DNA of 36,992 nucleotides from a virus. Made by a program: the position numbers and the translations under genes. The stretch covers positions 1-36,992 of the IMG/VR virus record IMGVR_UViG_3300046336_000273. One strand, 5' to 3'. This document shows positions 1 to 36,992 of the stretch, piece by piece. The notes under the pieces were generated by a model, which was given only the letters and a program-made list of their open reading frames with translations, was not told the DNA's origin and ran no database searches. The first letter of the stretch is position 1. Each line of letters begins with the position of its first letter.

Positions 1-194
1 TCAGTATAGCACAACTTAAATTAGCGTCAAATAAATTTAACGGAAGTCAGTATAGCACAACTTAAATTAGCGTCAAATAAATTTAACGGAAGTCAGTATA
101 GCACAACTTAAATTAGCGTCAAATAAATTTAACGGAAGTCAGTATAGCACAACTTAAATTAGCGTCAAATAAATTTAACGGAAGTCAGTATAGC
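1..194. repeat. 46-bp tandem repeat array, left end
   Basis: Four complete 46-base units start at 1, 47, 93 and 139, followed by a 10-base partial unit at 185-194. The copies are identical by eye, with no spacers. The same unit fills the right end of the window (36866-36992), so the array is probably continuous across a circular junction. Within each unit TTAAATT (unit positions 16-22) and AATTTAA (34-40) form an inverted repeat with an 11-base centre. On the minus strand each unit also carries TTGACG, a 16-base spacer and TATACT preceded by TGC, a promoter-like arrangement. The true copy number cannot be read because the window ends inside the array. Role as origin iterons or promoters is inferred. 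Confidence 0.95.
3..30 (-). promoter_or_regulatory. Promoter-like element repeated in every 46-bp unit
   Basis: Read on the minus strand, positions 30-25 give TTGACG and 8-3 give TATACT, separated by 16 bases, with TGC directly before the -10 (extended -10). The same element recurs with a 46-base period at 49-76, 95-122 and 141-168, and at the right end at 36878-36905 and 36924-36951. All face left, toward the replication-gene operon across the presumed circular junction. Similarity to the sigma70 consensus is seen directly; activity is inferred. Confidence 0.6.
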
Positions 195-666
195 AATATG
201 CTTGTTTGTTATTATTATCACGCGTGCTACGCGGTCGGGCTTAATTAATTAATTAATTTAGTACTAATACAATATAAAAAGAAAAGTTAATTCAAAAGAT
301 TTATTTAAATACGCTAAAAATAATTATCACAAAAAAAAGATAAAAGCAAAAGAAAATGATTTTTTTGGTATGGGGATAGGAGATAGAAAGGATTAACTCT
401 ATTTAATGCCTATTAAATGCTTTTTAAGCCGTTATTTAAGCATTTCTCTTGTGTTTTGATATGCATGTACTAACTTGCATTAGTTTTGCATTGTATGGCA
501 TTAAAAGTGCCTTATTAAGCATTCAAATACTATTTTGACAATCTATTTTACCAATAGGGGGTTTAAATACTATTTTTAACTAAATAGACTGAGTTATTTT
601 GTGATAAAATATTGATTAAGTAATGTTGTATTTATGCTATTGTTATAACAAAGGATATGTTACTTT
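195..666. other. Gene-free AT-rich region, candidate origin flank / metK leader
   Basis: No convincing open reading frame on either strand. It holds a small GC-rich hairpin, CGCGT-gct-ACGCG, at 221-233 followed by GGTCGGGC. At 241-260 are four tandem TTAA steps, then long A-rich runs. This combination next to the repeat array is what an origin with an AT-rich unwinding zone could look like, but no DnaA box or initiator site was identified with confidence. The right part is the upstream region of metK: a weak -10-like TATAAC lies at 644-649 and AAGGA at 651-655, rather far (11 bases) from the ATG. Confidence 0.5.
221..233. repeat. GC-rich inverted repeat beside the array
   Basis: CGCGT and ACGCG arms of 5 bases surround a 3-base loop, 27 bases to the right of the last partial 46-base unit. 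It is a sharp local G+C island in otherwise AT-rich DNA and is directly followed by the TTAA run. It could be an initiator site or just a small hairpin. Confidence 0.5.
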
Positions 667-1800
667 ATGCCACAATATCTCTTTAGCTCAGAATCAGTTT
701 CATCTGGTCATCCTGACAAAATTGCTGACCAAATATCCGATGCGATACTGGATGCAGTCATTGCCCAAGATAAATACGCTAGAGTTGCAGCAGAAACACT
801 AGTTACAGCAGACTTAGTAGTATTAGCAGGAGAAATAACCACTTCTGCCACTGTGGACTATGCCCAGATTGCCCGCAATACTATCGCTGCTATTGGATAT
901 ACTGACAATAACTCACGCTTCTCTGCTGATAATTGCCAAATACTCGTTCGTTATAATACCCAGTCTGCAGATATTGCATTAGGCATCGGACATGGAGTCT
1001 CTGCCAGCACGGGAGCGGGAGACCAGGGGATAATGTTTGGCTATGCTTGCGATGAAACACCCGAGCTCATGCCTGCACCTATTCATTATGCCCATCGTCT
1101 TATGGAACAGCATGCCTTATTACGCCGCAATGGCAGCATCGCTTGGTTGGGTCCTGATGCCAAGGTGCAGATAACGATGTGCTACGATGAACGCAGCGGC
1201 AAAGCCCTCTATTGCGATAATATCGTGCTCTCAACTCAGCATCTTATCCCACTGCCTTACGCTGCTATTGCCCACGAGGTAATAGAGCAGATAATCAAGC
1301 CAATAATCCCAGCATCGCTGCTACAGAGTAATACTCGCTACTTAATCAATCCTACAGGTCAGTTTATTATTGGCGGTCCCCAAGCAGATACTGGGCTAAC
1401 TGGCAGAAAGATTATTGTTGATACTTACGGTGGAGCAGCAGCTCATGGTGGCGGGGCGTTCTCGGGTAAAGATCCAACTAAAATGGATCGGTCAGCTGCT
1501 TATGCTGCACGCTATGTTGCTAAAAATATCGTAGCGGCAGGATTAGCCAAGCAATGTCAGGTGCAGCTAGCTTATGCCATCGGAGTATCAGAACCAGTCA
1601 ATATCAATGTCTACACTTTCGGTACAGGCACGATGATGACTGATGAGCAGTTAATTACGCTAATCCGCTATACTTTTGATTTAAGCCCACGAGGGATTAT
1701 CAGCACGCTAGATTTATTGCGCCCAATCTATCTAAAAACAGCAGCATATGGACACTTCGGTAGAGCAGAATTTAGCTGGGAGAGGGTTGGGGTGGTGTGA
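667..1800 (+). CDS. metK: S-adenosylmethionine synthetase (methionine adenosyltransferase)
   Basis: The 377-residue product makes S-adenosylmethionine from methionine and ATP in the cytoplasm. It is full length compared with about 384 in Escherichia coli. GHPDK at residues 14-18 holds the expected catalytic His and Asp, [12 protein letters not shown] starts at residue 116, and [12 protein letters not shown] starts near 261; these are the family's ATP and phosphate-binding signatures. The C-terminal AAYGHFGR motif is present. The reading frame is undamaged. The gene is an outlier: line 1081-1140 has 28 of 60 G/C, far above the neighbouring phage genes, and codon choice is mixed rather than A/T-ending. 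It stands alone on the plus strand between the repeat region and an opposing phage operon, with a hairpin at its end. It is most likely cargo acquired from a bacterial chromosome. Identification is very secure; its role in the phage is inferred. Confidence 0.97.
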
Positions 1801-1820
1801 GAGGTGCAAAAATACCTCTC
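1799..1820. terminator. Probable terminator after metK
   Basis: GAGAGGT (1799-1805) pairs with ACCTCTC (1814-1820) around an 8-base loop, overlapping the metK stop codon. The downstream side is AT-rich (ATTTTATT) rather than a clean T run. It lies between convergent metK and the leftward 1832-2925 operon, so it may serve one or both. Confidence 0.6.
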
Positions 1821-1831
1821 ATGATAATATT

Positions 1832-2260
1832 TTATTGTTTAATGATAAAACTATTCATTTCTATATAGTAATGATTAGTAGCTTCACTGATTTCTTGATC
1901 TTGCATAGACGCAATATTATCAAATTCTTTAACAGCTAACTTATGCTTATTGTGAAGAAATAATTTTTTATCTTCATATTCAGACAGCGTTGATTTATAA
2001 TGCTCTTTAATAGCGTTAACGTTGGCTTTTAATGATAAAAGAGGATTAGGACAAATGTTGTCAAATGTCTTTTTTTCACATGATACTGCTTCGGTTAATC
2101 TTTTAAGATGTTCTTTTAATATATCTTCCTTTGCTTTAGTTTCTGCTTTTAATGCTGTTAAAGAATCTTGATATATAATTTTATATTCATCTAGGTTGTT
2201 AACTGCCATGTTATAAGCTATAACTGTATTAGAGACCATTTTTTGCTGTTCTTCTATCAT
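1832..2260 (-). CDS. Hypothetical coiled-coil protein
   Basis: The 142-residue product is unrecognised. It is rich in Lys and Glu, lacks membrane segments and is predicted by eye to be largely helical, with heptad-like stretches such as residues 33-60 and 75-115. It is the last of three leftward genes (2925 to 1832), starting 3 bases after the stop of the upstream gene, so it is probably co-transcribed and translationally coupled. The operon lies opposite to and divergent from the late genes, which is where small regulatory or accessory phage genes often sit. No function is assigned. Confidence 0.75.
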   Translation of the reverse strand: MIEEQQKMVSNTVIAYNMAVNNLDEYKIIYQDSLTALKAETKAKEDILKEHLKRLTEAVSCEKKTFDNICPNPLLSLKANVNAIKEHYKSTLSEYEDKKLFLHNKHKLAVKEFDNIASMQDQEISEATNHYYIEMNSFIIKQ

Positions 2261-2263
2261 GGG

Positions 2264-2548
2264 TCATTCCTTTATGTTGTTGATATATTTAGATAATGCA
2301 AGACTAAAGGCTTCTCTAATATTGATTTTATTAGTTATTGCTATTTGTCTTAGTTTTGCTATTGATGAATGGCGTACATGTGTTTTAATATTGCATGTTT
2401 GGCTATTATTAACATATTTATCAATTACTAATTCAATAAAAGCTATGCGAGACATTATCTTAGACTCTTGATTCATTAGGCTAAGTATATGCATAATGCT
2501 TTCTCTATCACTACCACTTATGTAAATGTTTGGTAAGTTTTTTGTCAT
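2264..2548 (-). CDS. Small protein with two ribbon-helix-helix-like segments
   Basis: The 94-residue product has two segments that each look like a short strand followed by two helices. One runs from about residue 7 to 45 (NIYISGSDRES... ending ELVIDKYV). The other runs from about 57 to 91 (HVRHSSIAKLRQ... ending SLALSKYI). That pattern resembles ribbon-helix-helix DNA-binding proteins such as the ParD, Arc and CopG types, so a repressor or partition/antitoxin-type role is possible. This is weak, pattern-based inference. Its start overlaps the stop of the upstream gene by 4 bases (ATGA), and it is followed after 3 bases by the next gene. The divergent region upstream of the operon has a palindrome that could be its operator. 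Confidence 0.6.
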   Translation of the reverse strand: MTKNLPNIYISGSDRESIMHILSLMNQESKIMSRIAFIELVIDKYVNNSQTCNIKTHVRHSSIAKLRQIAITNKINIREAFSLALSKYINNIKE

Positions 2549-2925
2549 AATATTTCCTTTTTAATTAAAATAGCTAATTGATCAGCTTGTGGGATTAATA
2601 ATTTAATCCTAAAAATGCTTTGGTGCTCAATCTCATTGTTTATAAGCATAAATTTAATATATTCATCGTCTAATTTGGCACATGGAATATTATGTTTTTG
2701 CAAATGTTGCGTTCTGTTCTCAAGATAATCTTCCAAGAAATCTTCGATTTGTTCTTCTAGAATTTTGCTATTTTCATATATAGCTTTATCTAGATCATTA
2801 TTATTTTCTCTTATATTATTTAATATTTGATCAAATTCTATATATAGGTCTGACGATGACCCTAATATTTTTCTGCATTTGTATAGTAATGCAGTGTTTT
2901 CCTCAAGGTATAGTCCGTAATCCAT
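2545..2925 (-). CDS. Hypothetical acidic helical protein
   Basis: First gene of the three-gene leftward operon; 126 residues, no recognised family. It is mostly helical and acidic in the middle (residues 45-75, with an EEQIEDFLEDYLE run) and has no signal peptide or membrane segment. A good ribosome-binding sequence (AAAGGAG, minus strand) precedes the ATG. It overlaps the next gene by 4 bases, so the two are probably translationally coupled. It faces away from the terminase genes across a 165-base divergent promoter region. Confidence 0.72.
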   Translation of the reverse strand: MDYGLYLEENTALLYKCRKILGSSSDLYIEFDQILNNIRENNNDLDKAIYENSKILEEQIEDFLEDYLENRTQHLQKHNIPCAKLDDEYIKFMLINNEIEHQSIFRIKLLIPQADQLAILIKKEIL

Positions 2926-3090
2926 AGTAAACTCCTTTGATTGCTAAAAGTTAGTCTCATTGATACAATGTATTGATAAATACCCCAATACACCCCATTA
3001 TTCTACCACATCACAATTCCATTTGTCAAATTAATTTTTAATTAATATTAATTAATATTAAAATCATAAAAATGATACAATATCATTACT
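2926..3090. promoter_or_regulatory. Divergent intergenic control region of late genes
   Basis: This AT-rich gap separates the leftward 1832-2925 operon from the rightward packaging genes. A plus-strand promoter candidate is TTGTCA at 3023-3028 with TATTAA at 3046-3051, 17 bases apart; the match is modest. A perfect palindrome lies at 3071-3087, just before the small terminase ATG. The 9-mer TGATACAAT inside it also occurs at 2961-2969, near the start of the leftward operon, which suggests one regulator binding both sides. Confidence 0.5.
3071..3087. promoter_or_regulatory. Candidate operator palindrome
   Basis: AATGATA and TATCATT are perfect reverse complements around CAA, four bases before the small terminase start codon. 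TGATACAAT is shared with 2961-2969. An operator or translational control hairpin is inferred from position and symmetry. Confidence 0.45.
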
Positions 3091-3732
3091 ATGACTACTA
3101 AAAACCTTACCCAAGACATGTTAATTGCATTACGTGATATGTACTATGAGGGCATGGCTGCTGGTATCCCGCTAGCAATGATTTCTAGATCATTCTCAAA
3201 GTCATTCAACCTGGATTATGTGTTACAAAATACAGAAATAAACTGGCTTAAAAGCAAAGACTGGCATAACCCCAACAAAATACTATCTACTTTAAGGGAT
3301 GCTTATAAAAATAATGACCATATAAAATTACAGTCAAAAGAATTGCTAGACAACCATAATCAAGCTCATAAAGATAGTAATATTTCCATAATTCCTACTA
3401 GATACATTAGTAAAGATGTTAAAATAGAAGAAACAGATTATGATATCTGCATGAATGAAGCAATTAGACAAGTTATATCTGGCATTTTTCAAGCAGGTGG
3501 CATTCAAGGAGGAGCGACAGAGCAAATGCAGCATGCTGCTATTCTTAGTACATGGGTAGAGGTTTTCCGTAAAATCAATCTAATACAGAAAATTAATCTT
3601 GAGAATACGCTTCTGAATAAGAAAATACAAGAATATGGTTCATCAGCTAGTATTAATGAACAATTAACTCCTGAAATAACAGTCATTAAGTCAAGAGATG
3701 AAATTACAGAAGATAAAAATAATAAGCAATGA
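3091..3732 (+). CDS. Terminase small subunit (probable)
   Basis: The 213-residue product lies directly upstream of the large terminase, the standard location for the DNA-recognition subunit that brings the phage genome to the packaging motor. The first 60 residues look like a helix-turn-helix domain (LTQDMLIALRDMYYEGMAAGIPLAMISRSF), followed by a charged linker and a helical segment around residues 115-165 suitable for oligomerisation. No specific small-terminase family is recognised with certainty; the call rests on the DNA-binding-like start, size and order. It is the first gene of the rightward late block. Confidence 0.65.
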   Translation: MTTKNLTQDMLIALRDMYYEGMAAGIPLAMISRSFSKSFNLDYVLQNTEINWLKSKDWHNPNKILSTLRDAYKNNDHIKLQSKELLDNHNQAHKDSNISIIPTRYISKDVKIEETDYDICMNEAIRQVISGIFQAGGIQGGATEQMQHAAILSTWVEVFRKINLIQKINLENTLLNKKIQEYGSSASINEQLTPEITVIKSRDEITEDKNNKQ

Positions 3733-5002
3733 TGGTATGGTTTCAAGCCCTATCATCATAAAGAAAATAAAATTTTCGGTTCTGGAAGAGTTATTATTTT
3801 TATTTGATAAAAGCATTAAGTATAAGGTAGTTTATGGTGGAAGGGGTTCAACTAAAAGCCGGTCTATAGCGCAAGTATTAATTTTCTTTAGTATGAAATA
3901 TGCCCCATGTAAGATACTTTGTTGCCGCCAATTCCAAGCTAGTATACACGATTCAGTACATGGGCTATTGAGCGATATAATAATGAATTTAGGATTAGAT
4001 AAATATTTTCTTATTACCAATAATTCAATAAAAAATATATGGGGTAGCGAGTTTTATTTCACAGGGCTACAGATTAACCCTCAAAGCCTAAAAAGCAAAG
4101 AAGGTTATTTATTTTGCTGGATTGAAGAAGCAGAAAATATTGAGGAAAGAGCATTTAATATTCTTAACCCTACAATCAGGTTATCTGGTTGCAATATTTT
4201 TATATCATTTAATCCAGTAGATATAAACGGATTCATTTATAAAAATTTTGTTACCAACAATAACCGCACGAATTGCCGAATCCAGCAGATTAACTATACT
4301 GATAATATATGGGCGAGCAAAGAATTTATTGATGATGCTGAATATATGCTGAAAAATGATATACAGCAATATAATCACCATTATTTAGGAGCACCCCTTA
4401 GAATTAGTGACGCAGTAATATTTAAGGATAGATGGGAGGTTTCTACTATAGAATATGAGGTAAGATCGTTGCATGAAGAGTTATATTTATATACTAACCA
4501 TGAGTTAGTAAATGGTGGGAATAACCAATTACTTTATGGATTAGATTATGGGTTTACTGATGCACTTGCTATTATAGAATGCTTTGCACACAATGCTATT
4601 TTATATGTTACTAATGAATTATATAGAAGCCAATTACCTATTTTAGATATAGCAAAAGAGGCAATTACATTAATGCCTTATATTGACAGGTATAAAGTTG
4701 CATGCGATGACTCTGCACCAAGTATTATTAATGCTTTATGTGCTGAAGGAAATTATAGGCTAAATGCTACAAGAGCATATAAAGGAGAGATTATGCATGG
4801 TATCATTATCATGAAGCAATTTAGGAAAATAATAATTGATAAAAAATGTAAAAACCTTATTAGAGAGATAGCTAATTATAAGTATAGCCAGGATAAAATT
4901 ACAGGAGAAATAGATAAAAAACCTATTGATAAGAATAATCATGCTATTGATGCTTTAAGATATGCAGTTACCTACATGATGAATAACAGAGAAGAGCAAT
5001 GA
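3698..5002 (+). CDS. Terminase large subunit (ATPase/nuclease)
   Basis: The motor that cuts concatemeric phage DNA and pumps it into the prohead. The 434-residue product has a Walker A motif GGRGSTKS at residues 47-54, a Walker B with catalytic Glu in FCWIEEAE at about 139-146, and a C-terminal RNase H-like nuclease whose first Asp lies in GLDYGFTDALA (Asp about 283), with a late HAIDALRYA motif. The pattern fits the PBSX/Terminase_3-type family. The long start overlaps the upstream gene by 35 bases; an ATG at 3737 (residue 14) would leave a 4-base gap and still keep both domains. Neither start has a clear ribosome-binding site. The stop overlaps the portal gene start by 4 bases. Confidence 0.93.
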   Translation: MKLQKIKIISNDGMVSSPIIIKKIKFSVLEELLFLFDKSIKYKVVYGGRGSTKSRSIAQVLIFFSMKYAPCKILCCRQFQASIHDSVHGLLSDIIMNLGLDKYFLITNNSIKNIWGSEFYFTGLQINPQSLKSKEGYLFCWIEEAENIEERAFNILNPTIRLSGCNIFISFNPVDINGFIYKNFVTNNNRTNCRIQQINYTDNIWASKEFIDDAEYMLKNDIQQYNHHYLGAPLRISDAVIFKDRWEVSTIEYEVRSLHEELYLYTNHELVNGGNNQLLYGLDYGFTDALAIIECFAHNAILYVTNELYRSQLPILDIAKEAITLMPYIDRYKVACDDSAPSIINALCAEGNYRLNATRAYKGEIMHGIIIMKQFRKIIIDKKCKNLIREIANYKYSQDKITGEIDKKPIDKNNHAIDALRYAVTYMMNNREEQ

Positions 5003-6405
5003 TAGATAAAATTAAAAATATGTTAAAATCAAAAAATAATGGTATTGATATTCATGCTTCGTGTAGACATGATATTGAAAGTATTTACGCACATTTTATG
5101 CAAGTTAAAGCTAGTAATGAATCTGAACATGACGCTACCATAAAATATGGCATTGATGAAGATATTAGACAGTTTAATCAGAATAATCCTTGTAAAGATA
5201 ATATTAGAAAAGATAGCAAAGAAGATTTATCTATTAATTTACAGGATATATCCAGATATAGCATTCTCATACCATCAATTTCTTACCATGGTTATGATTT
5301 TTTATATAGCTTTATTCAAAACCCCATAATCAACAGGGCTGTGAGTTTTTTGTCACAAACAGTTACTAGAGGAAGAATAAATATTATTGGTGGAGATGAA
5401 GCAATTGTTAAGCAATTACAGAATTCACTAGAAAATTTCAATTTTTACCAAATACTAGCTGATGCTGCATATATGAGTATTTCATATGGAACTTGTTTAA
5501 TTTTACCGCTATATAAGGAAAATAAACAAGATAAAAGCAATTGTACTCCTCTATTTATTAAAAATGTTGCAAAAGGATCATTAATTGGATTCAATATTAT
5601 TGACCCAGCACAGTTCAGCATCTCTAGAGTGCAAACAAACCCAGAATTACCATTATTTTACTGTCCAATTCAATACCAGATAATTGGCAATTCATACCAT
5701 TATTCGCGTGTTATTCAAGTAATTTTTAATAAAGAAAATAATGCTTATCTTAAATATAGATATAAATTTGGAGGTATAGGTATAGTACAATTAATGGTTG
5801 ATAGTGTTATAAAGTATTTACATAGCGTTAACGACTTAACGGAAATTATAGGGATGATGAACCTATTAGTAGTAAAAACCGGTAATATTAGAACTCACCA
5901 GGATAGACTAGGAGTAGATGGACAAGATAAACAGTCCATTGCTAATCATGCGTATAATGCCATATTATGCAAGAGGAATAATAAGCAATATATCATCACA
6001 CAGGATGATTTAACTAATATTACTGCAAACTTACAGGGTATGCCAGATGCAATAAGTATACTAGAGCATAATATAGCATTATCAGCTGGAATATCACATT
6101 CTGGATTATTTGGCAGAAGTGCTGGTGGCTTAAATTCTACAGGAGAAGGGGATAAAAGGAATGATGATGATAGGTGTGAAAGCATTAGAGACAATACTCT
6201 TTATACGCCAACTAAAAGGATGTTAGATATCATACAAATGAGTTTATTTGGACAAATTTATCCTGATATTACTTTTGAATTTGACCCATTGTCAGAACTT
6301 GATTCTGAAAAAGTAGCTAATGAAAATTATATTAACGCACAAACTGATCAGATGTATTATAATATGGGAGTCAAGACATCTTCAGATATTAAGGAAGGTC
6401 TTTAG
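4999..6405 (+). CDS. Portal protein (DUF1073-like)
   Basis: The 468-residue product forms the dodecameric ring at one vertex of the head through which DNA passes. It follows the large terminase with a 4-base overlap. The middle (about residues 95-180) has the pattern of DUF1073-type portals: FIQNPIINRAVSFLSQ and a later GTCLILPL. The end has the typical SGLFGRSAGGLNSTGEGDKRN stretch followed by a conserved helix and a PLSELDSEKVANE segment. The first 80 residues are variable and charged. Family and position agree, so the call is firm; the precise family name is from memory. Confidence 0.88.
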   Translation: MIDKIKNMLKSKNNGIDIHASCRHDIESIYAHFMQVKASNESEHDATIKYGIDEDIRQFNQNNPCKDNIRKDSKEDLSINLQDISRYSILIPSISYHGYDFLYSFIQNPIINRAVSFLSQTVTRGRINIIGGDEAIVKQLQNSLENFNFYQILADAAYMSISYGTCLILPLYKENKQDKSNCTPLFIKNVAKGSLIGFNIIDPAQFSISRVQTNPELPLFYCPIQYQIIGNSYHYSRVIQVIFNKENNAYLKYRYKFGGIGIVQLMVDSVIKYLHSVNDLTEIIGMMNLLVVKTGNIRTHQDRLGVDGQDKQSIANHAYNAILCKRNNKQYIITQDDLTNITANLQGMPDAISILEHNIALSAGISHSGLFGRSAGGLNSTGEGDKRNDDDRCESIRDNTLYTPTKRMLDIIQMSLFGQIYPDITFEFDPLSELDSEKVANENYINAQTDQMYYNMGVKTSSDIKEGL

Positions 6406-6408
6406 GAG

Positions 6409-6657
6409 ATGATAAGTTATGCAGTATTCTATAGATTAATATTTTTGTTCTTTCTTATGGCTATATATTTATTAGAGAATTTTTTCAATTTTTCTGAAAT
6501 AAATCTTATTGCATTTTTCTGCTTTTATTTATTGACAGAAATACTTTCTACGCTTAAAACTCATGTTAAGATTGCTAATGAACAGCTAAAGATTCAGCAT
6601 GAAAATCTGAAGTTTGTCAAAACATTATCAACTATTGGTAAGAGAAATTATGACTAA
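6409..6657 (+). CDS. Small membrane protein between portal and protease genes
   Basis: The 82-residue product is unrecognised. It has two hydrophobic stretches, about residues 5-24 and 30-48, followed by a charged amphipathic helix (residues 50-75). The start is 3 bases after the portal stop, and GGAG lies just upstream of the ATG (overlapping the portal stop). It overlaps the next gene by 8 bases, so it is embedded in the head operon and presumably translated. Membrane proteins are unusual at this position of a head module. A superinfection-exclusion or accessory role is possible but only a guess. Confidence 0.65.
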   Translation: MISYAVFYRLIFLFFLMAIYLLENFFNFSEINLIAFFCFYLLTEILSTLKTHVKIANEQLKIQHENLKFVKTLSTIGKRNYD

Positions 6658-7510
6658 TAGAACTAAGTTATCAAATGGATCGATAAGAATTAAAGATAAT
6701 ATTATTGCTGCTGAAGATATATTATATTATCGTGGGTATCTATTGCATAAACAATTAGACAATCTAGATCCGAATAAGTTGTATGCTGTTTATAATCCAG
6801 CTGATGTTATTAAAAAGGCAACAGATGGTATAGGGTCACTACCTATAGATTTTCAACATAGAACATCAGAATACCTAGGAGAAACTATTTTAGGAACTAC
6901 TATAGGCTCTCCGCAACTTGATGAAAAAAATAATTTAGTTGCTGATATTGAAATATGGAATACTAAGGCATTAAATGATCTTGAATCTATTGATGAACTA
7001 AAGTTTAGCTTAGAATATATAAGTGATATTAGACAGCAAAGTGGTACATTCAAAGGTAAAAATTTTGATATTATAACAGATAAAATTATACCTTTATCAT
7101 TGTCACTGACAAATATCCCAAGATCAACAAAAACTATACTTAAAGACTCAATCCTAGATGGAGAAAATATGGATAACCAAACTCTTAATGCTGATAATAA
7201 CGAGTTGATTGAAACTAAATTATTGTCTGAAGTGCAATCAATAACAGCTCTACTATCACATGTCATTGCAAGATTAGATACTATAGTATCAGCGATGGGA
7301 AACAATCAATTATCAGAAATGAAAGATAATAAAGAAGAAATTACAATACAAGATACTAGAAAAGATGCTACAATAGAAGATGAAAGTATTAATTTAGAAA
7401 ATGAAATTATATCATTAGTTGGCAAAGGAGCTGAAGTTGATTATTGTAGGCATTCTTTTGCCAAAAAGCCGATTAATTATAATAATGTACAACTTTATAG
7501 GGACAAATAA
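6650..7510 (+). CDS. Prohead protease/scaffold-like protein (DUF2213-like)
   Basis: Predicted to process or scaffold the prohead during capsid assembly. The 286-residue product begins at the ATG at 6650, which has AAGAGA 5-6 bases upstream; a longer frame starts at 6614 but lacks such a site. Residues about 40-165 resemble DUF2213-type proteins: YNPADVIKKATDG, an IDFQHRT segment with a candidate catalytic His, and LKFSLEYISD, ending in a PLSLSLTNIPR motif. The C-terminal 110 residues are charged and coiled-coil-like, as expected for a scaffold fused to the protease. The order portal, protease, cement, capsid supports the role. The catalytic residues are not proven here. Confidence 0.75.
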   Translation: MTNRTKLSNGSIRIKDNIIAAEDILYYRGYLLHKQLDNLDPNKLYAVYNPADVIKKATDGIGSLPIDFQHRTSEYLGETILGTTIGSPQLDEKNNLVADIEIWNTKALNDLESIDELKFSLEYISDIRQQSGTFKGKNFDIITDKIIPLSLSLTNIPRSTKTILKDSILDGENMDNQTLNADNNELIETKLLSEVQSITALLSHVIARLDTIVSAMGNNQLSEMKDNKEEITIQDTRKDATIEDESINLENEIISLVGKGAEVDYCRHSFAKKPINYNNVQLYRDK

Positions 7511-8143
7511 ATGATTTCTCAAACTCAATTTAAGAATTATCAGTATCAACTTTCACAAACTAAGATTATCACCAAACTAGATACTGCTTTACCAGGACAA
7601 TCAGCTAATGCTGACTACATTAGAGATCTAAGAGTTGGGGTTATACAAGATGCTGCTGCTATCGGGATCAGTTTTTGCTGGATTGTAGATAATCCATCTT
7701 ATAATGGAAGTGATGGCACATACAAAAGAGACTCACAAGGAGTGCATAATGACCAATTTACAGTAATAAAAGGAATTAATACTCTTATTGCTGGGTTTTT
7801 AATTTCTCCACAACCAACAATTGTAAATAATGCCATTATGACTGGTTATAACAATACTACAAAACAAGGAGATATTGTCAGACTAGCAAATAGTGGGTCA
7901 TTCTTTGCTTTTGCCTTTAACTTAAATCCTTCAAATATTATCTATAGATCAGATAAACTTTATATAGGCAATGATTCAGGAATATTATATATTTCTTCAG
8001 CAGTACAATCTGATACTAATTTTACATTGCTTGACTGGTATATATATGGCTTTGGTGACTCTATTATTTGTAATATAATTAATCCTGTAGCAAACCCTAC
8101 AATGCAAAACTTACAAATGATTAATATTAAAAAGGGGGTGTAA
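7511..8143 (+). CDS. Capsid cement/decoration-like protein
   Basis: The 210-residue product lies between the protease/scaffold gene and the major capsid gene, the normal place of a structural cement protein that stabilises the expanded shell. Residues 25-60 (ALPGQSANADYIRDLRVGVI) resemble the start of DUF2190/Gp24-type cement proteins. The remainder is predicted beta-rich with many small and hydroxyl residues. It begins one base after the stop of the preceding gene. The function is inferred mainly from order, with moderate support from the N-terminal pattern. Confidence 0.6.
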   Translation: MISQTQFKNYQYQLSQTKIITKLDTALPGQSANADYIRDLRVGVIQDAAAIGISFCWIVDNPSYNGSDGTYKRDSQGVHNDQFTVIKGINTLIAGFLISPQPTIVNNAIMTGYNNTTKQGDIVRLANSGSFFAFAFNLNPSNIIYRSDKLYIGNDSGILYISSAVQSDTNFTLLDWYIYGFGDSIICNIINPVANPTMQNLQMINIKKGV

Positions 8144-8144
8144 C

Positions 8145-9341
8145 ATGTCTTTTATGTCTGAAAAATCACCAATCACTGAAGATACGCTAAGAGCGGCACA
8201 GGAGTCAAATAACTTATTTTGCCATGATGGTAAAATGATTTTATCACCAAAAGATTATAATAATAAGAAAGTTTTATCTAGATATGGTATTAATTTTTAT
8301 AGTGATAAAAGTAAAAAAAGAACTCATTTATTATCTGCTGGAGAATCAAATGATGATATTTTAATCAGACAAGATTTTGACGCTCCATCAGATGGAGTCC
8401 CTTATGCTTTAACAGCTCATAGATATGAAAAGATGGTTAGACCACTAATCAGTTACTATAATTTGTTAAAAGTAGTAGTTCCTGCTCAAGGTGGAGAATT
8501 TGCTATGAATAATCTTTTTACCATAAATTTAACTAAACAATCTAATCCACAGTTATATGACGCCGGATCACTGAATGGTTCATCTGACATCAATATTACT
8601 TATAATACAGCTAAAATTCTAAAATACCAAGATGGCATCTCAATACCATTGCTACAGAGGCTGAATAATGAGTTGCAGCAAATTAATACTATTTCAGAGT
8701 ATGAAGAAACAGTAGCGATAGCATTCCAACAGGTGCAAGACCAGTTGGGATGGCTTGGTGCTCCAGATATGGGAGTAGAAGGACTACTATACAACTCTTC
8801 TATTACGAGCGTTGTTTCGTTCCCAAGTAACGCTAAAGGTAATACATATTGGACAGATTGTACATTTGAAGAGTTATATGCTAGAGTGCAAATGCTAATT
8901 TTTCAGGCTAAATCACAACTTGGCAATTATCTTACTACACAATGCCCACTATGTATTGTTGCCCCACCAGAATCTATCAATGCTTTAAGTGCAAAAATTA
9001 ATAACTATAATAATATCAGCGTATTAAATGCTATTAAGTTACAATGGCCAAATATAGACACAGTAGAATGCCAATGGGCATATGGTAATTTAGATCAATA
9101 TGCAAATGATCCGAATAAACCAGAAACTTATGTACCAAATAGAGTACTATTGATATGCAATATTTCTGACATGCAGAATAATTTAGCTCCAGTAGTTTTA
9201 CAGCCATTTACTACGCGCTGGATGATCCCTGCTGCTGCTGTAATCAATGCAGCTGGTACCTATACTCAAATGGTTAATATGGGGGTTGGAGGATGCCTAA
9301 TAAACTATCCATTAGCAATAGTTGCTGGGGATGGGTGTTAA
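8145..9341 (+). CDS. Major capsid protein
   Basis: The main shell subunit, 398 residues. It has the features of the HK97-fold major capsid family seen with DUF1073 portals (DUF2184 or PF09950-like). After a variable N-terminus (about residues 1-90) comes LTAHRYEKMVRPLISYYNLLKVV, then the long helix region with ISIPLLQRLNNELQQ and EYEETVAIAFQQVQDQLGWLG, and a C-terminal half with LLICNI and QPFTTRWMIPAAAVINAAGTYTQMVNMGVGG. GGGGG TGTAACATG-like sequence directly upstream supplies a strong ribosome-binding site. It is likely the most abundant virion protein. Position and pattern agree well. Confidence 0.85.
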   Translation: MSFMSEKSPITEDTLRAAQESNNLFCHDGKMILSPKDYNNKKVLSRYGINFYSDKSKKRTHLLSAGESNDDILIRQDFDAPSDGVPYALTAHRYEKMVRPLISYYNLLKVVVPAQGGEFAMNNLFTINLTKQSNPQLYDAGSLNGSSDINITYNTAKILKYQDGISIPLLQRLNNELQQINTISEYEETVAIAFQQVQDQLGWLGAPDMGVEGLLYNSSITSVVSFPSNAKGNTYWTDCTFEELYARVQMLIFQAKSQLGNYLTTQCPLCIVAPPESINALSAKINNYNNISVLNAIKLQWPNIDTVECQWAYGNLDQYANDPNKPETYVPNRVLLICNISDMQNNLAPVVLQPFTTRWMIPAAAVINAAGTYTQMVNMGVGGCLINYPLAIVAGDGC

Positions 9342-9342
9342 A

Positions 9343-9741
9343 ATGAGAAACAATAGACACAAAGGTAATTGTACTATATATTCGTCATTAGGAGCAGACA
9401 GAATAGTATATTTAGATTCATTCCCAACAAAAGAAAATCTATCCATACCTTGTGACTATGTCACAATTCATGGTCATTTTAATAAAAATAATAATAATAC
9501 TTTTGATTCATACGGCCATATTAACAGCCCAAAATTTTACGGTATTACGCATGTTACTTCTGAAGTATGGAGAAATATACAAGAAAATAGTGCCACTAAA
9601 TGGTATATAGAAAATAATTTTATCACTGATGATTTGAAAAAAATATCATTTGAAGGCATAAAAGATGATTTTCCAAGGCATACATTGCTTCGTAATAGCG
9701 AAAATTTTATTAGTCACCAAAAGAAAATTATTACCTTATGA
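9343..9741 (+). CDS. Hypothetical head-region protein
   Basis: The ATG at 9343 lies one base after the capsid stop codon and gives 132 residues; an in-frame ATG at 9322 would overlap the capsid gene and looks less likely. No family is recognised. The protein is hydrophilic, Asn-rich and beta-like (residues 10-75) with a helical, Lys-rich C-terminus. It lies between the capsid and the head-tail connector genes, so a minor head or connector role is plausible. It overlaps the next gene by 4 bases. Confidence 0.65.
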   Translation: MRNNRHKGNCTIYSSLGADRIVYLDSFPTKENLSIPCDYVTIHGHFNKNNNNTFDSYGHINSPKFYGITHVTSEVWRNIQENSATKWYIENNFITDDLKKISFEGIKDDFPRHTLLRNSENFISHQKKIITL

Positions 9742-10211
9742 GGATTGATGGTTGGGGAGGAATAGAAAAATTTCATCTAAGAATAGATATATTTAGACTT
9801 AGATATAGACAATTTAGAGAAAAAATTAAATTTCCTGATATACTACTTAATGATATTTGGAATACTTTTGTTTGGACTAGTGGAAGTGATATCCTTTCAA
9901 AGGCTTATTGGTATGACAATTATATTAACAATAGTGCTGAATATGCTACTCAAGTGCAATATTATGGTCAGCTAATATTAGCTCATAAGCTAACGATAGA
10001 AAGTATGATTGATCAAAACAACCCACAATCTGGGTTTACTAACTTGTTTAATGTTAATAGTGGAAAAACAGACTCTGTATCATTTACAGCAAATACTGAC
10101 ATGGTAACTGGGGGTTTAGTGCCTTATGGAGCACAATTCTGGGCTCAAACAGAGTATGGATTAGAAGCTTACTCTATATTATATAATAATATGTGCCCTA
10201 AAGGAAACTAA
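9738..10211 (+). CDS. Head-tail connector protein (DUF4054-like)
   Basis: The 157-residue product resembles DUF4054-type adaptors that sit on the portal. It has a FRLRYRQFREKIKFPDILLNDIWNT start, a central helix LAHKLTIESM at about 90-100, a Ser/Thr-rich loop with DSVSFTA, and a final FWAQTEYGLEAYSILY segment, which matches the WxxTxYGxxFxxL style ending of the family. It overlaps both neighbours by a few bases, as does most of this operon. The call rests on this pattern and on its place after the capsid gene. Confidence 0.75.
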   Translation: MRIDGWGGIEKFHLRIDIFRLRYRQFREKIKFPDILLNDIWNTFVWTSGSDILSKAYWYDNYINNSAEYATQVQYYGQLILAHKLTIESMIDQNNPQSGFTNLFNVNSGKTDSVSFTANTDMVTGGLVPYGAQFWAQTEYGLEAYSILYNNMCPKGN

Positions 10212-10654
10212 TGGCAGTAACAATCAAAAGTAACAAAAGCCATTATATTAATCAGTTAGTAGAAGATAATTCTATTCTGAATGTAGGGTACTTCTCTGAT
10301 GAGAATCCCAAGGTAAATTCAAGAACTGGAGAAACATATACTAATTACGGAAAAGCAGTTACAAATGAATTCGGCACATATATTATTCCTCCTAGACCAT
10401 TTATGCATACAACATTCAATATTTACAATAGAACATTCTTGCCAACAATAAAAAAATTAATAAAATCTCATAAAACAAAAAGTGAGATATACAATATACT
10501 AGGCAGCAAAATTAAAGAGCAGATTAAATTAACTATATTGCTTGAAGATTTTGCAGCTAACTCACCGACCACAATTTTACAAAAAGGATCTTCTCACCCT
10601 CTAATTGATACAAAAGATATGATGGATAATCCAGAAATTAGGATTACGAAATAA
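10211..10654 (+). CDS. Head-tail connector / tail completion protein (HK97 gp10-like)
   Basis: The 147-residue product contains NEFGTYIIPPRPFMHTTF at about residues 51-69, a signature of virion morphogenesis and neck proteins of the gp10 type. It then has a helix and the usual QKGSSHPLIDTKDMMDNPE ending (TxxRKGSSxPLIDTGxMxxS in relatives). It joins the finished head to the tail or terminates the tail tube. It shares one base with the preceding stop and one with the following start. The family link is fairly strong. Confidence 0.8.
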   Translation: MAVTIKSNKSHYINQLVEDNSILNVGYFSDENPKVNSRTGETYTNYGKAVTNEFGTYIIPPRPFMHTTFNIYNRTFLPTIKKLIKSHKTKSEIYNILGSKIKEQIKLTILLEDFAANSPTTILQKGSSHPLIDTKDMMDNPEIRITK

Positions 10655-11175
10655 TGAGTACTTTTAGCATGGTATCCGCATTGCACCACGCAGGAGAAAG
10701 ACTCACTAGCACTAGGGTATTCTTCAACATTATTATTGCACGATGTATTGGAACAATTACTGACGATAATGGGGTGGTTAATCCAAAATATAGCATAGTA
10801 TACAGAGGGGAATCTGAAGTTGGGGATTTTACCCATACTGGCAATACATCTGATGACAGTTGGTATACTTATCATATCAATAATGTCAAAGTGGGAACAA
10901 AGAATAAGAGATTTTATGTAGATTATTTTAGAGGCCAAGCATTTGATACTTCTAACCCACAAGCAGCAGAAAATTCTGATATAATATATTTATTATCTAT
11001 AAAAGATGAAATTTTTTTACAAAATAACATAATAAATAATTTTACTGCTAATATGGCAATCAGTGGGAATGGTCAATGGTTTAAGGTTATTAGCGTTGAT
11101 GATAGAAGAGACAGATATTCTTATTCTGTGTTAATTGCAACAGAACAGAACCAGCCAATGTTATTGGTAGATTAA
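10654..11175 (+). CDS. Hypothetical neck/tail-joining protein
   Basis: The 173-residue product is unrecognised. It is predicted beta-rich, soluble, and contains a YRGESEVGDFTHTG segment near residue 50 and a conserved-looking SGNGQWFKVISVDDRRDRYSY stretch near 135-155. It shares a base with both neighbours and lies between the gp10-like connector and the neck terminator gene. A head-tail joining role follows from gene order only. Confidence 0.65.
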   Translation: MSTFSMVSALHHAGERLTSTRVFFNIIIARCIGTITDDNGVVNPKYSIVYRGESEVGDFTHTGNTSDDSWYTYHINNVKVGTKNKRFYVDYFRGQAFDTSNPQAAENSDIIYLLSIKDEIFLQNNIINNFTANMAISGNGQWFKVISVDDRRDRYSYSVLIATEQNQPMLLVD

Positions 11176-11720
11176 TGGCAGATCCATTAAACAACCCAAT
11201 AGCAATAGAAGGGTTAAGATGTATCATTAGTAGATCTTGCGGTTATGATATTAAATATATTACGCAAGCTAATAGCAACTTTTCTAGCGAACAAGGGGTT
11301 AACTATCAACCGAATAATTTTGTAAAGATATGGCTAACTAATAGCACCCCTTGCCTGATGTACCCATTGTATGAGTACTTAGATAATCAAGATGAAATTA
11401 GGTATACTCAGATATATAAACAAGATTTTCAGATAGATTTTTGGGGGACAAATGCTATGGGTTCAGCTCATACATTTTTGGGGGCACTGAACTCGTCACA
11501 ATATAAATCTATGCTAATAAACAAATACCAATGTTCACTAGTAGGAAATAATATCAAATTACTTAATCTTAAAGATAAAACGTTTAGGAATAGTGCATGG
11601 ATTGATAGATGGATTGTAAAGTTTTCTTTAGAGACTAATTGGAAATATTTAGTACAATCAGTTGGAGCTACTAAAGATCATATTATAATAAATCCAATTA
11701 AAATTATAGGGAGAAAATAG
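11175..11720 (+). CDS. Phage neck terminator-like protein
   Basis: The 181-residue product precedes the sheath gene, where tail or neck terminator proteins are usually encoded. Its middle (about residues 75-100) has IYKQDFQIDFWGTNAMGSAHTFLGAL. This matches the common FQVDFYGxNAxxxA pattern of gp12-like neck terminators, and a C-terminal IDRWIVKFSLETNW strand fits too. It would cap the tail tube and sheath at the neck. The stop TAG shares its G with the GTG start of the next gene. Confidence 0.7.
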   Translation: MADPLNNPIAIEGLRCIISRSCGYDIKYITQANSNFSSEQGVNYQPNNFVKIWLTNSTPCLMYPLYEYLDNQDEIRYTQIYKQDFQIDFWGTNAMGSAHTFLGALNSSQYKSMLINKYQCSLVGNNIKLLNLKDKTFRNSAWIDRWIVKFSLETNWKYLVQSVGATKDHIIINPIKIIGRK

Positions 11721-13231
11721 TGTCATTTACTACTATTAATACTACTGGAGTTGCACTAAGCTCTATCGTAGAGTCTAATGTAGAGGTTTTAGAAAATGAT
11801 TCGCCATTAAATGAATTTTCATATTCAGCAATGGTAGTTACTGACAACTCCACTATACCAACCAATACGATAGTAAGATTCTCATTATTAGAAGATGTTA
11901 ATAGATATTTTGGCATTCATTCTCAAGAATCAAAACTAGCAAAAATATACTTTAATGGATTTACTGGATGTGCTACTAGGCCACTCTATATAAATTATTT
12001 TTTCTCTAATGCAAAGATAGAAGACGCTTATATTGAAAGCGGTGATCAAATAAATAGTTCTCAAATCACTTCATTCCAATCAATAAAGGATGGTAACATA
12101 GTTTTCCATTTTGATGGTCTTGAGCAGGAACTTAATGAGCTAGACTTTTCTGCTGCTACTGTACTGAGTGATGTAGCTAATATTTTGCAGTTAGCCTTGC
12201 GTAATATAATATCAACATCAATAGTACAGTATGAAGCAGTTTCTAAAAAGTTTATTGTTCATAGTGGTAATATGTCTGGATTATCAACTGTTGATTTTTG
12301 TGATGACTCTGAACTTGCAATATTGCTACAATTAACAAAATCAACAAATGCTATAATCAGCCATGGATCAGTTCCATTGTCCCCATCTGAAACAATGGAT
12401 AAAATAGTTTCATTGGATGTTAATTGGGCTACATTAATCACACTATTTGATAGTAAAAATATTACTGATACTTTAGCTTATGCTAAATGGATAAATACAG
12501 TAAGCAATCTATCATTTGTATACGTCGCTTATTCTTATGATGAAACTGCTATTATTAGACTATCAGATGAATTAACTGCATTACATTATAATAATACTGC
12601 ATTAGCATTTGGAGACTATGAATTTGCTGCTTTTATATCTACCATTTCCGCTTCTAATAGATTTATTACTGGTCATGTAATACCAAGTTTTAATGGGAAT
12701 AGACAAATTGGATTAAAGCCTACTTGTTATGATACTGCTCAAGCAAAAAGGTTAACTAATAAGCTTGTTAATGTTTACGTGTCACTTAAGGACATTAATA
12801 ATACAAACTGCTTACAATATGGTTCAATCATTGGCATTATGAAGCAGCTGATGCTTGCATATAATAGTATATATATACAGAATGTCCTTAATCAAGAGGC
12901 ATTAGATCTTTATGTTAATAATTATAAAATTGAGGATTCACCAGAATCAATAAATTCTATAGAAACAGCTTTTTCTGCAATTATTCAACAAGCTATTGAT
13001 ATCGGAGTAATAATTCCTGGAGTAAAAATTAGTCAAAACCAAAAAAATATTATTCTTAGTCAAACAAGTAGTGATAATATTATTAATGAATTAATTCAAA
13101 CTGGATATTTACTGTTTATCAATTTTTCATATATTAATGAATTACAATATCTAGTAATAACATTACTGTACACTACTTTATTAGCAGTGCAAAAGATACA
13201 GATTAACACAGATATTATTATTGGAGAATAG
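11720..13231 (+). CDS. Contractile tail sheath protein (DUF3383-like)
   Basis: The sheath contracts to drive the tube through the host envelope, so this gene marks the phage as a myovirus type. The 503-residue product starts with GTG at 11720 after a strong GGGAGAAA site. It has the DUF3383 layout: an N-terminal region with NSTIPTNTIVRFSLLEDVNRYFG, a YFNGFTGCATRPLYINYF segment at about residues 75-95, and a central domain with VNWATLITLF. A C-terminal part has the NTNCLQYGSI and helical features typical of sheath-tube contacts. Followed by a tube-like gene, it forms the expected sheath-tube pair. Confidence 0.83.
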   Translation: MSFTTINTTGVALSSIVESNVEVLENDSPLNEFSYSAMVVTDNSTIPTNTIVRFSLLEDVNRYFGIHSQESKLAKIYFNGFTGCATRPLYINYFFSNAKIEDAYIESGDQINSSQITSFQSIKDGNIVFHFDGLEQELNELDFSAATVLSDVANILQLALRNIISTSIVQYEAVSKKFIVHSGNMSGLSTVDFCDDSELAILLQLTKSTNAIISHGSVPLSPSETMDKIVSLDVNWATLITLFDSKNITDTLAYAKWINTVSNLSFVYVAYSYDETAIIRLSDELTALHYNNTALAFGDYEFAAFISTISASNRFITGHVIPSFNGNRQIGLKPTCYDTAQAKRLTNKLVNVYVSLKDINNTNCLQYGSIIGIMKQLMLAYNSIYIQNVLNQEALDLYVNNYKIEDSPESINSIETAFSAIIQQAIDIGVIIPGVKISQNQKNIILSQTSSDNIINELIQTGYLLFINFSYINELQYLVITLLYTTLLAVQKIQINTDIIIGE

Positions 13232-13233
13232 AT

Positions 13234-13743
13234 ATGGCACAAATTAGTAACCAATTTATAGATAAATCAACTACTAATATATTTATGTCGCTAAAATTCC
13301 TATTTTATCCTACTATAATATTTAATCCACTTGCAGCAGATACCAATGTATATTCAGTGGATATACAGCCACTAGCTACTACTTCTATGGGGCCTCAATC
13401 AGTAATGTATGGAGCAGCTAATCCTAATCAAATTTGTAGAATATCAATCAACGTCATTCCATTGAAGTTTGGTTGCTATAGTAAACTATCAGATCTTGCA
13501 CAGATAAGTGTTAAGTCTGGTCAGCTAATAAGAGGAGGAACGCTAGTAATTGCTAATGCACAGATGGGATCTGGTCAAAAAACAACATTTACAGAGATAG
13601 TATTAGTGTCTCAGGGAGAAAGTATTATCGCAGCTGCAGGTGGATTTGAACCTATAAAAATATCTTTTGATGGTAAACAGCAGCATACATCATCATTATC
13701 TAGTTATACCAATCTTGGTATTGCCTTATATGCAGTATTATAG
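13234..13743 (+). CDS. Tail tube protein (probable)
   Basis: The 169-residue product follows the sheath gene by 2 bases, the standard position of the inner tube subunit. It is beta-rich with GAANPNQICRISINVIPLKFGCYSKL in the centre and many small residues, as in tube proteins. GGAGA lies 7 bases before the ATG. No strong motif identifies the family, so the call depends on size, composition and order. Confidence 0.7.
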   Translation: MAQISNQFIDKSTTNIFMSLKFLFYPTIIFNPLAADTNVYSVDIQPLATTSMGPQSVMYGAANPNQICRISINVIPLKFGCYSKLSDLAQISVKSGQLIRGGTLVIANAQMGSGQKTTFTEIVLVSQGESIIAAAGGFEPIKISFDGKQQHTSSLSSYTNLGIALYAVL

Positions 13744-13763
13744 AATAATTGTGGAGAAAGTAT

Positions 13764-14225
13764 ATGGATAAAGAGCATAATATAACTATTTATGGGAAAC
13801 TATATGTGGTTAAAATAAAAAAAATATCAGCATTGACTGCATGTGAATTTTTATCATGGTGTGATAAACATGCAATATCAGCTGGGTCTATGAGTCTATC
13901 ACATTATTTATTAAATGGGATAGAGCAAATACCAGAAGACAAAGAAAATAATCGTAATGGATTAAAGGTAGACCAAGTAATAGAACAAATTAGCGCTATG
14001 TTAATATGCGGAAGAAATAATGAAGACCTAGAGTACTTATTTAATTTAGTAATTATGCATACTATAATTAATGGTCAATCTGGACTTAGTTTAAGCAAGC
14101 TAAATATTATTTCTCATGATATCAATAGTTTATACTTCATTAATTTTGTATTGAAGTTATTTTTAATGACAAATTTTGTATACGACATGATAGATAAAGA
14201 AGAAGCAAAAAAGTCATTAGAATAG
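13764..14225 (+). CDS. Tail assembly chaperone, short form
   Basis: The ATG at 13764 has GGAGAAAG five bases upstream; a TTG at 13749 in the same frame is unlikely. The 153-residue helical protein lies between the tube and tape measure genes, the place of gpG-like tail chaperones that coat the tape measure during tube assembly. Near its end the in-frame codons GCA AAA AAG make the slippery heptamer A AAA AAG at 14207-14213. A -1 slip there enters the next open frame and extends the protein. The 0 frame stops 10 bases later at TAG. The frameshift makes the identification much firmer than the sequence alone. Confidence 0.78.
   Translation: MDKEHNITIYGKLYVVKIKKISALTACEFLSWCDKHAISAGSMSLSHYLLNGIEQIPEDKENNRNGLKVDQVIEQISAMLICGRNNEDLEYLFNLVIMHTIINGQSGLSLSKLNIISHDINSLYFINFVLKLFLMTNFVYDMIDKEEAKKSLE
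14207..14213 (+). promoter_or_regulatory. Programmed -1 frameshift site, A AAA AAG
   Basis: The heptamer has the X XXY YYZ form and is in the correct phase (gcA AAA AAG). AAGAAG just upstream at 14199-14204 could act as an internal stimulating Shine-Dalgarno. No strong downstream stem-loop was seen. The -1 frame is open from here to 14473 with no stop, through the tape measure start. Confidence 0.75.
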
Positions 14226-14473
14226 CGGATAAAGAATCAAACAAAATTTATTATATGCTATCCAAAAACAACAAATTGATTAATAGATCAAAACACCACT
14301 TTGTTATACAGTACCTTATTAATAATAATATTGCGACAATGCCTCAACTAAGAAATGATTTTACTTGGCATGATGCATTATATAGTTATATTATTGATTA
14401 TGATATCAAAATCAATACCAGTATGATGGAGCATGAACTGCATATATTAGAGCAACAGAAAGTAAACAAATGA
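14213..14473 (+). CDS. Tail assembly chaperone, frameshift extension (T-like domain)
   Basis: This frame is open continuously from the slippery site and adds 86 residues (VIRIADKESNKIYYMLSK...). The predicted fusion is 150 residues of the short form plus 86, about 236 in all. An internal ATG at 14255 exists, with no good ribosome-binding site, and would give only 72 residues. In lambda-like and Mu-like tails the extended chaperone recruits the tape measure protein, and the gene order here is the same. It ends 4 bases inside the tape measure gene. Frameshifting itself is inferred. Confidence 0.72.
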   Translation, partial: VIRIADKESNKIYYMLSKNNKLINRSKHHFVIQYLINNNIATMPQLRNDFTWHDALYSYIIDYDIKINTSMMEHELHILEQQKVNK

Positions 14474-16230
14474 CTGATGCCTATCAATCACTAACTATTG
14501 AGGTAAATCTTGATACTAAAAAATTTAATAAAGAAATAAAAAAAGCAGAATTGCAGGTTGAGCAGTTTGCTCAAAAAATATCTAGTAAATCATTTAATTT
14601 ATTTAATATTGATAATAACCAGCTACAGTCTGAATTAAACCAAGCTGAGCGTCTTATAAAAAGTTATTTTAATAAAATATCTCATCAGCAATTAACAAAA
14701 ATTAAAAATAATAAATTTGTATCACATAGCGCCAATGGGGATGCTATTAATAGAATGGGAACTTATAATGTTGCTAGTCAGCATATAAATACCCAAAATA
14801 ATATTTTTAATAGCCAAATAGTACAAAAGCAGTTTTCTAATAATAAACATAATAGCCAAAACTTGTCAAAATACAGCAGCGTAGATAGTATTAATGATAG
14901 GCTAAAAGAAAAAGTAAGTGATGGGACAAGCTCAAGTATTTTTAATAAAATTTTAGGATTTGGTGGAGCGTTAATAGCTAGTATAAACATGATAGGAAAT
15001 ATTAAAAATTATTCTAATATGGCTTCTTCTGTTGGTTTTTTAGCAAATAAGACAAGATCTGATAGTAGCGAATTATACGCTATTGGTCAATCTGCATCCA
15101 GATTCGGTGGTGATCCAGAAGAAACCTACTCATTTGTAGATTCATTGAGAACGCAATCGTTAGAGGCAAAATTTGGTAAGGGAGACCCTAGATTAATGGG
15201 GCTATTAAATGCCACTAATACCCATCTAACTAATAATAATAACGAAATAAGACCAATTACTGATATATTATTAGATATTGGCAAGGGCTTGCAGGGAAAG
15301 TCTAATGATGTACAGCAAATAATAGCTCTTAAATATGGAATGCCAGATTCATTAATGAGATTACTAACGCAGGATCCATCAATAGTGCAAGATAATATAA
15401 TTGATTCTAAAAAAAGATTTGAACTAACTAAAATAGATGCTGATAATGCTATTAAACTGCAAAATTCATTAAAAGACCTTAACCAAGAATTTACGATACT
15501 AGCAGCAACTATAACGACAGTATTAGTGCCTATTTTACATGGCTTAAACCAAAGTATTTTATATGTTAAGCAGGGTATATCAGAGGATAGCAGAATCGCA
15601 ACAGATGCAATAGAATGGTCAGTAAATAGTTTTAAGAATATTAGCAATAAAAATAATAATGTTTCATTTTATCCAGCACATAATAGTTTATTATTAAACA
15701 ATAAAACAAAAGATTTATCAAATATTATTTCTAATAAAAGTCATTATTATTCTGATGAAGATATTACATACGCTTATAAACATGCAAAAATTGCTGTAGA
15801 AAATACTAGAGATGCCCAATCTATGGTAGAAAGCCACGGTAATAATGTATTTGGAGATGGTGGTAAATCAGAGGGAATTTTTCAGATACAGGCTCCTACT
15901 GCTAACTCCCAACTTGGATATAAATTGAATTATGGTGATATATTTAATAATCCTGCATTAGGTAGAAAGATAAGAGATGAGCTAATGTTTAAGTATAGCT
16001 TTAACTATGCACTATCTAATAGTCATGCATCAGATTATGATATTCAGAAATACTCTCTAAAAAAGTATAATGGGGCTGGTAAGGCAGCAGAAAATTATGC
16101 AGATAAGGTGATTAATGTTGAGATCCATAATTTGTACAGTAATGCTCATAGCAGTAAAGAATTATTAAATGAACTAATTAGCAAGTCAAAAATAGATCTT
16201 AATAACAATCAGTCTCCTATAAGGTATTAA
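14470..16230 (+). CDS. Tail tape measure protein with C-terminal transglycosylase-like domain
   Basis: Sets tail length and is ejected first during infection. The 586-residue product begins with a coiled-coil region (about residues 1-60), an Asn/Ser-rich linker, a hydrophobic segment near 160-175 (ILGFGGALIASINMIGNI) and another near 345-360 (ILAATITTVLVPILHGL). The last 150 residues look like a lysozyme/soluble lytic transglycosylase fold: MVESHGNNVFGDGG supplies the candidate catalytic Glu (about residue 456), then SEGIFQIQAPTA, and later YNGAGKAAENYADKV. That domain would cut peptidoglycan locally during DNA entry. The protein is short for a tape measure, implying a short tail. The muramidase domain is inferred from motifs. 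Confidence 0.8.
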   Translation: MTDAYQSLTIEVNLDTKKFNKEIKKAELQVEQFAQKISSKSFNLFNIDNNQLQSELNQAERLIKSYFNKISHQQLTKIKNNKFVSHSANGDAINRMGTYNVASQHINTQNNIFNSQIVQKQFSNNKHNSQNLSKYSSVDSINDRLKEKVSDGTSSSIFNKILGFGGALIASINMIGNIKNYSNMASSVGFLANKTRSDSSELYAIGQSASRFGGDPEETYSFVDSLRTQSLEAKFGKGDPRLMGLLNATNTHLTNNNNEIRPITDILLDIGKGLQGKSNDVQQIIALKYGMPDSLMRLLTQDPSIVQDNIIDSKKRFELTKIDADNAIKLQNSLKDLNQEFTILAATITTVLVPILHGLNQSILYVKQGISEDSRIATDAIEWSVNSFKNISNKNNNVSFYPAHNSLLLNNKTKDLSNIISNKSHYYSDEDITYAYKHAKIAVENTRDAQSMVESHGNNVFGDGGKSEGIFQIQAPTANSQLGYKLNYGDIFNNPALGRKIRDELMFKYSFNYALSNSHASDYDIQKYSLKKYNGAGKAAENYADKVINVEIHNLYSNAHSSKELLNELISKSKIDLNNNQSPIRY

Positions 16231-16781
16231 TGATTAATAAACCATACTTTAGAATATATAAGCAAATACCAGACATAGATACTGGAGATTTAGATTATAT
16301 TGAATTTACTACTTATAGAGATTTTATATATAGATCTTCTTCTACAGTTAATAATGAACCAATAGAGGGAGGAGATTATATTTCCATAACTAAATGGAAC
16401 AATTCATCTTTAATATCTATTAATGTAGTATTTGACCCATATGTAAACCCATTTAGTGAAACAGCCATTAATGATGCTACAATATTACGACAAGCACTAG
16501 ATAAAAAACTTAAAGCATGGAAAAATAGTCAAGAGGTACTTTATATTCCAAAAGTGAAGGGTTTAGATTGTGACTATATTAACTATATTATCCGAGATGT
16601 TACAATCCAAAAAACATTACAAAATCCTGCACAATACTATCAGATAGATTTAGTACAAATTAGAGTAATAGGCAGATATATTGATCAATATGATATATCA
16701 AACTATGGCAATGATGGATATGCTCCAATAATTCACTTTGGAACAACTTCATCATCTAAATATAATACAACACTGTTTTAG
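16230..16781 (+). CDS. Putative tail/baseplate protein downstream of tape measure
   Basis: The 183-residue product shares a base with the tape measure stop. It is beta-rich with YISITKWNNSSLISINVVFDPYVNP near residues 50-75 and a C-terminal DVTIQKTLQNPAQYYQIDLVQIRVIG near 130-155. The latter resembles the closing strands of distal-tail or tail-adapter proteins that link tube to hub. No family is claimed. Its position before the baseplate plug and hub genes suggests a tube-baseplate adapter. Confidence 0.6.
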   Translation: MINKPYFRIYKQIPDIDTGDLDYIEFTTYRDFIYRSSSTVNNEPIEGGDYISITKWNNSSLISINVVFDPYVNPFSETAINDATILRQALDKKLKAWKNSQEVLYIPKVKGLDCDYINYIIRDVTIQKTLQNPAQYYQIDLVQIRVIGRYIDQYDISNYGNDGYAPIIHFGTTSSSKYNTTLF

Positions 16782-16792
16782 CTTTGGTTAAG

Positions 16793-17155
16793 ATGTGTAG
16801 CTTTGAAGGAATTATAAGAATTGGTTTACCGATGTACCCAAATTCTAATTTTGATGTTATAGTAAATAACCAGGATCTTTCATTCAAGTTGCATACTCTC
16901 CCATTTAGTAAATTTATGTATTTATCAATACTAAAGGATGGAATGACTGTTATCTCATGTGTAAAATGTATTAATGGTTCTTATATAAATCATGCACCAT
17001 CAAGTATCAATGGATACTTTTTTTGGATAACTGATAACTTAAAAGACCCATTTTGGAAAAATTTTCATAATTGTCTATTTTTGTATACGCCAACATTAAT
17101 TAATCAAGAGATAATTAGGCAGATAGCTATCAACAAAACCCGGCAAAAGCGTTAA
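16793..17155 (+). CDS. Baseplate plug-like protein (DUF6983-like)
   Basis: The ATG at 16793 gives 120 residues; a TTG at 16784 could add three. Neither start has a clear ribosome-binding site. The sequence matches the small baseplate plug pattern: an IGLPMYPNSNFDVIVNNQDLSFKL opening, then LSILKDGMTVISCVKCINGSYI, and a closing FLYTPTL strand. Such proteins close the distal tube end around the spike. It lies directly before the hub gene, which supports the call. Confidence 0.6.
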   Translation: MCSFEGIIRIGLPMYPNSNFDVIVNNQDLSFKLHTLPFSKFMYLSILKDGMTVISCVKCINGSYINHAPSSINGYFFWITDNLKDPFWKNFHNCLFLYTPTLINQEIIRQIAINKTRQKR

Positions 17156-17156
17156 T

Positions 17157-18095
17157 GTGGATAAACTTTTATCAAACTATTTAGCTATAAAATTAATATT
17201 AGACGATGATACATTTGAAGACAATAACAACACTAAAATATATTTAGGATCTTCAGCTAATAATGATAACAAAGTTTATCCAAGAATTGATGCAATAGTT
17301 GATAAAAGTATGGGTTTTTCATTATCAAATGCTAAAGTTACTTTATATAATGTTACGCAGGATACTATAAATAAATTTAGCAGAGTAAATTATTCTACAA
17401 TCACTAGACATTTCTCAAACACAATAGAGGTTTATGCTGGTAACATATTAAATAGCTTTAATTTACCAGCTTTGATATATAGGGGTCAGGTTTCTCTTGC
17501 TGTACCAGACTATAATCAACATAATGACGTTGTTTTTACTATTACATCTACTTATGGCATAAATGAACAAAATAATATTATTGATCCAACAATATATAGT
17601 GGAACAACTAGATTGGATGATGTCATAAGAACACTAGTAAGTAAAATACCTAATGCCATATATAAGCCAAAAAATGTATTTGATGTTATTGTTTCTCCTA
17701 AATACGAGGGATCAGCAATCAACCAAATAAGAATGTTGTGTAGCGACTATGGATACAATGTACTTTTTGATAAAAATATTGTATATGTTGTTAAGCAGGG
17801 GATTCTATTTAGTGATAATATTATTACAATTGGTCATGATGATGACAATGTCATAATGTTTGGATATCCTAAATTTGAAACATACGGAAGAATAGTTCGT
17901 ATAAAATATTCACCTGAAATTCAGTTTGGACAAAAAGTAATATTAAGATCTAATAAAGATGTTCATATTGATAACTTAGGCTCATCAATGCAAGTAATAG
18001 AAGAGTGGTACATTAATGGGTTAAAGTGTAACTTAAGTACTAATGGACCATTTGAGATGGAATTAACGCTAAATCAGATTAAGTATACAGCATGA
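17157..18095 (+). CDS. Baseplate hub protein (gpD/gp44-like)
   Basis: The 312-residue product starts with GTG at 17157, one base after the previous stop. It has the layout of central hub proteins: an N-terminal beta domain (about residues 1-125), a short helical part with LDDVIRTLVSKIP at about 156-168, and a C-terminal domain with DKNIVYVVKQG. That domain also has FGYPKFETYGRIVRIKYSPEIQFGQKVILRS, which in relatives reads MIGYPxFxxxGIxVxxLFNPxLxxGxxI. It forms the trimeric hub on which the spike sits. It overlaps the spike gene by 4 bases. Confidence 0.75.
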   Translation: MDKLLSNYLAIKLILDDDTFEDNNNTKIYLGSSANNDNKVYPRIDAIVDKSMGFSLSNAKVTLYNVTQDTINKFSRVNYSTITRHFSNTIEVYAGNILNSFNLPALIYRGQVSLAVPDYNQHNDVVFTITSTYGINEQNNIIDPTIYSGTTRLDDVIRTLVSKIPNAIYKPKNVFDVIVSPKYEGSAINQIRMLCSDYGYNVLFDKNIVYVVKQGILFSDNIITIGHDDDNVIMFGYPKFETYGRIVRIKYSPEIQFGQKVILRSNKDVHIDNLGSSMQVIEEWYINGLKCNLSTNGPFEMELTLNQIKYTA

Positions 18096-18709
18096 AATCA
18101 TACAATGGTATTAATCAGCTTATTAATAGTAATATTAATGATCAATTAAATTTTTTAATTTCTCAAGGACTATCTACTATTCATGCTTTACATATTGGAG
18201 AAATAACTGCAATTAATAGTGAAAAAAATACACTATCAGTACAGATACTAAGTAATATTATAGATATGAATGGTTCACCAATCAAGCAATCAATTATTAA
18301 TGATGTAGTAATTGGCTATATTGGGAACTCAAATACCCAGATAATAGTAGAGTATAAAGTAGGAGACATTGGTAATATTGGATTTTATAGTAGGGACTAC
18401 AAAGCAGTAATCAATGCTGGATTTACTGTCCAAAATCCAGCTAGTAAAAGCTGCAGCAGTATGCAGAGTCCAGTATGGCTTGGATCAATTGGCAAGAATC
18501 TTAATGATTCAAAAAATTACATTAAGATCGCTAAAGATGGTACAATATCTATGTTTTGTGAAAAAATTACTTTATGCAAGGGACTATTATCTCCTGTTGT
18601 TACAGAACATTCATTTTCTGGTAAATTATCTGTAATAATAGACGGCAAGCCATCAACAATAGAGTTTTCTAGTCTATCTGGATCTAAAAATGTAGAGGTT
18701 GCTATATGA
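18092..18709 (+). CDS. Baseplate spike/assembly protein (Gp138-like)
   Basis: The 205-residue product has an OB-fold-like N-terminal part (about residues 30-110). It contains ALHIGEITAINSEKNTLSVQILSNI and, later, IVEYKVGDIGNIGFYSRD, the usual VGDxGxlxfxxRD pattern of Gp138-type membrane-puncturing baseplate proteins. The C-terminal half (IKIAKDGTISMFCEKI) fits a short beta-helical spike. It overlaps hub and gp25-like genes by 4 bases each. Function follows from family and order. Confidence 0.75.
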   Translation: MKSYNGINQLINSNINDQLNFLISQGLSTIHALHIGEITAINSEKNTLSVQILSNIIDMNGSPIKQSIINDVVIGYIGNSNTQIIVEYKVGDIGNIGFYSRDYKAVINAGFTVQNPASKSCSSMQSPVWLGSIGKNLNDSKNYIKIAKDGTISMFCEKITLCKGLLSPVVTEHSFSGKLSVIIDGKPSTIEFSSLSGSKNVEVAI

Positions 18710-19131
18710 TAGGGATTAGAAGTAATTTTAATAACTCTGCAACTGGAGTGTCATTTAATGATAGTTTTATTGACTCTAATACTAGAGATATAGCAGTCAA
18801 TGTTAATCCTTACCAATCTCTCTCTAATAGCATTAATATTGCACTATTGAAACTGCTTGGAGAAGACCAACACATGAGGTATCTAGGAATACCATACTTA
18901 AAATTTATTAGTCAATCAGTTATAAACAGTGCTGAATTAGATTTTTTTATTCAAAAAATGGTATTTTCAGTTAATGAAAATATGACTGAAACACAGTATA
19001 GATATTATGGAATAAATGAAATTATCAGTAGATATTATCAAGTAGATGATAAGAATAATTTAATTATCTCAATTAATTTACGCTTGAATAATAATAAATT
19101 AATTTATCATACTCATGCTGTTAATCTATGA
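18706..19131 (+). CDS. Baseplate wedge protein (gp25/gpW-like, probable)
   Basis: The 141-residue product lies between the spike and J-like genes, the place of gp25/gpW-type wedge proteins. It contains SLSNSINIALLKLLGEDQHMRYLGIPYLKF at about residues 36-70 and a C-terminal strand-rich INEIISRYYQVDDKNNLIISINLRLNN. That fits the compact fold in which an N-terminal helix anchors the wedge. Similarity by eye is limited, so the name rests partly on order. Confidence 0.65.
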   Translation: MIGIRSNFNNSATGVSFNDSFIDSNTRDIAVNVNPYQSLSNSINIALLKLLGEDQHMRYLGIPYLKFISQSVINSAELDFFIQKMVFSVNENMTETQYRYYGINEIISRYYQVDDKNNLIISINLRLNNNKLIYHTHAVNL

Positions 19132-20294
19132 TTAGAGAGCAACATAGTTTTGATAGTATAAAGTCAGAGATAACTAAATTATATAAAAATATATACGGAG
19201 AAGACATTGATATCTCAACACAGTCATTTAACAACTATTATATAGTCTTTTTCACTGAATTAGTGATAAAAAATTACGGAATAATAGCAGAACTATACGA
19301 TTCACTTGATCCTAATTTATCTACTGGTAAATCATTAGATTCAATATGTGAATTTAATAATATAGTAAGAAAGCAAGCTTATCCATCAATAGTTACATGT
19401 ATTTGTAGCGGATTATCTGGTACATCAATCCCAGAAAATCAAATTATTTACAATCAAAATAATGAAGAATTTTATAATAAAGAAGCATTTACTATAGATA
19501 ATAGTCAATCAGCTACAGTATTATTTTACTCTAAAAAGAGTGGTATAATTAACTGTGATGCTAATACTATAAATAGAATTAATCAGCAAGTATATGGATG
19601 GGATTCTGTGAATAACCCAACTGATGGTATTATTGGTTCTGATATTCAAGATGACATACAGTTAAGGAATTCTCGTACACTAGAAATTAGCAAATTAAGT
19701 TTAGGATCGCTATATGCATTAGGATCTAATTTAGAAAATGCAGTTTTTGTAAGACAATGGGCATATATCACTAGCTCACAAAATGGAGTTATAATACCAG
19801 ATGGTTATTTATATTGTTCAGTTTTATACGATGAAGGATACGATGAAGAATTAGCAGAAATTATAGTAAAATCTGCAGTTACTGCTTACTATGGTGAAAC
19901 TGAGTTTACTGTAGTAGATAAAATATATCCGTGGAACTCAATTATTGTAAAATGGCATAAGGCTACTCAAGTTATGATTAGCCTTATTATTAAGATAATA
20001 TATTTATCAATCTATCCAAGCAAGGACATTCTAGCTGAACAGATTAGAACTTCTTGTATTGATAATATTAATGGAGAAGAAATAGGCTATAAAAAAATTC
20101 ATATTAACGAAAGAATCTATGTGGATAGATTCGCATCATCTTATAAAAGACTTGGAGTAACAACATCTGTATTAACCCTAATAGGTATATTAGGTGGGGC
20201 AGAATACTCAAGCAGTCTTTTATTGCCAGTGGATAAATGCTGCATATTTCTTAATAAGAATATTATTGTAGAGTATATAGATGAACAATTATAG
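19128..20294 (+). CDS. Baseplate J-like protein
   Basis: The 388-residue product forms the wedge arms of the baseplate. It has the family layout: an N-terminal domain with ELYDSLDPNLSTGKSLDSICEFNNIVRKQA at about 60-92, a beta domain, and WDSVNNPTDGIIGSDIQDDIQLRNSRTLEI at about 160-190. The latter matches the conserved WxSVxNPxdGxxGxdxEsDxxLRxR signature. The C-terminal part is alpha/beta with a VDKIYPWNSIIV segment. It overlaps the wedge and tail-protein genes. Confidence 0.85.
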   Translation: MIREQHSFDSIKSEITKLYKNIYGEDIDISTQSFNNYYIVFFTELVIKNYGIIAELYDSLDPNLSTGKSLDSICEFNNIVRKQAYPSIVTCICSGLSGTSIPENQIIYNQNNEEFYNKEAFTIDNSQSATVLFYSKKSGIINCDANTINRINQQVYGWDSVNNPTDGIIGSDIQDDIQLRNSRTLEISKLSLGSLYALGSNLENAVFVRQWAYITSSQNGVIIPDGYLYCSVLYDEGYDEELAEIIVKSAVTAYYGETEFTVVDKIYPWNSIIVKWHKATQVMISLIIKIIYLSIYPSKDILAEQIRTSCIDNINGEEIGYKKIHINERIYVDRFASSYKRLGVTTSVLTLIGILGGAEYSSSLLLPVDKCCIFLNKNIIVEYIDEQL

Positions 20295-20865
20295 TCAATT
20301 TTCTCAAGCAGTTAATACAAACACATTATTTCATAGCATACAAGCATTATGCATGTTCAAAGAACATGAGTTTTATAATGATTTCTTATCAATCAATACC
20401 TGTAAAAAATCAGGACTGGATAATTGGGGCAAAATATTAGATGAGCCTCCATACTATGTAGTAGATTTGAGTACAGAAAACATTTTTGGTTATAGCGGAA
20501 GCCCTATATCTGAAAAATATAAGACTCACGGCTATTCAAATGGAGTATACTGGTGCGGAATAAATAATTTTGATAATATAGAATATACAGAAGAACAGTA
20601 TCGTTATGTGTTAAAATTAAAATACTTAAATTTAATTGCAGATCGAAATATGATCAATGCCACAAAAATAATAAATGATTTTTTTTTACAATTCAATGAA
20701 AGGAATAAAGTAAAGGTATATTTTGATATTTCTATCCCAACTACTAGGATATATGAATGTAATTTTATATTAGAAAATTGGCAAAATAGTATCTTGCATA
20801 ACAAAAGTCTCAATATGTCAATGATAGGATGCAATGTTTATGTAATACAAGGAAGCTTATTTTGA
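20281..20865 (+). CDS. Phage tail protein (DUF2612/gpI-like)
   Basis: The 194-residue product follows the J-like gene, overlapping by 14 bases, as gpI-type proteins usually do. It shows the DUF2612 pattern: FYNDFLSINTCKKSGLDNWGKILDEPPY near residues 32-60, then FDNIEYTEEQYRYVLKLKYLNLIADRNMINATKIINDFFLQF at about 98-140. It would connect the baseplate wedge to the fibre. Confidence is good because pattern and order agree. Confidence 0.78.
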   Translation: MNNYSQFSQAVNTNTLFHSIQALCMFKEHEFYNDFLSINTCKKSGLDNWGKILDEPPYYVVDLSTENIFGYSGSPISEKYKTHGYSNGVYWCGINNFDNIEYTEEQYRYVLKLKYLNLIADRNMINATKIINDFFLQFNERNKVKVYFDISIPTTRIYECNFILENWQNSILHNKSLNMSMIGCNVYVIQGSLF

Positions 20866-22088
20866 ATGATTTCACACAAACACAACCTGTTGATTTTATC
20901 CAGCTTGGAACATATGAGCCAATAGTTAGAGTAATTGATGGCAAAAATGCTAATAAATTAATTTATCCTACAATTATTCCATGCGCAAATGCTTCATTAG
21001 CCAATACAGTAACATCATACAGACAAGTTACTTATGATGGTAATGTAATTACTTTTCCTGATTTTAGCGGAGATGCAACAGTATCTCAACTGCAGATATT
21101 ACCAACAATCCCTAATTTATTTAGTTGGGAGCAAGGTATTCCAAGGTCACAAATCCCTAATTCACCTGGGATGTCAGATTCTACCCCAGCAGAAAATCCA
21201 AACTCTCCCTTCAAAATTATATCTGAAACATGTAACTTTATACAAAGTGGGGGAAGATGGGAATTAAATAATATTTACCTACAATATAATAACACATGTT
21301 ATAAAGATAGGACTTTCTGGTCAGATACAGTAAAAGATTATGTAATTTCTCTAAAAGAGACAAATATTAATTATGCTAATAATTCATCAAGTATCGCTAC
21401 TTCTAGCTCAATAAAATATGATGATTTATCACATAATAATATTGCTTGGATTCCTCAAAACTTAATTATCTCTTCTAGCTATTTGTTCAATGTATCAAGC
21501 TATACGTCATCTGGAGGGCTTACTTTTAAGGGTAATGCTTTATACTCGTATAATGTTAATACTAAAGAAGTAAAGCTTGCTATACAGTGGTTTTCATTGC
21601 AAAATGCAGATAGTAACGGTAAGACTCAAACATTTTCTCTCAATCTTGTAAATTATGCACATATAATCCAAAGTGATATTTTTGGCACTACTTCCAATGT
21701 TACCATTTCTGCTGCTGGATGTGCCACAATATGCCAAGGATTTACTGATACATCAGGTGGAAGATATGGATATTGTCAAGTAACGCAATTTTCTACTGGT
21801 GGGTTAAATTGCAGTTGCACATCTATTCATTATGTTGTAAATGTGCCAGCATTCACTACTGAGTTCTCTTTTGTATCAGATTTGTCAGCAGGAATAAGTG
21901 ATGGATTTTTGCATAAAAGCAATCTAGAGCGACCAAATAATAATACCATTTATCCGCCAGTTTATGTTGATACTAATGTTCAGCACCCATCAATTGATGA
22001 TTGGCAATTAGAAAATGGGATTATTCCAGGTAGTATGACAATAGATGGTATTGTTTACCCTCCAGAAGAACTGTTATCACTAACATGA
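20862..22088 (+). CDS. Tail fibre / receptor-binding-type protein
   Basis: A TTG start at 20862 has AAGGAAG six bases upstream and overlaps the previous stop, so it is preferred over the ATG at 20829, which lies deep inside the preceding gene; this gives 408 residues. No family is recognised. It is long, beta-rich, Ser/Asn/Thr-rich, with a short Cys-containing part near the middle (NVTISAAGCATICQGF and later LNCSCTSI), features of fibre or adhesin proteins exposed outside. It lies after the gpI-like gene, where fibre genes are found. Role inferred from order and composition. Confidence 0.65.
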   Translation: MNDFTQTQPVDFIQLGTYEPIVRVIDGKNANKLIYPTIIPCANASLANTVTSYRQVTYDGNVITFPDFSGDATVSQLQILPTIPNLFSWEQGIPRSQIPNSPGMSDSTPAENPNSPFKIISETCNFIQSGGRWELNNIYLQYNNTCYKDRTFWSDTVKDYVISLKETNINYANNSSSIATSSSIKYDDLSHNNIAWIPQNLIISSSYLFNVSSYTSSGGLTFKGNALYSYNVNTKEVKLAIQWFSLQNADSNGKTQTFSLNLVNYAHIIQSDIFGTTSNVTISAAGCATICQGFTDTSGGRYGYCQVTQFSTGGLNCSCTSIHYVVNVPAFTTEFSFVSDLSAGISDGFLHKSNLERPNNNTIYPPVYVDTNVQHPSIDDWQLENGIIPGSMTIDGIVYPPEELLSLT

Positions 22089-22420
22089 TAATCAATATCA
22101 AGAATAATACTGTTATTCCATCAACTATAGAAGAGCTAATTATTTATCCAGTTACTGGGGAATTTGCAGTTTTTGTAGACTCTCGTATGATACTACCGAC
22201 AGAAAAAATAGTTTTTTATATATGGGACAGGATACATGACTTAACATCATCTATTTCTTGGATTCCATATATTGCTAGTGGTAATCCAGTAACTATTGAT
22301 ACTACAAATAATACATTTAGCAGCAATACATTATTTACATTTATTATAATCAAGCCTGTTACAATTAATCCAGTACAGATAGCAATAATTTACCCTGGAT
22401 ATGCAGTTATAAAGGGATAA
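22085..22420 (+). CDS. Hypothetical tail-associated protein
   Basis: The 111-residue product is unrecognised and beta-rich, with strands such as VFYIWDRIH and LFTFIIIKP. It sits between two fibre-like genes, overlapping the first by 4 bases. A fibre-linked accessory or chaperone role is only a positional guess. Confidence 0.6.
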   Translation: MIINIKNNTVIPSTIEELIIYPVTGEFAVFVDSRMILPTEKIVFYIWDRIHDLTSSISWIPYIASGNPVTIDTTNNTFSSNTLFTFIIIKPVTINPVQIAIIYPGYAVIKG

Positions 22421-22426
22421 ATCTTA

Positions 22427-24520
22427 ATGAGTAAATTTTCTAGCTATTCTCATTTACCTTCTTCAACAAGTAATCATAGTAATGATATTGGAAAAGTGAA
22501 TCTTACATATATACCATCTGCAAATGGTGGTCAGATCATAACTGATACTGGTGGAACTGCAGCTGACTTAATTTTAACAAGCAGTACACAAGCTGGATTA
22601 ATGACTCCAGCACAACAGGAATCATTAGAGGATAATACTAATAGTATATCTATCTTAGAATCTGATATTTCAACAATAGATACACAAATATCTACATTAG
22701 AATATAATATTTCAGAAATAAATAATGAACTTACTACAGTAAATAATGAACTTACTACAGTAAATAATGAACTTACTAATAAAGCTAATCTAATAAATGG
22801 CAAGGTATCGGTTGATGAGATACCAATACTACAAATAGGTATAATCGGAGGTTCTTCTCTTCCTCAAAAGCTTTCTAACGGAATGAATGCTAGTATCTCA
22901 TCTGATGGATTAGGAAAACTAAAAGCAAATATTCTTATTCAAGATAAATATGATAGCACTAGTACAGTATCTGCTCCTTTATTATCTCTAACTAATGTAG
23001 AAGATATTATATCATTTTCTAGCAAAAATATTGTTAAGTTTAATAAAATTAAAACTAAATTTGAAGCAAACATTAATAATTTGAATGTCAATACTCTTAT
23101 TATGGGATTAAAAGACCCAATCATAAATAATGAAAGCGCTCAAAGAAACATTAGCAATATGACTATTAGTGATTTTGCTACAAAAGTTGATCAAGCATTT
23201 TCTCAACCAGTTAATTATAACCTCATAGCACAACTAATTAACAATTATGCATATATATTTACTTCAACTAATGACAATATCAGTATAAGATTTTTTGAAA
23301 AATCTATGATTGAAGCACAAGAAATAGCGAGCAATGGGATTAATATAACATTTGCATTAGATTCTGGCAATGGAGTAATACTTATTGGTTTTTCTATAAT
23401 TAATGGTAGCATGTACATAAACCAAGACAATCAGTCATTAAATCCATTAATGATAGCTTCAACAGAAACAACTGCTTTACTAAATGGACAGGTTCAATCA
23501 GGATCTATTATTACTGGTAAGGCTCTAAAGTTTTCTGGTGCAGCAGTATCAGGAGATGGAGAAAATATCCTAATAACAGTTCCTAATAGTAATCTAGGCA
23601 TTGTCTCAGTTATTTTATCTATTATACCAGTTTCTACAGGATTAAACTTTATCTTAACAATTGATAGTATACCACAGCCTCCGGTACTAATGCTATTTAC
23701 AGATTTATTTGTTAACACCCCAAATTTATATTTTCCAATACCAATAAATAATTCAGACGGTACACGATCATTTATTCCAAAATATAACCATCCCACTGTT
23801 TACCTGTATGCTAATTCAAATGCTGAATTAGTATTAAGTTCTCCCAAAATGCTAACCCTTAACCAATCTCTACTAGCTACTTCTAATATAGACACTCCAA
23901 TATTCCAATTAGATACTAGTACTGGAGGAATAAAATTGCAAAAAAAAGGTAGATATATCTTTAATTTATCAGTTGGAGTACTAAATATAGGGGCTGGAAC
24001 AAAGGCATTAATAACAATTTTAGCTCCTGATGGTACACAGCTACCAAATAATACTAGTTTAAGATTTGTAGAACTTGATACTACATTGATTCAAAATATG
24101 TCTTTTTCTCAATTCAAGTCTAATGCAGTATATGATTACAGTTCATCTTTAATTACTAATAAAGTAAGTTCATTATTATCTAATGTTACTGCCATTACTC
24201 CTTCTATCCTTGCTACTGTTATATCTGATAGTATCAAGTTTAGTAACAAGACATTACTAGATAGAATTGCTTATTATTCCAATATAAATATTACTCAAGA
24301 TATTAGTAATCCCACATCATCTAACCCTACATTATCAGCAGCTACTGCATCAGGGGGTCTTTCTAATCCAACTCTCAATTTTGTTTATGATAATGCAACA
24401 GTAGGTTTAGTAGTTTGTGCTTACCTAATTTCTTTTACTAATCCTTCAGCAGTTCCTTTAACATTAGAAGCAGATTCAACCTCTCTATGTATAGAATATG
24501 CAGGTGGGTCATTTAACTAA
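22427..24520 (+). CDS. Long tail fibre protein
   Basis: The 697-residue product is the largest structural protein. After a Ser-rich start it has a low-complexity trimer-type N-terminal region. Residues about 70-122 form a coiled coil in which NNELTTV-type heptads repeat, matching a 21-base DNA repeat at 22723-22783. The rest is beta-rich with Ser, Asn, Ile and Thr, and small repeats, and ends in a compact domain (LTLEADSTSLCIEYAGG). It probably binds the host surface. No carbohydrate-binding or chaperone domain is recognised; the call is from length, coiled coil and position. Confidence 0.75.
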   Translation: MSKFSSYSHLPSSTSNHSNDIGKVNLTYIPSANGGQIITDTGGTAADLILTSSTQAGLMTPAQQESLEDNTNSISILESDISTIDTQISTLEYNISEINNELTTVNNELTTVNNELTNKANLINGKVSVDEIPILQIGIIGGSSLPQKLSNGMNASISSDGLGKLKANILIQDKYDSTSTVSAPLLSLTNVEDIISFSSKNIVKFNKIKTKFEANINNLNVNTLIMGLKDPIINNESAQRNISNMTISDFATKVDQAFSQPVNYNLIAQLINNYAYIFTSTNDNISIRFFEKSMIEAQEIASNGINITFALDSGNGVILIGFSIINGSMYINQDNQSLNPLMIASTETTALLNGQVQSGSIITGKALKFSGAAVSGDGENILITVPNSNLGIVSVILSIIPVSTGLNFILTIDSIPQPPVLMLFTDLFVNTPNLYFPIPINNSDGTRSFIPKYNHPTVYLYANSNAELVLSSPKMLTLNQSLLATSNIDTPIFQLDTSTGGIKLQKKGRYIFNLSVGVLNIGAGTKALITILAPDGTQLPNNTSLRFVELDTTLIQNMSFSQFKSNAVYDYSSSLITNKVSSLLSNVTAITPSILATVISDSIKFSNKTLLDRIAYYSNINITQDISNPTSSNPTLSAATASGGLSNPTLNFVYDNATVGLVVCAYLISFTNPSAVPLTLEADSTSLCIEYAGGSFN
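22723..22783 (+). repeat. 21-bp direct repeat encoding coiled-coil heptads
   Basis: About three near-identical 21-base units with core GAACTTACTACAGTAAATAAT encode the heptad NNELTTV in the fibre gene. Because the unit equals seven codons, copy-number change would lengthen or shorten the coiled coil in frame. Confidence 0.85.
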
Positions 24521-24531
24521 GGAGTATTAAT

Positions 24532-24939
24532 ATGCAAGATTCATACTATGACCATACACATATTATACTAGAAAATATTTTTTATTGTTTTAGTTGGTTT
24601 ATATTTGTTACTTTTTTATATTCTTCTGTAGCATGGATGATTCCAGACGCCAGTAAAATAGCATTTATAGGATTAACTATTAATGCTACTGTTATGAATT
24701 TTTCATTTTGTAATATATTGTCATTTATTAAAAATAAATACCATCATAAATATAATACTTCTCAATTGGTTGTTGTACAATCTATAATTATGTTTTATTA
24801 TTTTATTGCAATGGCTAACAGAGATATGCAAGAAATATCATATAATCAGTGGCAGCATTTTATATTTGTATTTGTAGATATTGTTGCTATGTTATATTTT
24901 TTAATGTTTAAGTTTCTTGTATTAATAGACGTTTTATAA
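24532..24939 (+). CDS. Polytopic membrane protein
   Basis: The 135-residue product is unrecognised. It has about four hydrophobic segments: residues 17-36, 43-62, 80-96 and 108-132. GGAG lies a few bases before the ATG. It is the first of four small membrane genes after the fibre gene (24532-25699), where lysis functions are often encoded. A lysis or membrane-exclusion role is possible. Confidence 0.65.
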   Translation: MQDSYYDHTHIILENIFYCFSWFIFVTFLYSSVAWMIPDASKIAFIGLTINATVMNFSFCNILSFIKNKYHHKYNTSQLVVVQSIIMFYYFIAMANRDMQEISYNQWQHFIFVFVDIVAMLYFLMFKFLVLIDVL

Positions 24940-25127
24940 TGATACTATACTGTATATTAGCAATAAACTTATATATTGTAGCATTTTCTATATATTATTT
25001 TATTCAAATTAATAAAATAGTAACTATTATGCATAATATTTTGTATGTTATAAACAATATTTTTAAGTTAGCTAATATTACAATTAATATTGATAAGTTT
25101 ATCATGGATAAATATGAGCATAATTGA
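24939..25127 (+). CDS. Small single-span membrane protein
   Basis: The 62-residue product has one strong hydrophobic segment (about residues 3-25) followed by an amphipathic Ile/Asn-rich helix. Its start shares a base with the previous stop, and it overlaps the next gene by 14 bases. No family is recognised; it belongs to the late membrane-protein cluster. Confidence 0.55.
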   Translation: MILYCILAINLYIVAFSIYYFIQINKIVTIMHNILYVINNIFKLANITINIDKFIMDKYEHN

Positions 25128-25467
25128 AATACAAAATTTTACTATCTCTGGGAAAAATGAATTGATATTCTTTATTACAATACTATCTCTCACATTCATC
25201 ATATTTATGAGCATATGCTCTACAAAAAAAATCAAGCAAGTTATCAGCATGCAAAAAGAAATTAAGGAAGATATAGATAATGATAGATTAAAAAATTTAT
25301 CTAACTTTCAAAAGTATGATATAGAAATATCATCAATCAAGTCAACAATTAGGGATTATTCTACACAAACTAACGATAAATTTAATTTTTTATTACATAC
25401 GATAAATATAAATAAAGAACAAAATTGTAGCTATACACAAATATGTAGAGAGGAAAATCATGAATAA
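25114..25467 (+). CDS. Small membrane protein with coiled-coil tail
   Basis: The ATG at 25114 gives 117 residues; a longer start at 25090 overlaps the previous gene further. After about 15 polar residues comes a hydrophobic segment (ELIFFITILSLTFIIFMSIC), then a Lys/Glu-rich helical tail of about 80 residues. This resembles membrane-anchored coiled-coil lysis accessories, but the actual spanins are found at 30422. Function unknown. Confidence 0.6.
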   Translation: MSIIEIQNFTISGKNELIFFITILSLTFIIFMSICSTKKIKQVISMQKEIKEDIDNDRLKNLSNFQKYDIEISSIKSTIRDYSTQTNDKFNFLLHTININKEQNCSYTQICREENHE

Positions 25468-25699
25468 ACATGATAAATTAATCTTGGTTGCAATATTAAT
25501 ATTTTCATTCTTAGTAGTTGCTGGATGCATAGTATGGGGCCTAGTAGCTAATGATTTACTTGATGACATATTGAAACACATGATTGATAGCGGAATGTTT
25601 GATAAAATCCTAATTGGGATAGGTACTGCATTTACGATAGTATTGGGATTAATTACTAAATTACTTTTAAGCGATAATACATTGGGGAAACAGCAATAA
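25460..25699 (+). CDS. Holin-like small membrane protein
   Basis: The 79-residue product has two transmembrane segments (about residues 8-29 and 48-70) separated by a short charged loop, with charged ends, the layout of class II holins that time lysis by opening the inner membrane. AGAGGAAA precedes the ATG. The VVAGC in the first segment resembles a lipobox, but the following residues stay hydrophobic, so it is read as a membrane helix. The lysozyme encoded at 28747 has no signal sequence and would need a holin. The holin call is inferred. Confidence 0.5.
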   Translation: MNKHDKLILVAILIFSFLVVAGCIVWGLVANDLLDDILKHMIDSGMFDKILIGIGTAFTIVLGLITKLLLSDNTLGKQQ

Positions 25700-25706
25700 T
25701 TAAAAA

Positions 25707-28526
25707 TCACTCGCATACCTCGCATCCCTCATCCATCCTGCACATTTCACCAAATCTGCCACTTCCTTGTTGACCAGTGGCTGTTACGGCGTTTAATATT
25801 CCTACGCGTCCTGTGGACTTTTCTGCACTAGTAGAGCCCAGTGTGCGTAAGTAGTAGGTGGTCTTGAGTCCCAGTGTCCATGCCAGCATGTATGTATCAT
25901 GCAGTAATTTGCCGTTGGCTTGAGCGATATATAGGTTGAGGCTTTGGGATTGGTCAATCCACTTCTGCCTACGAGCTGCTGCCGATATTAGCCATTTTGG
26001 CTCTATCTCAAATGCGGTGGTGTAGAGTTGCTTGATAGCTGGCGGTATCCGCTCAATAGGTTGCACACTGCCGTTAAAGTACTTTAGATCTGCTCGCATT
26101 ACTTCATCCCATAGCTGAAGCTTCTTAAGCTCATGCACTAATTGCTCATTAGCAACAGTAAACTCGCCTGACAGATTGGACTTAACAAAGATATTCTGAT
26201 AGTTTGGCTCAATGCTAGCAAACACACCGACAATATTAGCAATAGTTGCAGTGGGAGCAATAGCCAGACAGTTTGAGTTACGCATGCCATGTTGGGCAAT
26301 TAGGTCTCGTACTGGCTGCCAATCTAGCTGTGAACTGGTGTCGTACTGTAAATATTCGGCACCGCGTTGTTGTGCCAGCAACTCCAGGCTATCTTGCGGC
26401 AATATTCCTCTGTCCCATAAGCTACCTTTATATGTAGAGTAAGTACCCCGCTCTTGTGCAAGCATTGCAGAGGCACGATAGGCATAATAAGCCACAGCTT
26501 CGGTAGAGACATCAGCAAAAGAGACTGCTTCCTCACTCCCATATGGTATTTGTTGCAAATACAAACAGTCCTGAAAGCCCATCATCCCTAAACCCACGGG
26601 GCGATGCTTCTTATTGGAATTAGCTGCTTTATCTACTGGGTAAAAATTCACATCAATGACATTATCTAACATCCGCATTGCAGTAGTAATAGTCGCTTGC
26701 AGTTTAGTATGGTTGATGCCAGCAGCAGTAATATGATTCGCGAGATTGACCGAACCCAAATTGCACACTGCTATTTCTTCTGCATTGGTGTTTAGCGTAA
26801 TCTCGGTACATAGATTAGATGAATGCACCATGCCTACATGTTGCTGAGGCGAGCGAATGTTGCAAGCATCCTTAAAGGTAAACCATGGATGACCAGTTTC
26901 AAATAGCATGCTTAGCATCTTACGCCATAATTCCACTGCAGGGATACGTTTGTAAATCTTTAGCTTGCCTTGCTGTCCCATGACTTCATAGTGGCAATAT
27001 AGGATATTAAACTCCTGCCCAACAGTATCATGTAAGCGTGGTACTTCATCAGGAGAGAATAGCGACCAATCTTGCTTATGCTGCACACGCTGCATGAATA
27101 AGTCTGGGATCCAGTGAGCAGTATTTAGGTCATGGGTGCGACGGCGGTCATCTCCACCAGTTGTACGGCGTAATTCTACAAATTCCTCAATGTCAGCATG
27201 CCAGGTCTCCAAGTAGACACAAGCTGAACCTCTTCTTTTGCCACCTTGATTGACTGCCACGCATAGTGCATTGACTACACTCAGAAAAGGTATTACTCCC
27301 TGAGATTGACCATTAGTTCCCTTAATAGTTGCACCCAATGCACGTACTGGCGTCCAGTCATTGCCCAGTCCACCAGCGAACTTAGACAGCATGCCATTAT
27401 CTTTGTAACTATCGCAAATCTCGCTTAAACTATCTGCTACCGTGCTGATATAACAGCTGGAGAGCTGAGAATGGGTGGTACCTGCATTAAAAAGTGTCGG
27501 AGTGCTGGGCATAAAGTCAAAGCTAGAAATTAGCAAATAAAACTCAATTGCTCGCTTATTTTTGTGTGGCTCATTGAGAGCTAAACCCATCGCTACTCGC
27601 ATGAAGAAGAACTGCGGCAGTTCAATACGGCGTCCGCTAATATGTAAAAAATAGCGATCGTACAAAGTCTGCAAGCCCAAGTACTTAAATTGCAGGTCAC
27701 GGTTGGCATCTAACACGGCAGCCAGTAAATCTAAATCAAACTCAGCTAAAGCTGGATTAAGCTGCTGGGCATTAATGCCATTAGTAATGAACTGGATAAA
27801 CTGCAGCTTATATTCATACTGATAAAAGTGTGGGTCAATCTTAATATCAATACCAATCCCGCTTACTTCATGCCATAGCTTATTTAGTAATAAGCGAGCC
27901 GCTAACAGCGAGTATTGGGGCTCAACCTCTATGTATTGCTTGGCTGCCATGATATAGGCATTGCATACTTCGGCAGCACTTGCGCCAGTATAGAGTTCTT
28001 TAGCTACTTCTTGTTGTATTAAGTCAGCTGACGTATGCGGTAAAGCAGCGGCAAGCTGGGCAAGTATGGGACTGTGTGGTGCAGCTGGATTATCAACTAC
28101 AACCTTATCGGCTATTATTGCTACATCAGCCAAACGATGCTGCTTGTGTTGCTCCCTATACAGAATATATGCCCGAGCAATATCATGCTCGCCATTACTC
28201 ATGAGTATTCGCTCCACATTATCCTGTATCTCTTCAATGTGAATAGAGCCACCTGTAGGATGGCGTTGCTGAATAGTTTGCATAACAGTAGCTGCTAACT
28301 TTCCTACATGTTCTCGCAAGCTAGATGAGTGCACATAATTAGTGCCATGTACGCTAATATAAACTTTTGTTACAGCAGTAATGATTTTGTTGCTGTTAAA
28401 TGCCACTACTTCACCCGTACGGCGAATAACATAATAGACTATTGGCTGTTGATTGCTATTATGCTGCAATGGAATGGACGAAGCGTAAGGTTGTTGTAGT
28501 TGGTGATTATGTGGGTGAGATAGCAT
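25707..28526 (-). CDS. nrdA: Ribonucleoside-diphosphate reductase class Ia, large subunit
   Basis: Catalyses reduction of ribonucleoside diphosphates to deoxyribonucleotides with a small radical-generating subunit. The 939-residue product is longer than E. coli NrdA (761) but intact. An ATP-cone lies near residues 30-130. Catalytic residues are present: Cys358 (SSCYIS), Cys573 in NLCTEI, Cys588 in AVCNLG, Tyr891-Tyr892 (TTYYLR), and the C-terminal CEVCE with Cys935 and Cys938. RRGSACVYLETWH and RNSNCLAIAPTAT are typical. No nrdB occurs in the window. Line 26701-26760 has 26 of 60 G/C, well above flanking phage DNA. It lies tail-to-tail with the holin-like gene and starts beside a truncated methyltransferase remnant. 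Identification is very secure. Confidence 0.97.
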   Translation of the reverse strand: MLSHPHNHQLQQPYASSIPLQHNSNQQPIVYYVIRRTGEVVAFNSNKIITAVTKVYISVHGTNYVHSSSLREHVGKLAATVMQTIQQRHPTGGSIHIEEIQDNVERILMSNGEHDIARAYILYREQHKQHRLADVAIIADKVVVDNPAAPHSPILAQLAAALPHTSADLIQQEVAKELYTGASAAEVCNAYIMAAKQYIEVEPQYSLLAARLLLNKLWHEVSGIGIDIKIDPHFYQYEYKLQFIQFITNGINAQQLNPALAEFDLDLLAAVLDANRDLQFKYLGLQTLYDRYFLHISGRRIELPQFFFMRVAMGLALNEPHKNKRAIEFYLLISSFDFMPSTPTLFNAGTTHSQLSSCYISTVADSLSEICDSYKDNGMLSKFAGGLGNDWTPVRALGATIKGTNGQSQGVIPFLSVVNALCVAVNQGGKRRGSACVYLETWHADIEEFVELRRTTGGDDRRRTHDLNTAHWIPDLFMQRVQHKQDWSLFSPDEVPRLHDTVGQEFNILYCHYEVMGQQGKLKIYKRIPAVELWRKMLSMLFETGHPWFTFKDACNIRSPQQHVGMVHSSNLCTEITLNTNAEEIAVCNLGSVNLANHITAAGINHTKLQATITTAMRMLDNVIDVNFYPVDKAANSNKKHRPVGLGMMGFQDCLYLQQIPYGSEEAVSFADVSTEAVAYYAYRASAMLAQERGTYSTYKGSLWDRGILPQDSLELLAQQRGAEYLQYDTSSQLDWQPVRDLIAQHGMRNSNCLAIAPTATIANIVGVFASIEPNYQNIFVKSNLSGEFTVANEQLVHELKKLQLWDEVMRADLKYFNGSVQPIERIPPAIKQLYTTAFEIEPKWLISAAARRQKWIDQSQSLNLYIAQANGKLLHDTYMLAWTLGLKTTYYLRTLGSTSAEKSTGRVGILNAVTATGQQGSGRFGEMCRMDEGCEVCE

Positions 28527-28615
28527 AGAATCGTGTCCTTATGGGATTGGTTGATAGGGGCTTAGTGTAAGGCTATGGGGTGATTAGTAGTTAGATTTAT
28601 GATAGTCAATCAAAA
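28527..28615 (-). promoter_or_regulatory. nrdA upstream region
   Basis: On the minus strand TTGACT (28609-28604) and TAATCA 17 bases later form a weak promoter candidate, and AAGGA lies 9 bases before the nrdA ATG. The region is more GC-rich than the adjacent phage DNA and seems to belong with nrdA rather than the phage, so a junction lies close to 28610-28620. No clear NrdR box pair was recognised. Confidence 0.4.
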
Positions 28616-28747
28616 TCAATTTTTGATCTTATCATATTCATAGTTTGTTATATTATATGGTTGGTCAGTTAATACTAAATCAACGCTTTCATCTGTTATC
28701 TGTTTTAATATGTCAAAAAAATCTGCATGATGAATTTTATTGATCAT
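28616..28747 (-). pseudogene. Truncated N6-adenine DNA methyltransferase remnant
   Basis: A 43-codon frame starts at ATG 28747, overlapping the lysozyme stop as TAATG. It reads like the N-terminus of a Dam/DpnA-type methyltransferase: ADFFDILKQITDESVDLVLTDQPYNI. The catalytic motif DPPY appears as DQPY. The frame ends at TGA soon after, where full-length enzymes continue for 200 or more residues, and the rest is absent; nrdA sequence begins just beyond. It is probably a gene interrupted when nrdA arrived. Confidence 0.7.
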
Positions 28748-29271
28748 TAAATTAATTTACCGTTCTTGATTGTTTTCAATCCATATTTATATGGTGAACT
28801 GTAATTTCCATTACAATATAACTCAACTTCATCATGTCTACGATTATCTACTCCAATGTTATATAGACCACCAACCTTATTATATTCAAGGAACTTATTG
28901 CTTATTCTTTTGTAATCATTTGGATCAGACTTTATTAAATCATCTAAATGACAGTATGTGGTTGCAAGAATATTACCTACATTATAAACAAATGATACAA
29001 GTGCGTCAAATTGATATTGTATTAGTTTTGCTTTAATAACATTATTTATATGTGCCACATTTCCCATTAAATGATGTGTGAACATATCCATAGCGTACTC
29101 TGCAGTGATAGTTTGGTCTTGCATAGTTACATGTATACCGTTTTGATACACTGTGCTACCAAAACCAATAGTTGCAACACCTTTACTATCCAAATATGGT
29201 ATTAAATTAGGTTTTGCATTTACTGTTTCGTGTAATACGATAAACCATTTGCCTTTTTCACTAATATTCAT
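28747..29271 (-). CDS. Phage lysozyme (endolysin), GH24 type
   Basis: Cleaves host peptidoglycan at the end of infection. The 174-residue product has the GH24 pattern: HETVNAKPNLIPYLDSKGVATIGFGST at residues 14-40, with candidate catalytic Glu15, Asp28 and Thr34, then QYQFDALVSFVYNVG and, near the end, RRHDEVELY. Between Glu and Asp it is a few residues longer than T4 lysozyme. No signal peptide is present, so a holin is needed. GAGGAGC precedes the ATG. The gene lies on the opposite strand from the late block, which is unusual. Its stop overlaps the start of the methyltransferase remnant. Confidence 0.88.
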   Translation of the reverse strand: MNISEKGKWFIVLHETVNAKPNLIPYLDSKGVATIGFGSTVYQNGIHVTMQDQTITAEYAMDMFTHHLMGNVAHINNVIKAKLIQYQFDALVSFVYNVGNILATTYCHLDDLIKSDPNDYKRISNKFLEYNKVGGLYNIGVDNRRHDEVELYCNGNYSSPYKYGLKTIKNGKLI

Positions 29272-29338
29272 ACTGCTCCTCTTATTATTAAATTAATATT
29301 AGACAATGCGTATATCCCACTAATCATTTATACTGAAG

Positions 29339-29485
29339 TTACCATCCTACTTCTATTGTACCAGATAATCTCTTAGCAAAATTAATTACTACTCCTAAAA
29401 ATTTCACTTTACAGCTCAATCCATCTGTGTTGGTTGTAGCTTGAAATTGTCCAAATAGTTTATTCCAATTTAAAAAAAATATCAG
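29339..29485 (-). pseudogene. Remnant open frame of unknown origin
   Basis: Minus-strand translation gives WNKLFGQFQATTNTDGLSCKVKF... and ends IEVGW before a stop at 29339-29341. It looks like coding sequence but has no start codon; just upstream is a run of eight T (A at 29472-29479). A one-base change there could join it to the LQALDNLTDIFF frame (stop 29460). No family is recognised. It is treated as the decayed end of a gene. Confidence 0.4.
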
Positions 29486-29522
29486 TTAAATTATCTAGCG
29501 CTTGCAATGAAAAAATAAGGAT

Positions 29523-29555
29523 ATGATCCTGTATTTCTTCAATGTTAATCGAACC
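29523..29555 (-). pseudogene. Short scrap resembling nrdA ATP-cone
   Basis: Minus-strand translation gives GSINIEEIQDH, compared with GSIHIEEIQDN in the intact NrdA of this window. At the DNA level 28 of 33 bases match positions 28218-28250. Similarity stops abruptly on both sides. It sits between the parA remnant and the 29339 remnant, so it may be a scrap of an older nrdA copy or of another ATP-cone gene. It is too short to be sure. Confidence 0.45.
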
Positions 29556-29565
29556 ATGATTTATC

Positions 29566-29876
29566 CTAAAAACTTATTTTTGTATTGCATACTCCTGCAT
29601 TATCATATAAGCCTTTCTGCAGAAAATCTGCAATAGAAAGGTATTGACTCAAATAATTTTTCCATTTGCTACTGTTATCAATCTCTAGCGTTAGTTTATT
29701 ATAGTGCTGTGCATCAGTAGATAGGACATACATAGCAGGGGTAAGATTTATTTGTGGATCGGCATCAATGATTAATGCCTTTTACCTAAATCAGCCGTTT
29801 GAAACCCCACATTATGTACTAAAGTAGTCTTCCATACTCCGCCTTTATGATTTAAAAATGTAATTATTTTTTCCAT
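29566..29876 (-). pseudogene. parA: parA-family partition ATPase pseudogene
   Basis: From ATG at 29876 the minus strand encodes MEKIITFLNHKGGVWKTT, then LVHNVGFQTADLGKR, the start of a ParA protein. The deviant Walker motif KGGVGKTT has become KGGVWKTT by one base. A stop follows at 29772. Shifting by one base continues with LIIDADPQINLT, the next ParA motif, and runs to a stop at 29566, about 100 residues in all instead of about 200-250. So it has a frameshift, a mutated Walker A and a missing C-terminus. ParA ATPases segregate plasmids. A short open frame upstream ends TAATG at the start codon. Confidence 0.75.
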
Positions 29877-29957
29877 TAGATTGCTTTCTTATAGAGAAAA
29901 TTCATGCTTTTAATGAGCTGTTGCTGACTTACTTTTATGGTGTCAGCGTTAATAAAT

Positions 29958-29973
29958 GGCAGGTTTCCCTGCC
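29958..29973. terminator. Hairpin terminator downstream of 29989-30285
   Basis: GGCAGG (29958-29963) pairs with CCTGCC (29968-29973) around a 4-base loop, lying just past the stop codon of the leftward gene at 29989. On the minus strand it is followed by ATTTATT, a weak T-rich tail. Probably an intrinsic terminator. Confidence 0.5.
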
Positions 29974-29988
29974 AATATTATATTAAGA

Positions 29989-30285
29989 TTAAATGTTCGT
30001 TGTTATTGTAGTTGGATTAACAGCAATAGCGTCATCATCAGTAATAACTGGTTGATTAATTACAATATTTGCACTGATAGGAATTTGTGACCCATATAAA
30101 TATATATCGGCATTATTTAGCGTTCTTATCTGCAATTTAGCTGTTTTACTATTATCTACTTCAGTAATTATATCTTTATTCAATATATTTACATTAGACC
30201 CTGTAGATTTTATATTGATAGATAGATCTAGGTCAGAGCCTAAACCCACTTGCATTGCTTGTGCTATAGTTCCTTGTCCTGGCAT
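29989..30285 (-). CDS. Hypothetical phage protein
   Basis: The ATG at 30285 gives 98 residues and has AAAGGGG six bases upstream; a longer frame begins at 30300 without such a site. No family is recognised. It is rich in Thr, Ile, Asn and Asp, beta-like, with MPGQGTIAQAMQVGLGSDLDLS at the N-terminus, and lacks membrane segments. A small virion or decoration protein would fit such composition, but there is no positional support. It ends before a hairpin. Confidence 0.6.
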   Translation of the reverse strand: MPGQGTIAQAMQVGLGSDLDLSINIKSTGSNVNILNKDIITEVDNSKTAKLQIRTLNNADIYLYGSQIPISANIVINQPVITDDDAIAVNPTTITTNI

Positions 30286-30337
30286 AATTACCCCTTTCAA
30301 TTATTAACGAGATTGCTAATATGGATTATAACAATAT

Positions 30338-30367
30338 TTGACACCATAGTTTTTATTATGATATAAT
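30338..30367 (+). promoter_or_regulatory. Consensus sigma70 promoter for spanin genes
   Basis: TTGACA at 30338-30343 and TATAAT at 30362-30367 are perfect consensus hexamers, 18 bases apart. Transcription would start near 30374 and read into a 7-codon open frame (30387-30410) and then Rz. The two flanking leftward genes face away from or oppose it, so this island needs its own promoter. Confidence 0.75.
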
Positions 30368-30386
30368 ATTGATAGAAAGGTAGAAT

Positions 30387-30410
30387 ATGTTTATTGTTAT
30401 ATTTTTATAG
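30387..30410 (+). CDS. Possible leader peptide MFIVIFL
   Basis: ATG at 30387 has AAAGG six bases upstream and encodes seven codons, MFIVIFL, ending TAG 11 bases before the Rz start codon, which itself lacks a clear ribosome-binding site. Translational coupling from the leader to Rz is inferred. It may also be chance. Confidence 0.35.
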   Translation: MFIVIFL

Positions 30411-30421
30411 ATTGCTAAAAT

Positions 30422-30898
30422 ATGATAAGAAACATTTTTGCCTTTCTCCTCTTAATTGGGGCATTAATAGTACTTTATAAGTATGGTTATAATAATGGTA
30501 TTAATACAGAGAGGTTATCGTGGGTAAATGTACAAAATAAATACATGCAAGAAATTAATGTTAAACAGCAATCAATTAATCAGCTTAACGAAAGTTATAC
30601 AATACTAAAGAGTGATTATGTACAGCAATATAACTTACATAAAATATATGTTAAAGAACATAAAAATGCTATTAATAGCTCCAATTATATCAGTAATGAT
30701 AACTTCGTGCGGTTCATTGTCGACCCAACATCAGGTTATTGCGAAATGCCAAAATCCAGTAATACCGTCGCAACTGCTAGTAAAGATGAATCAGCTCCAG
30801 CCGATAGAGTCTTATCTTACATTAACGATGCCATAGTGCATGACACTAAATGTGTTAACCAATTGAATAGCTTGATTGATGTAATAGGTAAATTGTAA
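30422..30898 (+). CDS. Rz: Inner-membrane spanin, Rz-like
   Basis: The 158-residue product has a positively charged N-terminus, one transmembrane segment (about residues 4-24, NIFAFLLLIGALIVLYKYGY) and a periplasmic coiled-coil region (about 30-85). With its outer-membrane partner it fuses the two membranes in the last step of Gram-negative lysis. The partner is encoded inside it in a different frame. It is a plus-strand island between leftward genes with a consensus promoter. It overlaps the 3' end of the opposite methyltransferase gene by 44 bases. Confidence 0.78.
   Translation: MIRNIFAFLLLIGALIVLYKYGYNNGINTERLSWVNVQNKYMQEINVKQQSINQLNESYTILKSDYVQQYNLHKIYVKEHKNAINSSNYISNDNFVRFIVDPTSGYCEMPKSSNTVATASKDESAPADRVLSYINDAIVHDTKCVNQLNSLIDVIGKL
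30648..30836 (+). CDS. Rz1: Outer-membrane lipoprotein spanin, Rz1-like (embedded in Rz)
   Basis: In the +1 frame relative to Rz, the ATG at 30648 (or 30666) gives MLKNIKMLLIAPIISVMITSCGSL. That is a lipoprotein signal with Lys-rich start, hydrophobic core and lipobox ITSC. The mature part is about 42 residues beginning at Cys and contains the NPVIPSQLLV stretch common in Rz1 proteins. It lies wholly within Rz, as in lambda. This nested pair is strong evidence for a spanin complex and a Gram-negative host. The exact start is uncertain; the frame extends back to 30612. Confidence 0.75.
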   Translation: MLKNIKMLLIAPIISVMITSCGSLSTQHQVIAKCQNPVIPSQLLVKMNQLQPIESYLTLTMP

Positions 30899-33614
30899 CA
30901 TACTTGTTACCAATCCCAACTACTCTTAACAACAGTTCAAATCCATATCTAGCATTGCCAATACTGTTACCGTAGTCATTCGCATTATTCTCAATACTAC
31001 TGTCTTTATGAGTTGTAATGCTCTGTCTTTCCATCACCCATTCAATAGCTGATTTACCATTGATAACATAGTTATAAGATGTTAAAGGTATGTTTCTAAT
31101 AGTTATGTTCTTATTAAAGATGATAACTGTTTTGTCTGTAACATTCTTATCATCAACAACTTTCTTACCAAACTTCATCTGTGTAACATAAAAGTCAGAC
31201 TCTGTTAATTCATTAGAGCTATACTTAAATTCAATACCTTTGTAAAACAGTTCTACACCATCATACATTGGTAATGTTTCATAATTGAGATGTAAATAAG
31301 CAAGTTTTCTGCCTAATGTTTCATAATGTTTGAATTCAGCAAAGGTTTCAATTCTTGGAATGCGTGGTAAAGCTTTAGTTAAGTTATCAGCATACTTAGT
31401 GCGATATTCTGTATTATGTAGATAACCATAAATGTGGTAAAAGAGTTCTTCTTTAGTTATCTTTTCATGATAGAAGTTAGCAAAATGAGCTAATCCCGCA
31501 TTTGTAATTCCATCTCTCCGTTGATACTTTTTGCCACTCTTGCCAATAAAGATGTTCGTTGCATCAATAGAAAGAGAATCGTTTATTGGTTCATAGAGGT
31601 ATAGTGGGAATAGTTGAGTGGCAGATATTGCACCTAAATCTGTTATTGTATCACTCATCAGTACAGAAAAACTATTTGCACCAATTGAACTCACACCAAT
31701 AACCCTATTCTCCACATATTCCTCTGGGAAAAGTTGTTGCATTTGATAAGTTCTGTTAAGAATATCTGCTTTGTTATAGCAATAACATTTAGTAAAAGGA
31801 CGGTATAAAGCTGTTATTATTTTATTTACATCAAATATTTTGTTTGCTTCTCTAGAGATGTCATATCTGTAATCTCTAGACCAACTTATCCACTTATCAA
31901 CTACAATACCTGCCTTTTTCTCTGTTTCATGTAGATAATTAGCGATAAATTTCTCGGCATCCTTGCCTTTTGGTTGGTTCTTGCGGGCATCGCTGATCTT
32001 GTAAAGTTCCAACTGTTCATTATAATAACCAATCATTCTTTGTACATTTTGAGCTAACTTTTCGGGTGAATAGTTATAGACCCAAGCATCACGACTGGTT
32101 GCTAAACCTCTTGAATAGTTCTCAAATATCGTTACTTCGCTCTTGTTTTTTTTGTTTCCTAATACAATATGTTCGTAAAAACTTTCTGTTCGTTGATTTA
32201 GCCAATCATGGTATTTGTCTGGTATTAAGTTCTGCCATAAATTCAATTTAGTGATATTGCCAACAGACTTTAATTCTGTAATTTTCTTTAGTTTAGTTTC
32301 ACGATTGAGATAATCACCAATATCATAATAGTAAATATTATGTTCTGTTTTGTTGGGATTTTTAACGAGTATCGTGATGGCAATTGGGGTTCGTGTTCCT
32401 TCTCCGAATATATTGCCGTTTTCTTGTCGCCTTTTCTCGCCTGATGTTCTAGCATTTCCCCTCAAATTAAACACATATATGCTGGTAAATTCTCTTGCTA
32501 AGCAATGCCTTAAACCATCTGCAGAGTTTGAATCTAACCAGCCTGCATTAGTAATAAATCCAATTACTCCGTTGTCTTTAATCCTATCGCTTGCCCAGCG
32601 AATAGCCCGAATATATGAATCATAAAGAGAGTTTTTATTGGTGGCAGTTGTGCTTTTAACATAACTTTCCTCAATACTCTTGTCTAATTTGGGATATTTA
32701 ACATTCTGATTATTATCATTTCCGCTCTTTTGTCCCGCAGAATAAGGAGGATTTCCAATTATCACCCGAATAGGTGCTTTCTTTTGCTTTGCACGCCGTT
32801 CGTTATTGTCTTTTAACTGTTGAGATGTCAATAAATCCTCTTTATCCTCATTTAATTGGAATGTATCGGTCAAACATATACCGCTAAACTGTTTATGCTC
32901 TTTGGTTTTATGATGATAAACTGACTCAATATTGATGGATGCGATGTAATATGCTAGTAAAACCAGCTCATTTGCGTATATTTCGGTTTGATACTTGTAT
33001 TTTAACTGGTCAATTGTCAATACATCACTCTGTATCAACCTCGTTATGAATGTGCCAGTGCCTGTGAATGGGTCGCTTATATGGACATTTTTATCACCCA
33101 ATTCCTGCTGAAACTCCAGTTTTAATATGTCATTAACGCTATGAATGATGAAATCTACACATTCAACAGGCGTATAAACTATGCCTAATCTTTCAGTCAA
33201 TCGTGGAAAAGCCTTCTTAAAAAATGTATCGTAGAGTTCAATAATTATCGTTTGGCGTGATGTGTCGTCGCTAATTCCTTCAATTCTCTTTTGAACCGCA
33301 GAATAAAAGCTTTTCAGACTCTCTGTATCTTGGGTCTCAAAGCTCTTGAGAACAGTTTGCATTGATTGCGATATTGGGTTGTTTTCAGTAAAACTGTAGT
33401 CTTGAAATAAGGCATTAAACACTGGTTTTGTGATGATATGCTGTGCCAACATCTCTATAACTTCAGCGGGGGTGATGCTATCGTTCAACTGACTTTTTAA
33501 CTCATTGACAAAATGATTGAAAGCTTGAGATGAAGTGGGATTAGTGGAGATTTGAGAGGTGATGCTGTTAATTACAGTTGTTGCAACATCAAATAGTAAA
33601 TTTTTATTAATCAT
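30855..33614 (-). CDS. Type ISP-like DNA methyltransferase/target-recognition protein lacking nuclease and helicase
   Basis: The 919-residue product resembles the C-terminal part of type ISP restriction-modification enzymes (LlaGI and LlaBIII type, about 1500-1600 residues). Residues about 45-110 are a coupler-like segment (EVIEMLAQHIITKPVFNALF). The gamma-type N6-adenine methyltransferase follows, with DPFTGTGTF at 181-189 and NPPY at 288-291. The last 400 residues look like the target-recognition domain. The N-terminal Mrr-type nuclease and SF2 helicase are missing, and no gene for them is nearby, so it probably only methylates. SAM from MetK is its cofactor. Line 32521-32580 has 22 of 60 G/C, between phage and metK values. 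A partial enzyme acting as anti-restriction methylase is inferred. Confidence 0.8.
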   Translation of the reverse strand: MINKNLLFDVATTVINSITSQISTNPTSSQAFNHFVNELKSQLNDSITPAEVIEMLAQHIITKPVFNALFQDYSFTENNPISQSMQTVLKSFETQDTESLKSFYSAVQKRIEGISDDTSRQTIIIELYDTFFKKAFPRLTERLGIVYTPVECVDFIIHSVNDILKLEFQQELGDKNVHISDPFTGTGTFITRLIQSDVLTIDQLKYKYQTEIYANELVLLAYYIASINIESVYHHKTKEHKQFSGICLTDTFQLNEDKEDLLTSQQLKDNNERRAKQKKAPIRVIIGNPPYSAGQKSGNDNNQNVKYPKLDKSIEESYVKSTTATNKNSLYDSYIRAIRWASDRIKDNGVIGFITNAGWLDSNSADGLRHCLAREFTSIYVFNLRGNARTSGEKRRQENGNIFGEGTRTPIAITILVKNPNKTEHNIYYYDIGDYLNRETKLKKITELKSVGNITKLNLWQNLIPDKYHDWLNQRTESFYEHIVLGNKKNKSEVTIFENYSRGLATSRDAWVYNYSPEKLAQNVQRMIGYYNEQLELYKISDARKNQPKGKDAEKFIANYLHETEKKAGIVVDKWISWSRDYRYDISREANKIFDVNKIITALYRPFTKCYCYNKADILNRTYQMQQLFPEEYVENRVIGVSSIGANSFSVLMSDTITDLGAISATQLFPLYLYEPINDSLSIDATNIFIGKSGKKYQRRDGITNAGLAHFANFYHEKITKEELFYHIYGYLHNTEYRTKYADNLTKALPRIPRIETFAEFKHYETLGRKLAYLHLNYETLPMYDGVELFYKGIEFKYSSNELTESDFYVTQMKFGKKVVDDKNVTDKTVIIFNKNITIRNIPLTSYNYVINGKSAIEWVMERQSITTHKDSSIENNANDYGNSIGNARYGFELLLRVVGIGNKYVTIYLLHQSSYSIG

Positions 33615-33724
33615 TAATCTACCATATATTTATTATTTGTTATAATTTGTATGTGCTTGTATTTATTTGTCTGATAAAGTTCATCACTTATCTACTCAAC
33701 CATTAACAAGCACACTAGTAAATT

Positions 33725-34012
33725 CTATCTTATAGATGCAATTTTAAGAGTATTTAGCACAGCTTGATGCTTTTCATCAATAGTGTTGTATGTTTGTTTA
33801 AATTGTGCTTTCGTAATAAAATATCGCTCACCTTTACCGCCAACATTCACTACTATATAATGAGTATCAATATGAGCTGTTGCAGCCCCCTCTAATGTGT
33901 TTAGATACATTGTTCCATCAACAAAGTAATCTATTAAATCTTTGCCATTATCATAAGTTTGTTTATATTTATAATCATAATATTGAATAGCAGTTTCTTT
34001 TATTGCCCACAT
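33725..34012 (-). CDS. Hypothetical phage protein
   Basis: The 95-residue product is unrecognised. It is soluble, rich in Tyr and Lys, with a central beta-like stretch (THYIVVNVGGKGERYFITKAQF) and a C-terminal helix. AAAGGGAG lies just upstream of the ATG. It follows the recombination genes in the same direction, so it is probably part of the early operon. Confidence 0.65.
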   Translation of the reverse strand: MWAIKETAIQYYDYKYKQTYDNGKDLIDYFVDGTMYLNTLEGAATAHIDTHYIVVNVGGKGERYFITKAQFKQTYNTIDEKHQAVLNTLKIASIR

Positions 34013-34064
34013 ATCATTCTCCCTTTATAATTTATGTAATTCATTTTTATACCGCATTAAATTA

Positions 34065-34811
34065 TTATTCACTCCAATCATTATTGTTTATTCTATATTT
34101 TAGATTTTCTAACTTAGCTTCTATATTTGATATTTCATTTAATAGTTGCTCATACTCTATCACTATATCTTTTATGCAGCTGTCACTCTTAATATCTTTA
34201 GAGCATTTGCTAGCGAAAACAAAAACAAAGCTAGGGACATTTACCAAGTTTAGCTCTTGCATTACACACATACTATAAAATGCTGCTGATACCATATAGT
34301 GATATACATTAATAGCATGTTGAACTTTTGATAATGAACTAGTAGTTTTTAAGTCTACTATGCACCCATTAGGGAACTCATCGCATGGATTAATCCAATA
34401 ATCAATCTTTGACTTACAAGATAAAAACCCATTGCATGTAAAGTATTCCCAATCAAACTCTTTCTCAGCGACACCTTCATTGAAATATCTAGCGCTTAGC
34501 GTAGACATCAATTTGAATTTTAATGTCATTGCCATTGTATAATCTGCCGCAGACATATAATTTTTTTTGCTAGATTTATCTCTTGAGTAATCATTAGAGA
34601 ATTTATCTGGCTCTAATATGCATGAATGAACTACAGTTCCAGTTACCATTGCTTCTGTAGCAGAAATTTTCGGTTCTGTACCTAATATATATCTTCGATG
34701 ATATAGTGCAGGACCAGATAATTTTTCATCATTAATAATTGATTTACCACCGTATATAAAATCTTTTAGTGAAGAAGAGCTAACTGCATCTCTTGAATAA
34801 TAATCTTGCAT
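34065..34811 (-). CDS. RecE-like exonuclease (PD-(D/E)XK, DUF3799-like)
   Basis: Predicted 5'-3' double-strand DNA exonuclease of a two-gene recombination module. The 248-residue product has the family order: SSSSLKDFIYG at residues 11-21, GPALYHRRYILGTEPK at about 33-49, MVTGTVVHSCILEPDKF at about 55-71, and the nuclease core FLSCKSKIDYW with IVDLKTTSS (Asp and Lys of the PD-(D/E)XK centre near 150-155). A further segment is HYMVSAAFYSM. Together with the upstream ERF protein it would make recombination substrates or circularise or concatenate phage DNA. Stop-start overlap with the ERF gene is 1 base. Confidence 0.82.
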   Translation of the reverse strand: MQDYYSRDAVSSSSLKDFIYGGKSIINDEKLSGPALYHRRYILGTEPKISATEAMVTGTVVHSCILEPDKFSNDYSRDKSSKKNYMSAADYTMAMTLKFKLMSTLSARYFNEGVAEKEFDWEYFTCNGFLSCKSKIDYWINPCDEFPNGCIVDLKTTSSLSKVQHAINVYHYMVSAAFYSMCVMQELNLVNVPSFVFVFASKCSKDIKSDSCIKDIVIEYEQLLNEISNIEAKLENLKYRINNNDWSE

Positions 34812-35635
34812 TATTTAGCCCCTTCAATAATATTTAGAAGATATTTAACAGCTGATTCATACTTGGGTGAATCTTGATTATTCTTTAATGCATTGATAAT
34901 AGGGTGAAACCCATTAGTGGTATACTGCGATATATTTTTTATATTGCTAGCTTTATCTATCAAATCAGTTAAATAACTAACTTTAGAAATAGCCTCTTCA
35001 TTACCAATAGTTAAATCCTTAATCTTATCAGCTGCGCCTTGTATAAACGAAGCTTTTATAGCTGATATAGTTTTGTCATTATTATCATTTGCTTTTGCTA
35101 TCTCCTTATCATTACTAACACAATCAGTATCATCTACAGCTGAAATTCCAAGTATGGAAAGTAACCCCACTCTTTGACTATACGTTGTGGCTTTGGCAGA
35201 TTCTTGTTGATTCACTAATGTATCATGTCCAGATGCTATATGAATAGGGAGAATAACACTTTTTGAAGTTAATGTCTTAACATGTGTTAATGTTGTAGTG
35301 TTGTGCCATACAGTAATTATCTTTTTACTATCTGTTATAGTATTATATGATTTGTTTTCTACATGTGTTTCAATATCACCAATACATGATATAAAAGTAG
35401 TAGATTGAGACTCTATTACTCCAAAATTAGAAAAAATAGGAGAGAAAATTTCTCTTATAGTCTCTAATGATATGTATCTATACCTAGTAATAGGCTTGTT
35501 ATTCTTATCATTTATTTTAACTGCTTTATCCTTATAAAGATGTGTATTATTGTCATTGAGATATGCTATAATATAAAATATAGCTTCTTCTATATTATGT
35601 ATTTCTATTTGTTGTGTATTTACGGTATTATCCAT
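34811..35635 (-). CDS. ERF-family single-strand annealing protein
   Basis: The 274-residue product anneals complementary single strands made by the exonuclease. The N-terminal 170 residues match ERF: TRYRYISLETIREIFSPIFSNFGVIES at about residues 50-76, TLTHVKTL strands, and the strongly conserved NQQESAKATTYSQRVGLLSILGISAVDDTD at about 145-175. The C-terminal part is a Lys/Asp-rich helical tail. It lies between VRR-NUC and RecE-like genes, overlapping the former by 8 bases, in a conventional phage recombination operon. Confidence 0.83.
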   Translation of the reverse strand: MDNTVNTQQIEIHNIEEAIFYIIAYLNDNNTHLYKDKAVKINDKNNKPITRYRYISLETIREIFSPIFSNFGVIESQSTTFISCIGDIETHVENKSYNTITDSKKIITVWHNTTTLTHVKTLTSKSVILPIHIASGHDTLVNQQESAKATTYSQRVGLLSILGISAVDDTDCVSNDKEIAKANDNNDKTISAIKASFIQGAADKIKDLTIGNEEAISKVSYLTDLIDKASNIKNISQYTTNGFHPIINALKNNQDSPKYESAVKYLLNIIEGAK

Positions 35636-36008
35636 TTTTTATTTCCTTTGTTAAATATTCTTTGATTTCTTTAATAGCTTCATCTGCTCCATAACACACA
35701 ATTGCTCGAAACCCTTGTGTGTTATAGAAATTAATCGTTTCTATTTGTTCTAGTGAAATCTTACCTCCCTTTCTCTTTAATTCTATAAACAATCCGCTAA
35801 AATATAAATTACTTACTGGTAGAAAAATATCTGGTACGCCCTTTGTCAGACCAGCTTTACTCATTTTCTTTGCTTTTAATGCTGTTAGTTCTCCTTCTAA
35901 TGAACAGTGCATGTACTTGATGAGTGGGTATCTTATTTGATTTAATTTAGCCCATGCAAATACCAAGCATTGCTCTTGATACTCACTAGCAATACTTTTA
36001 TTTTTCAT
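35628..36008 (-). CDS. VRR-NUC domain nuclease
   Basis: The 126-residue product is a stand-alone VRR-NUC nuclease, a PD-(D/E)XK family predicted to act on branched or flap DNA in phage replication and repair. It contains the core GVPDIFLPVSNLYFSGLFIELKRKGGKISLEQ at about residues 55-88, with candidate catalytic Asp60 and the ElK pair (Glu75, Lys77). It ends with GFRAIVCYGADEAIKEIKEYL. It follows the replication-initiator candidate and overlaps the ERF gene by 8 bases. Confidence 0.85.
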   Translation of the reverse strand: MKNKSIASEYQEQCLVFAWAKLNQIRYPLIKYMHCSLEGELTALKAKKMSKAGLTKGVPDIFLPVSNLYFSGLFIELKRKGGKISLEQIETINFYNTQGFRAIVCYGADEAIKEIKEYLTKEIKNG

Positions 36009-36030
36009 TATAACTAAAACCTTTTAGTGA

Positions 36031-36846
36031 TTATTTTAGTAATTCTTTTAATGGTACTAATTTTCTCTCCAGCATGGCATCAAAGATTATTTGTATTTCT
36101 TGTGGTGCTCTTTGTTTTTTTCTATCTTCATGTTCTTGCAGGGACTTTTTTGCGTTAATATCCTTTTTTGATTCAGAGTAAAACTCTTTGACATAGGATA
36201 GATTATTTTTTATACTATATTCTATAGAACTAATTAGAATACCTTTAGCCCTTAATTTATCCATAAAAAGCTTTTTCATAGATTTCCCATCACCATCAAC
36301 ATAAGACATTGAAAATATTTTTTTACCTAATTTTATTACATGAGATAGCCAAGCACGCACAACTATATTTTCTTCCAATGAGTATTCTTTAATATTTATA
36401 TTATTAACATCAAAATCATTGCTGTGAATTATTGAGCTGTCTTGACTATTGATACACTTAGGTTGATTGATAATATTATTATTTTCACCCCCATGTTCGG
36501 TTATTAACTCTCTAACAAATGGCTCATTAAATAGATAATGGTTAGTATTATCTGACCAACATTTACGGTCAGGATTTCTAGATATTATTATTAACTCTAG
36601 CTCATGCATCAATCTCACTGCAGATGAAAGTGTAGAAATAGAATACCTACAAAACATCATTTCCCGTAATTCTGGGAATGTTATACTTTCAATCAATTTA
36701 TCTTTGCTGCAATTACCTCCATTTTTTAGTAATTTTTCTGCGTAATTGTTGGCAAAAAAATAAAGTAAGTCTACCACTGTCCATTTTTTAACTGTTGGTA
36801 TAAGAGCATGACAAATAGTAACCGATTGCTCAAAAGTTAAATTCAT
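36031..36846 (-). CDS. Winged-helix replication-initiator-like protein
   Basis: The 271-residue product is the first gene of the leftward early operon, starting 20 bases from the 46-base repeat array. Residues about 20-100 look like a winged-helix domain (KWTVVDLLYFFANNYAEKLL... STLSSAVRLMHELELIIISR), as in phage replication (O-like) and plasmid Rep proteins. A Ser/Asn-rich linker (about 120-155) leads to a charged C-terminal half that could bind a helicase or DNA. AAAAAGGA precedes the ATG. Its promoter would be the nearest repeat unit. The replication role is inferred from domain style and position; a transcription regulator is the alternative. Confidence 0.55.
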   Translation of the reverse strand: MNLTFEQSVTICHALIPTVKKWTVVDLLYFFANNYAEKLLKNGGNCSKDKLIESITFPELREMMFCRYSISTLSSAVRLMHELELIIISRNPDRKCWSDNTNHYLFNEPFVRELITEHGGENNNIINQPKCINSQDSSIIHSNDFDVNNINIKEYSLEENIVVRAWLSHVIKLGKKIFSMSYVDGDGKSMKKLFMDKLRAKGILISSIEYSIKNNLSYVKEFYSESKKDINAKKSLQEHEDRKKQRAPQEIQIIFDAMLERKLVPLKELLK

Positions 36847-36865
36847 TTCAATAATCCTTTTTATG

Positions 36866-36992
36866 TTAACGGAAGTCAGTATAGCACAACTTAAATTAGC
36901 GTCAAATAAATTTAACGGAAGTCAGTATAGCACAACTTAAATTAGCGTCAAATAAATTTAACGGAAGTCAGTATAGCACAACTTAAATTAGC
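36866..36992. repeat. 46-bp tandem repeat array, right end
   Basis: It begins with the last 10 bases of a unit (36866-36875), then complete units at 36876 and 36922 and a 25-base partial unit at 36968-36992. The unit is identical to that at 1-194. Suffixes of 25, 71 and 117 bases equal the start of the window, consistent with a circle broken inside the array and with unresolved copy number. The array lies directly upstream of the replication-initiator candidate. Confidence 0.95.
36878..36905 (-). promoter_or_regulatory. Repeat-borne promoter nearest to the early operon
   Basis: On the minus strand TTGACG (36905-36900), a 16-base spacer and TGC-TATACT (36883-36878) form an extended -10 promoter. 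Transcription would start near 36871, leaving a leader of about 25 bases with AAGGA before the initiator-like gene at 36846. A second identical copy lies 46 bases upstream, so the operon may have several stacked promoters. Confidence 0.6.

Follow-up and report, generated by a model that had tools for sequence, protein, structure and literature searches.

Tandem promoters are common; arrays of identical, complete promoters have, to our knowledge, barely been documented in nature. Phages are an obvious place for such arrays, with early transcription deciding infection, and because promoter arrays break short-read assemblies they have probably been under-counted. In E. coli, a designed array of 41-bp core-tac promoters (MCPtacs) gave a stepwise rise to about 4.4-fold at five copies followed by saturation, and its authors were aware of no natural case in 2012 (PMC3293061). 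Natural tandemly repeated promoters whose copy number changes frequently have been reported in M. tuberculosis (57 bp at dop; PMC12817950). Iteron origins (RK2, F, P1, R6K and the origin in the lambda O gene) place direct repeats beside an initiator-like gene and have an AT-rich segment close by. Most iterons are 17-22 bp long, and their cooperativity depends on phasing (PMC4980987), and repeats inside the initiator gene itself represent the lambda arrangement (PMC7466680). Here, we compare with these systems a 46-bp tandem array found upstream of a phage early operon.

The 46-bp array and the predicted promoter in each unit

The window, that is, the whole stretch of DNA analysed, is virus contig IMGVR_UViG_3300046336_000273 (36,992 bases, 31.7% G+C), which, judged by its genes for a terminase, portal, major head protein, sheath and baseplate wedge, is from an uncultivated, AT-rich, contractile-tailed phage. 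Tandem units of 46 bp, 100% identical to one another, occupy both contig ends and read ATTTATTTGACGCTAATTTAAGTTGTGCTATACTGACTTCCGTTAA on the minus strand. Their sequence, orientation and position are as follows.

36866..36992, minus strand: gene-proximal arm of the array, 127 nt, 2.76 units with 2 complete promoters
1..195, minus strand: distal arm of the array, 4.24 units with 4 complete promoters
36878..36905, minus strand: promoter nearest the operon, -35 TTGACG at 36900-36905 and -10 TATACT at 36878-36883
36924..36951, minus strand: second promoter copy, by sequence match
3..30, minus strand: promoter copy at the opposite contig end, by sequence match
49..76, minus strand: promoter copy, by sequence match
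95..122, minus strand: promoter copy, by sequence match
141..168, minus strand: outermost complete promoter copy, by sequence match
175..195, minus strand: partial outermost unit, with the -10 and leader segment and without a -35
36891..36915, no strand assigned: inverted repeat TTAAATT-N11-AATTTAA bracketing the -35, a candidate operator or UP-like AT tracts

In-register overlaps of 25, 71 or 117 bp between the two contig ends lead us to infer that both belong to one locus, on a genome that is circular or circularly permuted. Joining the ends through these overlaps yields an array of 297, 251 or 205 bp with 6, 5 or 4 complete promoters, respectively, so that at least four are present: 4, 5, 6 or more. 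The right-hand stub is exactly 127 nt long, and the assembler used for JGI metagenomes works with k values up to 127; the assembly thus probably halted within an array that exceeds k in length, and more than six copies may be present. The "six or more" promoters proposed in the earlier note are accordingly possible, but not a firm count, because the two ends had been counted as separate DNA despite their in-register overlaps. A CRISPR array was ruled out, the would-be spacers being identical, and a coding repeat is unlikely given that 46 is not divisible by 3. Searching the early-region DNA against plasmids and phages, and unit fragments by exact search against viral and genome contigs, returned zero matches. 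As these searches found no relative with the same array, conservation cannot demonstrate selection.

Every complete unit carries TTGACG, a 16-nt spacer ending in TGC, and TATACT on the minus strand, facing the early operon. The earlier note had read this as a complete promoter in each repeat, and the pattern was confirmed at six complete sites. The unit promoter has 10 of 12 consensus bases (5/6 + 5/6) together with an extended -10 (TGC), and when the unit was shuffled with its dinucleotides preserved, 0.23% of the shuffles had a site of equal grade (5/6 + 5/6 + TG). At a looser threshold, promoter-like sites were no commoner than in shuffles (5 vs 4.4; 2 vs 1.8), which is expected because the DNA is so AT-rich. 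Since the copies are identical, their number adds no independent evidence; what favours a promoter is the strength of the site, its direction and where it lies relative to the ATG. For the gene-proximal promoter, transcription would start near 36871 and leave a leader of about 25 nt that contains an AAGGA site and runs up to the ATG at 36846, a spacing well suited to a promoter of this gene; structure in the leader RNA was no better than in shuffles (z 0.36). Two features expected of a natural promoter tandem repeat are thus found, namely a complete promoter in each unit, as judged by sequence, and an array directly upstream of an operon and pointing into it. These observations support stacked, co-oriented sigma70-like promoters that would read into the early operon.

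The promoters were scored against the sigma70 consensus; the phage host, and hence its sigma factor, is a tentative deduction from the homologues of metK. This complete gene for SAM synthetase (667-1800, plus strand) diverges from the array, and its closest homologues are about 60% identical and mostly gammaproteobacterial.

The inverted repeat was also part of the earlier claim, which had it flanking the -35 in each unit. Its copies begin at 16, 62, 108, 154, 36891 and 36937, one per complete unit, so the feature is real, though weak, as an equally good inverted repeat was found in 3.1% of shuffled units. Autorepression through this 7-bp, AT-only repeat, which is its sole basis, is possible.

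Downstream of the array, the genes are ordered as follows.

36031..36846, minus strand: early gene 1, P0001, 271 aa, remote winged-helix, lambda-O-like replication initiator
35628..36008, minus strand: early gene 2, VRR-NUC nuclease (domain match 1.6e-8)
34811..35635, minus strand: early gene 3, ERF-type single-strand annealing recombinase (domain match 1e-9)
34065..34811, minus strand: early gene 4, PD-(D/E)XK exonuclease (DUF3799, exonuclease VIII-like; 3.9e-13)
33725..34012, minus strand: early gene 5, phrog_419-like (similarity match)
30855..33614, minus strand: type ISP restriction-modification enzyme (5e-85), after a 110-nt gap behind early gene 5

Early genes 1-4 overlap or lie within 22 nt of each other, and the type ISP gene may be transcribed from the same array. 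The SAM for this methylase/nuclease (30855-33614) may be supplied by the phage metK. Elsewhere in the window, a complete gene for a class I-type ribonucleotide reductase alpha subunit with an ATP cone (25707-28526, minus strand) has a G+C content of about 44%, above the remainder of the contig, and is therefore probably a bacterial acquisition. The gene for a ParA-type ATPase (29300-29876, minus strand) is frameshifted, reading MEKIITFLNHKGGVWKTT... and then ALIIDADPQINLTPA... in a different frame, and this broken gene hints at a phage-plasmid ancestry.

The initiator-like gene and a possible iteron origin

P0001 had no Pfam, PHROG or NCBIfam match, and a protein search of viral contigs gave no confirmed relative; predicted alone with AlphaFold, it reached a pLDDT of 36, and the model was set aside. 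A single match (5.9e-6; pairwise 2e-7) was found in 369 genomes from the class of a marine Legionellales MAG, to a 294-aa winged-helix protein encoded beside an IstB/DnaC-like ATPase and a divergent S24-type (CI-like) repressor, a neighbourhood organised like that of O, P and CI in lambda. The proposal that the first gene is initiator-like is thereby supported, remotely, through a winged-helix O-like match beside a helicase-loader-like ATPase.

A profile of this O-like family recovered further members. In several, the gene itself contains direct repeats of 21-22 bp, mostly diverged, immediately behind the part encoding the winged helix. Winged-helix O-like initiator genes with such repeats occur in L216, L217, L218, L219 and L086. 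The repeats are clear against codon shuffles in L217, L086 and L216; those of L218, called by TRF, do not stand out against such shuffles, and in L215 and L220 the best offset is also 22, without significance by the same comparison. Palindromes are held within the repeats (CGCC-N6-GGCG in L217 and CGTTGAATTCAACG in L086). No fitting Pfam family was found for the two members scanned (L090/L215 and L086), and those with lambda-type in-gene iterons perhaps constitute an undescribed family. None of the O-like relatives checked has an upstream tandem array. The P0001 gene itself has no detectable in-gene repeats of 21-22 bp, so its origin may sit elsewhere, possibly at the array.

These observations bear on a reading in which the 46-bp units are iterons, with P0001 binding the TTAAATT-N11-AATTTAA palindrome, starting replication and repressing its own overlapping promoter. 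We consider this unlikely, even though the adjacent first gene is a remote O-like initiator without repeats of its own, the relatives' repeats contain palindromes, a stretch of 80-88% A+T lies at 251-370, and the cumulative GC skew reaches its lowest value at the array, a position confounded by gene direction. The relatives' repeats are 21-22 bp long and lie within the gene, as in lambda, whereas the array of the window lies upstream, and the repeats of iteron origins are not complete promoters, as these units appear to be by sequence. Phased direct repeats of about 17-22 bp are not what the 46-bp units represent: 46 bp corresponds to 4.4 helical turns, out of helical phase, although longer iterons, which are rare, are on record up to 76 bp and length is not an absolute criterion. 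No internal half-repeat was detected in the unit, and a dimeric 23-bp iteron was rejected as not significant (115 of 500 shuffles were as good). There is no DnaA box near the array, only three exact boxes being present, at 17, 19 and 21 kb, a box near iterons being usual and not universal; no known iteron Rep domain was found; and the 7-bp inverted repeat is of a quality reached by about 3% of shuffles. The iteron array offered as an alternative in the earlier note was consequently not borne out, the in-gene position of the relatives' 21-22-bp repeats and the lack of a half-period, DnaA box and helical phasing all speaking against it.

Sigma70-like promoter stacks in other viral contigs

Across 2.9 million viral contigs, full-consensus promoter pairs are frequent (at least 120 stretches), and 9 of 124 pairs among the matches listed look like duplicated units (spacer identity >=70%). 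Only two contigs had triple stacks when the spacer was 17 nt. In L160 (minus strand, ~3304-3450), four near-consensus promoters that have diverged from one another stand 37-41 bp apart, with further promoters in the vicinity, and L183 has three stacked promoters with one 55-bp-scale gap. An extended -10 with 16-nt spacing was matched in three contigs. L212 alone among the other contigs repeats this -35/-10 pair of the window in tandem, but it proved to be a repetitive coding gene and was rejected; L213 has two unlike promoters; and L214 (4381-4494) has perfect 46-bp units of TTGACA-16-TGC-TATAAT in an array that runs off the contig end. Stacked 46-bp sigma70-like promoter units also occur at a contig end in L104 (11128-11262), and L179 (minus strand) has two 40-bp promoter units directly before a gene of 391 aa, and in both units a palindrome similar to TTATATCA-N4-TGATATAA covers the -10 region.

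Promoter arrays thus recur in viral contigs and tend to end them. L214, L104, L160, L183 and L179 resemble the array of the window in stacking between two and four near-consensus promoters 37-46 bp apart; their sequences are unrelated to it, and their downstream genes are mostly unseen or without identity. L214 and L104 share with it both the 46-bp period and the contig-end position, and the common period may be a coincidence. Elsewhere in L214 (1265-3544, minus strand), a 759-aa protein combines PAPS-reductase-like, ParB N-terminal and ParB HTH domains with a weak TGT-like C-terminal match, an unusual combination for a viral contig. A replication-like protein of L214 showed weak similarity to the O-like profile (hhalign 63%), and no link is claimed.

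Recurrence in unrelated contigs also argues against a neutral or selfish expansion, in which slippage or recombination made many copies of one ordinary promoter and expression hardly changed, since the nearest copy dominates. Tandem repeats expand readily, the copies are perfectly identical and so recent, the innermost copy suffices for the gene, and the array is missing in all relatives checked; we nevertheless give this explanation a low probability, as engineered stacks do increase expression (PMC3293061). More ambitiously, each 46-bp unit could be both a promoter and a binding site for the O-like initiator, with array length setting early expression, origin activity and autorepression together, phages tuning it by gain or loss of units, and L214 and L104 as independent cases, a combination that we regard as distinctly improbable. 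Binding of each unit by a phage repressor or partition protein, as a repressor-operator or centromere (parS-like) array of the sort that phage-plasmids have in tandem sites close to par or replication genes, is very improbable. The broken ParA gene at ~29300-29876 would be in line with it, and extrachromosomal prophages can carry tandem-repeat parS loci near replication genes (PMC7157519), but that gene is frameshifted and the inverted repeat marginal, and in the subset of ORFs scanned nothing of the ParB-like, ribbon-helix-helix or CI-like kind exceeded the cut-off. Least credible of all is that the assembler made the repeat copies: the location of both contig ends inside the array and the exact 127-nt stub might suggest so, but a 127-nt repeat k-mer requires reads truly holding 2.76 units, and the 195 nt of the left arm are continuous with unique sequence. 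The length of the array is uncertain; its existence is not.

A probable promoter ladder compared with known arrays

On balance, we think that the array is probably a promoter tandem repeat, which would multiply transcription of the early genes and gain or lose units through recombination. In such a model, one strong host-sigma70 promoter upstream of a replication and recombination operon would have been duplicated head to tail, and the same genes would now be served by at least four identical promoters, perhaps many more. RNA polymerase would load at each copy, with upstream starts reading through the downstream units, and output would climb stepwise with copy number until adjacent polymerases obstruct one another; 46 bp is shorter than the footprint of a polymerase. 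Identity between the units should let recombination or slippage add and remove copies, so that phages of one population probably differ in array length, which would in turn set early-gene dosage. Sequence, orientation, position and operon order are observed; promoter activity, additive output and length variation are predictions of this model. If array length does tune early expression, it would give the phage a fast and reversible expression dial, as has been reported in tuberculosis bacteria.

Overall, the array is most likely a naturally occurring device of variable length that boosts expression, comparable to stacks hitherto built in E. coli or observed in tuberculosis bacteria. Its geometry is nearly identical to that of MCPtacs, both consisting of complete sigma70 promoters placed head to tail; MCPtacs is synthetic with a 41-bp unit, whereas the array of the window is natural, with a 46-bp unit and a 16-nt spacer ending in TGC. 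At dop, lpdA and cysG of M. tuberculosis (PMC12817950), a short promoter-bearing unit is also repeated in tandem directly upstream of a gene, and in both cases copy number is expected to tune expression and to change rapidly. Those repeats lie on a bacterial chromosome, whereas the array described here stands before a phage early operon, in at least four identical copies with an extended -10 in each.
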